DNA from: an uncultured Thiotrichaceae bacterium
GTDB taxonomy: Bacteria; Pseudomonadota; Gammaproteobacteria; Thiotrichales; Thiotrichaceae
Length of the DNA: 64,000 nucleotides
Assembly: GCA_937925855.1 (NCBI GenBank)
Contig: CALAMO010000010.1
Coordinates: forward strand, 1-64,000
Reading direction: 5' to 3'
Below, piece by piece: positions 1 through 64,000 of this stretch. The number at the start of each line of letters is the position of its first letter. Position 1 is the stretch's first letter. A model generated the notes under the pieces. That model worked only from the letters and a program-made list of their open reading frames with translations, was not told where the DNA came from and searched no databases. The translations under genes and the position numbers were made by a program.

Positions 1-709
1 GGTAGGAGCTACTGACTATCTTTACTGCCGAGCAGGCAGCTTAGAAATATACCCTCAAGCGCTTCAGCTATTCTGACTACTTTACTGCCGAGCAGGCAGC
101 TTAGAAATTAAAGGCATACCAACCGCCCATCCGGCCTGATCTTTACTGCCGAGCAGGCAGCTTAGAAAGCCAGCTTATCGCCATACTGTGTACCGATATG
201 CTTTACTGCCGAGCAGGCAGCTTAGAAACTGAGTATGCAGAAGCGGGTGATTGATGCGAACTTTACTGCCGAGCAGGCAGCTTAGAAAACCGGACGCATT
301 ATTACGACTATCCAGAACATCTTTACTGCCGAGCAGGCAGCTTAGAAATAACATGACAACCCCGCACCCGCAAAACACAACTTTACTGCCGAGCAGGCAG
401 CTTAGAAATACCGGGGTGAGTATGTCGCGGCCTGATGTTACTTTACTGCCGAGCAGGCAGCTTAGAAATATGTGGAAAAGCGCGGGCAATCACCACAAGC
501 CTTTACTGCCGAGCAGGCAGCTTAGAAAGTGCGCCAGGGGTAATGTGAAAATCGTTCTCCTCTTTACTGCCGAGCAGGCAGCTTAGAAACATCGCCGTCG
601 TACTGCCGTAAAGGCCCGTGACTTTACTGCCGAGCAGGCAGCTCAGAAAACACTGGCAATATAGAGCGGCATGGGCTGCCTCTTCACTGCCGAGCAGGCA
701 GCTTAGAAA
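1..709 (+). CRISPR. Type I-F CRISPR array, leader-distal part
   Basis: Twelve 28-nt repeats start at 20, 80, 141, 201, 261, 321, 381, 441, 501, 562, 622 and 682. They are separated by eleven spacers of 32 or 33 nt, and the window opens inside a twelfth spacer. Each repeat contains a 5-bp stem (CTGCC/GGCAG, loop GAGCA) and ends in TTAGAAA, as in I-F repeats cut by Cas6f (Csy4). Repeat polarity reads left to right. The only variant repeats are the last two (T to C in GCTCAGAAA at 622; CTTCACTGCC at 682), so the right end is the old, leader-distal end. The leader and cas genes are expected left of the window; none are present here. Spacer targets were not identified. Confidence 0.97.
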
Positions 710-764
710 TAATGAGGTAAAATCTTTTATTGAAATAATATTCCCTCAATAGAATAGTTGTGCT

Positions 765-941
765 GTAAATTGGGAAATCGAATATACAAATACATTTGAA
801 GAATGGTGGAGCAGCCTCACTAATGCTGAACAGATTTCTGTCGCCGCTACAGTGGAGCTACTAGAGAAGCGTGGCCCACAATTATCTTTTCCACATAGCC
901 GCGGTATCAACGGCTCTCGAAATCGTGGCTCGCTTTCCTGA
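765..941 (+). pseudogene. Decayed RelE/HigB-type (Gp49-like) toxin gene
   Basis: From 771 the plus strand reads WEIEYTNTFEEWW, then a stretch with VELLEKRGPQLSFPHS and GINGSR, before a TGA at 939. This matches the N-terminal half of phage-derived Gp49/HigB-like toxins of the RelE superfamily, recognised from memory of the family. The C-terminal half (the usual MRELR and LLxGGDK region) is missing and no ATG, GTG or TTG begins the frame, so the gene looks dead. After the stop, another frame continues open to about 1005 without a recognisable product. Together these account for the 350 bases between the CRISPR array and the next gene. No antitoxin partner was found. Confidence 0.6.
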
Positions 942-1063
942 TGGGGAAGTGCAGATTCAGAATTTTGTGATGCCAGGAGAGGAACCGTTAGGCCATGTGC
1001 AGTAACAGGCATCCTGCAAACATAGCAGTCTGCGACTTCTGCCGTAAGATTTTACGCTAACCC

Positions 1064-1621
1064 CTAATACAAGCGCCGCCCCGCTGCTTTATTCTGCGCC
1101 CGATGCATAAACACATATTCGCCCTCAATTACCGGGTTAGCGGCGGGCAGGGTGTCCTGCCAGAAACGCTGAGCAAAGTCGCTGGGATAGTCCTGTAGCG
1201 CTTCGTCGATCATCTGTTTATAGCGCGCCAGGATCACACCGCGATGAATTTTTTCTGCTTCCGGGATGATGTAAGCGTAGGCCGCCAGCGGGTCGCCGGT
1301 GCCGCATTGGAGTTCGATGGCGCAGCGCTCATAGCCCTGTTCGCGCGTATCGAGCATGCGTAATTCACGTTCACACACCTCAATCGCCACCCCTCTACAG
1401 GATTTTCCGCGATGTGCGGTGAGGTCAAGAAATAGAGCCTCACAAGGCTGCACCTGCGCGTCGACGCTGGTTTGTAGTTTCACATTGTCCGGGGCCGTCC
1501 AACTGCGCAAATAGCCGTCCAGGGTGGCGCAGCCCATTTGATGACGGCACAATGAGCGCCCCAACGTCTTTTCAGCGCTGCGCGGATTGATGAGCGAGCC
1601 GTAGCCAAAAATAATGGGCAT
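1064..1621 (-). CDS. Gamma-glutamylcyclotransferase-like (GGCT/ChaC fold) protein
   Basis: The 185-residue product begins MPIIFGYGSLIN; the YGSL loop near residue 7 is the signature of the GGCT/AIG2/ChaC fold, which releases 5-oxoproline from gamma-glutamyl substrates. A downstream LDTREQGYER segment matches the conserved region that carries the acidic catalytic residue in ChaC-type enzymes. Length fits a single-domain family member. It stands alone between the decayed toxin gene and the MITE and has no operon partner. Substrate (glutathione, gamma-glutamyl amines or other) cannot be read from the sequence. Confidence 0.8.
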   Translation of the reverse strand: MPIIFGYGSLINPRSAEKTLGRSLCRHQMGCATLDGYLRSWTAPDNVKLQTSVDAQVQPCEALFLDLTAHRGKSCRGVAIEVCERELRMLDTREQGYERCAIELQCGTGDPLAAYAYIIPEAEKIHRGVILARYKQMIDEALQDYPSDFAQRFWQDTLPAANPVIEGEYVFMHRAQNKAAGRRLY

Positions 1622-1653
1622 GTTTTCTCCTGCGACGAATGACGTTTTTCTAG

Positions 1654-1812
1654 GAGGCTGTCCGAAAACAGCGCCCGTTGCGAGGGAAAGCCATTTTGAG
1701 GCAGATTTTTCACTGATTTGAGGCGAATGGTCATTCCATTTAACGAAAATCAGCGGAAAATATGACCAAAATGGCTTTTCCGCAGCAGGGCAGTCTGTTC
1801 TCGGACAGCCTC
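1654..1812. mobile_element. MITE, 159 bp, with CTAG target duplication
   Basis: The element begins GAGGCTGTCCGA and ends with its exact complement TCGGACAGCCTC. The arms continue as an imperfect palindrome through the whole element, including AAGCCATTTTG on the left and CAAAATGGCTT on the right. It is flanked on both sides by CTAG (1650-1653 and 1813-1816), a 4-bp duplication of the YTAR type known for IS5-family transposition. It encodes no transposase, so it would be a non-autonomous derivative. It lies between two minus-strand genes and ends 8 bp from the stop codon of the DUF6356 gene. The IS5 assignment is inference. Confidence 0.8.
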
Positions 1813-1820
1813 CTAGGACG

Positions 1821-2027
1821 CTACTTCCCGCGTTGGCTGAGTATTTTTTGATTTAAGCGGTCAATTAGCGTGCTGCCCGTTTTCTCAAACAGAAAAGGGA
1901 AAAAGGCATGTACGAACGCAGCGAGACCGCCCATGAAAAAGAGCAGGCTGAAGCTCAGCGCGACCCGCATATGCTGGAAGTAGGTCTCATTGACTGAGGC
2001 GGGATGTGCGGTGAATTTTGCCAACAT
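1821..2027 (-). CDS. DUF6356 family small membrane protein
   Basis: The 68-residue product begins MLAKFTAHPASVNETYFQHM and has one hydrophobic helix (about residues 22-47, SLLFFMGGLAAFVHAFFPFLF), followed by KTGSTLIDRLN. This pattern is that of the small uncharacterised DUF6356 family, often annotated as capsule biosynthesis protein without experimental support. It would sit in the inner membrane. Its stop codon is almost at the edge of the adjacent MITE, so the insertion may have trimmed or replaced its native 3' flank. Function unknown. Confidence 0.75.
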   Translation of the reverse strand: MLAKFTAHPASVNETYFQHMRVALSFSLLFFMGGLAAFVHAFFPFLFEKTGSTLIDRLNQKILSQRGK

Positions 2028-2262
2028 AGGTGTATCCTTTGACTCGTTTTTATAGGCCGATTAGAGAGTTACAGTATATCGATAAAAGGCTGAAAAAATG
2101 TACCTATTTCTGGTGCAACGGTTCTGCCGCTGGGTGATGTGCTGGCGTGGCGCGGGCTTGAACACGGTACGGTAAGGGCGACACCAGTTGTGGCCGCTGC
2201 CGCTTGTGGATTATGCTATACGCATACGCTATCAATGTCCCATTCAATGCGAGTACCCATCA

Positions 2263-2898
2263 ATGGACGACCAGAAAAAAGTCACCGAGCTTTATCACAC
2301 CTTGCACAGCCACCTGCCGAGCGAACCTGCGCTACGGGTGAAAACGATTCAGAGCCTGCTGGTCGAAAAAGGCCTGATCCAAGAAGCGACCATCGACAGC
2401 TGGGTACAGGCGTATAGCGAAGACATTGGCCCGCGCCGGGGCGCTGAGGTGATTGCGAAAGCCTGGCTGGAGCCGGATTTTAAGCAGGCTCTATTGGCGG
2501 ATGCCGCGCAGGCCGTCGATGAGTTGGGACTGATGGGGAAGGCCGTCGGCCATTTAAAAGCGGTGGAGAATACTGACGCTGTTCACAATATGGTGGTGTG
2601 TACGCTGTGTTCCTGCTACCCCTTTGCGCTGCTGGGTATTGCGCCGGACTGGTACAAAAAAGCCGCCTATCGCTCGCGGGCTGTGCGTGAGCCGCGTCAG
2701 GTGCTGCGCGAGTTTGGCGTCGAATTGGCGGATGAGATTACCGTGCGGGTGTATGACAGCACCGCTGAGCTGCGCTATCTGGTGATTCCGCAGCGTCCGG
2801 CGGGAACCGAGGATTTTACGGCAGCGCAGCTGGCCGATTTAGTGACGCGCAATGCGATGATTGGGACACAGCGTGAACTCAGCGTGGAGGTGGCCTGA
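2263..2898 (+). CDS. nthA: Nitrile hydratase alpha subunit, cobalt type
   Basis: The alpha subunit of nitrile hydratase binds the catalytic metal and hydrates nitriles to amides in the cytoplasm. The metal-claw motif is VCTLCSC; threonine after the first cysteine indicates the cobalt form (iron enzymes have serine). The flanking VRVYDSTAELRYLVIP and REPRQVLREFG blocks are also typical. The ATG at 2263 (MDDQKKVTEL) is chosen over an upstream TTG because it gives the normal length of 211 residues; no strong Shine-Dalgarno is visible. Its TGA overlaps the ATG of the beta subunit gene, so the two are translationally coupled. Confidence 0.95.
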   Translation: MDDQKKVTELYHTLHSHLPSEPALRVKTIQSLLVEKGLIQEATIDSWVQAYSEDIGPRRGAEVIAKAWLEPDFKQALLADAAQAVDELGLMGKAVGHLKAVENTDAVHNMVVCTLCSCYPFALLGIAPDWYKKAAYRSRAVREPRQVLREFGVELADEITVRVYDSTAELRYLVIPQRPAGTEDFTAAQLADLVTRNAMIGTQRELSVEVA

Positions 2899-3551
2899 TG
2901 GACGGTATTCATGATTTAGGCGGGAAGCAGGGCTTTGGCCCGGTGGCGGTCGACAGTGAATATCACCGTATGGACGATCCCATCGATGCCTTCGGTTGGA
3001 CGATGAACCAGACGCTGCGGGCGCCCGGTTTGAGCATTGATTGGTGGCGACATATTCGCGAGCTGACCCCCCCGGTCGATTATCTGACGCGGCCTTATTT
3101 CGATCAGTGGGTGATGACGCAGCTGATTGCGATGCTTGATACCGGCGTGCTGACCTTGGAGGAGGTGCTGACGCATCAGCCGATTCCGCTGGCTGAACCG
3201 GTACCGGCGATGAGTGTTGCCGATGTGCTGGCGGCGAATCGTGCGGCGGGCAAGCGTTTCGATACGCCGATTGCAGCGGCGCCGCGCTGGGAGATTGGCA
3301 GCAGCGTGCTGATGCGTAATGCCTCGTTTTCTGGACATAGCCGCTTACCGAATTACGTGCTGGGGAAAGCGGGCGTGATTACGGCGCAGCATGGCGCACA
3401 TTGGTTCCCTGATGCCTGTGCGCATGGGGATGAGCGCGCCGAACACCTGTATACCGTGGAATTTACCGCCGCTGAACTGTGGCCGCAGGACGCGGTGGAG
3501 AATAACCTGATTTATCTGGATTTATGGGAGTGCTATTTTGTCGACGCCTGA
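2898..3551 (+). CDS. nthB: Nitrile hydratase beta subunit
   Basis: The product starts MDGIHDLGGKQGFGPV, the canonical N-terminus of nitrile hydratase beta subunits, and has 217 residues, a normal length. The C-terminal half carries the SH3-like beta barrel (FSGHSRLPNYVLGKAGVI and LYTVEFTAAELW) that packs on the alpha subunit. Start and stop codons overlap with the genes on either side. This indicates coordinated synthesis of alpha, beta and the accessory protein, as needed for cobalt loading. Confidence 0.95.
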   Translation: MDGIHDLGGKQGFGPVAVDSEYHRMDDPIDAFGWTMNQTLRAPGLSIDWWRHIRELTPPVDYLTRPYFDQWVMTQLIAMLDTGVLTLEEVLTHQPIPLAEPVPAMSVADVLAANRAAGKRFDTPIAAAPRWEIGSSVLMRNASFSGHSRLPNYVLGKAGVITAQHGAHWFPDACAHGDERAEHLYTVEFTAAELWPQDAVENNLIYLDLWECYFVDA

Positions 3552-3879
3552 ATCGTGCGTGGCCGCAGGCCCGGTATTTGCCGAACAGTGGCAGGCAGAA
3601 GCGCTGGCCATGGCTGATTTGCTGATGCAAAGCGGGCAGGTGGATGCGCAGGTCTGGGCGCAGACCTTGGGCGCGCAGCTGGCGCATTGGCAGGCACAAG
3701 AGGATAGTGTGGAGCACTATTATCAGGCTGTACTGGCGGCGTTGCAGGTGGTGCTGCGGGATAATACCTTGCTGGCTGAGCCAGAGATAGCGCGCCGCCA
3801 GCATGAGTGGGAGCGGGCTTATTTGAGTACGCCGCACGGTGAGCCGGTCATGCTGAAAAAGGCAGGAGCTAAGCCATGA
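3538..3879 (+). CDS. Nitrile hydratase accessory (activator) protein
   Basis: This 113-residue protein belongs to the small activator family related to the beta-subunit N-terminus (P14K-like), which delivers cobalt-loaded alpha subunit to the apoenzyme. Diagnostic segments are FAEQWQAEALAMADLL and WERAYLSTPHGEPV. The reading frame overlaps the end of the beta gene by 14 nt and starts with TTG (TTG TCG ACG CCT); no ATG or GTG gives a full-length product. Position directly after nthAB is the standard order for cobalt nitrile hydratases. No amidase gene follows. Confidence 0.88.
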   Translation: MSTPESCVAAGPVFAEQWQAEALAMADLLMQSGQVDAQVWAQTLGAQLAHWQAQEDSVEHYYQAVLAALQVVLRDNTLLAEPEIARRQHEWERAYLSTPHGEPVMLKKAGAKP

Positions 3880-3932
3880 TGTTATTAGGACTGGACATGA
3901 TTGGCGTGTGGATGAGCATTACTCATGACTGA
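3876..3932 (+). CDS. Possible 18-codon coupling mini-ORF
   Basis: Between the accessory gene and the aldolase gene, an ATGATG at 3876 overlaps the accessory-gene TGA (ATGA). It opens a frame of 18 codons that ends at TGA 3930-3932, just past the ATG of the next gene at 3925. The peptide would be MMLLGLDMIGVWMSITHD. It may simply keep ribosomes moving across the 45-nt gap, or be a relic of a longer gene. No similarity was recognised, and whether it is translated cannot be told from sequence. Confidence 0.3.
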   Translation: MMLLGLDMIGVWMSITHD

Positions 3933-4569
3933 AACCCAATTACGTGATCAAATCTGCCTATTGGCGCAATCATTATTCGCGCGTGGTTTAACCGGTGGCA
4001 GCACCGGCAATATCTCCGCGCGCACCGCCGAGGGCGGTTTATTGGTGTCGCCGACCGGTTCCTGTTTTGGGCGGTTGGATCCGGCCCGACTGAGTCATTT
4101 TGACGCGGATATGCGTCTAATCGACGGTGATAAACCTACGAAAGAGATGCCGCTGCATGCTGCCTTCTACGAGTCGCGAGCCCGTACCGGCGCGGTCGTC
4201 CATCTGCACGCCTGTCATTCGGTCGCCTGGTCGATGATGCCGGAGGTGGATGAGGATAATTTTCTGCCGCCGCTGACGCCCTATGCGATTATGAAGCTAG
4301 GTAAAGTGAAATTGCTGCCGTTTTTCCTACCGGGTGATCCGGCGATGGGGGCTGCGATTAAAGGTCTGGCTGGCAAGCGCAGCGCGGTGATGCTGGCGAA
4401 TCACGGGCCGGTGGTGGCCGGTAAAGAGGTGGAGGCGGCGTGCAATGCGATTGAGGAGCTGGAAGATACGGCCCGCCTCGCTATGCTGATGCGCGGGTTT
4501 AATCCGCGTATGCTGAGTGCGGAGCAGGTGAGTGCGCTGGTGGAGAAATTTGATGTGCAGTGGGATTAA
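3925..4569 (+). CDS. otnC: Class II aldolase, 3-oxo-tetronate 4-phosphate decarboxylase-like
   Basis: The 214-residue product is a zinc-dependent class II aldolase/adducin-type protein. GNISAR and SPTG form the phosphate-binding region, and HLHACHS plus LANHGPVV supply the metal-binding histidines. The overall match is to OtnC (YgbL), which decarboxylates 3-oxo-tetronate 4-phosphate to dihydroxyacetone phosphate, although the other otn genes are absent here. It is in the nitrile hydratase transcription unit, an unusual neighbour. The start ATG sits inside the preceding mini-ORF. The exact substrate is inferred from the family only. Confidence 0.8.
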   Translation: MTETQLRDQICLLAQSLFARGLTGGSTGNISARTAEGGLLVSPTGSCFGRLDPARLSHFDADMRLIDGDKPTKEMPLHAAFYESRARTGAVVHLHACHSVAWSMMPEVDEDNFLPPLTPYAIMKLGKVKLLPFFLPGDPAMGAAIKGLAGKRSAVMLANHGPVVAGKEVEAACNAIEELEDTARLAMLMRGFNPRMLSAEQVSALVEKFDVQWD

Positions 4570-4634
4570 GCCTGAGCGAGCACCGCCAGCCGTCTGTGGT
4601 TTTTAGGTCGTGTGAAAATCTACTGTATTAAAAT

Positions 4635-5873
4635 CTACGCTTTCCGTAGCAGAGACCGCATCGAATAGACCCCCAATAGCGGCCCCGGTACTAAGGCAAG
4701 GAACAGGTATTGGGGGGCGATAAACTGCAATAGGTAGCCTAATAACAGGATGCTCAGCGTGGTGATCGCGAAGCCAATGCTGTTGGTGATGGTGAGTGCG
4801 GAACCGACCAACGCAGGCGGGGCATTTTGCGCATTGAGAGCGGAAAACTGCGGGGAGTCACCGGCGACGGTGATACCCCAGAGCAGCAGGAAAGCGAGGA
4901 AAACTGGCGTTGGGGCGAGAAACGCCAGCGGCGACAGCAGACAGCACAGGCCCGATACGGCCAGTTGAGCGCTGGCAATTCGGCTGCTGCCCAGCAGTTT
5001 GACCCCATAGCCGCCGCCCGCACAGCCAATACTGCCCACCGCAATCACCAAAAACACCCAAAAGGACAGGTTTAAGTCCTGCTGGCCGCTGAGTCTCAGC
5101 TGTGCTGCCAGGAACAGCGGCAAGAAGGCAAAGAAGGCGTATAGCTCCCACATATGGCCGAAGTAGCCGAAGGCGGAGGCACGGAAGTCAGCGGAGCGAA
5201 ACATAACCGCCAGCGCTTTGGGGTCGAAGGGTGCGCCCTGGCGGTGATAGGGGCCATCCGGCACATAGCGATAGAGCAGCATACCGCCACCCGCCGCCAG
5301 TAAAGACACCGTAATAATCACCGCCTGCCACGGCCAGCCCACATCCAAGCTGTTTAATAGATGGGGAAACGCCGTCCCGAGCACCAGCGCACCGACCAGA
5401 AACCCCAGGGCTTTGCCTAGGCCTCGTTGGTACCAGCCCGCCGCGATTTTCATGCCGACGGGATAGAGCCCCGCGAGGAAAAAACCGACTAGAAAGCGGC
5501 ATAGGAGCAAGCACGCATAGGTGGGCGGCAAGAGGGTGATGGCTGCGTTGCAGACGGCCCCGGCTAAGGCGCAAATTAGAAATATTTTACGCGGTGAGAA
5601 CCGATCGGGTAGCGCCAGAAACGCAAAGACTAGCGTGCCGCTAATAAAGCCGAGCTGCACCGCCGAGGTGATTAGGCTGAGTGCATTCGGCGGCAGCTGC
5701 CAGTCCTGACTGAGATCGGCCAATACCGCATTACCGGCAAACCACAAGGAAGTGGCCGCGAACTGACTGATAATAATCACTAGGAGCAGCCAGCGCGGGC
5801 GCGTGATCTTGGCGGCGCCCACATCGGCGGTCATCAACGTACTCTGCCTGTCCTTCGGTACCGTACCGCCCAT
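4635..5873 (-). CDS. Major facilitator superfamily transporter
   Basis: The 412-residue product has the twelve hydrophobic segments of an MFS carrier. The N-terminal half includes SQFAATSLWFAGNAVLADL and a charged loop near RFSPRK between helices 2 and 3. The gene converges on the nitrile hydratase operon and lies 21 bp downstream of the Ldh-family dehydrogenase on the same strand, so those two probably share a transcript. An internal ATG at 5834 (MTADVG) could be the real start, because no clear ribosome site precedes the upstream ATG. Substrate unknown; import of a hydroxy acid would fit the neighbouring dehydrogenase. Confidence 0.85.
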   Translation of the reverse strand: MGGTVPKDRQSTLMTADVGAAKITRPRWLLLVIIISQFAATSLWFAGNAVLADLSQDWQLPPNALSLITSAVQLGFISGTLVFAFLALPDRFSPRKIFLICALAGAVCNAAITLLPPTYACLLLCRFLVGFFLAGLYPVGMKIAAGWYQRGLGKALGFLVGALVLGTAFPHLLNSLDVGWPWQAVIITVSLLAAGGGMLLYRYVPDGPYHRQGAPFDPKALAVMFRSADFRASAFGYFGHMWELYAFFAFLPLFLAAQLRLSGQQDLNLSFWVFLVIAVGSIGCAGGGYGVKLLGSSRIASAQLAVSGLCCLLSPLAFLAPTPVFLAFLLLWGITVAGDSPQFSALNAQNAPPALVGSALTITNSIGFAITTLSILLLGYLLQFIAPQYLFLALVPGPLLGVYSMRSLLRKA

Positions 5874-5894
5874 ATTAATGGTCTAGCACCGCAT

Positions 5895-6890
5895 CTAGCG
5901 ACTCAGTTCAGCAATTTTATCCAACAAAACCTGAGGGACCTCCACGCCTTCCTGTTCATGCTTAGCCCGTAATTCATGGCGGCGTGCGCCCGGAATCCTC
6001 ACATCATTGTCATGCGTCAGCGCGGTGAACATCGTTTCTAGGTGCGTAAGGTAGCTGTCACTGTAGAAGTCCGGGTTAAACGCAATAATGCTCTGGCCGA
6101 CATTGGGTGGCCCACCGTCGTTGGTGCTGAACATAGAGGCTTCATAGGAGCAGTTGCTGCCGGTGAGCACCCCGCCCATAAGATCAACGATTAAGCCAAT
6201 GCCAAAGCCTTTTGGCCCGCCAAATGGGAGTTGGGCGCCTTTAAGTGCCGCTGCCGGGTCGGTGGTGGGATGACCATCAGCATCAATCGCGTGGCCCGGC
6301 TCAATTTCTCTGCCTTCATGATTAGCCCGGACGATGTTGACGCGCGCAGTGGAAGCAGTTGCCATATCAACGATGACCGGCTCGGCGTCTTTGCGCGGTG
6401 CGCCAAAAGCGAAAGGATTGGTGCCAAAGAAGGGGACTTTACCGCCGTGTGCGGCGACGGCCTTGGAGGAGTTGGCGAACATGAGTGATACCAGTCCACG
6501 CTGTGCTAAGCGTCGTACAAACCAGCCGAGCACGCCCGCCGAGTAGGAATTGTGGATGGCGAGCATGCCGATGCCCTGCTGCTGCGCCGCTTCTATCAGG
6601 TGTTCTTCCGCATGCATATAAGCGGTGTGGCAGAAGCCAAAGTGAGCATTGACCACGGTGGCCGCCGCTGATTCTTTGACGATTTCTGGTACCGCATCGC
6701 CGACGACTTTGCCGCAACGCAGGTGATTGAGGTAAAGATGGATATAGCCAAGGCCGACATTGCGGATACCTTCGGCTTCGGCGTCCATCAGCTCTTGTGC
6801 GACCACACCCGCGTGTAATTCACTGGCTCCGCAGCGACGTAGGGCGTCATAGCTTAAATCGTGGATTGCTTGGAGGGTAAGTATGGGCAT
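5895..6890 (-). CDS. Ldh-family (malate/lactate dehydrogenase type 2) oxidoreductase
   Basis: The 331-residue product belongs to the NAD(P)-dependent YlbC/YiaK/Ldh family, distinct from classic Rossmann lactate dehydrogenases. Typical blocks are the LAIHNSYSAGVLGWF active-site region, FFGTNPFAFGAP, and GGPKGFGIGLIVDLMGGVL. Members reduce or oxidise 2-keto/2-hydroxy acids such as malate, sulfolactate, ureidoglycolate, or cyclic imino acids. The downstream MFS gene suggests uptake and oxidation of one such compound, but nothing in the sequence decides which. Confidence 0.88.
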   Translation of the reverse strand: MPILTLQAIHDLSYDALRRCGASELHAGVVAQELMDAEAEGIRNVGLGYIHLYLNHLRCGKVVGDAVPEIVKESAAATVVNAHFGFCHTAYMHAEEHLIEAAQQQGIGMLAIHNSYSAGVLGWFVRRLAQRGLVSLMFANSSKAVAAHGGKVPFFGTNPFAFGAPRKDAEPVIVDMATASTARVNIVRANHEGREIEPGHAIDADGHPTTDPAAALKGAQLPFGGPKGFGIGLIVDLMGGVLTGSNCSYEASMFSTNDGGPPNVGQSIIAFNPDFYSDSYLTHLETMFTALTHDNDVRIPGARRHELRAKHEQEGVEVPQVLLDKIAELSR

Positions 6891-7034
6891 GTGCGTTCCC
6901 CGCTGGTATTTGGCTGCTGGTGTAGGATGTAAAGGCTAAGCCGCGTGTTGCCTGCTGCCTGCTTGGTGGCATGAGTGTAACGGGATCGTGCGGGGTAAAC
7001 AATTCACGGCGCGGGAAAATTATGGCATTCAGGT

Positions 7035-7451
7035 TTAGGCGGGCAAATCTAACCAGTTTTCAAACTGCAGCTCCGGTACTCGACTCAATTCATGCGTGTT
7101 ATTAGTGACGAGGATGAGTCCTAAAGCGCGGGCATGTGCTGCAATCCAGAGGTCATTGCCACCGATGATCTGCCCTTGTTTTTCCAGTGTGCTGCGAATC
7201 TCTCCGTAATGCACCGCAACATCCGTTGCCAGTGGCTGAACTGGGAGTAACTCACTCAGCCGGACTAGGTTTTGGCGTACTGCTTCGGCGGCATTGCTTT
7301 TACTGGCCCCGTTATACAGTTCACCGTAGGTAATGAGTGACATGACCACTTCGCCGGGGTGCAACTGACGGAATTTTGTGGCGACTGCCGGTGGGCGACG
7401 TTTGCGTAAATAAATACAGGTGTGTGTGTCCAGCATATAACGGGCTTGCAT
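7035..7451 (-). CDS. vapC: VapC-type PIN-domain toxin
   Basis: This 138-residue PIN-domain ribonuclease has the acidic metal-binding residues in YMLDTHTCIYL (D8), TYGELYNGA, and GGNDLWIAAHA. The C-terminus LVTNNTHELSRVPELQFENW is standard for VapC/FitB toxins that cleave tRNA or rRNA. Its ATG overlaps the stop codon of the antitoxin gene (TGATG), the usual coupling. All expected active-site residues are present, so it looks functional. Confidence 0.93.
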   Translation of the reverse strand: MQARYMLDTHTCIYLRKRRPPAVATKFRQLHPGEVVMSLITYGELYNGASKSNAAEAVRQNLVRLSELLPVQPLATDVAVHYGEIRSTLEKQGQIIGGNDLWIAAHARALGLILVTNNTHELSRVPELQFENWLDLPA

Positions 7452-7681
7452 CAGTCGAAGTTTCTTTCTTGTGGGGTAGGGGCGTTGCGGCCTTCAGCCA
7501 TAAAGTCATCCGGCATGTCAGCCAAAACGCTTAACACATCCAGCAGGTTTTCTTGCTTGCGGCGCAGCACCAATTCATCGCCACGCCGAAAGATTTCTAC
7601 TTCACTGACATCCAACTGAAATTCTCTTGGGATGCGCACGGCCTGAGAATTGCCGCTTTGAAAGACTCGTGTTGTTTGCAT
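7451..7681 (-). CDS. vapB: VapB-type AbrB/MazE-fold antitoxin
   Basis: The 76-residue product begins MQTTRVFQSGNSQAVRIP, the swapped-hairpin DNA-binding fold of VapB antitoxins. It is followed by VEIFRRGDELVLRR and a C-terminal toxin-binding tail ending near FMAEGRNAP. It precedes vapC, and the pair would autoregulate from the promoter upstream. It is a distant relative of the second VapB at 44372-44605, with the same GxSQAVRIP core. Confidence 0.92.
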   Translation of the reverse strand: MQTTRVFQSGNSQAVRIPREFQLDVSEVEIFRRGDELVLRRKQENLLDVLSVLADMPDDFMAEGRNAPTPQERNFD

Positions 7682-7856
7682 ATTATTTCCCGTATATACT
7701 TTTATGTCTATACATTAGCAGTTTTGTATGATGGCTGCAAAGCTTAGTCAAGCGGCGTAGCGTATTTGCTGCACCATTGCTTAAGTTGGCTTTACGGCGG
7801 TTTTATTGCTGAAGCTTCTGGGCAGACTGTATAAGTTTGTGCCAGACTCTAGCGTT

Positions 7857-9188
7857 ATGAACGATATTTTTATCAGCTATAGCTCAAAAGACCGTGCCTG
7901 GGTGGAGGGGCTTGCACGCCTGCTGACTGCGCAGGGTTATCGTGTTTGGTGGGATAGTAGCCTGCTCGCTGGTCACCATTTTCACCGTACTATCGCGGAA
8001 AAACTCGAAGCCGCACATTGTGTGATTGTGGTGTGGACAGAACATGCCGTTGAATCAGATTGGGTACTTGCTGAGGCGGATCGGGCGCGGGCGCGGCGCG
8101 TGATTGTGCCGATTCAGCTGCGGGATGCGCCGCTGCCACTGCCGTTTAATCGAGTGCATACGGAGAATTTCCAGAGCTGGCAGGGTGGGGTGGACGAGCA
8201 GCCGTTTCAGCGGCTGTTGCGAGCGATTGAGCAGCATGTGGCGGCAAAAAACGCAGCCGTAAAGCCAAAGCCGCGCCTAGTGCAGGGCAGGCCTGCTAAG
8301 TTTTTACCGCGTGTGAGACGTAACGGTTGGGCAGCGCTGAGTGCCGTGCTGCTGTTTGGCGTGGTGTATGCGGTTAATGGTTTTTATGGGATTAGGGGTG
8401 ATGCGGCGCAGGGGCGGGCTGTGGATAAAACGCCGTTAATCACCGCCAGCACTCAGCCAGCGCCGGCGGGCGCGGTGATTGCGCTGGATCATGGGCTGCG
8501 GCTTGTAAATATTCCGCGCGGGCGTTTTCAGATGGGGAGTCAGCAGGGGCGTGCCAATGCAAAGCCGGTGCATACGGTGACGATTGGCGCTGATTTCTGG
8601 ATGAGTCAGACTGAGGTGTCCTTCGCACAGTATGCTGCTTATGCTAAAGCGACGGGACAAGCGCAACCTGATGATTACGGTTGGGGGCGGGGTTCCAGGC
8701 CCGTGATCAATGTTTCGTGGCACGATACGCAGGGCTTTGTGCAGTGGCTGTCAGCAAATAATAAGCAGGGCTTAAGCTGTCGTCTGCCGTCAGAGGCTGA
8801 GTGGGAATATGCTGCGCGCGCGGGTACGACAACGGCTTACTCTTGGGGCGATCAAATTGCTGTAAATCAAGCGAATTGTAATGGCTGTGGCAGCCAGTGG
8901 GACAATATAAAAACCGCGCCTGTGGCCCGCTTTGCCCCGAATGCATTTGGTTTATATGATATGCATGGTAATGTTCGAGAATGGGTGCAGGACAAATTTT
9001 ATTTGAACTATCAGAATGCACCGACAGATGGCACAGCCTGGGAGTCGGGGGGAAGCAACAATCGGGTAATTCGCGGGGGTAGCTGGGATTTTTCTCCTCC
9101 ACAACTAGCGGTTGCGCTGCGGGGGTACGACCTGCCTCGGCATAAGCACGCCAGTCTTGGCTTCCGCATTGTGTGTTCACGCAGCTAG
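7857..9188 (+). CDS. TIR domain - transmembrane - formylglycine-generating-enzyme-like protein
   Basis: The 443-residue protein has three parts. Residues 1-130 form a TIR domain (MNDIFISYSSKDRAW; ESDWVLAEAD with a candidate NADase glutamate at E73). Residues 157-178 form a single transmembrane helix (GWAALSAVLLFGVVYAV). Residues 215-443 form an FGE/SUMF1-type domain (GRFQMGS, RLPSEAEWEYAARAG, GNVREWVQD, RVIRGGSWD). The ATG at 7857 is preferred to an in-frame TTG at 7806. The gene is monocistronic, downstream of vapBC on the opposite strand. TIR-FGE fusions are known in bacteria without an established role; NAD cleavage triggered by a periplasmic or C-terminal sensor is inference. Confidence 0.9.
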   Translation: MNDIFISYSSKDRAWVEGLARLLTAQGYRVWWDSSLLAGHHFHRTIAEKLEAAHCVIVVWTEHAVESDWVLAEADRARARRVIVPIQLRDAPLPLPFNRVHTENFQSWQGGVDEQPFQRLLRAIEQHVAAKNAAVKPKPRLVQGRPAKFLPRVRRNGWAALSAVLLFGVVYAVNGFYGIRGDAAQGRAVDKTPLITASTQPAPAGAVIALDHGLRLVNIPRGRFQMGSQQGRANAKPVHTVTIGADFWMSQTEVSFAQYAAYAKATGQAQPDDYGWGRGSRPVINVSWHDTQGFVQWLSANNKQGLSCRLPSEAEWEYAARAGTTTAYSWGDQIAVNQANCNGCGSQWDNIKTAPVARFAPNAFGLYDMHGNVREWVQDKFYLNYQNAPTDGTAWESGGSNNRVIRGGSWDFSPPQLAVALRGYDLPRHKHASLGFRIVCSRS

Positions 9189-9253
9189 TGTACTGATGAC
9201 AGCACACTAAGGCGCCGATTAAACCGTTAAAGATAATGCTGGGAGAATAAGTT

Positions 9254-10138
9254 ATGTCAGTTTCTATGCAGTCCAGCCAAGCCCTGCCCGCCCTGGTGGA
9301 CGTGGCGTGGTTGGCGGCTAATCTCGGGCAGGCCGATGGGGTGGTGCTTGATGCTAGTTGGCATATGCCGCAGGAAAATCGTGATGGTGCGGCTGAATTT
9401 CTGGGCGAGCGTATTCCGGGGGCGCAGTTTTTTGATTTTGATCGCCGCGTTTGTGACAAAGCGGCCGCGTTGCCGCATATGTTGCCGGATGTGGCGACGT
9501 TTAATGCTGAGGTGCAGCGGCTGGGGGTTAATCAGGATAGCCGCATCGTGGTTTATGATAGCCTCGGCGTGTTTTCAGCGGCGCGGGCGTGGTGGATGTT
9601 TCGGGCGATGGGCCATGCTAATGTGGCGGTGTTGAATGGGGGGTTGCCAGCATGGAAGCGTGGCAGGCAGATGATTGAGTCAGGTGAGTCATCCTTGCCG
9701 GAAGCGGGTAATTTCAGCGGTACTTTACAGCAGCATTGGGTGAGTGATGTCACACAGGTGCAGGCGGCGCTAGCTGATCCGGCGCAGGCGGTATTAGATG
9801 CCCGCAGCGGTGAGCGTTTTGCCGGGGTGGTGGCCGAACCGCGTCCAGGTTTGCGCAGCGGACACATGCCAGGCGCGCTGAGTTTGCCGACGCCAGATTT
9901 GCATGCTGCGCAGCAGTGCCTGCAATCTCCGGCTGAGCTGAAGGCGGTGTTTGCCGATCTCGGACTGGCACAGGACCAGCATCTGGTTTTCAGCTGTGGT
10001 TCTGGGGTGGCGGCCTGTGTGCTGGCCTTGGGGGCGGAATTAGCGGGGTATAGTCATCTTAGCGTATACGATGGTTCGTGGACGCAGTGGGGAGACCCCG
10101 CAAGTGGTTTGCCGGTGGTCACGGGTTGGGAGGGTTAG
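9254..10138 (+). CDS. sseA: 3-mercaptopyruvate sulfurtransferase
   Basis: The 294-residue product has two rhodanese domains. The second carries the active-site loop CGSGVAAC; cysteine followed by GSGV is the mercaptopyruvate-type loop rather than the thiosulfate type. Other blocks are VVYDSLGVFSAARAWWMF and RSGHMPGALSLP. It transfers sulfur from 3-mercaptopyruvate to thiols or cyanide in the cytoplasm. An SD-like GGAGAATAAGTT precedes the ATG. It stands between the TIR gene and a sulfotransferase-like gene on the same strand. Confidence 0.93.
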   Translation: MSVSMQSSQALPALVDVAWLAANLGQADGVVLDASWHMPQENRDGAAEFLGERIPGAQFFDFDRRVCDKAAALPHMLPDVATFNAEVQRLGVNQDSRIVVYDSLGVFSAARAWWMFRAMGHANVAVLNGGLPAWKRGRQMIESGESSLPEAGNFSGTLQQHWVSDVTQVQAALADPAQAVLDARSGERFAGVVAEPRPGLRSGHMPGALSLPTPDLHAAQQCLQSPAELKAVFADLGLAQDQHLVFSCGSGVAACVLALGAELAGYSHLSVYDGSWTQWGDPASGLPVVTGWEG

Positions 10139-10201
10139 GAGCGGCGGTGTGTACGGTAATGCCAGCGAGCGGTATCCATCAAGAAATTGGAGAAATGCAT
10201 A

Positions 10202-10939
10202 GTGTCAACACCCAAGCCTAAGCCTATTTTGGCGATGTGGTCGGGGCCGCGTAATCTGTCGACGGCTATGATGCGCGCCTGGGAAAATCGGGCGGATACG
10301 CAGGTGGTGGATGAGCCGTTTTATGCGGCCTATTTGCAGCGCAGCGGTGTCTCCCACCCGATGCGGGCCGAGGTGCTGCTCAGCCAGCCGACTGATCTTG
10401 CTGAGGTGATTCAGCAGTGTACCACGCCGCTAACCGGCGGTTTTTTCTATCAGAAGCACATGACGCACCATATGCTGACGGCTTACCCGCTGGATTGGCT
10501 GGTGCAGTTACAGCACTGCTTTTTGCTGCGCGATCCGCGTGAGGTACTGCTGTCCTATGCGCGTAAGCGCGAAGCCGCTACGCTGGAAGCTATTGGTTTG
10601 CCGCAGCAGCTGCGCTTGTATCGTTGGGTGAAGGCAAATTTACCCCAAGCACCGCTGGTGGTTGATGCGAAAGACTTTCTGCATGCGCCGCAGGCCTACC
10701 TGGAGGCGATGTGTGCGCATGTCGGCCTTGCCTTTGACCCAGCGATGCTGAGCTGGCCTGCTGGACGACGGGCGAGTGACGGCGTATGGGCGGCGCATTG
10801 GTATGATGCGGTGTGGCAGTCCACGGGCTTCGCTGAGTGGCGGCCCCGTAGCGGCGAGCTTACGCCAGCGTTTGACGCGGTGCAGCGGGCTGCGACGGAA
10901 ATTTACCGTGAGTTATGGGCGGAGCGGTTGATTTTGTAG
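10202..10939 (+). CDS. Sulfotransferase-like P-loop protein
   Basis: The 245-residue product begins MSTPKPKPILAMWSGPRNLS; SGPRNLSTAMMRAWE forms a P-loop-like phosphate-binding start as in the sulfotransferase superfamily. A later FLLRDPREVLLSYARKRE matches the RDPR/S motif that contacts the 3'-phosphate of PAPS. The GTG at 10202 is chosen because GGAG lies 9 nt upstream and it trims a poor TTG start at 10187. The family is common in proteobacteria and often fused to, or beside, branched-chain aminotransferases; its acceptor is unknown. Confidence 0.75.
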   Translation: MSTPKPKPILAMWSGPRNLSTAMMRAWENRADTQVVDEPFYAAYLQRSGVSHPMRAEVLLSQPTDLAEVIQQCTTPLTGGFFYQKHMTHHMLTAYPLDWLVQLQHCFLLRDPREVLLSYARKREAATLEAIGLPQQLRLYRWVKANLPQAPLVVDAKDFLHAPQAYLEAMCAHVGLAFDPAMLSWPAGRRASDGVWAAHWYDAVWQSTGFAEWRPRSGELTPAFDAVQRAATEIYRELWAERLIL

Positions 10940-11043
10940 TATCGTTTGCGCGGATAAGGCTGCGTTGTCGCGTGAGTTGAAGCTGACTTGAACGCGATCT
11001 GAACCTAATCTAAACCCATCAAACACCGCTAAAAGGATGCGTT

Positions 11044-12003
11044 ATGGCTGCTGGAAATTTGTTAACCCTGTTGGATGATATCGCCGTTCTGCTGGATGAC
11101 GTGGCGGTGATGACGAAAGTCGCTGCGAAGAAGACGGCGGGCGTGCTGGGCGATGATCTGGCGTTAAATGCGGAGCAGGTGACCGGCGTTAAAGCGAACC
11201 GGGAGCTGCCGGTGGTATGGAAGGTCGCAAAAGGATCGTTTGTTAATAAACTGATCTTAGTGCCCGCAGCTTTATTAATCAGTGCCATAGCGCCCTGGTT
11301 AATTACGCCGCTGTTGATGCTGGGCGGTGCTTTTTTATGTTACGAGGGCTTTGAAAAGGTGGTGCATAAACTGTTCCACGATAAAGAGGAACAGGCCGCA
11401 CACCACCAAGAAATATTGCAGGCCGTCCAGGATGAATCCGTGGATATGGTGGAATTTGAGCGCCAGAAAGTGCGCGGAGCGATTCGCACTGATTTTATTT
11501 TATCCGCGGAGGTGATTGTGATTGCGCTAGGTTCTGCGGTGGCGGCAGGAGCCAGTTTTACCGTGCAGGCGGTAACGGTAGCGCTGATTGCAATTTTGAT
11601 GACCGTCGGGGTGTACGGCATTGTGGCTGGGATTGTGCGTCTGGATGATGCCGGTTTATACCTGATTAAATCGACGGCGGTGGGTGTTTGGCATGATGTG
11701 AAGCGCCGCCTGGGTAAGGCTATCCTGTGGTTCGCGCCGATGTTAATGAAAACGCTGTCAGTAGTCGGTACGGCGGCGATGTTCATTGTGGGCGGTGGCA
11801 TCCTGGTGCACGGTATTCCGGGGTCGCATGACTGGATTCATCATGCTGAGGCGATTCAGGGCCAGATTCCACATGTCGGCCATGTGTTGTCAACGCTGAC
11901 GCCTACATTAATCAATACGCTGTTTGGGATTGTGGCCGGTGGCGTGATTTTCTTTCTGCTGATACCCCTGATGAAAGGGGTGAATATGCTGCGCGCTCGA
12001 TAA
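11044..12003 (+). CDS. DUF808 family inner-membrane protein (YedI-like)
   Basis: The 319-residue product begins MAAGNLLTLLDDIAVLLDDV, the invariant start of DUF808/YedI proteins. It contains several transmembrane segments (LILVPAALLISAIAPWLI, TPLLMLGGAFLCYEGFEKV, and later helices near MFIVGGGILVHGIPG). Function is unknown in all members. A good AAAAGGA ribosome site precedes the ATG. Nothing in the neighbourhood suggests a specific role. Confidence 0.92.
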   Translation: MAAGNLLTLLDDIAVLLDDVAVMTKVAAKKTAGVLGDDLALNAEQVTGVKANRELPVVWKVAKGSFVNKLILVPAALLISAIAPWLITPLLMLGGAFLCYEGFEKVVHKLFHDKEEQAAHHQEILQAVQDESVDMVEFERQKVRGAIRTDFILSAEVIVIALGSAVAAGASFTVQAVTVALIAILMTVGVYGIVAGIVRLDDAGLYLIKSTAVGVWHDVKRRLGKAILWFAPMLMKTLSVVGTAAMFIVGGGILVHGIPGSHDWIHHAEAIQGQIPHVGHVLSTLTPTLINTLFGIVAGGVIFFLLIPLMKGVNMLRAR

Positions 12004-12204
12004 AATACTGATTGACTTTAGCGGGCGCAGTGTATAACGTGCGCCCCAAGCTAGAAAAAGTTAAGTCTATTTTTACATTCTCCATTGCGTTGTATCTCCA
12101 TAGTTCTGCGTCCTGTAGTTTTAAAATTTTGTCTATTTTTTCCGCTATTCATGCCTCATGAAGGCACATTTGTACTTATTAAACATGCTATAGGAAAGTC
12201 TATT

Positions 12205-12414
12205 ATGTCTGAGAAGACTGTCGGAACGGTTAAGTGGTTCAACGAAGCAAAAGGTTTTGGTTTTATTGAGCAGGAGTCTGGCCCGGATGTGTTCGCACAT
12301 TTCAAATCAATCGAAGGTTCAGGTTTTAAAACACTGGCGGAAGGCCAAAAGGTCGAGTTCAACGTAACTCAAGGCCAAAAAGGTCTGCAGGCAGAGAATA
12401 TTTCAGCGCTGTAA
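12205..12414 (+). CDS. Cold-shock family protein (CspA-like)
   Basis: The 69-residue product has the cold-shock fold with RNP1 (KGFGFI) and RNP2 (VFAHF) and starts [12 protein letters not shown]. It is a single-stranded nucleic-acid chaperone. The frame is open about 120 nt upstream, but the ATG at 12205 is the correct start. About 200 nt separate it from the previous gene, and an AT-rich leader of the kind common in cold-shock genes precedes it. A strong intrinsic terminator follows. Confidence 0.96.
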
Positions 12415-12442
12415 ACAGCCCGCTGTACATTCTTGTCAAAAA

Positions 12443-12472
12443 GGCAAGCCCATCGGGGCTTGCCTTTTTTTT
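12443..12472. terminator. Bidirectional intrinsic terminator
   Basis: A 9-bp perfect stem GGCAAGCCC/GGGCTTGCC with loop ATCG is followed by eight Ts and preceded by five As. It can therefore end both the cold-shock transcript from the left and the convergent MipA transcript from the right. Confidence 0.95.
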
Positions 12473-12481
12473 ACCGGTACT

Positions 12482-13288
12482 TTATTTCCAGCGGTAAGTC
12501 AGTCCCACCGTAGCGCCCCAAATCAGCTCATTAGCCACTATCGGGCTGGCGCTAATCGCCTCATCATAGTGCGTGACATTCAACTCGCCGATGAAGGTGA
12601 ACGCTTCTGATAGACGGTGACGATAGGCGACCCCCGTTTTGAGCGCTAATGCGGCATCGGCCTGATACTGTGGGCGTCCACTAGTAACTTCAGTGCTATC
12701 CACCCCAACATAATAATCCGTTAAGTCCGCTGACAGCCACTGGGCTTCTACATAGGGCCGAACTTCATGCTGCGCTGAACCGAGGCTGGTGGTGTAGCGC
12801 AGCTTGGCCTGTAAGCCCGCATGCGCGCCTGCCAGATCTTGCGCGAGTTCAGCGCTGATCCAACCAGCCAGGCTTTTGCTTTCGGCTGCAATACCCGCGC
12901 GGACATTGATCGCGCGGTCTAGTGCGTTCATGTCGGCTAGCTGTGGGCTGTCATCGCGCTCATGGCTCCAGTCATCCAGTCCCGCACCCAGATAAACCGT
13001 AAAGGTCGGCTGCTGATAAACCGGCCAGGCGAAGCCGCTGAGCCGTAAACCACTGTGCTTGAGACGAGTCGGCGCGAGCGAGAGGCGCTCTTTACCACCA
13101 AGAAAAGGTGACTGTACGACGCCCAGGGTCAGGCCAATATCCCAAGGCGGGGCAGTCTTCGTGGCCTCGGCATCATCTGCCAACAGAGGACTGTTCCAAA
13201 GTGACAGCATGAGCGCCATTGGCAGGAGTGTGAGCAACGATTTGTTCGTGAGCTGCCCAATAGGGGCTTTAGAATGAACGTGTGCCAA
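12482..13288 (-). CDS. MipA/OmpV family outer-membrane protein
   Basis: The 268-residue protein has an N-terminal signal sequence (LLPMALMLSLWNSPLLADD, cleavage near residue 37), then alternating beta strands, and ends in YRWK. The features match the MipA/OmpV family: WDIGLTLGVVQSPFLGG at the mature N-terminus and a C-terminal WGATVGLTYRW strand. MipA binds murein synthase components in E. coli; most relatives are uncharacterised barrels. A later in-frame ATG may be the true start, because the N-region before the hydrophobic core is long. Confidence 0.88.
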   Translation of the reverse strand: MAHVHSKAPIGQLTNKSLLTLLPMALMLSLWNSPLLADDAEATKTAPPWDIGLTLGVVQSPFLGGKERLSLAPTRLKHSGLRLSGFAWPVYQQPTFTVYLGAGLDDWSHERDDSPQLADMNALDRAINVRAGIAAESKSLAGWISAELAQDLAGAHAGLQAKLRYTTSLGSAQHEVRPYVEAQWLSADLTDYYVGVDSTEVTSGRPQYQADAALALKTGVAYRHRLSEAFTFIGELNVTHYDEAISASPIVANELIWGATVGLTYRWK

Positions 13289-13352
13289 GCGCGTGTCCTT
13301 ATTGTGCTGAAGGTATCTATAATAGCTTAAAACGTCGCGGAGAACATAATGG

Positions 13353-14015
13353 GTGCTCAGAGTGGGTGAATTAGTGGGTATTGTATTGGCTGCGGGTCAG
13401 AGTGAACGGTTTGTTGGGCAAAAAGGCATGGCATTATTGCCCGAGGGCCTGCCGATGGCTGTGCGCAGTGCGTTGAATTTGCGCGCGGTCTTAGCGGAGG
13501 TCATCTGCGTGGTGCGTCCCGGGGATGATGCCTTACAGGCTGCTCTAGCGACGCACGGCTGCTCAATCATTGTGGCGGAACAGGCCGCACAGGGTATGAG
13601 TGCCAGTCTACAAGCCGGGTTGCGCGCTGCGCCGACAGCGGCTGGCTGGCTGGTTGCGCTGGCCGACATGCCACTAATCAAGCGTCAGACCTATCAGCAG
13701 CTGCTAGCCGCATTTTCGAGTGGATCTGAGACGGCTCAAGCTCAAATCATCGTGCCTTATACGCACCGCGAACCGGTTCAGCGTCGCGCCGCTGGAGAAA
13801 CAGCGTTAACGCCGGGTCATCCTGTTATATTCCCAGCCTGTTATCGGCCAGATTTAATGGCATTACGCGGTGATCGTGGGGCGCGGAGTGTTTTGCGGCG
13901 CTATGCGCATGCGGTGCGGTGTATTCAGGTTGATGATCCGGGGGTTTTGCAAGATTTTGATACTCCAAGCGATTTTCGGCGTTTATTTATCCGCGCTTGC
14001 GCTGGCGAGAGTTAA
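13353..14015 (+). CDS. MobA-like nucleotidyltransferase (MocA/CoxC-type)
   Basis: The 220-residue product begins with GIVLAAGQSERFVGQKG, the NTP-binding loop of GT-A-fold nucleotidyltransferases. It also has LVALADMPLI, the metal-binding region typical of molybdenum-cofactor cytidylyltransferases and related MobA-like proteins. It starts with GTG, preceded by CGGAGA. It is divergent from mipA and lies 49 bp upstream of metG. No molybdoenzyme is nearby, so the link to cofactor maturation is by family only. Confidence 0.8.
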   Translation: MLRVGELVGIVLAAGQSERFVGQKGMALLPEGLPMAVRSALNLRAVLAEVICVVRPGDDALQAALATHGCSIIVAEQAAQGMSASLQAGLRAAPTAAGWLVALADMPLIKRQTYQQLLAAFSSGSETAQAQIIVPYTHREPVQRRAAGETALTPGHPVIFPACYRPDLMALRGDRGARSVLRRYAHAVRCIQVDDPGVLQDFDTPSDFRRLFIRACAGES

Positions 14016-14064
14016 CACAAACTGATACCTTATCGACCTCTGAATAAACGGTTCTGGCTGCCTT

Positions 14065-16101
14065 ATGAAATCAAGAAAAATCCTCGTGACTACGGCTCTG
14101 CCCTATGCAAATGGTGCGCTGCACCTCGGGCATATTCTTGAGCATGTGCAAAGCGATATTTGGGTGCGTTTCCAGCGTTTACGGGGTCATGAATGTTATT
14201 CAGTCTGTGCCGATGACGCCCACGGCACGCCGATTATGTTACGCGCCCAGCAGGAAAATATTAGCCCGGAGCAGTTAATCGAAACGATGTGGCATCGCCA
14301 TAAGGCTGATTTCGACGGCTTTGAGATTAGCTTTGATAATTATTACAGCACGCACTCCACTGAAAATCGTGAGTACGCTGAAAAAATATACAAAGCGGTG
14401 CGCGCTGCTGGGCATATTGACCGCCGAGTGATCAAGCATGCGTACGATGAAGAAGCCGGGATGTTTCTGCCGGATCGTTTTATAAAGGGCGAATGTCCGA
14501 AGTGCGGCACAGCAGATCAATACGGTGATAACTGTGAAAGCTGTGGGGCGACTTACTCGCCGGTTGACCTGAAGAATGCGGTGTCGGCTATTTCCGGTAC
14601 GACGCCAGTGGAACGAGAAAGTGAGCATTATTTCTTCAAGCTCGGTGATTTTGAGGCTTTTCTGCTGCAGTTCCTGCGCAGTGGGGCGGTACAAACAGAA
14701 ATTCTTAATAAGCAGATGGAGTGGTTTGAATCGGAGCAGGGGCTGGCGGACTGGGATGTTTCGCGTGACGCGCCGTACTGGGGCTTTAAAATTCCCGATA
14801 CGGAAGACAAATATTTTTATGTCTGGCTGGACGCACCGATTGGCTATCTGGCGAGTTTTAAAAATCTGTGCGAGCGTGAGGGCATTGACTTTGATGCCTA
14901 CCTACGGGCCGATTCAACGGCAGAAATGCACCACTTTATCGGCAAAGATATTGCCTACTTCCACACCTTGTTCTGGCCTGCCCTGTTAAAAGGTTCTGGC
15001 ATGCGGGTGCCTAGCGGCGTGCACTGCCACGGGTTTCTATCGGTGAATGGCGCGAAGATGTCGAAGTCACGCGGCACCTTTATTCAGGCCGAGAGTTACC
15101 TGCGTCACCTGAACCCGGAGTGGCTGCGCTATTATTTTGCCAGTAAATTGAGCGATGGTATCGATGATATTGATCTGAATCTGGAAGATTTCATTCAGCG
15201 CGTAAACAGTGATCTGGTCGGTAAGGTGGTGAATATTGCATCGCGCTGCGCGGGATTCATTAACAAACGTTTTGAGCATACGTTGGCGCAGGAACTGCCG
15301 GATCCGGTCTTGTATCAGGAGCTGGCAGATGCGGCGGATGAGATTGCCGCGCTGTATGAACAGCGGCGCTATAACCAAGCAATGCGTGCCATTATGGCCT
15401 TGGCGGATCGGGCGAACCAGTATGTGGACGAGCAAAAACCCTGGGTGCTGATTAAAGACGCAGCTCGTCAGGCGGAAGTGCAGGGCATTTGTACGCAGGG
15501 TATTAATATGTTCCGCGCAATTATCACCTATTTGAAGCCAGTTGTGCCACAGCTGGCGGCAGATGCCGAGGTTTTCCTGAATGCTGGTGAGCTGCACTGG
15601 TCTAGCGCGCAGACTCCGTTGCTGGGGAGTCAGGTGGTGAAATTTAAGGCGCTGATGACGCGGGCGGAGCAGAAAATGGTCGATGCGATGCTGGTGGATA
15701 ATCAGCAGGCCATGCCCGCAGCGCAGGATGCAGCCGCTGCGGCGACGGGGCCACTGGCGGATGATCCGCTGAGCGAGACGATTCAGTACGATGAGTTTGC
15801 TAAGCTTGATTTACGTGTGGTGAAAATCATTAAGGCGGAGCATGTCGACGGTGCGGCAAAACTGTTGCAGCTAACATTAGATCTAGGCGGTGAGCAGCGT
15901 AATGTGTTTGCGGGTATTAAGTCGGCCTATGATCCGACGGAGTTGGTCGGACGCATGACGGTGATGGTGGCGAATTTAGCGCCGCGCAAGATGCGCTTTG
16001 GTGTGTCGGAGGGCATGGTGCTGGCGGCCGGGCCAGGCGGTGAGGATCTGTTTATTTTGGCGCCCGATGCGGGGGCTTTGCCCGGAATGCGCGTAAAGTA
16101 A
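14065..16101 (+). CDS. metG: Methionyl-tRNA synthetase
   Basis: The 678-residue class I synthetase charges tRNA-Met. Visible landmarks are [15 protein letters not shown] (HIGH motif), a CxxC zinc knuckle region ([19 protein letters not shown]), KMSKSRG near residue 331, and a C-terminal EMAP/Trbp111 tRNA-binding dimerisation domain from about residue 575 ([11 protein letters not shown] to the end). Length and domain order are those of the E. coli enzyme. Confidence 0.98.
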
Positions 16102-16221
16102 GTAGCGTAAAGCAAGTATATTGTAAAATAAATATATTGAGTGTCGCGGCATGCAGCGTTGTTTGTGTGACTAAGTGTACCATTGAGTGCAAGACACGGA
16201 TAAAAGGCGGGGAGAACAGTA

Positions 16222-18936
16222 GTGTTAGGTAGTCTTTTTAAACCGAAGTGGCAGCATGCCAACCCTAAGGTCAGAATAGAGGCGCTGGTTGGACTAGGGG
16301 CTGACAGCCCGGAATTGATTCAGCTGGCGCAAAATGATCCAGACACCGGTGTTCGGCTGGGCGCGATTGCGCGCCTGACGAACATAACGGCACTGATTCA
16401 GTTAGGCAAGCGTGCCGGTGCGATTGGTGAGCGAGCGCAGCAGCGAGTGGTCACACTGGTGGCGGATACTTCGCAATATGATGCGGTGCTGGTTGAGGTA
16501 TTTGACTGGTTTAAGGCCGATTCGGCTTTGCTGCAAGTGCTGGCGCGTGACCCTAAACGGACGGTGGCGCTGCGCAAGCTGGCCATAGCAGAATTGGATG
16601 ATGAGGCGCTGCTGTTTAATATCGCCAGCGGCGATGGCGCGCGTGAAATTCAGTACTTAGCCGCTAGTAAAATCAGCGATCTGGGCCAGTTAAAGCAGCT
16701 GGAAAAAACACAGGGCCGTAATAATAAGAAGCTGCGCCAGCTGTTAAAAGAGCGGATGGCGAACGAGCAGGCCGAACAACAGCGCGTCGTTATGCTGGCT
16801 GGGCTGTGTGCTGAATTAGAAGGGCTTGGCCAGTCTGGCTCCTGGGCGCAGGATAAAACCCAATATCGTGTGTTGCACCAGCGTTGGCAGCAAGCGTGCG
16901 ATCAGGCTGCGCCGCCGCAGACGCTGTTGAAGCGTTTTCATGACGCAGAGAAAGAATTTCACGGTCGATTAGAAACCCACGAGCAGCAGCGGGCTGCCCT
17001 CGCGCCGTTACAGGCAGTGTTTGAACAGTGTTTTACGGCTGCTGAGCACTTGCAACAGGCGATGCAAACCACTCCAGAGCAGCTAAGTCTGAGTGCTATT
17101 GATCAGCAGATAGAACAGCTACAGGATCGATGGGTAGCGGCTGCCGTATTGCCTGATGAGGTGCAGCAATCTGCGCTGAACCAACGTTGGATTGCGGTTT
17201 TTGTCGCGCTGACGAATAAGCGCGATGCGCTCGCAGGGGATTTGTCTGCGTTGGATGAGATGCAGGCTTGCTGTCGTCGGCTTGAGGCGCTGCGTAATGA
17301 CAAAAAACCACTGCAAGCTAAGCGCCTGACGCACTGGCAAGCGGAATGGATTAAGATTCATCGCCCTCGCCACATGGATGCAGCGGTGGCTGCACTGGAA
17401 GGGCGTTTTCATCAGGCCATGGATAGCTTGAATGCACGTTTGATCCGTGAAACCGAGGCACGCGCCCAACAGGTGCAAGCGATGGTTGTGCGCTTGGATC
17501 AGATGGACGCCGTGCTGGCACAGGAAAAATATGGTGAAGCGGTGGATATTCATCGTGAGGTGAGCGCTCAGCTGAAAGCAATGACCGCATTAGCAGTCCG
17601 TGATCGTTCTGCTTTGGAGCAGCGTCTACGTGCTGCCGCACCGTTGGTGATGGAATTTAAGGACTGGCGGCGCTGGGGCACCGATCAGGCGCGTGAACAT
17701 CTGATTGAAACGGCGCAGCGTCTGGAAAATGATGAGTCCATAGCCCCCGAACAGCGGGTGAAAGAAATTAAAGCCCTGCGTCAGGAATGGCGGAAGCTTG
17801 CGCAAATGGAGCCGGGCAAGCAGCGCCAGCAGTGGAAGGATTTTGATAGCAAAGTGACGGCGGCCTACGAGCCGAGTAAAAAGCATTTTGCTGAGCAGGC
17901 ACAGCAGCGCAGGCAGAATCTGAAACAGCGCGAAGGCGTGTGTATTCAGCTGGAAACTATGGCGCAGGTGACGGATTGGTCGGATACCGATTGGAAAGCA
18001 CAGTATGCCGGTATTAATGAGCTGCGTAAGTCATGGAAGCGCTGTGGCACGGTCGGTCATAAGGAATGGCGCGCGATTAATGAGCGTTTTAATCAGGCGA
18101 TGGACAAGCTGGACGCACACCTCAATGATGAACGTGAGCGTAATCTGAAGTTACGTCAGCAGCTGGTCGAACAGGCAACGGCGCTGCTGGCTTTGGATGA
18201 TATTCGAGCCGCAACGGCGCAGGCAAAAGCGTTACAGGCGCGTTGGCACATCACCATTCCGTCGCGCCCAAAGGACGAACAGAAGCTGTGGAAAGCCTTC
18301 CGCAGTCCAATTGACCAGGTGTTTCAGCGCCTGAGTCAAGAGCGGCAGTCGCAGCGCTCGGAAACTGATCAGCGGATTCAGCAGAAAACGCAGCTCTGCG
18401 CGCAGTTAGAGGCCTTGTTACAGCGGGCCGATGATGAATTTTCAATGCAGGTGCATGAGCTGGATAGCATACGCGCGCAGTTTAATGCACAGCGTGACCT
18501 GCCTAAGGCTGTGCTACATAAGCTGGAACAGCGCTTTAATTCAGCAGAGCAGGCCGTGTTGCAGCGTATGGAACAGCGCAACTGGCAGCGCCATTTAGAC
18601 AAGTTGGATGCATTGACAGCACAGTCTGGTGAACGCAAAGCGGCGGATGCTACAGCAGAGGTGCAGGCCGCAAACCAGTCGGAAGGCGAGGCCTTGTGCT
18701 TGCAATTAGAAATCCTGCTGGATATTGAGACGCCAGCGGCATTCAGTCAGGCCAGAATGCAGTACCAAGTGGCTCAGTTGTCAGAGGCAATGCGCAGCCG
18801 GAATGAGGCTCAGGATGAGGATGAGCAGGCTCTGGGTTTGTTGACGGCTTGGTACCAGCTGGGTGCGATGCCTGCTGTTGCCCATGAGACGCAGCAGGCG
18901 CGGATTAAGCAGGCGCGTCAGGCCATATTGAAGTAG
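16222..18936 (+). CDS. DUF349 repeat protein
   Basis: This 904-residue protein is rich in Gln, Ala and Arg and nearly all helical. The first 170 residues look HEAT-like (NPKVRIEALVGLG, DTGVRLGAIARL), and the remainder holds repeated DUF349 units such as RQEWRKLAQMEPGKQRQQW and LRKSWKRCGTVGHKEW. DUF349 proteins occur in proteobacteria and actinobacteria with no settled function. It starts with GTG after GGGGAG. Its 3' end overlaps the end of zipA on the other strand by 19 bp. Confidence 0.9.
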   Translation: MLGSLFKPKWQHANPKVRIEALVGLGADSPELIQLAQNDPDTGVRLGAIARLTNITALIQLGKRAGAIGERAQQRVVTLVADTSQYDAVLVEVFDWFKADSALLQVLARDPKRTVALRKLAIAELDDEALLFNIASGDGAREIQYLAASKISDLGQLKQLEKTQGRNNKKLRQLLKERMANEQAEQQRVVMLAGLCAELEGLGQSGSWAQDKTQYRVLHQRWQQACDQAAPPQTLLKRFHDAEKEFHGRLETHEQQRAALAPLQAVFEQCFTAAEHLQQAMQTTPEQLSLSAIDQQIEQLQDRWVAAAVLPDEVQQSALNQRWIAVFVALTNKRDALAGDLSALDEMQACCRRLEALRNDKKPLQAKRLTHWQAEWIKIHRPRHMDAAVAALEGRFHQAMDSLNARLIRETEARAQQVQAMVVRLDQMDAVLAQEKYGEAVDIHREVSAQLKAMTALAVRDRSALEQRLRAAAPLVMEFKDWRRWGTDQAREHLIETAQRLENDESIAPEQRVKEIKALRQEWRKLAQMEPGKQRQQWKDFDSKVTAAYEPSKKHFAEQAQQRRQNLKQREGVCIQLETMAQVTDWSDTDWKAQYAGINELRKSWKRCGTVGHKEWRAINERFNQAMDKLDAHLNDERERNLKLRQQLVEQATALLALDDIRAATAQAKALQARWHITIPSRPKDEQKLWKAFRSPIDQVFQRLSQERQSQRSETDQRIQQKTQLCAQLEALLQRADDEFSMQVHELDSIRAQFNAQRDLPKAVLHKLEQRFNSAEQAVLQRMEQRNWQRHLDKLDALTAQSGERKAADATAEVQAANQSEGEALCLQLEILLDIETPAAFSQARMQYQVAQLSEAMRSRNEAQDEDEQALGLLTAWYQLGAMPAVAHETQQARIKQARQAILK

Positions 18937-19649
18937 GTGCGTCGTTCTTCGGCGCTAATCACTTCCTGCTGCTGATTTTTCAGAACGCCGCCTAGATGGC
19001 TGGTGATGCGCTCGGCGGTGCGAATAAAATCGTGGATCGCCTCGCTGTCGCTGATTGGGCTGGGTAGATTTAATACCATGGATAAGCCGGGCGTGCTCAT
19101 GCCTGCGGCTAGCTCTTCGGGGATCAGCGTCCAGGGCTTGACACCATTGGCGACGTTGAACAGGCTTTTCTCACCTTCATCAGACAATACGATGCGGTGG
19201 TAGACATCCATCTCACCATAGGTCAGACCGGAGTTGTCCAGCGCCTCGATGACGTTGTCGCCACTAAAGCCAGTTTCATTGTCAGCGGCGATAAACATAA
19301 TGAGCTGCGGTGGCACCGCCTTCGGCTGTTGTGCAGCACCGCCTGCTGCGGCATCTTCCTGCACAGAGGAAGTCGGCGCGGCACCGGCCAGCGCACCATT
19401 CGCGGCACCCTGAGGTGGTGCCATAATGTCGGATAAATCCTGCGCATTCGCAGCGGGTGCTTTGCCGTCGCGAGCGGGTTGATCATCCATGATCGAGGTT
19501 ATTTCTGCGCCGTCATCATCCTTTAGGGTGTTGATCGGGGGCAATTTGCGTCGCCGGGGCGTATCCTGCCCCGACATGCGGCTGAGTATATAAATACCGG
19601 CCAGCGCAGCAAGGCCCACTGCCATAATCACCAGACTCACTATTTCCAC
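18918..19649 (-). CDS. zipA: Cell division protein ZipA
   Basis: The 243-residue product has an N-terminal membrane anchor (VSLVIMAVGLAALAGIYILS). A Pro/Ala-rich linker follows to about residue 110, then the C-terminal FtsZ-binding domain (LIMFIAADNETGFSGDNVIEAL, GLSMVLNLPSPISD). ZipA tethers FtsZ to the inner membrane at midcell. In many gammaproteobacteria zipA sits next to ligA and smc; here it follows aspS and is convergent with the DUF349 gene. Confidence 0.93.
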   Translation of the reverse strand: MEIVSLVIMAVGLAALAGIYILSRMSGQDTPRRRKLPPINTLKDDDGAEITSIMDDQPARDGKAPAANAQDLSDIMAPPQGAANGALAGAAPTSSVQEDAAAGGAAQQPKAVPPQLIMFIAADNETGFSGDNVIEALDNSGLTYGEMDVYHRIVLSDEGEKSLFNVANGVKPWTLIPEELAAGMSTPGLSMVLNLPSPISDSEAIHDFIRTAERITSHLGGVLKNQQQEVISAEERRTYFNMA

Positions 19650-19718
19650 GGGATGTGTCCTTTTGTCCTTAATGTGGGAGCATCTGATTGTAACGTCTAT
19701 TCGTCGCCCGAAGCTAAT

Positions 19719-21491
19719 CTAATCGCTGGTTGACTCAGGTAACTTAACGCGAATGCTTAGCTCACGCAGCTGTTTCGCCGGTACATCGGCGGGGGCTGAA
19801 GTCAGCAGGCAGGAAGCGGTCTGCGTTTTTGGGAACGCCATGACGTCGCGAATAGACTGGCTGCCGGTCATTAACATCACCAGACGATCCAGGCCGAAGG
19901 CCAAGCCGCCGTGCGGTGGGCAGCCGTACTTCAGCGCGTTGAGCAGGAAGCCAAATTTCGCCTCTGCCTCCTCAGCGCTAATGCCTAATAATTCAAATAC
20001 GGTGCTTTGCATATCGGCTTCGTGGATACGCATTGAGCCACCACCCACTTCAGTGCCGTTAATAACCATGTCATAGGCGCGGGACAGGGCTTTGCCAGGG
20101 TCGGCCTTTAGAGCTTCTACTGAGCAGGACGGTGCGGTAAACGGGTGGTGTAAGGCATTCCAGCGCTTATTATCCCATTCAAACATTGGGAAATCGACTA
20201 CCCATAAGGCGGCCCATTCGCTGGTTAACAGCTGGCGATCCAGCCCCAGTTTTACTCGTAGTGCACCGAGAGCGTCATTAACTACTCCTGTTTTGTCGGC
20301 GCCAAAGAAGACTATATCGCCGTTCTCGGCGCCGACGCGCTGCATAATGCCCGCAATAGTTTCATCCGGCAGGAATTTCAGAATTGGTGATTGCATACCG
20401 TCGCGTCCGGCGGCGACGTCAGTGATTTTAATATAGGCCAGTCCTTTCGCGCCGTAGCGACTGACGTATTGGGTATAGTCGTCAATTTCCTTGCGCGATA
20501 GATCACTTCCCTGCGGTAGGCGCAGTGCAGCGACCCGGCTTGCCTCGTCCTTAGCAGGGGCAGCAAATACCTTAAATTCAACGTGCTGCATCAGGTCGCT
20601 CACCTCGACCAATTCCAGCGGAATACGCAGATCCGGCTTGTCAGAGCCAAAGCGTTCCATGGCCTCTGCATAAGGCATGCGTTGAAAGGTATCCGGTAGC
20701 TCGACGTTTAATAGCTGTTTGAACATGCCGCGCACCATCGTTTCTGTGGTGCCCATCACGCCCGCTTCATCCTGAAACGAGGTTTCAATGTCTAGCTGGG
20801 TAAATTCGGGTTGACGGTCAGCGCGCAGATCTTCATCGCGGAAACAGCGGGCGAACTGGTAGTATTTGTCCATGCCTGACATCATTAGAAGCTGTTTAAA
20901 CAGCTGGGGTGACTGCGGCAGGGCAAAGAAATTACCGGGGAAGGTGCGGCTAGGCACGATATAATCGCGTGCGCCTTCCGGTGTTGCTTTCGTTAGCATG
21001 GGTGTTTCAATGTCTAAGAAGCCATCCTCTTCGAGGAAGCGGCGCATATACGCGGTGGCTTTAGCGCGCAGCTGTAGATTGTGCTGCATTTCTGGGCGAC
21101 GCAGATCAATATAGCGGTAGCTGAGGCGATGCTCTTCGCCGACGTTATCTTCGTCCAGTTGGAATGGTGGTGTTTCCGCAGCATTCAGGACGGTGAGTTC
21201 CAAGCCGAGGACCTCGACTTTACCGCTGCGTAAATTATCGTTAATTGTGCCTGCGGGGCGGTCACGCACCCGACCGCTAACCTGGATGACGAATTCATTG
21301 CGCAGACGTTCGGCGGTGGCAAACATGCTGGCACGATCCGGGTCAAATACAACCTGTACTAATCCTTCGCGGTCGCGCAGATCAACAAATATAACGCCCC
21401 CATGGTCGCGGCGGCGATTGACCCAGCCGCACAGCGTTACTTCCTGGCCCAAAAGGGCTTCATCGACCTGCCCACAATAATGACTACGCAT
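19719..21491 (-). CDS. aspS: Aspartyl-tRNA synthetase
   Basis: The 590-residue class IIb synthetase starts [20 protein letters not shown]. It has the N-terminal OB fold ([15 protein letters not shown]), motif 2 ([16 protein letters not shown]), the bacterial GAD insertion, and motif 3 ([11 protein letters not shown]). The ATG at 21491 is preferred to one two codons earlier because its spacing from GGAT is better and it matches the family N-terminus. zipA lies 69 bp downstream on the same strand. Confidence 0.98.
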
Positions 21492-21683
21492 GTTCATATC
21501 CGGTTTTAGTTTTTATGAAAGCGACCCCTATCTATTCTGTGGGCCGAACTTAAACGCATAAGCCCGAAGGCTTATTCAGGAGGACGAAATGTTAAGCGTT
21601 GCTAGCCGGATGTGCAAGCAGGATTATTGCTGGCAGGTTAGAAGTAGTGCCCTAGCTTAGGATGAGCAGTTTGGGGAGGAGAG

Positions 21684-21746
21684 TATAGCGGGCAATTCAT
21701 TCCTGAAGCGGTTCACCAGGGCGGAGTGAATGAATTGCTCGCTATA
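21684..21746. repeat. 19-bp inverted repeat (hairpin) upstream of aspS
   Basis: TATAGCGGGCAATTCATTC (21684-21702) and GAATGAATTGCTCGCTATA (21728-21746) are complementary over 19 bp with one G-T wobble, around a 25-nt loop. It lies in the 290-bp gap between aspS and the upstream outer-membrane gene. A second short hairpin, ATAAGCC/GGCTTAT, lies at 21558-21575. Neither has a T-run, so they are more likely small palindromic elements or RNA structures than intrinsic terminators. Confidence 0.75.
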
Positions 21747-21789
21747 AGTTTTGGCGTGTTATGGTTTCGAGGCTATTGCTCGACAGCGC

Positions 21790-22401
21790 TTAGAACGTTG
21801 AATAAGTTAAGCTAGCGCCGTAATTCAAGCTGTCTGCGTCGCCACCGAGGTACTCGACTTCGCTACGCGCCCCGAGGTTTTCGCCCAGTTTGACCTGTGC
21901 ACCTGCACCCAATATAAAATCTGTACCGCTCACGGCGACATCGCCGTTAACTTTACTTTTCCAGGCGCTCATACCAAGCTTGCCAAACAGCTCCATGTTC
22001 TGTGCATTCGGAATAAAGTCCAAATATTGCATCACAGGATCCAGAAACTGCAGTTCTTGTGCCGGGGTAATCCCAAGCACAGACATTGACAACCCAGTCA
22101 GGCTTAGGTCGTCGTTTACACCGCTGTCATCGCGCGCATCTAGCAGGCTGTGGAAGCCTGCCTCCAAGGCCATATGTTTACCGGTACGGTAGCCCACAAA
22201 GCTTTTCCAAGTCAGGCAGTCCACCAGGTCACCACATTTTTCACCGGCATCGCCGCCCGCAATCCCCATGCCGGCACCGGCATAAAGACTTTCAAAGCCA
22301 TTCGTTGAGCGCTGTTCCTGCGTATAGCTGTAGTCGTAGGCAAACACTGGCGTGCTGCCCAGTGCAAGCGCAAGTAGAGCGGCTAAGTTCGTTTTTTTCA
22401 T
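21790..22401 (-). CDS. Outer-membrane beta-barrel protein
   Basis: The 203-residue protein has a signal peptide (MKKTNLAALLALALGSTPVFA). Its barrel of about eight strands begins ESLYAGAGMGIAGG and ends in YSTF; a C-terminal phenylalanine is the BAM recognition signal. It shares WKSFVGYRTGKHMALEAG and ELFGKLGMSAW with its upstream neighbour at 22502, so the two are paralogues of the OmpA-N/OmpW-like small barrel type. Two cysteines (CGDLVDC) probably form a loop disulfide. Function unknown. Confidence 0.85.
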   Translation of the reverse strand: MKKTNLAALLALALGSTPVFAYDYSYTQEQRSTNGFESLYAGAGMGIAGGDAGEKCGDLVDCLTWKSFVGYRTGKHMALEAGFHSLLDARDDSGVNDDLSLTGLSMSVLGITPAQELQFLDPVMQYLDFIPNAQNMELFGKLGMSAWKSKVNGDVAVSGTDFILGAGAQVKLGENLGARSEVEYLGGDADSLNYGASLTYSTF

Positions 22402-22501
22402 TCTAGTTTCCCCTATCGTTTATTATTATGGGGGGTAGGATAGTTATGGCGGATAGACTGATAGGTGCTATCCGCCATTGCTTGGGTATTTAAGTTAACA
22501 A

Positions 22502-23152
22502 TCAGAAGGTTGAGAAGGTAACGCCTGCTGATAAAACATCAACATTACTTTCTTTAGTTTTGGTGCTGTCGGACAGGTCGTTTTGATACTCCGCAGCAAA
22601 ACGCTCATATTCACCGCGCAAAGCGATGCTATCGGTGATTTTGTAGCTGGCGCCAGCGCCGTAGATCATGCTGGTGCCACTTTGTGAGGGACTTTTGGTG
22701 CCAATTGATGAATTTTTAGCGGTACCTTCCAGATCCCAGCGCATCATGCCTAACTTGCCGAAAACATCGAAGTTATCGAAGATTTCAAAGGCATATAGCC
22801 CGCTCAGGCCTAGGCCCGAAGCCTCGCCTGTACCTTCTACATCGCCTAAGATGGCGTGTTTGTAAGTCTCTTCAGCCTTACCTAATTTATAGTAAGTACC
22901 TTCTATTGCGAGATTTTCGGTAAATTTGTAACCGGCAAAGGTTTTCCAGCCGCCTGTAGCACAGTCTTTATCTTCTGATTTGTAGAGCAGCATGCAGCGG
23001 GTGTTGGCTTGTCCGTAGCTACCACCAACATAGATGCCATCCGCCATAGATGATTCGCCACTGTCGCCAAAGAGGCTGCCGCCGCCTGCCGTAGCATTGC
23101 CCATCGCTAAGATGGCTGCACCCATCAAAGATGATAGAATGGTCTTTTTCAT
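22502..23152 (-). CDS. Outer-membrane beta-barrel protein (paralogue)
   Basis: The 216-residue protein starts MKKTILSSLMGAAILAMGNA with a signal peptide. Its barrel includes DGIYVGGSYGQAN, WKTFAGYKFTENLAIEG and DVFGKLGMMRW, and it ends in FSTF. The ATG at 23152 is chosen over an upstream codon because it gives a clean signal peptide and has GGAG 8 nt before it. It lies 100 bp upstream of the related gene at 21790, which suggests tandem duplication and divergence. Confidence 0.87.
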   Translation of the reverse strand: MKKTILSSLMGAAILAMGNATAGGGSLFGDSGESSMADGIYVGGSYGQANTRCMLLYKSEDKDCATGGWKTFAGYKFTENLAIEGTYYKLGKAEETYKHAILGDVEGTGEASGLGLSGLYAFEIFDNFDVFGKLGMMRWDLEGTAKNSSIGTKSPSQSGTSMIYGAGASYKITDSIALRGEYERFAAEYQNDLSDSTKTKESNVDVLSAGVTFSTF

Positions 23153-23332
23153 GGGAGGAACTCCATTTATTTTTATTATTAGTAAAAGAATTATATGACG
23201 CCAATTTTGCTGTGTAAGCTTGTTATTTGCAACGCCGTTGCGGTGTTTTCCGATAAATGGGGCGTTGCTGCTGTGCGGTAAGAGCAACAGCAGGGCTGGG
23301 GTGGTGGTGGTTCTCTGTTATGCGCTGTCGCG

Positions 23333-23653
23333 TTATGTTTTTTGGGTGCTGGTGCTGGAAGCCTTATTTTTACTGGCATCTGCGGCAGGCTTGTCTTTTG
23401 TTCCGCTATTTTCTTTGGGCTTATCCGCGCCTTTTTTATCGTGTTTATTGTCGGTTAGATTCTTTTTATCGCCCTGCTTAAAATCAGTTTCATACCAACC
23501 GGAGCCGCTCAGACGAAAGGCGGCGGCTGTTACTTTTTTTTGCAAAGTGGCGGCATCACAGGCCGGACAGACCGTTAGTGGTGCATCGCTGAGCTTTTGC
23601 AGTGCTTCCATTTCATGGTCGCAGGCCGTACATTGATAATCGTAAAGCGGCAT
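23333..23653 (-). CDS. FmdB family zinc-ribbon protein
   Basis: The 106-residue product starts MPLYDYQCTACDHEMEALQK and carries two CxxC pairs (CTAC, CPAC) forming a zinc ribbon. A charged, low-complexity tail rich in Lys and Ala follows. FmdB-like proteins are putative regulators, and the gene typically precedes aspS in gammaproteobacteria. Here the two barrel genes separate it from aspS. The ATG at 23653 fits the family N-terminus. Confidence 0.9.
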   Translation of the reverse strand: MPLYDYQCTACDHEMEALQKLSDAPLTVCPACDAATLQKKVTAAAFRLSGSGWYETDFKQGDKKNLTDNKHDKKGADKPKENSGTKDKPAADASKNKASSTSTQKT

Positions 23654-23772
23654 GAGCAGGTGTCTCCCGATAGCGCGTGATAATGGTGGCAATAATAGGG
23701 CTGCCGCTGGGTAAATTCAATGCTAATTAAAGACTAATGCTGCGATAAGGCAATGAAATAATAGGAAGTCGT

Positions 23773-24672
23773 ATGGGTAAGAACGATGAAGCGCGCAAAT
23801 CGCAAGCCACAAAGACTGTAGACGGCCAGCGCAATGTGTTAGTGACGGGGTGTTCCAGTGGCATCGGCTATTGTGTGGCTCATGGCCTGCGGGCGCGAGG
23901 TTACCGAGTCTTTGCTACGGCGCGCGCAGCAGAAGATATTGCGCGCTTGCGGGATGAAGGGCTGGAGGTGATTGCGCTGGAACTGGCAGACCCGGCCAGC
24001 GTGCAAGCCTGTGCAGAGGAATTTTTGCGCCGCGCTGAGCATGCGGTTTATGCTGTATTCCATAACGGTGCTTATGGTCAGGCTGGGGCGCTGGAAGATA
24101 TTTCGCGCGCGGTGCTGGAACAGCAGTTTGCGGCGAATGTATTTGGCTGGCATCAGCTGACAAATTTATTATTGCCCGCGATGCGGCGGCAGGGTGCTGG
24201 GCGCATTATTTACAACAGCTCAGTGCTGGGACTTATCGCACTGCCGTTTCGTGGCAGTTATAACGCCAGTAAATTTGCGCTAGAGGGGATCGCTGATACG
24301 CAGCGGCTTGAGTTATACGGCACTGGGATTACGGTCAGCCTGATTGAACCGGGGCCAGTGGAGAGTGCGTTCCGTAAAAATTCTCTTAAGACGCTGCGTG
24401 CACATGTGGATATTAGCGGCAGCGTACACCATAAGAAGTATCAGAATGCGATTCGGCGCATGGAGAAAGTTGGCCCGGCGGCACCGTTTACGCTGCCACC
24501 GGAAGCGGTATTAAAGAAGGTGATTCATGCCTTGGAGAGTCGGCGACCACGGGCGCGTTATCCGGTGACTTTTCCGACTTACTTGTTTAGCGTGCTGCGG
24601 CGCATACTGCCGACGCGCGCGCTAGACCGTGTGCTAAGGCATGTCGCACACGGTGAGGGCAAGCCTGAGTAG
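23773..24672 (+). CDS. Short-chain dehydrogenase/reductase (SDR)
   Basis: The 299-residue product has the classical SDR layout. TGCSSGIGYCVAHGL is the cofactor loop, HNGAYGQAGALED corresponds to the NNAG region, and YNASKFALEG is the active-site YxxxK, with an upstream SSVLG serine. It resembles YbbO-type oxidoreductases that act on aldehydes or ketones of lipids. It is a single gene facing the sulfatase gene. Substrate not determinable. Confidence 0.9.
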   Translation: MGKNDEARKSQATKTVDGQRNVLVTGCSSGIGYCVAHGLRARGYRVFATARAAEDIARLRDEGLEVIALELADPASVQACAEEFLRRAEHAVYAVFHNGAYGQAGALEDISRAVLEQQFAANVFGWHQLTNLLLPAMRRQGAGRIIYNSSVLGLIALPFRGSYNASKFALEGIADTQRLELYGTGITVSLIEPGPVESAFRKNSLKTLRAHVDISGSVHHKKYQNAIRRMEKVGPAAPFTLPPEAVLKKVIHALESRRPRARYPVTFPTYLFSVLRRILPTRALDRVLRHVAHGEGKPE

Positions 24673-24729
24673 GCCACGCACTATCAGTATAAGCAGTACA
24701 AGCGGCTAGCTCAGTTTTTGGGACAGCGC

Positions 24730-26295
24730 CTAAGTCCATTTTGGCTGAAACTTCGGCGGCCTTGGGAAGCGTGACTGAATGTCATGCCGGGTTAAATCCA
24801 TGTGGCTGCGGGTATATTGCTCGGCGGCATTGCTGACTGGGTTGTAATCCCAGGCGGTATATTGCCCGATTCGCAGGGCAGCGTGTAGCACCCGCCGTCG
24901 CTGCTGATCCGCGATGACACGCTGGCGCAGCGCCTCTGCATCCCAGTGCCGCTCGGCTTCTTCACGAAAACCTGCCAGCAAAGCCTGCTGTCGTTCGGTG
25001 GCGGCGTCATTCGCGAGGTTGAGTTGCTCATTTGGATCTGTTGCCAGATCAAACAGCTGGTCTGGGTCGGTCATGCAGCTAATAAATTTATACGAGCCGC
25101 GCCGGATCATCAGCATGGGTGCTCCCGTACCCTCGGCCAGATATTCACTGATGCAGGCATTGGGATCTTCCCTGTCATTGCCGTCGCACAGCGGTACTAG
25201 GGAGCGCCCGTTGAGAGGATCAATCGCCTGCGGTGGTTCTACCGCGTTAAAGCGCTGGGCTAAATCCAGCAGCGTGGGGGTGACATCGACCTGGGCGACC
25301 GGCTGGGTCACTTCGCGCGCGTTAAACTGCTGTGGGTTATGCACAATCAGTGGGATGCGGCATGACCATTCGCGGAAGCTCATTTTGTACCACAGCCCAA
25401 ACTCGCCCAGCATATCACCATGATCGGCGGTGAAAATCAGCGTAGTATTATCCGCCATGCCGCACTCAGCCAGCGTAGCGCGCAGCCGTCCGACCCATTC
25501 ATCGACGTAGCTGACATTAGCGTAATAGGCGCGGCGGGCATTGATGATTTCCTGTTCGCTGACCGCGACAGCATCCAGCGCGATGACGTGTTCCAGTCGT
25601 AGATTGTGCGGGTCGTTTTCGGCGCGTGCCGGACGCGCCACGCTCGGTAATGGAATATCGACATCAGCATATAAATCCCAGTACTGCTGGCGGGCAGCAT
25701 AAGGATCGTGCGGATGAATAAAGCTGGATACCAAGCACAACGGGCGTTCATCCTCACTGCGGGCATGATCGTAAATTGCCTGCATTGAGCGTGCCCCAAC
25801 TTCATCATCATATGCCAGCTGATTGGTGATGGCTGCGACGCCCGCCTGCTTGACGCTCGACATATTGTGGTACCACAGGTCAATGCGCTCATCGGCGTTT
25901 GTCCAGTCTGGCATCCAGCCGAAGTCAGCGGGATATATATCGGTGGTCACGCGCTCTTCAAAGCCGTGGAGCTGGTCGGGGCCCACAAAATGCATCTTGC
26001 CAGCTAGACAGGTGCGGTATCCCATCATGCGAAGATAATGGGCGAAGGTCGGCAGGGTAGACGGCATATAAGCCGCATTATCATAGCCGCCACACTGGGA
26101 GATATTTTGGCCGGTCATAAAGGCATAGCGCGCCGGAGTGCACAGCGGAGAGCTGCTGTACGCGGCGTTAAATTTCACACCCTCAGCCGCCAGCTGGTCG
26201 ATGTGTGGGCTTTTAACTGTGGGATTGCCGTAACAGCCTAGTGCCAGCGCAGTCAGTTGGTCGGCCATAATAATCAGGATATTTTGCTGCGCCAT
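24730..26295 (-). CDS. betC: Choline-sulfatase-like sulfatase
   Basis: The 521-residue type I sulfatase starts MAQQNILIIMADQLTALALG. Its CTPAR motif carries the cysteine that is converted to formylglycine. The metal-binding ADQ and ADHGDMLGEFG and the C-terminal NAAEQYTRSHMDL region match BetC, which hydrolyses choline-O-sulfate to choline and sulfate. The ATG at 26295 follows AAGGA. It is the last gene of an operon with a LivHM-type importer, 10 bp behind livM. A relative acting on another sulfate ester is possible. Confidence 0.88.
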   Translation of the reverse strand: MAQQNILIIMADQLTALALGCYGNPTVKSPHIDQLAAEGVKFNAAYSSSPLCTPARYAFMTGQNISQCGGYDNAAYMPSTLPTFAHYLRMMGYRTCLAGKMHFVGPDQLHGFEERVTTDIYPADFGWMPDWTNADERIDLWYHNMSSVKQAGVAAITNQLAYDDEVGARSMQAIYDHARSEDERPLCLVSSFIHPHDPYAARQQYWDLYADVDIPLPSVARPARAENDPHNLRLEHVIALDAVAVSEQEIINARRAYYANVSYVDEWVGRLRATLAECGMADNTTLIFTADHGDMLGEFGLWYKMSFREWSCRIPLIVHNPQQFNAREVTQPVAQVDVTPTLLDLAQRFNAVEPPQAIDPLNGRSLVPLCDGNDREDPNACISEYLAEGTGAPMLMIRRGSYKFISCMTDPDQLFDLATDPNEQLNLANDAATERQQALLAGFREEAERHWDAEALRQRVIADQQRRRVLHAALRIGQYTAWDYNPVSNAAEQYTRSHMDLTRHDIQSRFPRPPKFQPKWT

Positions 26296-26305
26296 GTATG
26301 ATTCC

Positions 26306-27331
26306 TTAAGCGTCTTCAGGGGGTGTTTCCCCTGTTTTTCTGGGTACTGTCGAGGGGGGTGCTGGTGCGCTGGGAGCGTCAAAGCGGCGTAACCAGCCTA
26401 CAATGCCACCTTTGCCTAGTAGCACCAGAAGTACCAGCATCACGCCAAAAATCAAATGCCAGTACACCGTAATTTTTGACAGGAGTTCTTCCAAAATAAT
26501 GAAGGCTAACGCGCCAAGCAGCGGCCCAAAAAAAGTGCTCACGCCGCCGATAATTACCATGAAAATGAGTTCGCCGGAGCGCGCCCAACCGATCATGTCT
26601 GGGCTGATAAATTCTGTGAAATTACCTAATAATACCCCGGCTACGCTACAGATCATCGCGGATAAGACGTAGCACAATAGGCGATAACGGTAGGTATTAA
26701 AGCCGAGGGTTTGCAGGCGGGTCTCATTAAACTTTGCGCCGACGATGACTCGCCCAAAACGCGCATAGACCAGCCGTTGGATGAACAACAGCGTCAGCAG
26801 CAGAACGGCAAATACCCAATAATACAGTGCGGTACTGCTTTCCATAGTAATCAGGGCGGGAAATTCGCTGCGCTGGTAGATCACTAGTCCGTCATCGGCG
26901 CCGTATTCTTCCAGGCTGAGTAAAAGGAAATACAACATCTGGCTAAATGCCATGGTGATCATAATAAAGTACACGCCCTTGGTGCGCAGGCTAATCGCGC
27001 CGGTGATGAGCGCAAACAGGGCGCTAATGCCTAGCGCCAGCCCAAGGTGGAGCCAGCCATTATAGTAATCGTAATATGAGGCGATGCCGACGCTATAAGC
27101 GCCAATACCGATATAGGCGGCGTGCCCCAGACTCACCATGCCGCCAAAGCCTAGAATCAGATTTAGGCTCAGCGCGGCAATCGCTAGAATCAGTGCCCGA
27201 CTGAGTAAGTCGAGGTAAAACGGCTGATTGATCCACTCGAAAATAAACGGTGCCAGCGCTAACAAGCCCAGTAGCAGCGCATAAACTTTCGCGGTCACGC
27301 CGGACAGGCTGCGCCAGCGGCCTAGCATCAC
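26306..27331 (-). CDS. Branched-chain-amino-acid-type ABC transporter permease (LivM-like)
   Basis: The 341-residue integral membrane protein has around ten hydrophobic segments and LivM signatures: LSLNLILGFGGMVSLGHAAY near residue 58, LRTKGVYFIMITMAFSQM, and IIGGVSTFFGPLLGAL with the EAA-type coupling region. It overlaps livH by 4 bp. It would form the translocation channel with LivH. The usual LivG and LivF ATPases are not encoded in this operon. Confidence 0.92.
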   Translation of the reverse strand: MMLGRWRSLSGVTAKVYALLLGLLALAPFIFEWINQPFYLDLLSRALILAIAALSLNLILGFGGMVSLGHAAYIGIGAYSVGIASYYDYYNGWLHLGLALGISALFALITGAISLRTKGVYFIMITMAFSQMLYFLLLSLEEYGADDGLVIYQRSEFPALITMESSTALYYWVFAVLLLTLLFIQRLVYARFGRVIVGAKFNETRLQTLGFNTYRYRLLCYVLSAMICSVAGVLLGNFTEFISPDMIGWARSGELIFMVIIGGVSTFFGPLLGALAFIILEELLSKITVYWHLIFGVMLVLLVLLGKGGIVGWLRRFDAPSAPAPPSTVPRKTGETPPEDA

Positions 27332-28251
27332 TTCGCCCCTGCCGGTGGGAATAAACCCTGGGGGCGAAAGGCCAGCACTGCGGCCATGAGGATATATACC
27401 AGCATCGCTGATAGTGCGGGCGCGGCCGTTTCCGCATAGTCTGCCGTCATAAACAGCTTCATGACATCATCCAAATAAGAACGGCTCAGGGTATCGAGCA
27501 GCCCCATAATTAGTGCGGCGTAGAAGGCGCCTTTAATCGAGCCAATGCCGCCAATAATAACCACGACAAAGGCGATAATAATAATGTCATTGCCCATGCC
27601 GATACTGGCTTCTGTAATCGGTGCGATTAGCATGCCGGCCAGTCCGGCCAGCATAGCACCCAGCGCAAACACCACGAGAAACAGGCGATTAATATTCACT
27701 CCTAGTGCTTCAACCATCACTCGATTAGAGGCACCAGCCCGTATCAACATGCCCAGACGGGTTTTACTCACTAGCACATACAAAAAGGCTGCAACCAACA
27801 GTCCAGCCGCAATAATGACCAGGCGATACAGCGGCAGTTCCAGGCTGCCCAGGGTGAATTGTCCATCCAGAAAAGGGGGCAGTGGAATGGCCATGCCCGA
27901 TGCGCCCCAAATCATGTGCACGCTGGTATCAAAGATCAGAATCAGGCCAAAGGTGACCAGCACATGATCCAGGTGATCTGAGCGATACAGCTTGCGCGCG
28001 ATGAGCCACTCAACCAGCGCCCCCACCATGAATACCCCGGCCATGCCGCCGATGATGCCGAGCAGAAATGAACCACTTTTTGCCGCGATGGTGCCACAGA
28101 AATAAGCCCCGATCATGTAAAACGAACCGTGTGATAGGTTGATGAAATCCATGATGCCAAAGATCAGGGTTAATCCGGCGGCGAGCAAAAACAACAGCAG
28201 TCCGAGCTGGACGCCGTTGAGTAATTGGGTGATGAGTAGATTCCAGTCCAT
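27328..28251 (-). CDS. Branched-chain-amino-acid-type ABC transporter permease (LivH-like)
   Basis: The 307-residue permease starts MDWNLLITQLLNGVQLGLL and has the LivH hallmarks LIFGIMDFINLSHGSFYMIGAY and IIGGIGSIKGAFYAALIMG. The ATG at 28251 is preferred over a TTG five codons upstream. It follows the substrate-binding protein gene and overlaps the LivM gene, so all are co-transcribed with the sulfatase gene. Confidence 0.92.
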   Translation of the reverse strand: MDWNLLITQLLNGVQLGLLLFLLAAGLTLIFGIMDFINLSHGSFYMIGAYFCGTIAAKSGSFLLGIIGGMAGVFMVGALVEWLIARKLYRSDHLDHVLVTFGLILIFDTSVHMIWGASGMAIPLPPFLDGQFTLGSLELPLYRLVIIAAGLLVAAFLYVLVSKTRLGMLIRAGASNRVMVEALGVNINRLFLVVFALGAMLAGLAGMLIAPITEASIGMGNDIIIIAFVVVIIGGIGSIKGAFYAALIMGLLDTLSRSYLDDVMKLFMTADYAETAAPALSAMLVYILMAAVLAFRPQGLFPPAGAK

Positions 28252-28322
28252 AGCTTGAGCGACCAAGACAGCAGGGGGTGGTGGGCGGTGCCAGCAATCT
28301 TGCTGGCACCCTGAATCAAGGA

Positions 28323-29510
28323 TTACATCGTGCAGTCTGCTGCGTAAGGATCCTGATGATTTTCATAGACGGTGTCGACGATTTTGGTTGTCCAGCGTCC
28401 ATCTGCATCTGCAACGACCTCACGCAGATAAAAATTCTGTATGGGCATGTGGTTGTTGCCGTAGGTGTATTTACCCCGCACCGAAGCAAAATCTGCGGCT
28501 TTGAGTGCGGCGCGTACTGCATCCTGGTCATCCAGTTTGCCGCCGACCGCCTTTACTGCACTGGCAATCAGCATTATGGAGTCATAGGCCTGCGCACCGT
28601 AGAAAGATGGGTATTTATCGTGTTTCTTGAGGTAGTCAGCGACAAATTTTTGATTAGCTGGATTGTCCATATCTGGCGACCACTGCTGGGTCATTTTTGA
28701 ACCCAATACGCCTTCCAGTTTGCCTTGCTGAAACTTCGGCAGGCCAATTGAATCGACGGTAAACACCGTGTACAGCGGCATTTCATCACGCAGTCCAGCC
28801 TGCTGGTATTGCTTAATAAAGGCACCGCCTGCCTTGCCGGGATAGAACACAAACAGCGCGTCCGCACCGGAGGAGCGTGCTTTGGCGAGTTCAGCGGAGA
28901 AGTCGAGCTGGGCGTCCGCGCCCCATTTAGTCAGGTCTTTACCTTTCACCTCACCGTTAAAGGTTTTTTCAACCCCGGCGACCATGTCTTTACCGGCGGC
29001 ATAGTTGGGGGCCATAATGTATAGCGATTGCACGCCTTGCTTATTCAGGTGTTCACCCATCGCCATCGGGGTTTGGTCGTTCTGCCATGAGGTGGAGAAA
29101 AAGTTTTTGTGGCAGCGCTTGCCGGCGATTTTAGACGGCCCAGCATTGGCACTAATCAGGAATTTGTCCGCTTTTAACACAGAGTTGGCTGAAGCCAATA
29201 AAACATGTGACCAAATAAAACCGGCGACAAAATCGACATTATCCTGCTTGACTAGCTTATCAGCTTTCTGTTTACCCACATCCGGTTTGAAGCCGTCGTC
29301 TTCCATGATCAGTTCAACGTCGCGCCCGCCCATTTTATGGTCGAGGTGTTCCAGCGCTAGCTCGACCGAATTTTTCATGTCCTCACCGATGACGGCTGCA
29401 GGGGTGGTCAGGGTAGTAATGAAACCAATTTTCACGCTCTCAGCGTGTGCGAGACTGCTGACGGTTAATGCGCTGGCGAACAGCGCTGTGCGGATGGTTT
29501 TAGCGAGCAT
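28323..29510 (-). CDS. ABC transporter substrate-binding protein (Leu/Ile/Val-binding type)
   Basis: The 395-residue periplasmic protein has a signal peptide (MLAKTIRTALFASALTVSSLAHA) and a type I binding fold beginning VKIGFITTLTTPAAVIG, with LIMEDDGFKPDVGKQKADKL as the family block. The ATG at 29510 has GGAG 6 nt upstream. It is the first gene of the operon with two permeases and a choline-sulfatase-like enzyme, so its ligand is probably a sulfate ester such as choline-O-sulfate rather than a branched-chain amino acid; this is inference from context. Confidence 0.9.
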   Translation of the reverse strand: MLAKTIRTALFASALTVSSLAHAESVKIGFITTLTTPAAVIGEDMKNSVELALEHLDHKMGGRDVELIMEDDGFKPDVGKQKADKLVKQDNVDFVAGFIWSHVLLASANSVLKADKFLISANAGPSKIAGKRCHKNFFSTSWQNDQTPMAMGEHLNKQGVQSLYIMAPNYAAGKDMVAGVEKTFNGEVKGKDLTKWGADAQLDFSAELAKARSSGADALFVFYPGKAGGAFIKQYQQAGLRDEMPLYTVFTVDSIGLPKFQQGKLEGVLGSKMTQQWSPDMDNPANQKFVADYLKKHDKYPSFYGAQAYDSIMLIASAVKAVGGKLDDQDAVRAALKAADFASVRGKYTYGNNHMPIQNFYLREVVADADGRWTTKIVDTVYENHQDPYAADCTM

Positions 29511-29818
29511 AATATTCTCCTTTGAAGACACCGATTAGCTGACAGGCACCTACACATCCAGCGTATTGTTGTGTGCTACGGTGTGTCTTTGCACTACGCT
29601 ACTTTAATACCTCAGCTGTATTGCATTCTAGCCTGTTTTTCACGCTGCGTGCGTTGATTAATTGAGCTGATGCCGGTAATTACTCGATGAGCTGTCAAAA
29701 ACAGTGTTCAGCGGGTGCTCAGTGATTATGTCGCTGGCATGCATCGATTTTGTGCACTGACCGCAGGCAATAAGTGCGCTAGAATCAAGAGTCAATCGCT
29801 TTGCTGAGGATAATAATC
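29511..29818. other. Divergent intergenic region, 308 bp
   Basis: This spacer separates the importer operon (minus) from msrB (plus) and must hold both promoters. A TAGAAT at 29780-29785 is a plausible -10 for msrB, but no convincing -35 lies at the right distance. No LacI-type operator, RNA gene or repeat was seen. Confidence 0.4.
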
Positions 29819-30265
29819 ATGCTGGACTGGAATGAGATACTGCGCTTGGCCGAAACGGGTAATTTGCCGCCGGAGCGGACAGTACAGAAAACGGAAGCTG
29901 AATGGCAGGCCCAGCTGAGTGCTGAGCAATACCGTGTGACCCGGCAGCAGGGTACCGAGCGGCCTTTTAGTTCTGACATGTGTGGCCTGTTCGCTGAGGG
30001 GCAGTATGGCTGCGTGTGTTGTGATACTTTGCTGTTTGATGCTAGTGAGAAATTTGAATCAGGCACCGGTTGGCCTTCCTTCACCCAGCCAGTACAGGCT
30101 AACGCGGTGGCGTACCATGCGGATCATTCGCACGGTATGACTAGAATCGAAGCGGTGTGTAATACCTGTGCAGCCCATTTGGGGCATGTCTTTCCAGATG
30201 GCCCGGCACCCGGTGGGCTGCGTTATTGTATGAATGCGGTATCGCTGCGCAAGGTCGAAGACTGA
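29819..30265 (+). CDS. msrB: Peptide-methionine (R)-S-oxide reductase
   Basis: The 148-residue MsrB repairs methionine-R-sulfoxide in proteins. It has the catalytic RYCMNAVSL motif, the zinc-binding CVCC and CNTC pairs, and ESGTGWPSF. The ATG at 29819 has GAGGA 8 nt upstream, while the frame extends to a poor TTG. It is a single gene converging on the LCIB-like gene. Confidence 0.96.
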   Translation: MLDWNEILRLAETGNLPPERTVQKTEAEWQAQLSAEQYRVTRQQGTERPFSSDMCGLFAEGQYGCVCCDTLLFDASEKFESGTGWPSFTQPVQANAVAYHADHSHGMTRIEAVCNTCAAHLGHVFPDGPAPGGLRYCMNAVSLRKVED

Positions 30266-30330
30266 ACGCAGCGTTAGCTAAGGGCGTAGCAGCGGCCGGG
30301 TATTAATCTATTAATGCTAGTGCGAGATGT

Positions 30331-30353
30331 GTGGCCACGGCATACGTGGCCAC
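30331..30353. terminator. Hairpin between convergent genes
   Basis: A perfect 9-bp stem GTGGCCACG/CGTGGCCAC with loop GCATA lies between the convergent msrB and LCIB-like genes. There is no long T-run on either side, so termination in both directions is plausible but not certain. Confidence 0.45.
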
Positions 30354-30377
30354 TAGCGTTTGGGTTGCGGGCGCGGT

Positions 30378-31496
30378 TTATGGATGAGGCAGCGCGTCCA
30401 AGTTAATTTGATCCGGGTTGTCGCTCTTAGCGGCCTGTAATGCTGCGAATAATTCGGCTTGTTCAAGGATTAGCTGCGCACCCTTGCTGAGCTGCTGATA
30501 GGCTGCCCACGGCACAAATTGAGTCAGTGGGTACCGCTGCTCCGGCGGTGGTGAGACATCAATATGTAGTCCGGCAAGGTAAAGTAGATTTTTGCCCTGA
30601 TAGGCCGGTTCCTGCACAATGCTGCGCCAAGCCCGGTCAAATTCGGCCTGTGTATTCACCTGGGCCGCCGTCAGCATAGGTGAGGCTGAACTCACAATCC
30701 AGGGCATGGCATCCAATAGGTTGAGCTCCAACTGGTGAACGCCGGTCTTGTCTGCGGCGAGTGCGGCGTGGCGATAGCTGAAAAACTCTGGTTTGAGTGC
30801 TGCCCCAATGCGTTGCCGCCCCGCTGCAGGGTCGATAAAAGCCTGCAAATGTTGGCGAAAGCCTGCGCTGGCCTCAAAGGTTTGTGCGCTGTTCGGTAGC
30901 GTTAGGGCAGTGATTTGGCTATCGGATTGGGTAGTCAGCATCTGTCCCAAGTCTAACACCAGCTGTGGTTCTGTGTTGTCGGTAGATAAATACTGCTTAT
31001 CCAGTGTCAGCTGGCAGCCCGTGGTCGTCATCTCAACCTGGATATCCTGGCAGGCCCGCTGATATGCGCGCAAATAGGGGGCCAGCACGCCATGGATTTT
31101 ACCACAGTTGGTCGAACAGCCCGCAGGCTCAGTTTGCCAGCGACTATATTCGCCAAACACATCGCGCTCCGGTAAATAGCCGACGTGGCTGGCCTGTACA
31201 ATCACGAGGTCTTTGCCATGGGCGGCATGTGGGCCATGTCGGCCCGTGGACATAATGCCGCCGACCCGCCCATGATCGAAGGGGAAGGTGCCGAAATGTT
31301 GAGTCATCAGCAAAATGGGGTAGCCCTGGCTTTCATCTGAGCAAAAGGCGCGTGATGGCATGATTTTACCGGCGCTGAAGCCCAGTGATTGGCACCAGTT
31401 ATATAATTTGGGCATAAAGCTGCTGTAGGGCAGCGCATATGGCGCTACGGGGAAAGGGCTAGGTTTAGTTTGGTGCGGTGCAGACAGGTCATACAT
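30378..31496 (-). CDS. Putative LCIB-like (theta-type) carbonic anhydrase-fold protein
   Basis: The 372-residue product has no signal peptide. Residues 45-140 show the LCIB/LciC pattern: CSDE at 52-55, HFGTFPFDHGRVGGI, a GKDLVIVQASHVGY block with H104, and CSTNCGK with C127 and C131. This spacing of Cys-x-Asp-Glu, His-Val-Gly and a Cys-Gly pair resembles the zinc site of algal limiting-CO2-inducible proteins, some of which are carbonic anhydrases. The assignment is from memory of the family, not a search. The C-terminal 200 residues are unassigned. The gene lies 38 bp behind a Gfo/Idh/MocA gene and ends the operon. Confidence 0.5.
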   Translation of the reverse strand: MYDLSAPHQTKPSPFPVAPYALPYSSFMPKLYNWCQSLGFSAGKIMPSRAFCSDESQGYPILLMTQHFGTFPFDHGRVGGIMSTGRHGPHAAHGKDLVIVQASHVGYLPERDVFGEYSRWQTEPAGCSTNCGKIHGVLAPYLRAYQRACQDIQVEMTTTGCQLTLDKQYLSTDNTEPQLVLDLGQMLTTQSDSQITALTLPNSAQTFEASAGFRQHLQAFIDPAAGRQRIGAALKPEFFSYRHAALAADKTGVHQLELNLLDAMPWIVSSASPMLTAAQVNTQAEFDRAWRSIVQEPAYQGKNLLYLAGLHIDVSPPPEQRYPLTQFVPWAAYQQLSKGAQLILEQAELFAALQAAKSDNPDQINLDALPHP

Positions 31497-31534
31497 TTAA
31501 GCAGGTCCTTGGATTAAAGATCATGATTAAGCGC

Positions 31535-32704
31535 TTAGAAACACACCCAGCGGGAACCATTATCCGCAGATTCAACACAGCATTCCAGTAAACGCACTCC
31601 GCTAATGCCGTCATCCGCGCCGGGATACCACAGCCCGGCGAGGGTTTCCCGATCATTCCGCTCCGCCGCATCCATCGCCAGTCCAAAGCGGTGATACAGA
31701 TTCGCCCAGGATTCAAAAAAGCCTTCCGCGTGTCCGCCACCAATACGGGCGCACACGCCGGGGTCATCGCTGTACAGATAATTCATACCGCGATCCAGTA
31801 GCTGTGCAGGCTGGCCCTGGATTTCGTATTTCAGCTGATTCGGGTGCTCATCCCACCATTCAATACTGGCTTTTTCGCCGACAATGCGAATTTTTTGCTG
31901 ATGCATCGACCCGGCATTCACCGCGCTCGCCCACAGCGTGCCCACCGCGCCGCCTTTGAATTTCAGCATCACATGCGCATTATCTTCCAGCGGCGCACGG
32001 CTGGGGATAAAGCTCTGGCGCATACAGCACAGTTCATCCGGCTCCAGTCCGGTAATCATCTCCGCCATCTGCCAGCAGTGCGTACCAATATCGCCCAGCA
32101 CATAAGTTGGCCCGGAAATTTCGGGGTTCATGCGCCACTTGGCACCGGGGCTGTTTTCCTCTACGGCGGTGTTATGGAAGCCGTGGGCGAATTGCATATT
32201 GACCACGCGAATTGTGCCGAGGTCGCCGCGTTTCACCATCTCCCGCGCCTGATGCAGCATCGGGTAGCCGGAGTAGCCGTACATCACGCCGAAGACGCGG
32301 TTTTTGCTGATCGCCAGCTGATTGAGTTCTTCGCATTCCGTGACCGTAAACGCCAGTGGTTTTTCACACACGACATGTAAACCGGCTTCCAGTGCGGCTT
32401 TGCTGATGGCGTAGTGCGTGCCATTGGGTGTAGCGATGGAAACGGCCTGCAAGCCATCTTCCAGTGCAGCTTCGGCGGCAAACATGGCGGCGTAGTCGCT
32501 GTAACAACGCTCCGGGGCAACGCCCAGATTGCTGCCAAATTCGCGCCCGCGTTCTGGGTCGAGGTCAAAGGTGCCGGCGACTAGCTGGAAAAAGCCATCG
32601 CGGCGTGCTGCGGCGCGATGTGCGTGGCCGATTTCACTGCCGCGCCCGCCGCCGACCATGCCCCAGCGGATGGGGTTGTTGAGTTGTCTTTCTTCGTTGA
32701 ACAT
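31535..32704 (-). CDS. Gfo/Idh/MocA family oxidoreductase
   Basis: The 389-residue product starts MFNEERQLNNPIRWGMVGGG, with a Rossmann loop GMVGGGRGSEIG and the family motif CEKPLAF. The second conserved block GDIGTHCWQMAEMITG places the catalytic His in the usual position. Enzymes of this family oxidise or epimerise sugars and inositols with NAD(P). The ATG at 32704 lies downstream of a palindromic repeat tract, and the open frame upstream of it is read through that repeat and is not coding. It shares the operon with the second such enzyme at 34066. Confidence 0.92.
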   Translation of the reverse strand: MFNEERQLNNPIRWGMVGGGRGSEIGHAHRAAARRDGFFQLVAGTFDLDPERGREFGSNLGVAPERCYSDYAAMFAAEAALEDGLQAVSIATPNGTHYAISKAALEAGLHVVCEKPLAFTVTECEELNQLAISKNRVFGVMYGYSGYPMLHQAREMVKRGDLGTIRVVNMQFAHGFHNTAVEENSPGAKWRMNPEISGPTYVLGDIGTHCWQMAEMITGLEPDELCCMRQSFIPSRAPLEDNAHVMLKFKGGAVGTLWASAVNAGSMHQQKIRIVGEKASIEWWDEHPNQLKYEIQGQPAQLLDRGMNYLYSDDPGVCARIGGGHAEGFFESWANLYHRFGLAMDAAERNDRETLAGLWYPGADDGISGVRLLECCVESADNGSRWVCF

Positions 32705-32748
32705 TGTTGTGTTTCCTTTAATCTTTGCTATCTTAAGTCCGCTTACCC

Positions 32749-32860
32749 TCACCCCCCAACCCCCTCTCCCTAACAGGGAGAGGGGGAGCAAGTGCATAGT
32801 TCCTTTAGCCCCTCTCCCTGTGAAAGCACCGTTTCTATGGAAACGTCCGTGGGAGAGGGG
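32749..32860. repeat. Palindromic intergenic repeat tract A
   Basis: Two hairpins lie in tandem between two genes of one operon. The first (32760-32786) is a 12-bp stem CCCCCTCTCCCT/AGGGAGAGGGGG with loop AAC. The second (32809-32860) has the same outer arms, CCCCTCTCCC/GGGAGAGGGG, but with an extra inner hairpin (CGTTTC/GAAACG, preceded by GCACC). Such C-rich/G-rich arms are typical of dispersed extragenic palindromes. Confidence 0.85.
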
Positions 32861-32902
32861 TATCGGAGAATTCGGTAGAATTCGTGCTTTGGGTGAGGGT
32901 GT

Positions 32903-34060
32903 TCAAGCACGTCGCCTGCTCCGATGTGCCACTAATTCAACTTCATACTTATCTTCCGCCCAACCTTCCTCAAGCGCCCGAAGCGTCAGCGCCTTATGTG
33001 TCTCCGGGGCCAGTCCGCCCAGCGGCGGATCAGTATCCAGATTCGTCGGAAAGGAATAAGCTTCACAGGCACTGCCCAGCAAGGCAGTTTGTTCTGCGGC
33101 AGATAAATCCGGCCAGCCAGCTAACAACTGTGGATAGATAGCGCTGCTTATCGCATAACGATCCACACTTTCCATGGCGCGGCCAAACGCTGATGAGATT
33201 TGCAGCACATTAGCGCTGCGGTGGAAGTCGCTGGTGTGATTACTGCCTGCGGCATGGAACAGGGCGGGGTTAAAGAAGATGGCATCGCCCTGCTTGACCG
33301 GGAGCTGGACATGGTGCTGCGCAAAGTAAGCTTTGAATACCTCATTACGCCAGGCCAGATAACCCTGTGCGTATTGTTGCGAGTAAGGCAGCAGGAGCGT
33401 CGGGCCTGATTCCAGCGGCATGTCAGTGTGGGCAATAGCGCCTTGCAGCGTTAATAGCGCTGACATGGGGTGGACGTGTGGCGGGTACTGAGCCAGTGCT
33501 TCATGTGACTGAAAGCCCAGGTGGTAATCGCGATGTGGTGATTGCGCTGCGCCGCCGGGGTGAACGATATTCACCTGAGCGGTCATCTGAAAATCCGGCC
33601 CGAGCCAGGCTTCACTGAGTAGGGCCAGAATCGGATTTTTGTAATAGTCGATAAAACCCTGAGGGTCGAGCAGGGCACTTTTTTGCAAGGCATTCCAGAT
33701 GCGGCTGTTCGCGCCGACTTTAGCAAAGTGATCGCCATTTTCTAAGTCCGCTTCCTGCTGTAGGATGGTGGTAAAGACGGCGTTCTGCTGTTCCAATACG
33801 GATAAATCTGTATAAGTTGCTGTCACCACCAGTACGCCGGGGCCATGCAGGAAGGCGTGGGCGAGTTCCTGTAATAATGTTGTGCGTTGCTGTTCATCTC
33901 GCTCTGCCGCGCGCAGCGTATCACCAGCATAGATAAGAACATTTTTTTCCACCGACTGCGCGTGCGGATAGTGTGCGAGGTCAGTTTGTTGTCCACATAC
34001 CTGTGAAAATTCGTCGATAGTTGGCGCAGTGTGCAAGGTGGCCGATGGCGCAGTAGACAT
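32903..34060 (-). CDS. Phytanoyl-CoA dioxygenase family protein
   Basis: The 385-residue product is a non-heme iron, 2-oxoglutarate-dependent oxygenase of the PhyH type. HRDYH supplies the first His and Asp ligands, and FHAAGSNHTSDFHRSANV near the C-terminal third supplies the distal His/Arg region. The family hydroxylates small molecules, and hydroxylating an O-methyl or N-methyl group leads to demethylation. It starts 5 bp after the stop of the upstream dehydrogenase gene, so its substrate should belong to the same pathway. Confidence 0.85.
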   Translation of the reverse strand: MSTAPSATLHTAPTIDEFSQVCGQQTDLAHYPHAQSVEKNVLIYAGDTLRAAERDEQQRTTLLQELAHAFLHGPGVLVVTATYTDLSVLEQQNAVFTTILQQEADLENGDHFAKVGANSRIWNALQKSALLDPQGFIDYYKNPILALLSEAWLGPDFQMTAQVNIVHPGGAAQSPHRDYHLGFQSHEALAQYPPHVHPMSALLTLQGAIAHTDMPLESGPTLLLPYSQQYAQGYLAWRNEVFKAYFAQHHVQLPVKQGDAIFFNPALFHAAGSNHTSDFHRSANVLQISSAFGRAMESVDRYAISSAIYPQLLAGWPDLSAAEQTALLGSACEAYSFPTNLDTDPPLGGLAPETHKALTLRALEEGWAEDKYEVELVAHRSRRRA

Positions 34061-34065
34061 AGCGT

Positions 34066-35235
34066 TTACTCCGAGGCCTTTGCTGGTTCTAGCGGCTGCC
34101 AGGCTGACTCATGCTGTGAAGATTTTAATGCGGCGTTGATAAATTTCATGCCGTTTACGCCATCTTCAATGGTGGGGTACCACAGTGCGAGTGGATCGGG
34201 CTGTTGCCCCTGATGGCGTGCCAGTAGGTGATCGGCCATATCGAGGTAGATATTGGCGAACGCTTCTTTGTAGCCTTCGGGGTGGCCAATGGCGATATGG
34301 GTCGCGCGTTCTGCTGCTGCGGATAAGCCTTTGCCGCCGCGTATCAGCCGTTGTTCCGGCGCATTTAGCGGGCGATAGATAAGCTCATCCGGGGTTTCCT
34401 GATCCCATTCCAGTGTACCTTTGCTGCCTGACACGCGAATGCACAGGCCGTGTACCCCGCCGGCAACGGCCTGAGTGACGGTGAAGCTGCCGCGGGCGCC
34501 GTTAGCATAGCGTAACAGGATGCCGCAATAATCATGTGCGCTGCGGCCCGGCACAATGCTGGTGACATCGGCGCTGAGCGCTGCGGGTAACTGTCCGCTG
34601 ATATAAGAGGCGAGGTGGAAACAGTGTGTCCCTATATCACCGAGGATGAGGGAATCGCCGGCGACTTCCGGTCGCATATGCCAGTTATCCTGCTCTGCAT
34701 CAGTGAGTTCCGCGAGGTGGCCCTGAATGTAGTCACATTGTAGCGAGCGTAGTTCGCCGATAAGACCGTCTTCTACCATGGCGCGTGCCTGTCTCACCAT
34801 GGCGTAGCCGGTGTAAGCGTAGGCCACCCCATAAATTTGATCGTTTTGCGCTAGTTTGCTGGCTAAATTTTCAGCTTCGGCTATATTCAGGGTGAGCGGC
34901 TTTTCACAGAAAATAGCTATACCACAGTCCAGTGCCTGTAATGACAGTTCATAGTGACTGTTATTCGGCGTCATGATGGCCAGCAGGTCGATTTTTTCCG
35001 GGTGATCGCGCTCAGCAGCGAACAGGTCTTGCGCCGTGGCATAAGGGCGTGGCAGACCGAGGCGTTGACCATCCCGTAGGGAGCGTTCGGGATTAGAGGA
35101 TAAGACACCAGCGACGACGTCGTATTGTTCGTGGAGCAGGGCAGCGCCGCGATGTACGGTTCCAATAAAGGAATCAAGGCCGCCGCCGATGACGCCCAGA
35201 CGGAGTTTTCTACCTAAAACATCGACAGCCTGCAT
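34066..35235 (-). CDS. Gfo/Idh/MocA family oxidoreductase
   Basis: The 389-residue product starts MQAVDVLGRKLRLGVIGGGL, with the motifs CEKPLTL and LGDIGTHCFHLASYISG. It is the same length as, and clearly related to, the enzyme at 31535, so the pair may act on successive or epimeric substrates. The ATG at 35235 is the family start; a long upstream frame is spurious. It is the first gene of the operon, and a LacI-type operator lies 53-68 bp upstream of its start. Confidence 0.93.
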   Translation of the reverse strand: MQAVDVLGRKLRLGVIGGGLDSFIGTVHRGAALLHEQYDVVAGVLSSNPERSLRDGQRLGLPRPYATAQDLFAAERDHPEKIDLLAIMTPNNSHYELSLQALDCGIAIFCEKPLTLNIAEAENLASKLAQNDQIYGVAYAYTGYAMVRQARAMVEDGLIGELRSLQCDYIQGHLAELTDAEQDNWHMRPEVAGDSLILGDIGTHCFHLASYISGQLPAALSADVTSIVPGRSAHDYCGILLRYANGARGSFTVTQAVAGGVHGLCIRVSGSKGTLEWDQETPDELIYRPLNAPEQRLIRGGKGLSAAAERATHIAIGHPEGYKEAFANIYLDMADHLLARHQGQQPDPLALWYPTIEDGVNGMKFINAALKSSQHESAWQPLEPAKASE

Positions 35236-35287
35236 TTGGGTTTCCTCTGGTCTCAAAGGGTTCAAGATTAATGGAGTGAAAAATAGA

Positions 35288-35303
35288 TTGCAAACGTTTT
35301 CAA
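35288..35303. promoter_or_regulatory. LacI-family operator 1
   Basis: TTGCAAACGTTTTCAA is a near-perfect 16-bp palindrome with the central CG typical of LacI/GalR operators. It is identical to the site at 38442. It lies between the dehydrogenase operon and the divergent gene at 35324, and most likely binds the LacI-type regulator at 39452. Confidence 0.85.
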
Positions 35304-35323
35304 CAGGGAAGACTGAACCAGGA

Positions 35324-36346
35324 ATGTTCTCAGTCAAAACAGGGCAGTCCGCCGTCAAACTGGATTGGCAGCGCAGGAAACAGGTAGTTTTTACCGTGCG
35401 TAATATCAGCGGTAAAACCATGGAGCGGGTGCAGTTTGCACTGGATACGGGCTGTGCCATCGCAGCGGCGTGTGTGCATTTGCATGATGACGAGGAAAGG
35501 CGATTTGCTAAGGGGGTTTTACGGCAGTATATCGTCACTATCCACGCGCCCGATGCTTTATTTGCTGAGGATTGCTTTTTCAGGCTGCGTGTTTTTGACG
35601 CTGATCATCCCGAGGAAAGCATGGCGGTTAGTCAGGCCGTTCATTTTAGCATCCCTAAGGTTATTGAGCGGCCTGATCATCGCACCCAAAAAACGCTGCC
35701 GCTCTTTGTTACCGGGCTATTATTTTCTGGTTTGGTTTTGGCGGCCAGTGCGGCGGTGATGTGGGATGGTGCTAATGGTACCGGTGTTGCACAGTCGGAA
35801 TCGGTTGTGGGGGATGAACCTGGCGTGGAGGATGAAGCTGAGTTGCTTGCTACTGTTCGTGTTGCTGATAGCGAGCAGCCTGGTGCGGTTAGTCTGCAAG
35901 ACGTTCTGCTGAACACAGATGAAGTTCCTGTACAAAATGATGAGCAATTAGCCGAAGCAGAACGCAAAGCCGAAGCAGAACGTAAGGCCGAAGCAGAGCG
36001 TAAGGCTGAGGCAGAGCGTAAGGCTGAGGCGGAGTTAATAACGACTGCAAGTGGGGTATGCGCTGATGCTTTTCAGGGGAGAATTGCTTGGGATCGACAG
36101 GGGAGTATGCAGTGGGTTGATCACAACCTTAATTTGATGTGTAGAGGCGCAGAAAACTCAACTGAACCTGCGTTATGCTTCAAAACCGTCATGCATGGCT
36201 CGCTGGATAACTGGTGGGATTGGGAGAAAACCATGCGATTGTGCAAAGGTACGTCAAACGCAGTGCTTACCCTGCAATGTTATAATCAGCAGCTGAGCCA
36301 GGGACATAAAAGACTGGCGAGCATTGAGCGCTGCATGGCGTTTTGA
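35324..36346 (+). CDS. Uncharacterised single-pass membrane protein with AEAERK repeats
   Basis: The 340-residue product is not recognised. The N-terminal 110 residues look like a beta-sandwich (VVFTVRNISGKTMERVQFAL). One transmembrane helix follows at about 124-146 (LPLFVTGLLFSGLVLAASAAV), then an acidic linker. Next come four copies of AEAERK, forming a charged helix, and a C-terminal domain with four cysteines (CADAF, LMCRGA, LCKGT, LQCYN). The frame continues upstream to 35189, but that part overlaps the divergent dehydrogenase gene and the operator, so ATG 35324 is taken as the start. The ribosome site is weak. It faces the aldolase gene. Confidence 0.65.
   Translation: MFSVKTGQSAVKLDWQRRKQVVFTVRNISGKTMERVQFALDTGCAIAAACVHLHDDEERRFAKGVLRQYIVTIHAPDALFAEDCFFRLRVFDADHPEESMAVSQAVHFSIPKVIERPDHRTQKTLPLFVTGLLFSGLVLAASAAVMWDGANGTGVAQSESVVGDEPGVEDEAELLATVRVADSEQPGAVSLQDVLLNTDEVPVQNDEQLAEAERKAEAERKAEAERKAEAERKAEAELITTASGVCADAFQGRIAWDRQGSMQWVDHNLNLMCRGAENSTEPALCFKTVMHGSLDNWWDWEKTMRLCKGTSNAVLTLQCYNQQLSQGHKRLASIERCMAF
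35951..36034 (+). repeat. In-frame 18-bp tandem repeat
   Basis: Four complete and one partial 18-bp units (consensus GCCGAAGCAGARCGTAAG) encode AEAERK repeats inside the membrane protein gene. Unit differences are all silent, which points to selection on the protein or recent slippage with drift. Confidence 0.9.
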
Positions 36347-36364
36347 TGATAGGCTGTGTGCGGT

Positions 36365-37195
36365 TTATTCCCCCAAAACCGTCACAATCCGCCGCACCTC
36401 ATCCCGAATCGCAGGTTGAATCTGGCGCATAAAATAACTGCGGTCAAACTGCTCTGGCTCAGCCTGCATCGCCGCCCGCAGGTTATTGCCAATCGCCTGC
36501 CGTAATGAAGTGCCGACATTAAACTTAGCTACCCGCGTCTGTTTCAGTTTAAGCAAATCGGCTTCATAAATCCCGCTGGTACCGTGAATCACCAGCGGAA
36601 TCTCCACTAGATTCTCAATCTGCTGCATCCGTTCATAATCAATGTCACAGCCCGGTGTTTTCAGGCGGTGCACATTCCCCACCGCCACTGCCACCGCATC
36701 AATGCCGCTTTCCACTGCGTACTCGGCGGCCTGCTCCGGCTCAGTGTAAATCGACTTAATATGATCACGACCCTCACTGTAAGCGACGGAGCCAATCTCA
36801 CCTTCCACCGATACCCCCAGCGCCTTAGCGACTTCGACGACATTGCGCGTACGGCGAATATTCTCCGCCAGCGTTTCCTGCGAACCGTCGAACATGACGG
36901 AGGAGTAACCGGCCTGCATGGCCTGATAGACAATGCTTTCGTCATAACAGTGGTCGAGGTGCAGGCAAATTTGAGCCTTGCTGCGTTTAATAATCGGCAG
37001 CAACATCCCGGCCAGTGTATCCACACCCAGCATATCCACCATGTCTTTATTGGTGGCAAAGATAACGGGTTGCCGAAGTTCTTCTGCTACCTCTGCAATA
37101 GCAATTGCTTCTTCAAAGCCAAACACGTTGATGCAGGCGACTGAGCCTTTGGACTCAGCGGCTTGGGGGAGAATGTCGTTTAGGGTGACTAACAT
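36365..37195 (-). CDS. Class II fructose-bisphosphate-aldolase family protein
   Basis: The 276-residue TIM-barrel aldolase has the zinc and catalytic blocks ICLHLDHCYDESIV, VEGEIGSVAYSEGRD and LVIHGTSGI. It resembles IolJ, KbaY and GatY, which split phosphorylated keto acids or sugars to dihydroxyacetone phosphate plus an aldehyde. It is on the same strand as the IolC-like kinase at 37375, separated by a palindromic repeat tract. A kinase-aldolase pair is the usual end of an inositol-like or tagatose-like route. Confidence 0.88.
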   Translation of the reverse strand: MLVTLNDILPQAAESKGSVACINVFGFEEAIAIAEVAEELRQPVIFATNKDMVDMLGVDTLAGMLLPIIKRSKAQICLHLDHCYDESIVYQAMQAGYSSVMFDGSQETLAENIRRTRNVVEVAKALGVSVEGEIGSVAYSEGRDHIKSIYTEPEQAAEYAVESGIDAVAVAVGNVHRLKTPGCDIDYERMQQIENLVEIPLVIHGTSGIYEADLLKLKQTRVAKFNVGTSLRQAIGNNLRAAMQAEPEQFDRSYFMRQIQPAIRDEVRRIVTVLGE

Positions 37196-37226
37196 AGATA
37201 AGCTCTCGGGTTAACCCCACTGTTGC

Positions 37227-37359
37227 TTAAATCCCTCTCGTTCCCCAGGGCACCGTTTTTGCAAAACGGTCGAAACAAAGGGAGAGGCCTTCCAGATTAA
37301 AGGGGGGCTATCTGGAGGGTACTCCCCTTTGAAAAAGGGGAGACCGAGGGGATTTAAAG
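37227..37359. repeat. Palindromic intergenic repeat tract B
   Basis: The outer arms CTTAAATCCCTCTCG and CGAGGGGATTTAAAG are nearly complementary. Inside lie ACCGTTTT/AAAACGGT (37252-37270) and CTCCCCTTT/AAAGGGGAG (37322-37342). The inner GCACCGTTT hairpin recalls the one in tract A at 32827. The tract sits between the kinase and aldolase genes of one transcription unit and could attenuate or process the message. Confidence 0.8.
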
Positions 37360-37374
37360 TGTATGAGTACATCC

Positions 37375-38382
37375 TCATCCTACCGGCTTAGGATTATACT
37401 CATTCTTCGCCATAAAACTGATAAGTTCATCAAAAGTCGGCATCGACTCGGTGCAGGTACGCCCGGAAACATTAAGCGCCGCTGCCGCTGATCCCATCGC
37501 TACGGCATCCTGTAAGCTGTAATTATTTAATAGCGCATACATCAGGCTACCGGCAAAGGCATCGCCCGCGCCAAACGGTTTTTGTACCTCCGCCGGGAAC
37601 ACGCCCTGGCGGAAAATCAAGTCATGGGTGTAAGTCGTGCTGCCTTTAGCGCCGTCTTTCATAATGACTACTTCAGTCGGGTTTTGCAGGTAGCGGGCCT
37701 TAACGGCCTCATCGTCCGCCGCCGGGGTGTCGAGGTATTCCAATACGTCGAATTCTTCGCGGTTGCCAATAATGATATGACTGTGGCGGGCGGCGAGGTT
37801 GTAATAAATGGTGGGTGCTTCCGGGCTTTCCCAGGAGTAGGCGCGGTAATCCATGTCAAGTACAACCAGGGTATTATTCTGACGGGCATATTCCATCGCG
37901 AGTAATGTTGCTTCACGCGATGGGCTGCCACACAGCGCGGTGCCGGATACTAATAATATGCGCGCACTGGCAATATAATCGACGTCAATATCGCCGGGCT
38001 GGAGCGCAATGTCCGCCGCATTATTACGATAGATCACCACTTCGGGCTGGTCAGCGCGCATTTCTGTGATAGCCAGACTGGTACGTGCACCACCAAAAAT
38101 GGTTTTCATTCCCGCCAGATCAATACCCTGAGTACGCATATAATGACAGACAAAACGACCCAGTCCATCATCCGATACGCAACCGATAAAACCCGGTTTT
38201 GCGCCCAGTTTCGCCAGTGCGACCGCGATATTGGCTGGCGAACCGCCGACGTATTTATCAAATCCGGTGACCTCGGTAAACGAGCTGTCACTTTCCCGGG
38301 CGTAAAGATCAACACCAGCGCGTCCAAGACAAATGACGTCGAGTGGGCGTTGTTGATGGTTTAAATTATGCAGTGGGTTCAT
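37375..38382 (-). CDS. iolC: PfkB-family kinase, 5-dehydro-2-deoxygluconokinase-like
   Basis: The 335-residue ribokinase-fold enzyme has DVICLGRAGVDLYA at its N-terminus, GGSPANIAVALAKLG, and PFGAGDAFAGSLMY with the catalytic aspartate. The first and second blocks are those of IolC, which phosphorylates 5-dehydro-2-deoxygluconate in inositol degradation. Other iol genes (iolB, iolD) are absent from the window, so a related sugar acid may be the substrate. It is divergent from the isomerase gene, with two operators between them. Confidence 0.82.
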   Translation of the reverse strand: MNPLHNLNHQQRPLDVICLGRAGVDLYARESDSSFTEVTGFDKYVGGSPANIAVALAKLGAKPGFIGCVSDDGLGRFVCHYMRTQGIDLAGMKTIFGGARTSLAITEMRADQPEVVIYRNNAADIALQPGDIDVDYIASARILLVSGTALCGSPSREATLLAMEYARQNNTLVVLDMDYRAYSWESPEAPTIYYNLAARHSHIIIGNREEFDVLEYLDTPAADDEAVKARYLQNPTEVVIMKDGAKGSTTYTHDLIFRQGVFPAEVQKPFGAGDAFAGSLMYALLNNYSLQDAVAMGSAAAALNVSGRTCTESMPTFDELISFMAKNEYNPKPVG

Positions 38383-38441
38383 TCAATCTGTTTCGCAGGC
38401 TGGTCAATGAATTGATAAGTTTAGAATAGTCGGCGCATGGC

Positions 38442-38457
38442 TTGCAAACGTTTTCAA
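38442..38457. promoter_or_regulatory. LacI-family operator 2
   Basis: TTGCAAACGTTTTCAA is identical over all 16 bp to the site at 35288. It lies 60 bp upstream of the kinase start and can control the minus-strand kinase-aldolase unit. Confidence 0.87.
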
Positions 38458-38514
38458 AAAAATTCTTACCCTATCATTTTATGCGTGATATTTGATTGTA
38501 ATCGCCCTTTATTG

Positions 38515-38530
38515 TTGATAACGTTTTCAT
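38515..38530. promoter_or_regulatory. LacI-family operator 3 (divergent half)
   Basis: TTGATAACGTTTTCAT matches 13 of 16 positions of the other two sites, with the AACGTTTTCA core intact. It lies 23 bp upstream of the isomerase ATG and just before its GGAG. Its centre is 73 bp, about seven helical turns, from the centre of operator 2, a distance compatible with looping. Confidence 0.7.
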
Positions 38531-38552
38531 AACTTATTTTGGAGTGATTTAC

Positions 38553-39440
38553 ATGAAGCTACGTCTGTCCAATGCCCCGTGTTCCTGGGGTGTCGAATTT
38601 GCCGGTAATCCTGACAATCCACCGTGGCAAAAGGTGCTGGATGATATTCGGGAGGCCGGTTATGGCGCAACTGAACTGGGGCCGTTGGGTTATTTGCCGA
38701 CGGATACGGGTGAATTGCGTGCTGCGATGGAGGAGCGTGGTTTGAAATTGCTGGCGGGCACTTTGTTTCAGCATTTGCACGACCCTTCAAAGCGGCAGGC
38801 TATTCTGGACGTTACCCGTAAAAGCTGTGAAATCTTACAGCCACAGGGCGCAGAATTCATGGTATTCATTGATCACGTTGCCTCACCGCGTACCGATCAG
38901 GCCGGACAGGTGGACACGGCAACCCGGCTGGAAGGTGATGATTGGAAAGGCATGATGCAGACTGTGCGTGAGGCGGCGAAAATCTGTGTTGATCACGGCA
39001 TTACGCCAACGCTACATCCGCATACCGGCACCTTTATTGAGTACCGCGATGAGCTGGATCGGGCGATGGAGGATCTGGATGAGAGCCTGATGAGCCTGGT
39101 GATTGATACCGGCCACTGTCAGTATGCCAGCATCGACCCGGCGCAGGTCATTCGCGATTATGCACCGCGGGTGAAGTATCTGCATTTTAAAGATATTGAT
39201 GCGGATATTCACCGTAAAGTGGTGGCTGAGAAGATTGACTTTTATAAAGCCGTGGGCGCCGGTGTGTTTACTCCACTGGGTGAAGGCTGCGTGGATTTTG
39301 CGGCGGTGAAACAGGTGCTAACGGATATTGAATTTGATGGCTGGGTGACGGTGGAACAGGATATTGATCCGACGAAACCGGCTGATCCGTTAAGGGATGC
39401 GCAGCAGAGTCGGGAATTTATTGAGCGGGCGATGTTTTAG
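38553..39440 (+). CDS. Sugar phosphate isomerase/epimerase (IolE-like TIM barrel)
   Basis: The 295-residue TIM-barrel protein of the AP-endonuclease-2 family starts MKLRLSNAPCSWGVEFAG; the NAPCSWG start is typical of inosose isomerase/dehydratase-like proteins. Metal ligands lie in the TLHPHTGTF, VIDTGHCQYA and YLHFKDID segments. The ATG at 38553 has GGAG 8 nt upstream. It is followed within 11 bp by the regulator gene, forming the plus-strand arm of the divergent regulon. Confidence 0.85.
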   Translation: MKLRLSNAPCSWGVEFAGNPDNPPWQKVLDDIREAGYGATELGPLGYLPTDTGELRAAMEERGLKLLAGTLFQHLHDPSKRQAILDVTRKSCEILQPQGAEFMVFIDHVASPRTDQAGQVDTATRLEGDDWKGMMQTVREAAKICVDHGITPTLHPHTGTFIEYRDELDRAMEDLDESLMSLVIDTGHCQYASIDPAQVIRDYAPRVKYLHFKDIDADIHRKVVAEKIDFYKAVGAGVFTPLGEGCVDFAAVKQVLTDIEFDGWVTVEQDIDPTKPADPLRDAQQSREFIERAMF

Positions 39441-39446
39441 AGGAGG
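39441..39446 (+). promoter_or_regulatory. Shine-Dalgarno deciding an AUC start
   Basis: AGGAGG ends 5 nt before an ATC codon at 39452 that opens the full LacI helix-turn-helix reading frame. No ATG, GTG or TTG exists in this frame between the upstream stop (39422) and the internal ATG at 39557. Confidence 0.7.
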
Positions 39447-39451
39447 CTGAC

Positions 39452-40453
39452 ATCACCACCCAAAAAATCACCATAGTACAAGTCGCCGCCCGCGCAGGCG
39501 TCTCCATCTCAGCTGTCTCCCGCGCCTTCAACCCGGAAGCCAGCTGTTCCGCCGCCATGCGCGAAAAAGTTATGTTGGCTGCGGAACAGCTGGGCTACAA
39601 GCCAAACCGGCTGGCGCGGGGTATCCGGGCGCCGTCGAAATTAATCGGTATTCTAATGACCGATTTCGAGAACCCGGCCTACCTGCAAATCCTGAATGAC
39701 TTCACCCGAACCTTACAACAGCATGGCTATCACAGCCTGCTGATTAATGTGGGCGAGGGGATGGCGATTCAGGAAGCGGTGGAGCTGGTGATGGAATATC
39801 AGGTGGATGGTCTGGTGGTAACGTCTTCGGTATTACCGGTCGAACTGGCGGAGGTGTGCCAGGCGCAGGAAGTGCCAGCGGTGATTTTTGCACGGCATTC
39901 ACGTAATACTCCGCTGTCCACGGTGAGCTGTGACAATGTGTCCGGGGGGGCGATGGCGGCGGATGCGTTGGTGGCTGCGGGTTATCAGCGTTTTGCGTTT
40001 ATTGGTGGTGTTGAGGGCGCATCAACCACGATTGATCGGCAGCGTGGCTTTATTGCACGTTTGGTTGAGTTGGGGCAGGAGCAATGGCAGGTCGTAGATG
40101 GCGGACGTCACAGCTATGAAGCCGGGTTTGAGGCGACCTGTCGCTTGTTCGCGCAAGCAGAGCCACCGGATGGGTTGTTTTTCGCGGATGATATTCTGGC
40201 CTTTGGCGGGATGGATGCTGTGCGCCACGAGTTTGGGCTGAGTGTGCCGCAGGATGTCGGGATTATCGGGCTGGATGATATTCAGTTTGCCAGCCACCGT
40301 TCTTATGATCTGACCACGGTACGCCAGCCGTTTGCGGATATGGTGCAGGCGACGGTGGCACGCCTATTGGATGAGGTGGCGGCGGACGAGGCGTTGGCGG
40401 CGCATCAGTTGGTGTTGCCCTGTGAGCTGGTGGTGCGGGGTTCGGTGCGCTGA
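39452..40453 (+). CDS. LacI-family transcriptional regulator, probable AUC start
   Basis: Read from ATC 39452 the product has 333 residues, normal for LacI/GalR. It contains an N-terminal helix-turn-helix (ITIVQVAARAGVSISAVSRA), hinge (GYKPNRLARGI) and a periplasmic-binding-like effector domain (ILMTDFENPAYLQILNDF, GIIGLDDIQFASHRSYDLTT). Starting at the first ATG (39557) would delete most of the DNA-binding domain. It is co-transcribed with the isomerase gene and most likely binds the three operators at 35288, 38442 and 38515. The effector is presumably a pathway sugar or inositol. Confidence 0.9.
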   Translation: MTTQKITIVQVAARAGVSISAVSRAFNPEASCSAAMREKVMLAAEQLGYKPNRLARGIRAPSKLIGILMTDFENPAYLQILNDFTRTLQQHGYHSLLINVGEGMAIQEAVELVMEYQVDGLVVTSSVLPVELAEVCQAQEVPAVIFARHSRNTPLSTVSCDNVSGGAMAADALVAAGYQRFAFIGGVEGASTTIDRQRGFIARLVELGQEQWQVVDGGRHSYEAGFEATCRLFAQAEPPDGLFFADDILAFGGMDAVRHEFGLSVPQDVGIIGLDDIQFASHRSYDLTTVRQPFADMVQATVARLLDEVAADEALAAHQLVLPCELVVRGSVR

Positions 40454-40582
40454 GTGCTGGGTCGTATCGGTAGTGTTTGGTCGGTATCTGGCAAAACGTT
40501 TAATAAATGTAAAGTCCAGCAGCGCGTCTGCTATCAGATTCAAGCTATACTCATAGGATAAAGCAACTCAACGGATCATCTC

Positions 40583-40981
40583 ATGAAAAAAATAGTACGC
40601 GCGATCATAACGCTGTCCTTCGCCCTAGCGATGGGTGCCTGCATGCAGCATCCGCCTGTTGCTGAGCCGCCGCCTGCGCCACCGACAGCCAATCCGCTTA
40701 AGCCTCAAGACCTCAAGAATCAGGCCAGCTGTGAATCCGCAGGCGGGATCTGGCGCCGTGAAGGGTTGGCGGGTATTGATGCCTGCGTGCTGCCCGCGCA
40801 AGATGCAGGCAAAGCCTGTACGGATAGCAGACAGTGTACCTATCGCTGTTTGGCTAAGCCCGGTACCGAAGTGCAGATGGGGCAGAAAGCCGAGGGTCAG
40901 TGTCAGGTTAATAGCAGCCCCTTTGGCTGTCGGACTGAAATCAATGGCGGTTTGGCTGAGCCGACTTTGTGTGTTGATTAG
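40583..40981 (+). CDS. Cysteine-rich lipoprotein
   Basis: The 132-residue product has a lipoprotein signal (MKKIVRAIITLSFALAMGAC, lipobox MGAC with lipidated C20) and a Pro-rich linker (EPPPAPPTANPLKP). The C-terminal domain has eight cysteines (CESAGGIW, ACVLP, KACTDS, CTYRC, GQCQV, FGCRT, TLCVD), probably disulfide-bonded. No family name is recognised. It is a single gene with no operon partner. Confidence 0.8.
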   Translation: MKKIVRAIITLSFALAMGACMQHPPVAEPPPAPPTANPLKPQDLKNQASCESAGGIWRREGLAGIDACVLPAQDAGKACTDSRQCTYRCLAKPGTEVQMGQKAEGQCQVNSSPFGCRTEINGGLAEPTLCVD

Positions 40982-41009
40982 TAGGCAGTGTTAGCCCAAT
41001 ATCCGACGT

Positions 41010-41360
41010 TTAATCGAAGGTCATAACCGGGCGCACTTCGACGGTGCCATGAGCAGCAGACGGGATTTTGGCCGCGTAAGCCAGCGCTTCATCCAGGTCT
41101 TTGCAATCCAACAGGTAGTAGCCGCCCAGCATTTCTCTGGTTTCGGCAAACGGGCCATCCGTTATTGTCGTTTGACCGCCTTTTGTACTCACAGAAGTCG
41201 CGGTGGCTACGGGTTGTAGCGCATTACCGCCAAGCAAGACTCCGGCCTCGCTGGCTTCCTGGCTAAAAGTGCCGTAGTCCGCAATGAGCTGATCAAATTC
41301 AGGGGTGCCGTAAGCGGGTTCTACGCTTTCTGCGGCGTAAATCAGTAGTATGTATTGCAT
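41010..41360 (-). CDS. YciI/DGPF-domain family protein
   Basis: The 116-residue product starts MQYILLIYAAESVEPAYGTP and contains the ITDGPFAETREMLGGYY motif, the DGPF signature of the YCII-related fold. These are small dimeric alpha-beta barrels, often fused to or near sigma factors, with no established reaction. The ATG at 41360 fits the family; upstream frame is non-coding. Its promoter region overlaps that of the divergent Uma2 gene. Confidence 0.9.
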   Translation of the reverse strand: MQYILLIYAAESVEPAYGTPEFDQLIADYGTFSQEASEAGVLLGGNALQPVATATSVSTKGGQTTITDGPFAETREMLGGYYLLDCKDLDEALAYAAKIPSAAHGTVEVRPVMTFD

Positions 41361-41546
41361 GATTGTTCTCCTCGGGTGAAAATTTTCATCGCTGTTAGTG
41401 TTTAAGAATACCCGTTTTGGCAGGTTAAAGTGATAAGACGAACGGCAAATTTGGAAATCGACACATCCGGTAAAAAATTTTGAAATATTTTTATCACGCC
41501 CTAATCTGTTAAACTTATTGAGACTTTCAGTAGGTGAAACCCGATA

Positions 41547-42122
41547 ATGCCAGCTCAGCAAGACCCTCAAATTTCAGCACAAGCATATCTGCAACAGGAA
41601 CGTGCGGCAGCCGCCAAAAGTGAATATTTCAATGGCGAAGTGTTTGCTATGGCTGGCGCAAGTCGCAGGCATAATCAGATCACCTCCAATCTGGTGGTTG
41701 CATTAGGGAGCCAATTGGTGGCGCGTGATTGCAGTGTGTTAGCCAGCGATATGAAAGTACGCACTCATACCCGTGAGGCTGATAAGTACAGCTATCCTGA
41801 CGTGGTGGTAGCCTGTGATGATGAACAGTATGAGGATGAGGAAGAAGACGTATTGCTGAATCCGCGTATGGTGATTGAGGTGCTGTCAAAATCAACGGAA
41901 GCTTATGATCGCGGTCTGAAATTTTTTCATTATCAGCTGATTCCGTCGCTGCAGGATTATTTGCTGGTGACGCAGCATTATTGCCGCCTTGAACATTATC
42001 AACGTCGCGCTGATAATCAGTGGGTGTATTCCGAGTTTCACGCCCTGACGGATGAACTGGAACTAAGCAGTTTGGGCTGTCGGCTTAAAGTGGCTGATGT
42101 TTATCGCCGGGTCAAATTTTAA
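41547..42122 (+). CDS. Uma2 family putative restriction endonuclease
   Basis: The 191-residue product has the PD-(D/E)XK-like core of the Uma2/DUF820 family: KSEYFNGEVFAMAGASRRHNQI, SYPDVVVACDD (acidic residue) and PRMVIEVLSKSTEAYDRGLKF (E-x-LS-x-S-T). The family is very abundant in cyanobacteria and some proteobacteria and has no defined biological target. Its stop overlaps that of the convergent transporter gene. Confidence 0.92.
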   Translation: MPAQQDPQISAQAYLQQERAAAAKSEYFNGEVFAMAGASRRHNQITSNLVVALGSQLVARDCSVLASDMKVRTHTREADKYSYPDVVVACDDEQYEDEEEDVLLNPRMVIEVLSKSTEAYDRGLKFFHYQLIPSLQDYLLVTQHYCRLEHYQRRADNQWVYSEFHALTDELELSSLGCRLKVADVYRRVKF

Positions 42123-43081
42123 TTACTATTTTTGTTCTTTGACGCAAGCTGTTCGCGCCACGCCGTTAACACCCCGGCACTAATCACCAGCGCAATGCCC
42201 AGCCATGCCACGCTATCCGGCCATGCACCAAACAATACCTGCCCCCAGAAGGCAGCAAACAACAGATAGCTAAAGTCCAGCGGTGCCAGCAAACTGGAGT
42301 CAGCGGTCTGGTAGGCGCGGGTCAGGCTTATATTGCCGGTCAGGTTGAGTAACGATGCCAACGCAGCCAGGCCTAAGACCAGCAGGCTTAGCTCAGGCCA
42401 ACCAATGGCAATAAACGGCATGGCTTGTTGTGTGGCTTCACTCGCTGGGAACAGACTCAGGAGCGTAATACCGGTGAGCGCGGAGGCAACAAACATCAGC
42501 GCTACCGCAAAGGCCAGTGCCAGCGTACTTTCCCGCCGACAGGCTTTACGCAGGGTCATGACATTACAGGCGAAAAAGAAGCCCGCCAGCACCGGCAGTA
42601 CCTGAATCGGTGAAAAATCATTTTGCCACGGCTGTAGGATCAGGGCAGCACCCAGCAGTCCCAGAATAATCGAGCTGATGCGCCAAACACCAATAGTTTC
42701 GCCTAACACCGGGCCGGCGAGTAATGAAACAAAGACCGGGTAAGTGTACAAACCCGCGCCCATTTGAGCGGTGCTTAAGTGGGGTGCGCCTGCGAAGAAA
42801 CAGAACATACAAACGGTGAGGAAAGCAGCGCGTAGAAAAACGGCTTTAGCGTTGATAGGCAGCAACAGACTGAGGCCACCACTGATACCGGCCAGTACTA
42901 ACAGGATAGCGATATTAAAACTTGAACGCAGCGCCTGAAACTGCCAGAAAGAGGCATCGCTGGATGCTAGTTTAACCAATGAGTCCTGTAAGGATAGGGT
43001 CAGCACGCCGGTGAGGAGGAGCACGATAGCGAATAGCGGGCGGTCTTCGCCATTGGTTTGGCTGAACAGGGAGATTTTCAT
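42119..43081 (-). CDS. DMT-superfamily (EamA) transporter
   Basis: The 320-residue protein has ten predicted membrane helices in two EamA halves, starting with LFAIVLLLTGVLTLSLQDSLVKL and including LVLGLAALASLLNLTGNISLTRAYQTADSSLLAPLDF. This is the drug/metabolite exporter family. The ATG at 43081 (MKISLF) is preferred over an earlier in-frame codon. Substrate unknown. Confidence 0.9.
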   Translation of the reverse strand: MKISLFSQTNGEDRPLFAIVLLLTGVLTLSLQDSLVKLASSDASFWQFQALRSSFNIAILLVLAGISGGLSLLLPINAKAVFLRAAFLTVCMFCFFAGAPHLSTAQMGAGLYTYPVFVSLLAGPVLGETIGVWRISSIILGLLGAALILQPWQNDFSPIQVLPVLAGFFFACNVMTLRKACRRESTLALAFAVALMFVASALTGITLLSLFPASEATQQAMPFIAIGWPELSLLVLGLAALASLLNLTGNISLTRAYQTADSSLLAPLDFSYLLFAAFWGQVLFGAWPDSVAWLGIALVISAGVLTAWREQLASKNKNSN

Positions 43082-43306
43082 GGAGTGGTACCCGCCGCTC
43101 ACCGGAATGATTATATGGCTATGACTTCTACGGTAAGCGTGCAAAAAAGTCAATCAGAGGTATATCAGCCTCTCTGATTCCGCAAGGCGGGCATTTGGCT
43201 TCGGCAATGAAATTGCGCGGGCGATTGCGTATTTATCTTCCCGGTTTAATAGGCATTGGATAAACAGCATTACGCCATTGAACTCAGTCATCGCGTGCTA
43301 AAAGTT

Positions 43307-43525
43307 TTAGTCGGCCATTGCCTTTTTCAGCAGCTCAATCCCCCGCTCTGCTTTACCATATCCGCGCTCTGCCCGTATCCGAAACCGCACCTCTGCATCA
43401 AAATCCGCAAGTAGTGAGGTAGTGGCATCATTAAGTAACTGATTGATGCTGACACCACGCTGTTCAGCAAGGTTTTTTAATCGTTGATGTTTGTCGTCGG
43501 GTAGACGTAATGTAATTGCGCTCAT
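43307..43525 (-). CDS. Ribbon-helix-helix antitoxin-like protein
   Basis: The 72-residue product starts MSAITLRLPDDKHQRLKNLA; the strand ITLRLP and helices match the CopG/Arc/HicB-like RHH fold, followed by INQLLNDATTSLLADFD. It lies 1 nt downstream of the stop codon of a PIN-domain toxin fragment, so it is the antitoxin of a toxin-first pair. The toxin is truncated, which leaves this as an orphan antitoxin that could still bind its promoter. Confidence 0.8.
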   Translation of the reverse strand: MSAITLRLPDDKHQRLKNLAEQRGVSINQLLNDATTSLLADFDAEVRFRIRAERGYGKAERGIELLKKAMAD

Positions 43526-43526
43526 A

Positions 43527-43745
43527 TCAATGTTTCTCCAACAGAGTGTGTGGCGTGCAAATCTCAATTTCCGGAAATTTTAGCTCAGCCTGTCTGAAGT
43601 CCTTCAAATTATAGGTGACGACATAACGTGCATTTCCGGCAACAGCCAATTCGATCAGGTGATTGTCGCCTTCGTCTTTTAGATTAGGTCGCCATGTGTA
43701 GTAAATCCGCGTCCATTCACAATGGTTCAGCGGGTGTCTTCGTTT
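43527..43745 (-). pseudogene. 5'-truncated PIN-family toxin gene (COG1569 type)
   Basis: The minus-strand frame ending in TGA at 43529-43527 reads WTRIYYTWRPNLKDEGDNHL, then IELAVAGNARYVVTYNLKDF, and ends near TPHTLLEKH. This is the C-terminal half of the 'putative toxin-antitoxin system toxin component, PIN family', including the acidic DEGDN segment. The N-terminal half with the first catalytic aspartate is missing: upstream sequence in frame has no family similarity and no start codon in a sensible place. Confidence 0.75.
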
Positions 43746-43961
43746 AACACTTTGACCTTGGAGGGTTCTGCTCCCGCTGTTCCCTCTCCGTCAAATCCTC
43801 GATCGTGCGGCAGGCGGCCAGGCTGGTCGCCAAGATGCCACTTGCCATAATGACAAGTGCTTAACCTGCTGCCTCACTAAGAATTTCCGGTAACAGGCGC
43901 TCGTAGCGTGTCAGGCCTTGTGGTAGACCAGAACAAAAAATTTTCAAAAGAGTGTGTTTGA
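43746..43961. other. Scrambled spacer between toxin-antitoxin genes
   Basis: The bases between the PIN remnant and the intact vapBC hold two minor minus-strand frames. One ends GLTRYERLLPEILSEAAG and stops at 43861. The other has 34 codons (43744-43848) and reads MASGILATSLAACRTIEDL, with a lipobox-like LAAC. Neither has a convincing family or a good ribosome site. They look like debris of further genes. Confidence 0.35.
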
Positions 43962-44372
43962 TTAACTCACCCAGTTTGCAAACTTCAAGTCAGGCACCTT
44001 AGAAAAATGACGGGTATTATTGGTAATCAGCACAGCGCCACAGCTCATCGCATGTGCAGCAATCATTGTATCATTCGGCCCAATGGGCGTGCCTTGGTCT
44101 AAAAGATAGGTCTGGGTATCAGCAAATTGATCAGCCGCTGCCTTATCCCAGGGATAAACGGCATGCAAACATTCATATAAATCATTTATTGAAATTAATA
44201 ATTTCGCTGTGTTTTGCGCACGTTTTGCGCCTAACATGAGTTCAGCATAGGTGATGGATGAAATAATAATTTCATGTCCTTGTTGCGTTGCGTCATCCAT
44301 TTTAGTGAGTACAGATAGTGGGCGCTTTTTGATCAGGTAACTGCATGTATCTGTATCAAGCATGTGCAACAT
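43962..44372 (-). CDS. vapC: VapC-type PIN-domain toxin
   Basis: The 136-residue PIN ribonuclease has MLDTDTCSYLIKKRP (first aspartate), SSITYAELMLGAKRA and IGPNDTMIAAHAMS, plus the C-terminal ITNNTRHFSKVPDLKFANW. All active-site acids are present. Its ATG overlaps the antitoxin stop (TAATG). It is only a distant relative of the VapC at 7035, so the two systems entered separately. Confidence 0.93.
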   Translation of the reverse strand: MLHMLDTDTCSYLIKKRPLSVLTKMDDATQQGHEIIISSITYAELMLGAKRAQNTAKLLISINDLYECLHAVYPWDKAAADQFADTQTYLLDQGTPIGPNDTMIAAHAMSCGAVLITNNTRHFSKVPDLKFANWVS

Positions 44373-44605
44373 TAAAATTTCACCCGCTCAGTCTCCAATA
44401 GCTCAGGGCGAGACGCCATGAAATCATCAGCAGCAATGTCTGATTCTGCCAGTGATAACCAACTCTTCCGCTTTGGAGTGATGAGTACGGAGTTCCCTTG
44501 TCGGCAGACAGTGACTTCATCCGTCCCGACAAATTGGAAAGGTTTGGGGATACGTACCGCCTGACTCTGACCATTTTTAAAAAGTTTAACTGTCATTGCG
44601 TCCAT
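44372..44605 (-). CDS. vapB: VapB-type antitoxin
   Basis: The 77-residue AbrB-fold antitoxin contains MTVKLFKNGQSQAVRIPKPF and VTVCRQGNSVLITPKRKSW. The outer ATG at 44605 has GGAGC 8 nt upstream; an ATG three codons in is the alternative. It is the first gene of the pair with vapC. Confidence 0.92.
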   Translation of the reverse strand: MDAMTVKLFKNGQSQAVRIPKPFQFVGTDEVTVCRQGNSVLITPKRKSWLSLAESDIAADDFMASRPELLETERVKF

Positions 44606-44696
44606 GAGATTTTGCTCCGATTATCAGGATAGTTTTAGTATATACATAGCCTATACATATCTCAATATTCGGTTGTTTTCAGTCCGTACAGAAAAA

Positions 44697-45239
44697 CTAC
44701 CCCCTGGCCTCCTGCAACACCTCCCAGGCCACCTCGACCTCGCCACCATCCCCGGCGACATACGCCGAATCGCCGGTAATCGTCACCGATAAATCCATCG
44801 TCCGCGCCGCTAATTTCCCCAAAGCCTCGACGCTCTCCCACGGCAGCCGGTAAAACGAGGCATTCAAGCGGCTGAATTTATTCTCGCCCTGTGACCACCA
44901 AACATCTGATTTGCTGTTAAAGCTGTAGACCCGCACGGCTTTGGCGCGGTTGGTCGCTTTTTTCACCCGCTCCGGCGTTGGCTCGCCCAGGTCAATCCAC
45001 AGCGTGGTTTGCTCATCTATAGTGCGCACCCACAGCGCCGGTTCCTCGACGTCCTCCAGACCCTTGGTCAGCTCCATGCCTTCCTGCGCATTAATGCAGT
45101 AGGCCAGAATACGCACCATCATCCGTTCCAGCGTTTCCGAGGGGTGCTGTGCAATCGTCAGGTTGAGTGCCGCATAATAATGGCGCTCTAAATCAGACAG
45201 CGAGATTCGTGCTTTATAAATCGTCGGCTTAAGCGCCAT
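44697..45239 (-). CDS. yaeQ: YaeQ family protein
   Basis: The 180-residue product starts MALKPTIYKARISLSDLERH and contains the LWIDLGEP and GENKFSRLNASFYRLPWE blocks of the YaeQ family. Its structure is PD-(D/E)XK nuclease-like; function is not firmly known. Its ATG overlaps the stop of the upstream MFS gene (TAATG), so it is co-translated with the transporter. Confidence 0.94.
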   Translation of the reverse strand: MALKPTIYKARISLSDLERHYYAALNLTIAQHPSETLERMMVRILAYCINAQEGMELTKGLEDVEEPALWVRTIDEQTTLWIDLGEPTPERVKKATNRAKAVRVYSFNSKSDVWWSQGENKFSRLNASFYRLPWESVEALGKLAARTMDLSVTITGDSAYVAGDGGEVEVAWEVLQEARG

Positions 45240-46447
45240 TATTGTTGTTCCTCGGTACGTTCTGTCAGTCGCATGGTAAAATAAGCTAATAAGCCAAACA
45301 CTAAAAACCCCGTGACCAGTGGGAGGACGGTGCCGTTATATAACAATCCGACGGATGTCCCTAGTGGAATGGAGATAAAGGTCGAGAGCGAGCCAATGAT
45401 AGATGCGCCCATCCCGGCGTGCGTGTCTAAGGGTTCCATCGCCAGCGCATTGAGATTGCCAAACAGGATGCCAATCCCCAAAAAGGTAATCGCAGCATAG
45501 AGCAGAAAAGACCACAGCGGCGGTTTGCCCTGATAAAACAGGGTATAGGCGAGGTAAAGCAGCGCCATGCTGCTGACCAGAATAATCGACAGCGTCACCA
45601 GTTTTTTCATGCCGTGTTTGAGTACCAGTTTGGCATTAAGGTAACCGGCCAGACCCAGCACCAGCGACAACAGTGCAAAGTACAGTGGAAACTGCGCCCC
45701 CAATGCATATTGCTGCTGTAGGATTTGCTGTGACGAATTGAGGTAACCCAGGAAGGCGGCGAAGACGAAACCGGTCATAATAGTATAACCGAGGGTCTGG
45801 CGATGACTCATAACGCTGCGGATGGCCTGAATTTGATCACGCCACGTCAGGTGGGTGCGTTTATCCGGTGGCAGTGTTTCCGGCATGCGCAGGCCGAACC
45901 AGAGCACTACCGCCATCGCCAGGATGAGAAAAGACGCAAAAATCGCCCGCCAGCCTGCCAGCCACATTACACCCTGTCCTAAAGCCGGAGCCAGCATTGG
46001 CACCATAATAAAAATCAGCTGGGTCAGCGACATAATGCGCGCCATTTCGCGCCCGCGATAACAGTCGCGTACTAATGCCATGGTGATAATGCGCGGTGAG
46101 GCCGCGCCCAGCCCCTGTAATAAGCGCCCGGCGAGCATGGTATTAAAGTCGGTGGCGAACATCGACAGTAAACAGCCCGTGCTGAACAGCCCTAAGCCTG
46201 CATATATGAGTGGCTTGCGCCCCATGCTATCGGAGAGCGGGCCAATGAGTAGCTGGCCGAGGGCAAGGCCAAGAAACAGCACGGACAAAATGAGCTGCGG
46301 CTGATTGTCGTCACTCACCCCCAGTTCGCGCCCAATATCCGGCAGCGCAGGCAGCATGCCATCAATGGATAAGGCGGTAATGGAAGAGAGCAGGGCGACC
46401 AGAACAACAAATTCAGTCAGGCCGGGTAGTTTCAGCGGTTTGGGCAT
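45239..46447 (-). CDS. Bcr/CflA-type MFS multidrug efflux transporter
   Basis: The 402-residue, 12-helix protein has the DHA1/Bcr signatures SIDGMLPALPDIGRELG, LGLALGQLLIGPLSDSMGRKP (motif A) and LLQGLGAASPRIITMALVRD. Bcr/CflA proteins export drugs such as bicyclomycin, and some export amino acids or dipeptides. It lies 26 bp downstream of miaB and overlaps yaeQ, giving a miaB-MFS-yaeQ unit. Confidence 0.92.
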   Translation of the reverse strand: MPKPLKLPGLTEFVVLVALLSSITALSIDGMLPALPDIGRELGVSDDNQPQLILSVLFLGLALGQLLIGPLSDSMGRKPLIYAGLGLFSTGCLLSMFATDFNTMLAGRLLQGLGAASPRIITMALVRDCYRGREMARIMSLTQLIFIMVPMLAPALGQGVMWLAGWRAIFASFLILAMAVVLWFGLRMPETLPPDKRTHLTWRDQIQAIRSVMSHRQTLGYTIMTGFVFAAFLGYLNSSQQILQQQYALGAQFPLYFALLSLVLGLAGYLNAKLVLKHGMKKLVTLSIILVSSMALLYLAYTLFYQGKPPLWSFLLYAAITFLGIGILFGNLNALAMEPLDTHAGMGASIIGSLSTFISIPLGTSVGLLYNGTVLPLVTGFLVFGLLAYFTMRLTERTEEQQ

Positions 46448-46473
46448 GTGGGGGGGAGGGGGAGGAATGCTGC

Positions 46474-47838
46474 CTAAACCGGCAGCATGTCCAGCGTGAC
46501 CTCATCACTTTCCACGGCGAGCAAGCGCCCACGCAAAGAATTAGGCAGCGCCTCCGTGATCTCAAGATCGACAAATTTACCGATTAGATGCTGATCACCA
46601 TCAAAATTCACCACCCGGTTATTCTCGGTACGCCCCGCCATTTGCTTCGGGTCTTTCTTTGAGGGGCGCTCGACTAATACCCGCTGCGTGCTGCCGATCA
46701 TACCCTGGCTGATTTCACTTGCCATTTCCAGAATGCGGCTTTGCAGGCGTTTCAGGCGTGCTTTTTTGGTCGCCATATCGGTATCATCCGCCATGCTGGC
46801 TGCGGGTGTGCCGGGGCGGGCGCTGTAGATAAAACTGAAGCTGTGATCAAAGTAAATGTCTTCGATTAACTTCATCGTGTCTTCGAAATCCTTATCCGTC
46901 TCGCCGGGGAAGCCAATAATAAAGTCGGAAGACATACTAATGTCCGGACGAATCTGGCGCAGCTTACGAATTTTGGATTTATATTCGACTGCCATATGAT
47001 TGCGCTTCATCGCAGCTAACACGCGATCCGAACCGCTTTGCACCGGCAGATGCAGGTGATTGACTAATTCCGGCACATTGGCGTAAGCCTGAATCAGGCT
47101 GTCATTAAATTCATTGGGGTGTGAGGTGGTGTAACGGATGCGGTCGATGCCCTCGACGGCGGCGACATATTGAATCAGCACCGCCAGATCAGCAATCTCA
47201 CCGTCGTGCATTTCACCGCGATAGCCATTCACATTCTGACCCAACAGATTCACTTCGCGCACGCCCTGTTCCGCCAGCTGTACCACTTCAGCAATCACGT
47301 CATCAAATGGGCGCGAGATTTCTTCACCACGGGTATAGGGCACCACGCAGAAGGTGCAATACTTGCTACAGCCTTCCATAATCGACACAAAGGCGGTCGG
47401 GCCATCGGCACGCGGTTCGGGCAGATTATCGAATTTCTCAATTTCCGGGAAGCTGATGTCCACGATGGGGATGTGTTTTGCGCGCACCTCGCCAATCATC
47501 TCGGGCAGGCGGTGCAGCGTCTGCGGGCCAAAGACCACATCCACCAGCGGCGCCCGTTCGCGCAGGGCTTCACCTTCCTGGCTAGCCACGCAGCCACCGA
47601 CGCCAATAATCAGGTCGGGATTCTTTTCTTTCAGCGGTCGCCAGCGCCCAATCTGCGAAAACACTTTTTCCTGTGCCTTCTCGCGAATGGAACAGGTGTT
47701 AAGCAATAACACATCCGCTTCTTCCGCATTATCGGTTAGCTCCATGCCATCTTTATCGTTGAGTACGTCGAGCATTTTGGCCGAATCGTATTCATTCATC
47801 TGGCATCCATGTGTTTGGATGAAAATCTTGCCTGCCAT
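46474..47838 (-). CDS. miaB: tRNA-2-methylthio-N6-dimethylallyladenosine synthase
   Basis: The 454-residue radical SAM methylthiotransferase converts i6A37 to ms2i6A37 in tRNA. It has the N-terminal UPF0004 domain ([15 protein letters not shown]-like start), the radical SAM cluster [19 protein letters not shown], and a C-terminal TRAM domain ending [16 protein letters not shown]. Length and all cluster cysteines are normal. Confidence 0.97.
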
Positions 47839-48184
47839 AGCGCGGAAAACCTTAGTTTACATTTGTGAATAATGAACATGAAAGTCTGCCCAAGGAACAA
47901 GCAGGGCGCAAACGCCTGTAACCAAGTACTGTTGCGGAGCGCTTACGCAGTAACGCTCCATGAGCGGCAGCGAGTTTACGCCGGTTAACGGGTGATTGCT
48001 GTCTAATTATTCCGTTTCAGCAGTCAGGTGAACTTTCATGGTAACGGAGCATTATCGCTGCCCCGCCAGTAACAGACAAGTACGGATTGTTATTCTGGGT
48101 GTGCGCTGAAAAAATTCTGCCCGGAATGATGAAAATTTAGCTACACTTCTTGGCACTATAATTTCCTGTTCTGATGAGGCTAGA
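47839..48184. other. Divergent intergenic region, 346 bp
   Basis: This spacer between miaB (minus) and the SH3 protein gene (plus) contains a small hairpin GGAGCG/CGCTCC (47936-47959). A TATAAT at 48157-48162, about 20 bp before the SH3 gene, would be its -10 box; no good -35 is seen. No RNA gene was recognised. Confidence 0.4.
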
Positions 48185-48847
48185 ATGCAAAAAATAAGGG
48201 TGTGGGTCATGTTGGTATTGGGTTTGCTGTTGAGCAGCGGGGTACAGGCTGAGGTGAAAGAGGAGGAAAATCTGTATGTTTATAAGGTTAAGCACGTCGC
48301 CCCGGACGATGAGTTAAACCTGCGGGCGGTACCCGGCGTTGATGGCGATATATTGGTAACCATCCCGCACAATGGTAAAGGGATTGTAGGCACCGGTAAA
48401 AGCCGTCAGCTTGGGCGCACGGTGTGGGCAGAGGTGCACTGGGCCGGTAAGTTAGGCTGGGTCAATGCCTATTATTTGCTCGAAGAAGTGCACACCACTA
48501 ATTACAATCCGGGGCAAGAGAAACGCGAAGAAACCTTGGTCCAAATGCAGTGCGCGGGCACTGAGCCATTTTGGACGATTGAAGTGAGTGAAAAAAAGAT
48601 CGCCGTTAAGGTCGCGGATGCGGAAGAATATGAGGTGGCGGTCGATTTTCGCAAGCAGTCCGAAAATAATACCAGTATCGCCGTTGTGGCCGGGCGTAGA
48701 GGCAATGCCCTGACCTCCGCCTTTTTACAGAAGGTTGAAATCTGTAGTGATGGCATGTCTGATAAGAATTACCCGTATTCCATCACCGCGATGCTGAACG
48801 GGCGGCGTGTGGTTTCGGGCTGTTGTTCTGTAGTGGGTGCAGAATAG
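48185..48847 (+). CDS. Secreted SH3-domain protein with C-terminal COG3650-like domain
   Basis: The 220-residue product has a signal peptide (MQKIRVWVMLVLGLLLSSGVQA) and a bacterial SH3 domain at about 30-100 (DDELNLRAVPGVDGDIL, GWVNAYYL). Its C-terminal domain starts CAGTEPFWTIEV, a motif of the COG3650 membrane/periplasmic family. Paired cysteines (C121, and CSDG plus CC near the end) suggest disulfides. The SH3 part is clearly related to that of 57510-58172. It presumably binds the cell wall or a surface partner; role unknown. Confidence 0.8.
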   Translation: MQKIRVWVMLVLGLLLSSGVQAEVKEEENLYVYKVKHVAPDDELNLRAVPGVDGDILVTIPHNGKGIVGTGKSRQLGRTVWAEVHWAGKLGWVNAYYLLEEVHTTNYNPGQEKREETLVQMQCAGTEPFWTIEVSEKKIAVKVADAEEYEVAVDFRKQSENNTSIAVVAGRRGNALTSAFLQKVEICSDGMSDKNYPYSITAMLNGRRVVSGCCSVVGAE

Positions 48848-48854
48848 CGTTTAA

Positions 48855-52758
<3,904 letters not shown>

Positions 52759-52902
52759 TTTAAAGCTGATTTAAACACGCCTATCAATACGGACTAACGC
52801 TGTCTGACTTGGCGGTATCGGGTGTTCTGATGTTACACTGCGGATGGAAAACTATTGCGCTAAGGAAGGCGCGCCCACACTGGATTTGGCTAAACTGCTG
52901 CG

Positions 52903-53253
52903 ATGAAAATTAAAACCACCCCTGTTTTGTTTGTACTGCTCAGCTTATTGGCAGTACTGCTGTTTGTGCGCTTGTGGGTGGGCGCGGGCAGCCTGCCGGA
53001 AATCTGGGAGCTGGAAGCCCAGATTGAGCGCCAAACTGAGCAGAATACCGAGCAAACTGAACGGAATAAAGCGCTGGCGACCGATGTTTCCGGCCTGAGT
53101 GAAAGTGGCCGCAAGGCGATTGAAGATCATGCGCGCAATGAGCTGGGCATGGTCAAAAAAAATGAAACCTTCTATCAAATCATTTTGCGGGACGATGCGT
53201 CAGCAACGGTGCCGGTGATTACCCATGAGCCAGCGGCCAAACAGCCTGAATAA
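52903..53253 (+). CDS. ftsB: Cell division protein FtsB
   Basis: The 116-residue product has one N-terminal membrane helix (VLFVLLSLLAVLLFVRLWV), then a periplasmic coiled coil (ELEAQIERQTEQNTEQTERN) and a conserved AIEDHARNELGMVKKNETFY block. FtsB joins FtsL and FtsQ in the divisome. The C-terminal tail is longer than in E. coli and overlaps ispD by 29 bp. Confidence 0.94.
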   Translation: MKIKTTPVLFVLLSLLAVLLFVRLWVGAGSLPEIWELEAQIERQTEQNTEQTERNKALATDVSGLSESGRKAIEDHARNELGMVKKNETFYQIILRDDASATVPVITHEPAAKQPE

Positions 53254-53980
53254 GCCGGTTTGGGTCGTCATTCCGGCGGCGGGCATCGGTCAACGCATGC
53301 GGGCGGATCGACCGAAACAATACCTCGAAATCCATCATAAAACCGTGTTAGAACACACGTTGGACTGCTTTCTTGGCCATGCACAGATTGCTGGAATTGT
53401 GGTGGCGGTGAGTCCTACGGATCGCTGGTGGCCTGCATTAGCGCTGCGCCTGCGCGGCCAGCCGGTGTATAGCGTCCGTGGCGGTCAGGAGCGTGCCGAT
53501 TCGGTGCTGAGCGCGCTGGATTATTTACGGCAGCGCTTGGGAGCCGCCGCGCAGGAAGCGGTGGTGCTGGTACATGATGCAGCCCGCCCTTGTCTGTCAG
53601 CGCATGATCTGGAGTTAGTGCTCGCCGCCGTGGCCTCAGATGCCGGCAGCGGCGCTTTATTGGCGCTCCCGGTGCGGGATACGATGAAGCGTGCTCAGCC
53701 GGACAGCGCGGTAGCCCGGGTTGCACACACCGCAGCGCGTGCCGGTCTGTGGCATGCGCTCACGCCACAAATGGCGGCGCTGCCGGTCTTGCATCAGGCC
53801 CTGTCGCACGCCTTGGCAATGGGCGTACCGGTTACGGACGAGGCGTCTGCGCTGGAATACCACGGTCTGGCTCCGCGTCTGTTAGAAGGGGAGGCGTCTA
53901 ATATCAAAATTACCCGTCCCACTGATTTAAAGCTGGCTGAGTTTTTTCTCCAGCAGCACCTAGCTGAGGAGGCAGTCTGA
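53225..53980 (+). CDS. ispD: 2-C-methyl-D-erythritol 4-phosphate cytidylyltransferase
   Basis: The 251-residue enzyme of the MEP isoprenoid pathway has the CTP-binding loop [30 protein letters not shown] and [11 protein letters not shown]. It overlaps ftsB at the start and ispF at the stop (TGATG), so the three are co-translated. Confidence 0.96.
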
Positions 53981-54447
53981 TGCGGATTGGGCACGGTTTC
54001 GATGTGCATGCGTTTACCCAAGGCGACCATATTAGGTTGGGCGGCGTTAAGATTGCCCATAGCCATGCGTTTGCGGCGCATTCTGATGGTGATGTGCTGC
54101 TGCATGCGGTGTGCGATGCGGTGTTAGGCGCGCTCGCGCTAGGCGATATTGGGCAGCATTTTCCAGATACTGCCGCCGAATTTGCCGGTATCGATAGCCG
54201 AGAATTGCTGCGTCGGGTTTGGCAGCTAGCGGTGGAAAAAGGCTATCAGTTGGGTAATCTGGATTGCACGGTGATTGCACAGGCACCCAAATTAGCGCCG
54301 CATATTCAGGCTATGCGGGCTGAGATTGCGGCTGTGCTGGCCTGCACGCTGGAACAGGTTAATGTGAAAGCGACGACGACTGAACAATTGGGTTACACCG
54401 GGCGTCAAGAGGGCGTGGCGGCGCATGCGGTGGTTATGTTGTGTTAG
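53980..54447 (+). CDS. ispF: 2-C-methyl-D-erythritol 2,4-cyclodiphosphate synthase
   Basis: The 155-residue zinc enzyme follows ispD in the MEP pathway. Landmarks are [12 protein letters not shown] (metal ligands), [18 protein letters not shown], and [17 protein letters not shown] at the substrate loop. Start codon overlaps the ispD stop. Confidence 0.97.
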
Positions 54448-54467
54448 TTAGCGCTTGCGGGTGAGCA

Positions 54468-55367
54468 TTAGGTTTGCACTGGACGGGCGATAGTCCGCGG
54501 AATTTTTGCGCTGTCCCACTGCGTAATCGCCCAATCCCAAAACTCACGCGGTTCAGTCCAGGCAGTCGCTTCGGGCGTAGCGTGCCCCAGAAACCTAAGC
54601 GCCGCACACAGATTAGTTAGCGCATCTGCCGTTGTTAGCGCCGTGGCGTGGGTTTGCTTGCTGAGCTTTTGGCCTTGGGCATTATTAGCCATCGGGATGT
54701 GCAGATACTCCGGCTGCCGGTAGCCTAGCACCTGTTGGAGGTAGAGCTGGCGTGGGGTGTTATCTAGCAGGTCGGCACCGCGCACGACGTGACTGATCTG
54801 CTGCCATTCATCATCCACCACGACGGCGAGCTGATAAGCAAATACCTTATCGGAGCGAAGAATAATAAAGTCCCCCAGTGCCTCAGCCAGATTCTGGCGA
54901 TAAAAACCCTGGGTTCGGTCGGTGAATCCTATGTCCTGCGCAGTGACTTTGAGGCGAATCGCATGCCGTTGCTCATCGGTTGGCGTGCTGACGTTGTGCC
55001 GACAATAGCCGGGATAAAGACGCCCAAATGGCCCAGGTGCCACTGCAGCTATTAACTGTTTACGGGTGCACGTACAGGGATAACTCAGCTGCTGCTGGGC
55101 GAGCTGCTGGAGCGCGGCCTGGTAAGCGGGTAGGCGTGTAGTTTGATAAACAATCTCACCATCCCACTCAAAGCCATAGGCGCTTAAAATATGAATAATA
55201 TGGTCTGCTGCACCGGGGCGTTCACGGAATTTATCCAGGTCTTCGATGCGCAGTAGCCAGCGACCGTGTTGACTGCGTGCATCAAGGTAGCTAGCCATCG
55301 CGGCTAGCAGTGAGCCAAAATGCAGTGGCCCGGTGGGTGAAGGTGCAAAACGGCCAGTGTAGATCAT
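54468..55367 (-). CDS. gluQ: Glutamyl-Q tRNA(Asp) synthetase
   Basis: The 299-residue protein is a truncated glutamyl-tRNA synthetase lacking the anticodon domain. It has FAPSPTGPLHFGS (HIGH region), zinc ligands in YPCTCTRKQL and YPGYCRH, and KLSKQ in place of KMSKS. It attaches glutamate to queuosine in tRNA-Asp. It follows dksA on the same strand, the classic gammaproteobacterial pairing. Confidence 0.96.
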   Translation of the reverse strand: MIYTGRFAPSPTGPLHFGSLLAAMASYLDARSQHGRWLLRIEDLDKFRERPGAADHIIHILSAYGFEWDGEIVYQTTRLPAYQAALQQLAQQQLSYPCTCTRKQLIAAVAPGPFGRLYPGYCRHNVSTPTDEQRHAIRLKVTAQDIGFTDRTQGFYRQNLAEALGDFIILRSDKVFAYQLAVVVDDEWQQISHVVRGADLLDNTPRQLYLQQVLGYRQPEYLHIPMANNAQGQKLSKQTHATALTTADALTNLCAALRFLGHATPEATAWTEPREFWDWAITQWDSAKIPRTIARPVQT

Positions 55368-55482
55368 GAGCGGTGGCTGGATCTATCGCTTGCTTAACAG
55401 AAGAGCTAGACTAAGGCCATGCGCAGTTTCAGTAGCGTGCATGGCCGTCCTTACCTTCAGGCTATTGCTAACGCAGCGAAGC

Positions 55483-55938
55483 CTAAGAAGCGATTTGTTT
55501 TTCCTTGATTTCCTGGGTGGTCTTACAGTCGATGCACATTTCCGCCGTTGGGCGTACTTCTAGGCGCTGGAGGCCAATTTCAATGCCACAGGCATCACAA
55601 AAGCCGTAGTCATCGTCATCCACACGGGCAATCGTTTTGTCTATTTTCCTGATGAGTTTACGTTCGCGGTCACGAGTGCGCAGTTCGAGCGCAAACTCTT
55701 CTTCCTGAGTAGCGCGATCAGCAGGATCGGAGAAGTTGCTGGCTTCTTCCTTCATATGGTCTACGGTGCGATCCACTTCTTCCATGAGTGATTTTTTCCA
55801 TTCAGCCAGAATGTGGCGAAAATGCGCGAGCTGTTGCTCGTTCATGTACTCTTCACCGCTCTGGGGGATATATGGTTCTATTCCGTCAACAGGTAACGCA
55901 GCTTTCCTTGCTAAATAGGTCACATTGTCGGTTGCCAT
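55483..55938 (-). CDS. dksA: RNA polymerase-binding transcription factor DksA
   Basis: The 151-residue product has the DksA coiled coil with DPADRATQEEEFALELRTRD at the tip (DxxDxA) and a four-cysteine zinc finger (CDACG, CIDCK). It works with ppGpp in the stringent response. ATG 55938 has GGAG 7 nt upstream. About 115 bp separate it from gluQ, with a small GGCCATGC/GCATGGCC hairpin at 55415-55446. Confidence 0.97.
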   Translation of the reverse strand: MATDNVTYLARKAALPVDGIEPYIPQSGEEYMNEQQLAHFRHILAEWKKSLMEEVDRTVDHMKEEASNFSDPADRATQEEEFALELRTRDRERKLIRKIDKTIARVDDDDYGFCDACGIEIGLQRLEVRPTAEMCIDCKTTQEIKEKQIAS

Positions 55939-56310
55939 TTTGTTCTCCAAAAAGATTCAAAGAATCAATAATTTGTATAAATAAAAGTAAAAAATACGCC
56001 CTGCTCCAGTATTATGGAGTCTCTGAAGGCGCGGCATTATAGCCTAAATAAAATAATTTCGCATAACTAAATTACACGACGGCAAAGTAAGGTGTGTTTA
56101 CAGCGTTATTGGCGCGCTATTATCGCGCTACTGTCTGTAAGAATAGGCCGTATTAGCGCAGTAAACATGGCGATGTAAGCCTGCATAACTATTGTCTAAG
56201 CGTCTGGCCCCTGTCGTGTATGGGCACTGGATCCTGTCGTGTCTGCCGGAGTTTTGTGAGCAATTTCTTATTAGTTTAGTTTTTCTTAGGATAGTTTCAT
56301 TAAAAATTGC
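55939..56310. other. dksA upstream region, 372 bp
   Basis: This AT-rich spacer must carry the dksA promoter. It holds an inverted repeat TGTTTACAGCG (56095-56105) and CGCAGTAAACA (56157-56167), complementary at 10 of 11 positions around 51 nt. A small GCGCG/CGCGC hairpin lies inside. No gene was recognised. Confidence 0.45.
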
Positions 56311-57090
56311 TTAAAAAAAGCGGAGTTGGAAATTTACGGCTTCTGGCCCTGGGTCGGAGATATGGACTGAAAACTCTTCCGGTGCGCCAGTGGGCATCAT
56401 GTGGCCTGCCTTCTTCTTGGTCATGTATTCTTCTGGCTTAAAGCGGCGCATTGCCACCACACCAGCGCTGCTGTTGAAAAAGCTGATTTCCAACAGTGGA
56501 TAAGGCTGGGCGAAGGCGGCATCATTTTGAAACGATGCGCTGACGATTAGTAGTTCAGGCGAGTTCGGATGTGAATAAACGCTTTTGCTCAGCACGCTAA
56601 TTTTTTCTACATCACGTAGCGTTTGGGTCTCGCAGTTAATGAATGCACAAAGCTGCTGTGCGATATTCGCCGTCGCGGGCTGAGCCATGAACCAATGGCG
56701 TGACGTATACAGCAGCTGCAACAGGAGTAAGCCTGCCAGTGCCGTTAGGCTAAGCCAGAGTAGTTTGCGCGAGCGTTTCCTGGATGCGCTGTGTTGTGCG
56801 GTGCTGTGGCTGCTGCCCACTCTGGGTTTGCCGTGCGTTTTGTGCCCGGACGCCTGATTAGCAGGCAGGACGCGAATGCGCGTATCGGCGGGCTTGAGAT
56901 TCGTATTATTTGCCTTGTCGGCGGATGGACTATCGCTGAAGGATCGTTCTTCTGGCAGCGTAGTTGTCAGTGCCTTCATCGCATCGAATATCGTGTCACA
57001 TTCGCCACAGCGCAGCAAACCCTGAGCCGCTGTCAGCTCTTTCATCGTGACTCGAAACACGGCTTTGCAATGACTACATTGTGTGTACAT
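56311..57090 (-). CDS. MJ0042 zinc-finger / DUF3426 membrane protein
   Basis: The 259-residue product starts MYTQCSHCKAVFRVTMKEL with two CxxC pairs (CSHC, CGEC) of the MJ0042 zinc finger. It has a basic linker, one transmembrane helix (LLWLSLTALAGLLLLQLLY) and a C-terminal DUF3426 domain (ISVLSKSVYSHPNSPELLIV, PLLEISFFN, RRFKPEEYM). This domain order is typical of proteobacteria, where the gene often lies near prmA or fis; here it lies upstream of dksA. Function unknown. Confidence 0.9.
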   Translation of the reverse strand: MYTQCSHCKAVFRVTMKELTAAQGLLRCGECDTIFDAMKALTTTLPEERSFSDSPSADKANNTNLKPADTRIRVLPANQASGHKTHGKPRVGSSHSTAQHSASRKRSRKLLWLSLTALAGLLLLQLLYTSRHWFMAQPATANIAQQLCAFINCETQTLRDVEKISVLSKSVYSHPNSPELLIVSASFQNDAAFAQPYPLLEISFFNSSAGVVAMRRFKPEEYMTKKKAGHMMPTGAPEEFSVHISDPGPEAVNFQLRFF

Positions 57091-57509
57091 TTGACCTGTT
57101 CTTAAGCATGCCTACTGATCTATTTAACATATTATCATTGCTCTTCCTGGAATCAATGACCGACCTGCTGAACCGCTTGTTTAGTGCATTAGGCTAGGTT
57201 CATTGCCTAGTCGTACCGTATTATTCACAGGCTGGGCGGTGGTGTGTATCTCTTCCTTGATCCATCATTGTGGTGTTAGTGTAGGAAAGACAGCGGCTAA
57301 GCGTACGATATGTGGTTTAAGTAAGCATTTTTTGCAGATAAACGGGGGATGCGGGTCTAGGGTCAAGCGCGGCCGGGTGCGGACGCGCCCAGTCTATCAA
57401 TGGGCACGCTATGCGACAATTTTGCCGCAGTCACCGCTTTATAACGAGTCATACGCTGCCAACAGCCCCGTCGCTGTGGGCGCTGTTGGCAGGGACGCAT
57501 TTTATAGCC
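57091..57509. other. Intergenic region, 419 bp, with a long hairpin
   Basis: No credible gene is seen. An 11-bp perfect stem CTGCCAACAGC/GCTGTTGGCAG (57456-57492, 15-nt loop) lies just past the stop codon of the His-rich SH3 gene. It could stabilise or end that transcript, although no T-run follows. The rest must contain the promoter of the DUF3426 gene. Confidence 0.5.
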
Positions 57510-58172
57510 CTAGTATTGCGTGTACTTCGGCTGTGGATTGTATTTGGGGCGCGCCATTTGTTGGGTCTGGCAGTTGTAGCGATGTTCGTGAGCGTTATCG
57601 CCATTGCCGTGAGTGTGAGTCACTGAATTTGTACAGGGGTTTGCTGGATGTGAATGGGTTTGAGCGTTTTGCTGGCCTGTGGGCTGTGCCAGCTGTTGGC
57701 CCTGGTCACAGTTGTAGTTGTGCTGGTGACTGTTACTGCCATTGGGATGCGTGTGGCTGACTGAGCGGGTGCAGCGGTTGGCAGCATGGGTGTGTGTATT
57801 TGCGCTGCCTGTGGCGTTCTGGTCGGACTGCTGGTACTGGGTGTTGACCTGTGCACCCGGCGCTATATCGGTTGTTAGGTAAAAGTCGTTCACCCAGCCA
57901 ATCTGGCCTAGCCAGACGATTTCGGCCCAGTTGGAGCTGCCGACCTGAGTGTTTCTGCCGGTGCCGAGAATGGTTTTGCCGTTGGCGGGAATCGTGCCGA
58001 TCACCGCCTGCTGCGTACCGGCACTTGCGCGAATATTGAGGACATCATCGGACGCTACATTAGTGACCTGATAGAAGGCTTCATTCGCCTGTGCGGTCGC
58101 TGAGAAAAGGCTGGCTGCAATGAATGCAAGCAATACCGCCGCAGCGGTTTTGAATAAGTCGGGTGCTCTCAT
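57510..58172 (-). CDS. Secreted SH3-domain protein with tandem His/Cys-rich repeats
   Basis: The 220-residue product has a signal peptide (AAAVLLAFIAASLFSATAQA) and an SH3 domain at about 33-100 (DDVLNIRASAGTQQAV, GWVNDFYL). Two 31-residue repeats follow at 125-155 and 171-201, with the pattern THxHxANxC, SVxHTHxNG, NxHxHxYNC. The dense His and Cys suggest periplasmic metal binding; this is inference. The SH3 domain is paralogous to that of 48185, but the C-terminal part is different. Confidence 0.82.
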   Translation of the reverse strand: MRAPDLFKTAAAVLLAFIAASLFSATAQANEAFYQVTNVASDDVLNIRASAGTQQAVIGTIPANGKTILGTGRNTQVGSSNWAEIVWLGQIGWVNDFYLTTDIAPGAQVNTQYQQSDQNATGSANTHTHAANRCTRSVSHTHPNGSNSHQHNYNCDQGQQLAQPTGQQNAQTHSHPANPCTNSVTHTHGNGDNAHEHRYNCQTQQMARPKYNPQPKYTQY

Positions 58173-58267
58173 GGGGTAAATCCTTTTGCTATGGCCTGAG
58201 TGAATTAAACGTTACCAGGCCGTTATTGTAGTACGGGAGAGGGATAAATTGGAAAAACGATTGAAAA

Positions 58268-60037
58268 TTAGGCTTTAATGTCTGGCGGCGAGCGTTTGAA
58301 TCTTAAATGCTGCTGGTAAGGAAAAACATCCTCAAAAATACCGTCTTTAATATTTTGCTGCTTCTGCTGCCAATAACGCGCGTCCAACAAGTCTTTGTGA
58401 TAGCGCATAAATATCTTTTTCACTCTGGGGTTAGTGAGTAAAAAGGTAGAGAACTCTTCCGGGAACACATCGTTGGGGGCAATCGAATACCAGGGTTCCG
58501 CGCTGAACATATCCTCTGGGAATAGCGGTGCTGGAATTTTGCGGAAATGGCATTCCGTCATATAAGTAATTTCATCGTAGTCATAAAAAACAATGCGCCC
58601 GAGCTGGGTGACGCCAAAGTTCTTATAAAGGAAATCACCGGGGAAAATATTAGCGGCTGCGAGCTGTTTAATAGCATCGCCGTAGTCTTTAATCACCACC
58701 TCCAGCTGTTCATCGCTGGCATCCTGCATAAACATATTGAGCGGTGTCATGCGCCGTTCCATGTAGACATGGCGCAACACAATCTGCTCGCGCTCAAAGA
58801 AAATACTGCTGGCACAGGTTTGTTTTAACTCTTCAAGCAAGGCGGGTTCAAAGCGAGCAATCGGCAGGGAGACGTTGGAATACTCCAGCATATCGGCCAT
58901 GCGGCCGACCCGGTCATGGCGTTTGACCAGTTGGTATTTTTCTTCGACCTGTTTACGGGTGAAGTCCTTCTGTGGGGCAAATTTGTCCTTAATGATTTTA
59001 AAGACATAGCGGTAGGACGGCAGGGTGAACACCGCCATAACCATGCCCTTAATACCGGGGGCGACGACGAATTGATCGTGTGAATGCTTGAGATGATGCA
59101 GAAAATGCCGGTAGAAATCAGATTTGCCCTGCTTATGTAAGCCGATGGCCGAATACAGTTCGGAGCGGTTGCGCTCGGGTAGAATCGTGCGTAAAAACGT
59201 GATGATGGACGAGGGCACCTGATATTCCACCATGAAATAGGCCTGTGAATAGCTGAACACAACGGAGAGTTCTTCGGCATCAATCAGTAGCGTATCAAGA
59301 TACAGCTGGCCCAGCTCATTATTCATTACGCTAAAGGCAAAGCCACCTTCACGCCGCCCATTGATATAGTGGCCGACAATATAAGCGGCTTTATTACGGA
59401 AGAACGGGCGACAAATAACCCGGAGCTGAAAATTAAGGTGCACCTCCCGCTGCGCTCGGCCCGGAAATTTACGCACCAGGTTGCGAATCGCGCTGTTAAT
59501 ATCGCGCTCAAGGTCTTCAAACGGCAGGGAAAAGCCCTGGTCTAGCACCAGCTGCTTGAGCGCGGTTTTCAGGTGATTATGCTGGGGGTAATAACAGCGA
59601 TAGCAGTTTTCCTCGCCTGCGGGCGGCTCAATATAATCGGTGGAGATGGAGTTGCGCAGAAAGATAAATTCCTGAGTGTAATACTGCATTGGAAACTGAT
59701 GACAGAACACCGAGTTGAAAAACGTTTCGGCGAGTTCGGGCTGTTTATGCGTGGCGAGGAGGTGAATATAGGACTGCTTTACTTGCTGCCACAGCGCAGG
59801 GTCTAGCTCATTAATGTCATAATCCGTGCGCACCCGTGCGAGCGTTTCTGAGACGCGCTCATCGTAGAGGACGATACGTTTGCGAGAGGCTTGTTGGACA
59901 TCTTGCCAGCACGCATTTTCGAAGCGTCGGATCGCGCCTGAAGTAATCTGCTGAAAAAGGGTGAAGTGGAGATTGAAGCCTTCTAGCAGCGTAGCAGCAA
60001 TCGATTGTGCCAGCGTTGGTGTGTTTGGCACAGTCAT
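58268..60037 (-). CDS. aceK: Isocitrate dehydrogenase kinase/phosphatase
   Basis: The 589-residue bifunctional enzyme phosphorylates and dephosphorylates isocitrate dehydrogenase to steer carbon into the glyoxylate shunt. Recognisable blocks are QYYTQEFIFLRNSISTDYIE, GIKGMVMAVFTLPSYRYVFK and IVFYDYDEITYMTECHFR, with the catalytic aspartates. Length is normal. The aceA and aceB genes are not in the window; it stands alone. Confidence 0.97.
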   Translation of the reverse strand: MTVPNTPTLAQSIAATLLEGFNLHFTLFQQITSGAIRRFENACWQDVQQASRKRIVLYDERVSETLARVRTDYDINELDPALWQQVKQSYIHLLATHKQPELAETFFNSVFCHQFPMQYYTQEFIFLRNSISTDYIEPPAGEENCYRCYYPQHNHLKTALKQLVLDQGFSLPFEDLERDINSAIRNLVRKFPGRAQREVHLNFQLRVICRPFFRNKAAYIVGHYINGRREGGFAFSVMNNELGQLYLDTLLIDAEELSVVFSYSQAYFMVEYQVPSSIITFLRTILPERNRSELYSAIGLHKQGKSDFYRHFLHHLKHSHDQFVVAPGIKGMVMAVFTLPSYRYVFKIIKDKFAPQKDFTRKQVEEKYQLVKRHDRVGRMADMLEYSNVSLPIARFEPALLEELKQTCASSIFFEREQIVLRHVYMERRMTPLNMFMQDASDEQLEVVIKDYGDAIKQLAAANIFPGDFLYKNFGVTQLGRIVFYDYDEITYMTECHFRKIPAPLFPEDMFSAEPWYSIAPNDVFPEEFSTFLLTNPRVKKIFMRYHKDLLDARYWQQKQQNIKDGIFEDVFPYQQHLRFKRSPPDIKA

Positions 60038-60086
60038 TTATACGGTCATCTATTGCAGCTCGCCTGCTGCGCGGGCAGCGGGTCGG

Positions 60087-61109
60087 TTATTCCGTAGCAT
60101 AGGGCAGCTCAAGCCGCTGTACCGTTTGGCCATCCAGAGTGAGTTCAGCCTCAAGGGCAGTGGTTCTCATGACCGCTAGCGCCTCGGCTTTACCCGTTGG
60201 ATTTAGGCAGGCGTTGAGGATTTGTCCGGCCTCTTGCCCGTTGCTGTCATCTATGCGTGCGCCCACCGCCGGCGGCTCAAAACTGTCGATCGCAATGCGG
60301 TATAGCTGGCGCTTATTCTTCCCCAGATACTTGAGGCGGGCCACCACCTCCTGACCCGGGAAGCAGCCTTTGGAGAAGCTAATGGCATCAATCAGGTGTA
60401 GGTTCATCATCTGTGGCACCCAGGCTTCACTGCTGGCAGCGGTCACCTGCGGGATACCGGCTTCGATCTCAAAATAATCCCAGGCACCGCGACCTACGCC
60501 GGTAGCATGCACGTCCAGTTTCTCCCACAGCTTACGCGCTGCGGCACTGTCGCCGAAGATCTCAAACCTAGGGACGGAAGCGGGGCGCCGCACAATGCTC
60601 AGATTATCATACGCCACCACGGCCATGGGCTGGGTGGGGATCGTGCCGATAATATCACGCAGGCGCTGTTCGCCGCGTGGATCAGCATAGCCAAAATGCA
60701 CGAGGCTGTTGCCTGCCTCTTGCAGGGTGACCTGAGAGCGCATGACAAACATGCGCAGGCGTTTTAAGACCGACTCCACTAAATCAGCTGCCAGAACCAG
60801 GTAATAGGTGTCCTGGTGCTGTATCAGTTGCAGCGTGGTAATGGCGCGGCCTTTGGGGGAGCTGTAGGACGTAAGCTGAGCCTGTGTGGCGCTGACCGCA
60901 TTCAAGTCATTGCTGAGCTGGCCCTGTAAAAAAGTCTGTGCATCCGCGCCGCTGACGCTGAGTAAGCCGATATGTGATAAATCGCAGAGGATAGCGCCCT
61001 GTGGCGGGATGCGACGTTCGCGTTCCGGGTTGCCAAAGTGGGTCAGTGTATCGCTTGTGTCAAATTCTGCGCCGTGGTGGCTGAGAAATTGCTTCCAGTC
61101 TGCTTTCAT
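60087..61109 (-). CDS. ygfZ: tRNA-modifying/iron-sulfur repair protein YgfZ
   Basis: The 340-residue folate-binding protein related to the glycine-cleavage T protein carries the YgfZ signature KGCFPGQEVVARLKYLG. It helps maintain certain Fe-S enzymes such as MiaB, whose gene is also in the window. It lies 33 bp downstream of the peptidyl-prolyl isomerase gene on the same strand. Confidence 0.94.
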   Translation of the reverse strand: MKADWKQFLSHHGAEFDTSDTLTHFGNPERERRIPPQGAILCDLSHIGLLSVSGADAQTFLQGQLSNDLNAVSATQAQLTSYSSPKGRAITTLQLIQHQDTYYLVLAADLVESVLKRLRMFVMRSQVTLQEAGNSLVHFGYADPRGEQRLRDIIGTIPTQPMAVVAYDNLSIVRRPASVPRFEIFGDSAAARKLWEKLDVHATGVGRGAWDYFEIEAGIPQVTAASSEAWVPQMMNLHLIDAISFSKGCFPGQEVVARLKYLGKNKRQLYRIAIDSFEPPAVGARIDDSNGQEAGQILNACLNPTGKAEALAVMRTTALEAELTLDGQTVQRLELPYATE

Positions 61110-61142
61110 TCCTGTTATTTCCTTATCAGCGTTGTCGGGCGA

Positions 61143-62033
61143 TTATTCCGTTTTTTCTGCGGCGTCTTCGGCAGCAGCCTCTTGGTCTGCCTTAGGTGGC
61201 GGGGCAGGTTTGTCTTTATATAAAACTTTAATCTCCGCCGCTGCGCGCAAGGTCTGCATATACTCCAGCATTTTGCTTTGTTCCAGCTGCCGCTTGAGTT
61301 GTGGCTTCATATTCTCCATCTCTGGCAGCTTAACGTCACGTTTCTCTTCCATCTTGATGACATGCCAGCCAAATTGGGTTTCTACCGGTGCGGTGGTGAC
61401 CTGGCCGGGCTCCATGGCGACAACGGCCTCCGCGAAGGGTTTTACCATGCTTTCCGGTTTAAACCAGCCGAGGTCGCCGCCGGTTGGGCCAGACGGGCCG
61501 GTCGATTTTTCTTGGGCCAGTTCCGCAAAATCTTTGCCGGTTTTCAGCGTTTCAATGAGCGCTGTGCCTTCATCTTCTGTTTTAACCAGAATATGGCGCG
61601 CTTTATATTCGTGCCGCGGCATATTGGCGATACGTTCTTCATAAGCCGCCTGGAGATCGTCCTCAGAAATCTCCAGCGAGCTGGCTTTTTCCTGCATCCA
61701 GGTATTGAGAATCAGTTTGTCCGCGAAGTTTTTCACCCGCGCTTTGATGTCTTCGCGTTCCCGAAAACCGGCTTTTGCCGCTTCCTGGCGAGCTAACTCA
61801 GTGACGATTAAGTCGTCCAGCAGCGCTTTTTCATCGACCTCCGCTTCGGGGCGCTGGCGTTTTGCCATGTCGACGACGGAGAGCAGCGTGCTCTCGTTGA
61901 TATCTGTACCATTAACAATAGCGATGAGTTCATCGCCTGTGGTTTCAGCCGTTGTTTCTGCCGCAGCAGGGCCAAATGCCAAACTAAGCCCGATTAAACT
62001 ACTTGCGATTAATAGATTAGTGTTGATTCGCAT
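61143..62033 (-). CDS. Periplasmic peptidyl-prolyl isomerase (parvulin type)
   Basis: The 296-residue protein has a signal peptide (LLIASSLIGLSLAFGPAAA) and a SurA-like N-terminal helical part. Its parvulin domain (YKARHILVKTEDEGTALIETL, GDLGWFKPESMVKPFAEAV, FGWHVIKMEEKRDV) is of the PpiC/PrsA class. A charged Lys/Ala/Glu tail ends the protein. It assists folding of exported proteins. Confidence 0.94.
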   Translation of the reverse strand: MRINTNLLIASSLIGLSLAFGPAAAETTAETTGDELIAIVNGTDINESTLLSVVDMAKRQRPEAEVDEKALLDDLIVTELARQEAAKAGFREREDIKARVKNFADKLILNTWMQEKASSLEISEDDLQAAYEERIANMPRHEYKARHILVKTEDEGTALIETLKTGKDFAELAQEKSTGPSGPTGGDLGWFKPESMVKPFAEAVVAMEPGQVTTAPVETQFGWHVIKMEEKRDVKLPEMENMKPQLKRQLEQSKMLEYMQTLRAAAEIKVLYKDKPAPPPKADQEAAAEDAAEKTE

Positions 62034-62045
62034 GCCTGATTGTCC

Positions 62046-62345
62046 TCAAGGTAACACTTTTTTAAAAGGTTTAACGTTTACGTTCTGATAAACACCGGCT
62101 GCAAGGTAGGGGTCAGTATTGGCCCAGTCAGTTGCCGCCTGTAATGACTCAAATTCTGCGATAATGACGCTGCCGCTGAAGCCTGTGCTGCCGGGGTCAT
62201 CGCTGTCTATCGCTGGGTTGGGGCCAGCAATGATAAGGCGGCCCTCTGCTTTCAACTGTACTAGGCGTTCGACGTGCGCCGGGCGAGCGGCCAAACGCTT
62301 TTCCAGGCTGTTGCTGACATCTTCACCTACAATCGAATAGAGCAT
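62046..62345 (-). CDS. YciI family protein
   Basis: The 99-residue product starts [20 protein letters not shown] and contains [20 protein letters not shown] and [21 protein letters not shown], the standard YciI pattern. This is a small ferredoxin-like dimer of unknown reaction. It lies 12 bp upstream of the isomerase gene; a YciI-PpiC-YgfZ string on one strand suggests one operon. Confidence 0.94.
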
Positions 62346-62460
62346 TTATTAGGTTCCTTATTCAAGACTTAGCCTGTAAAATCGTGCATTTTATATGATA
62401 AGCAGACCCGGCGGCCATAGCATTGAATCAATATTTACCGTGTTACCCTGAGTTAAGCCC

Positions 62461-63087
62461 TTGAGCCAGTACTTTGAAGTGCACCCGGATAATCCACAAA
62501 AACGCCTGTTGCGTCAGGCCGTACAGATTATCCGCGATGGTGGCGTTGTCGTCTACCCAACAGATTCTAGCTATGCGATAGGTTGTCATCTCGGTGATAA
62601 AGCGGCGATGGAGCGCATTCGGCGTATCCGGCGCTTAAATGACAAGCATAATTTTACTTTGGTGTGCCGCGATTTGTCTGAAATCGCGCATTATGCCCAA
62701 GTCGATAATATGAACTACCGCCTGTTGAAATCCCTCACGCCTGGCCCCTATACGTTTATTTTAAAAGCGACTCGTGAAGTGCCGCGCCGCCTACAAAATC
62801 CACGTCGCAAGACCATTGGCCTGCGTATTCCCGACCATATTGTGGCGCAGGAATTTTTACAGGAGCTGAACGAACCCCTGATGTCGAGCACGCTGATTTT
62901 GCCCGGTGATGACCTGCCGTTGAACGACCCTTTTCAGATTCGCCTCCAACTGGAACATCAGGTTGATTTAGTAATCGACGGTGGTTTTTGTGGCTACGAA
63001 CCGACGACCGTGGTTGATTTAATGGAGGGGCGCCCTGAAGTTCTTCGTCATGGGCGCGGTGATCTTGACTGGCTGGTTGAACATTGA
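62461..63087 (+). CDS. yciO: YciO (Sua5/YrdC family) protein
   Basis: The 208-residue product matches YciO, of the threonylcarbamoyl-AMP synthase fold: HPDNPQKRLLRQAVQIIRDG, VVVYPTDSSYAIGCHLGDK and KSLTPGPYTFILKATREVP. It starts with TTG (TTG AGC CAG), as no ATG or GTG gives the family N-terminus. YciO itself has weak or uncertain tRNA t6A activity. It is the first gene of the group leading to trpS. Confidence 0.93.
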   Translation: MSQYFEVHPDNPQKRLLRQAVQIIRDGGVVVYPTDSSYAIGCHLGDKAAMERIRRIRRLNDKHNFTLVCRDLSEIAHYAQVDNMNYRLLKSLTPGPYTFILKATREVPRRLQNPRRKTIGLRIPDHIVAQEFLQELNEPLMSSTLILPGDDLPLNDPFQIRLQLEHQVDLVIDGGFCGYEPTTVVDLMEGRPEVLRHGRGDLDWLVEH

Positions 63088-63241
63088 GGATGATGCGACG
63101 CCTGCGATGCGGCCAGATTTTATGTGGCCATTCGAGAACCACCGCGCGGCACGCCGTTACATAAGGCGTGGGTTAATCATTTAGCGGCCAGTAAATTAAA
63201 TTGGCGGACAATAAAATAGGGTAATAACGTGGATAACGATA

Positions 63242-63910
63242 ATGGGTAATTTTAGTTTGGAAGGTTTCATCTACGCTTTGGCAGTGGGTGCTATTCCAGT
63301 ATTGTTCGCGATTACGCTGCATGAAGTGGCCCACGGCTGGGCGGCCAATCGGCTCGGCGATAGCACCGCTAAGATGCTGGGGCGGCTGTCGCTCAACCCG
63401 ATTCGTCATATCGACCCCATTGGCACAGTGGCTATTCCTGCTTTCCTGTTAATTATGGGGTCGCCTTTCCTGTTTGGCTGGGCAAAGCCAGTGCCGGTGA
63501 ATTTCCGTAATCTCAAGCATTATCGACGCGATATGATTCTGGTCGCCGCCGCTGGGCCCGCCGCCAATTTTGTGATGGCGACATTTTGGATGCTGGCTTT
63601 GGGGCTTATTTACGTCATGGCCGCTGGCACGCCGGTCGGTGATGGCTTTGTGCAGATGGCTAGCGTTGGCGTGACCATTAATCTCCTGCTGATGGTATTT
63701 AATCTTATCCCCATTCCGCCGCTGGATGGTGGGCGTGTCCTGTCTGGTTTGGCACCACCGGCTATTTCAGACCTGCTGGATCGTATTGAACCCTTTGGTT
63801 TTATGATTGTTATCGCACTGATGATTTCTGGTATCCTGTGGAGCATTATTAATCCAGTCATCAGTGGATTAACCTCTCTGCTGCAAAACATACTTTTATT
63901 CTGGCTATAG
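63242..63910 (+). CDS. Site-2 protease family (M50) membrane protein
   Basis: The 222-residue integral membrane protease has HEVAH at 27-31 (zinc ligands H27 and H31, catalytic E28) and NLIPIPPLDGGRV with the third-ligand aspartate, plus about five membrane helices. It lacks a PDZ domain, so it is the short form. In gammaproteobacteria this gene sits just before trpS, as here, with 15 bp between. Confidence 0.95.
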   Translation: MGNFSLEGFIYALAVGAIPVLFAITLHEVAHGWAANRLGDSTAKMLGRLSLNPIRHIDPIGTVAIPAFLLIMGSPFLFGWAKPVPVNFRNLKHYRRDMILVAAAGPAANFVMATFWMLALGLIYVMAAGTPVGDGFVQMASVGVTINLLLMVFNLIPIPPLDGGRVLSGLAPPAISDLLDRIEPFGFMIVIALMISGILWSIINPVISGLTSLLQNILLFWL

Positions 63911-63925
63911 GTTTAAGGAACACAA

Positions 63926-64000
63926 GTGAGCACAACGCCGTTGCAAAACCAGCGTATCGTTTCGGGCATGCGCCCAACTGGAAAACTCCACCTCGGACAT
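63926..64000 (+). CDS. trpS: Tryptophanyl-tRNA synthetase (5' end, cut by window)
   Basis: The last 25 codons begin GTG AGC and read MSTTPLQNQRIVSGMRPTGK, followed by LHLGH, the HIGH motif of tryptophanyl-tRNA synthetase. AAGGA lies 8 nt before the GTG. The gene continues past the right edge. Confidence 0.93.
   Translation, partial: MSTTPLQNQRIVSGMRPTGKLHLGH

Follow-up and report, generated by a model that had tools for sequence, protein, structure and literature searches.

The protein and its domains

The window analysed here is the whole stretch of 64,000 nucleotides from an uncultured Thiotrichaceae bacterium (contig CALAMO010000010.1, forward strand). A protein of 443 amino acids is encoded on the + strand at 7857-9188 from an ATG at 7857; the frame is open, and would extend to 7806-9188 if a TTG start were taken. 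Two Pfam domains were identified, both far above cut-off: TIR_2 at residues 4-121 (E 1.9e-24) and FGE-sulfatase at residues 216-439 (E 7.6e-53). Pfam returned only these two for the window protein, with no NTPase domain between effector and FGE. One hydrophobic stretch lies between the domains, bearing out the layout of TIR, helix and FGE given in the preliminary description, and as a predicted architecture this supports the signal-gated design proposed there. The features are as follows.

7857..9188, +, putative TIR-TM-FGE receptor gene, 443 amino acids; open frame, both Pfam domains over cut-off
7866..8219, +, TIR domain, residues 4-121; Pfam TIR_2 E 1.9e-24, PDB profile search leading to NAD-hydrolase TIRs and SARM1
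8073..8075, +, codon of E73, predicted catalytic glutamate; found with W69 in 20 of 20 aligned TIRs, aligned with the glutamate of AbTIR, PdTIR and others
8328..8393, +, one predicted transmembrane helix (residues 158-179) with its N-terminus inside; hydropathy 1.78, charge bias, a comparable stretch at 11 of 13 further TIR-FGE loci
8502..9173, +, FGE/SUMF1-like domain of C-type-lectin fold, residues 216-439, predicted outside; Pfam E 7.6e-53, model nearest PvdO, FGE and TvpA
9087..9158, +, residues 411-434, equivalent by alignment to the DGR variable region of relatives; no template found for the window copy

The window gene is the sole FGE-family gene found in its own genome, which has six TIR_2 matches.

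Genomic neighbourhood

The gene is flanked by a divergent VapBC pair and a rhodanese-domain gene. VapB (7451-7681, -) and VapC (7035-7451, -) are supported by Pfam MazE/PIN and by NCBIfam, where VapB scores above the TA_anti_VapB cut-off and VapC, at 133.7 of 140 bits, falls just below that of the tRNA(fMet)-VapC model. A CRISPR array of 28-nt repeats at 60-nt spacing is located at approximately 20-709, at the contig end and about 7.1 kb from the receptor gene; its repeat is presumably of an I-F-like kind. No cas genes were found among the window neighbours tested. The tested genes between the array and vapBC are mostly metabolic, encoding a GGACT-domain protein, nitrile hydratase alpha and beta, aldolase II, MFS and Ldh_2 proteins. 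The two nitrile hydratase subunits adjoin each other at 2188-3551.

An antiphage or abortive-infection role had been suggested partly from the proximity of vapBC and the array. Both are present, but as evidence for a defence island they were rejected as uninformative, the tested neighbours being mostly metabolic. Homologous loci were surveyed through 153 ORFs of 15 loci, with frames shorter than 110 amino acids and the receptors themselves left out; 8 DGR parts were then dropped and 145 proteins scanned. With PADLOC at 1e-15, and among the 25 of 29 families listed, there were at most six members of PDC-S03, at most four of PDC-S01, two of mad2 and one each for Cas6, Csx1, CARF and Cas12f-type models, in a scan without a control set. 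The neighbours of the 15 related loci are thus mixed, with scattered defence-candidate and CRISPR matches among mostly ordinary families, again without a control set, and no consistent defence neighbours. Neighbourhoods free of defence genes, put forward beforehand as an argument against the role, were therefore seen in part: the window is mostly metabolic and the related loci are mixed. An antiphage role of the putative receptor is plausible.

The TIR domain

W69 and E73 are present within a W-x-x-x-E motif, as had been described. Both are invariant across 20 of the 23 TIR hits, in an alignment that excludes L006, L033 and the partial L060. A wider alignment takes in the excluded rows together with additional receptors, and here 7 of 9 sequences have glutamate at the E73 position; the exceptions, L006 and the same-genus genome G004 (L223), read Lys and Gln at E73 and Phe at W69, with a Glu one residue later. 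A degenerate active site in homologues, which would have counted against NADase activity, was not seen in most of them.

Bacterial TIR proteins, among them the NAD+ hydrolase AbTIR, head the PDB matches of the TIR profile, and SARM1 lies within the best 60. In each of the five alignments examined E73 falls on the glutamate of the matched TIR structure, which is the catalytic residue of AbTIR, PdTIR and other NAD-hydrolase TIRs. A Foldseek search with the predicted model brings up SPARTA TIR-APAZ for the TIR part, and PADLOC TIR defence models match it as well. The plausible NADase glutamate noticed earlier is thus intact and conserved among TIRs of the same kind, and the TIR domain probably destroys NAD.

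A second TIR protein in the same genome (L032, 1312-2124 of contig 58) has hydrophobic stretches on both sides of its TIR domain. It resembles the TIR-TM half of the split pairs described below, but the genome yielded no further FGE gene.

The FGE domain

By both sequence and fold the FGE half is closest to PvdO, then to FGE, and the DGR variable protein TvpA was also matched. The Foldseek TMt of 0.68 to 2q17 is that of a SUMF1/FGE fold. Every NCBIfam equivalog that matched, PvdO, GldK and EgtB among them, falls far short of its cut-off (133.2 of 500 bits for PvdO), and the domain is therefore a member of the fold without support as an enzyme of those families. Two cysteines are active-site residues of FGE. 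The alignment of the S. coelicolor enzyme with the window domain has no counterparts of these two, the cysteines of the window protein being only at 55, 308, 341, 344 and 440. Because the pair is absent, we read the domain as a binding domain of C-type-lectin fold and not as an enzyme.

FGE domains are common, being found in 133 of 369 class genomes at 1e-30. In one homologue search the closest relative of the window domain (62%), L003 from the same genus, is borne on a CHAT protease and joined to it through a hydrophobic stretch. The same FGE type on a different effector suggests that one sensor type serves several killers, and this is the best support for the mechanism proposed below.

Predicted membrane helix and topology

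Topology and signal-peptide-like stretches were called from hydropathy and charge. The most hydrophobic 19-mer in the protein is at residues 161-179, with a mean Kyte-Doolittle value of 1.78. Its N-terminal flank has four K/R and no D/E, and its C-terminal flank three K/R and two D/E. Hydropathy was measured for 13 other TIR-FGE loci. A hydrophobic segment separates the two domains in 11 of them (means 1.39-3.03, four under 1.6), and in each of these 11, as in the window, the N-terminal flank is more positive than the C-terminal flank. The other two TIR-FGE proteins, L197 and L199, have no such segment. The predicted model has no helix at 158-179; pLDDT is below 50 there and that part of the alignment contains no homologues.

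Some relatives are split into two genes. In three of these loci (L069, L077 and L220) a TIR-TM gene precedes an FGE gene whose N-terminal stretch is hydrophobic and resembles a signal peptide. In two more (L068 and L221) the FGE partner has a signal-peptide-like stretch and the TIR gene has no segment over threshold. L069, L077 and L068 were chosen for the closeness of both domains; L220 and L221 came from the reverse transcriptase (RT) search. One relative, L193, has PEGA repeats on the FGE side of its helix. The FGE domain is predicted to be outside the inner membrane, tethered by one helix.

Distribution of related proteins

A profile search covered 63 genomes of the same family. Among the matches listed, near-full-profile TIR-FGE proteins are in G000, G016, G022, G026 (two loci), G033, G420, G423, G424 and G425. 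The one in G033 has a stop inside, and a match in G418 covers positions 59-441 only. With G004 added through its DGR and the helix-less G026:C141 left out, the fused TIR-TM-FGE loci number at least 11, spread over 11 of the 63 family genomes. At least three of the 11 (G033, G418 and G004) are interrupted, as might be expected of a costly gene; assembly error is also possible.

Outside the family, a full-length match was found in one other genome of a class draw of 369 (G230) and in one other genome of a phylum draw of 398 (G785). These are lower bounds because at most four candidates were scored per genome; the partial TIR-FGE protein of G197, for example, shows as FGE only in these draws. Viral contigs scanned with the TIR profile gave no match, none of the plasmid (564) and phage (23) records with a match covers 80% of the query, and the scan of genome contigs gave one locus, for the TIR part only.

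DGR linkage in the relatives

DGR-type RTs were found at 1e-15 in 15 of the 63 family genomes. In G423 the genes after a TIR-TM-FGE gene (L192) encode an HRDC-domain protein and a reverse transcriptase, and a template repeat comes next. Where its variable region differs from the template, the mismatches are at template A in 11 of 11 cases over the best 90 nt, 14 of 14 over a 106-nt core in which A makes up 28 of the 106 template bases, and 17 of 18 over 128 nt when the flanks are counted in. L223, from G004 of the window's genus, shares this order; over its best 80 nt all 11 mismatches are at A, and the receptor reads in two overlapping frames. L220 (G425) has a split pair of TIR-TM and FGE genes, then HRDC, RT and template, with 6 of 6 mismatches at A in 80 nt. 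Longer stretches of L223 and L220, running past the repeat, have 25 of 48 and 21 of 38 at A. L221 (G421) has the order of L220, with no template over threshold.

Other genes of G423 were compared with the L192 template. Mismatches are at A in 21 of 22 cases for a caspase-FGE gene (L219), in 18 of 19 and 17 of 18 for two kinase-FGE genes (L282 and L283, the latter a kinase by eye only), in 18 of 19 for an nSTAND1-FGE gene (L284), and in only 11 of 19 for a CHAT-FGE gene (L285). L219 has its own HRDC and RT, and L282 has the start of a cassette at the contig end; thus it is not established that one template serves all of the G423 targets. Eight other TIR-TM-FGE stretches did not give a clean pattern against this template, which is foreign to them and does not test their home templates.

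The A-specific mismatches show, at the level of sequence, that the FGE ectodomain is diversified by DGR in some TIR-TM-FGE relatives, a mutation-making retroelement varying the receptor much as antibodies are varied. The same kind of predicted ectodomain is found on caspase, kinase, STAND and CHAT effectors, showing effector swapping among the relatives.

Some candidates were less clear. L193, L194 and L195 were considered as remote targets of a DGR in their own genome, but are unsupported, with 17 of 40, 17 of 49 and 19 of 55 mismatches at A. In G230 the TIR-TM-FGE gene is accompanied by a bAvd-like gene, under the Pfam cut-off, and an asparagine-rich, template-like frame; no RT was found on its 5.6-kb contig, and a codon-length gap spoils a simple mismatch count. 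Picking ORFs longest first can lose genes, and the RT of L222, placed by the RT search, is not shown there.

Another DGR type was seen in family genomes at L224, L225, L226 and L227, in which large FGE targets and short FGE proteins surround HRDC and RT; the short FGE gene of L226 has 9 of 9 mismatches at A. At L219 (5192-7060) a signal-peptide-like start, caspase and FGE are in one chain beside HRDC and RT. If exported, this caspase would act outside the cytoplasm.

The window copy

A search of its own genome (G000) gave no template for the window gene. The L192 template has no match there, yet it has a match in the other 15 of 16 genomes, which were chosen for receptors or DGRs. There are no DGR-type RT matches in G000 at 1e-15, in an assembly that is 96.6% complete. 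Against five foreign templates the window stretch has 60-62 mismatches, of which 18-25 are at A. The window gene was therefore rejected as a live DGR target, having no template, no DGR-type RT and no A-specificity of its mismatches. With neither a DGR-type RT nor a matching template seen in the genome, the window copy is read as fixed, whether it was once a DGR target or never one; the few per cent that the assembly lacks could still contain a DGR.

The stretch equivalent to the variable region, residues 411-434, is identical to the closest relative at 4 of 24 positions, against 141 of 210 elsewhere, and is less identical than the rest in 47 of 48 comparisons. The same stretch is poorly kept in FGE domains generally (median 0.29 vs 0.49 in the 66 kept of 89 with a match), the window being third lowest of the 66. 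Its low identity is thus mostly a property of the fold, and special fast evolution in the window was rejected.

Two other RTs in this genome were considered and rejected as DGR components. One precedes a Cas6 gene (L030, 1288-3512 of contig 35) and is a CRISPR-linked RT. The other directly follows a short HTH-like gene (L031, 1078-2325 of contig 42) and is presumably retron-like.

Proposed mechanism and alternatives

The domain content suggests a single-chain membrane receptor, in which ligand binding by the ectodomain would gate a cytoplasmic TIR NADase. Anchored by its single helix on the outer side of the inner membrane, the FGE/C-type-lectin domain would bind a ligand, and this would cluster or re-orient the TIR domains in the cytoplasm. 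NAD+ would next be cleaved by the TIR domains, or turned by them into a cyclic ADP-ribose signal, and the cell would be halted or killed. From export through ligand binding and clustering to NAD cleavage, these steps are ones that we infer, as is a ligand in the form of a phage or other foreign molecule. Set against this reading are the modest hydropathy, the lack of a helix in the model, L197 and L199, the TIR genes of L221 and L068, the altered motif in G004 and L006, neighbourhoods that are not clearly defence islands, and the lack of any DGR sign in the window gene itself. On balance the receptor reading has about an even chance of being right.

The same machine could respond to another ligand, as a kin-recognition, cell-contact or stress receptor and not an antiphage one. 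The lack of consistent defence neighbours would fit this, and the available text of PMC7517822 interprets DGR proteins of cyanobacteria as tuning signal transduction. However, the TIR, caspase and STAND effectors that share this type of ectodomain are characteristic of conflict systems as described in part of PMC8195603, and a role of this other sort seems unlikely.

It is improbable that the TIR is a non-enzymatic scaffold recruiting another effector. Some TIRs are adaptors, the TIR part of the model has a pLDDT of only 42-84 by block, and two relatives have an altered W/E motif. Yet Trp and Glu are kept throughout the 20 aligned TIRs, and no consistent partner gene was noticed on unsystematic inspection of the loci.

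A protein that does not cross the membrane, with TIR and FGE both in the cytoplasm as proposed for many FGS sensors, likewise has a small chance of being correct. It would agree with the modest hydropathy, with L197 and L199, and with the description of FGS as an intracellular invader sensor in the accessible part of PMC8195603. Against it, the window protein and 11 relatives have the hydrophobic segment and its charge bias in the same position, the split FGE partners have signal-peptide-like starts, and the PEGA repeats of L193 are on the FGE side. That the FGE domain is catalytically active in the manner of PvdO or FGE, with the TIR serving for location or regulation, is very improbable, since, although PvdO is its best match in sequence and fold, the cysteines of the S. 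coelicolor enzyme have no counterpart, the PvdO, EgtB and GldK models score it far under their cut-offs, and ectodomains of the same kind are DGR targets.

If the membrane receptor reading is followed further, the TIR-TM-FGE proteins may be bacterial counterparts of Toll-like receptors. The DGR would rewrite the outward surface of receptors that share an ectodomain and have different killers (TIR, kinase, caspase or STAND), and the window would hold a 'germline-like' fixed copy that kept its specificity after loss of, or without, the retroelement. This is offered tentatively, and we consider it somewhat more probably wrong than right.

Relation to known systems

FGS/CLec sensors with effectors and DGRs are already known, as described in the portions available of PMC8195603, PMC7159879, PMC10907252 and PMC7517822. 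Among the closest counterparts are the STAND NTPase-FGS (FGE) conflict systems of PMC8195603, which in its available text have a C-terminal FGE/FGS proposed as invader sensor, an N-terminal effector that may be TIR, and a frequent DGR link. Unlike these, the window protein has a membrane helix in place of an NTPase, and no DGR was found in its genome. The DGR CLec antigen sensors of Thiohalocapsa PB-PSB1 (PMC10907252, in part) are also alike, combining variable CLec/FGE domains with TIR, CHAT, STAND, kinase and TM parts, and some of the CLec domains are predicted to be periplasmic. There the TIR accompanies CHAT (DGR 2, predicted cytoplasmic) or STAND, and a single-chain TIR-TM-FGE is unmentioned in the available text. 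The same text states that STAND-associated CLec domains have had no experimental characterisation yet.

Cyanobacterial DGR variable proteins have N-terminal signalling domains, including TIR-like ones, and a C-terminal CLec; some have TM or a signal peptide, but they are mostly cytosolic according to the accessible part of PMC7517822, unlike the layout predicted for the window. TvpA and other Treponema denticola DGR proteins share the FGE-type domain and a surface location, and their system includes an HRDC accessory gene, remote targets, and targets left in strains without a DGR (PMC4891356, in part). These are lipoproteins, however, for which no effector domain is mentioned in the portion available. 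HRDC as a DGR accessory is also described in part of PMC10053308. In the literature text searched, as distinct from figures and supplements, no TIR-membrane-FGE receptor in one chain was described as a DGR target.

PvdO (PDB 5hha) is the closest solved fold for the FGE half, which differs in reaching only 133 of 500 bits and in being fused to a TIR. The TIR fold is also common to the window protein and TIR defence proteins such as those of Thoeris and SPARTA, with matches that span the TIR part only; these proteins differ in their sensor and in having no membrane helix in the matched part. If true, the membrane receptor reading would add a membrane-spanning, NTPase-free layout to the DGR-linked conflict receptors. 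It would also provide a small single-gene system in which to ask what C-type-lectin ligands are and whether their binding fires the TIR. FGE-domain genes are also found in Microcystis phages (phage records H21-H29), about 40% identical to the window ectodomain and in up to four places per record.
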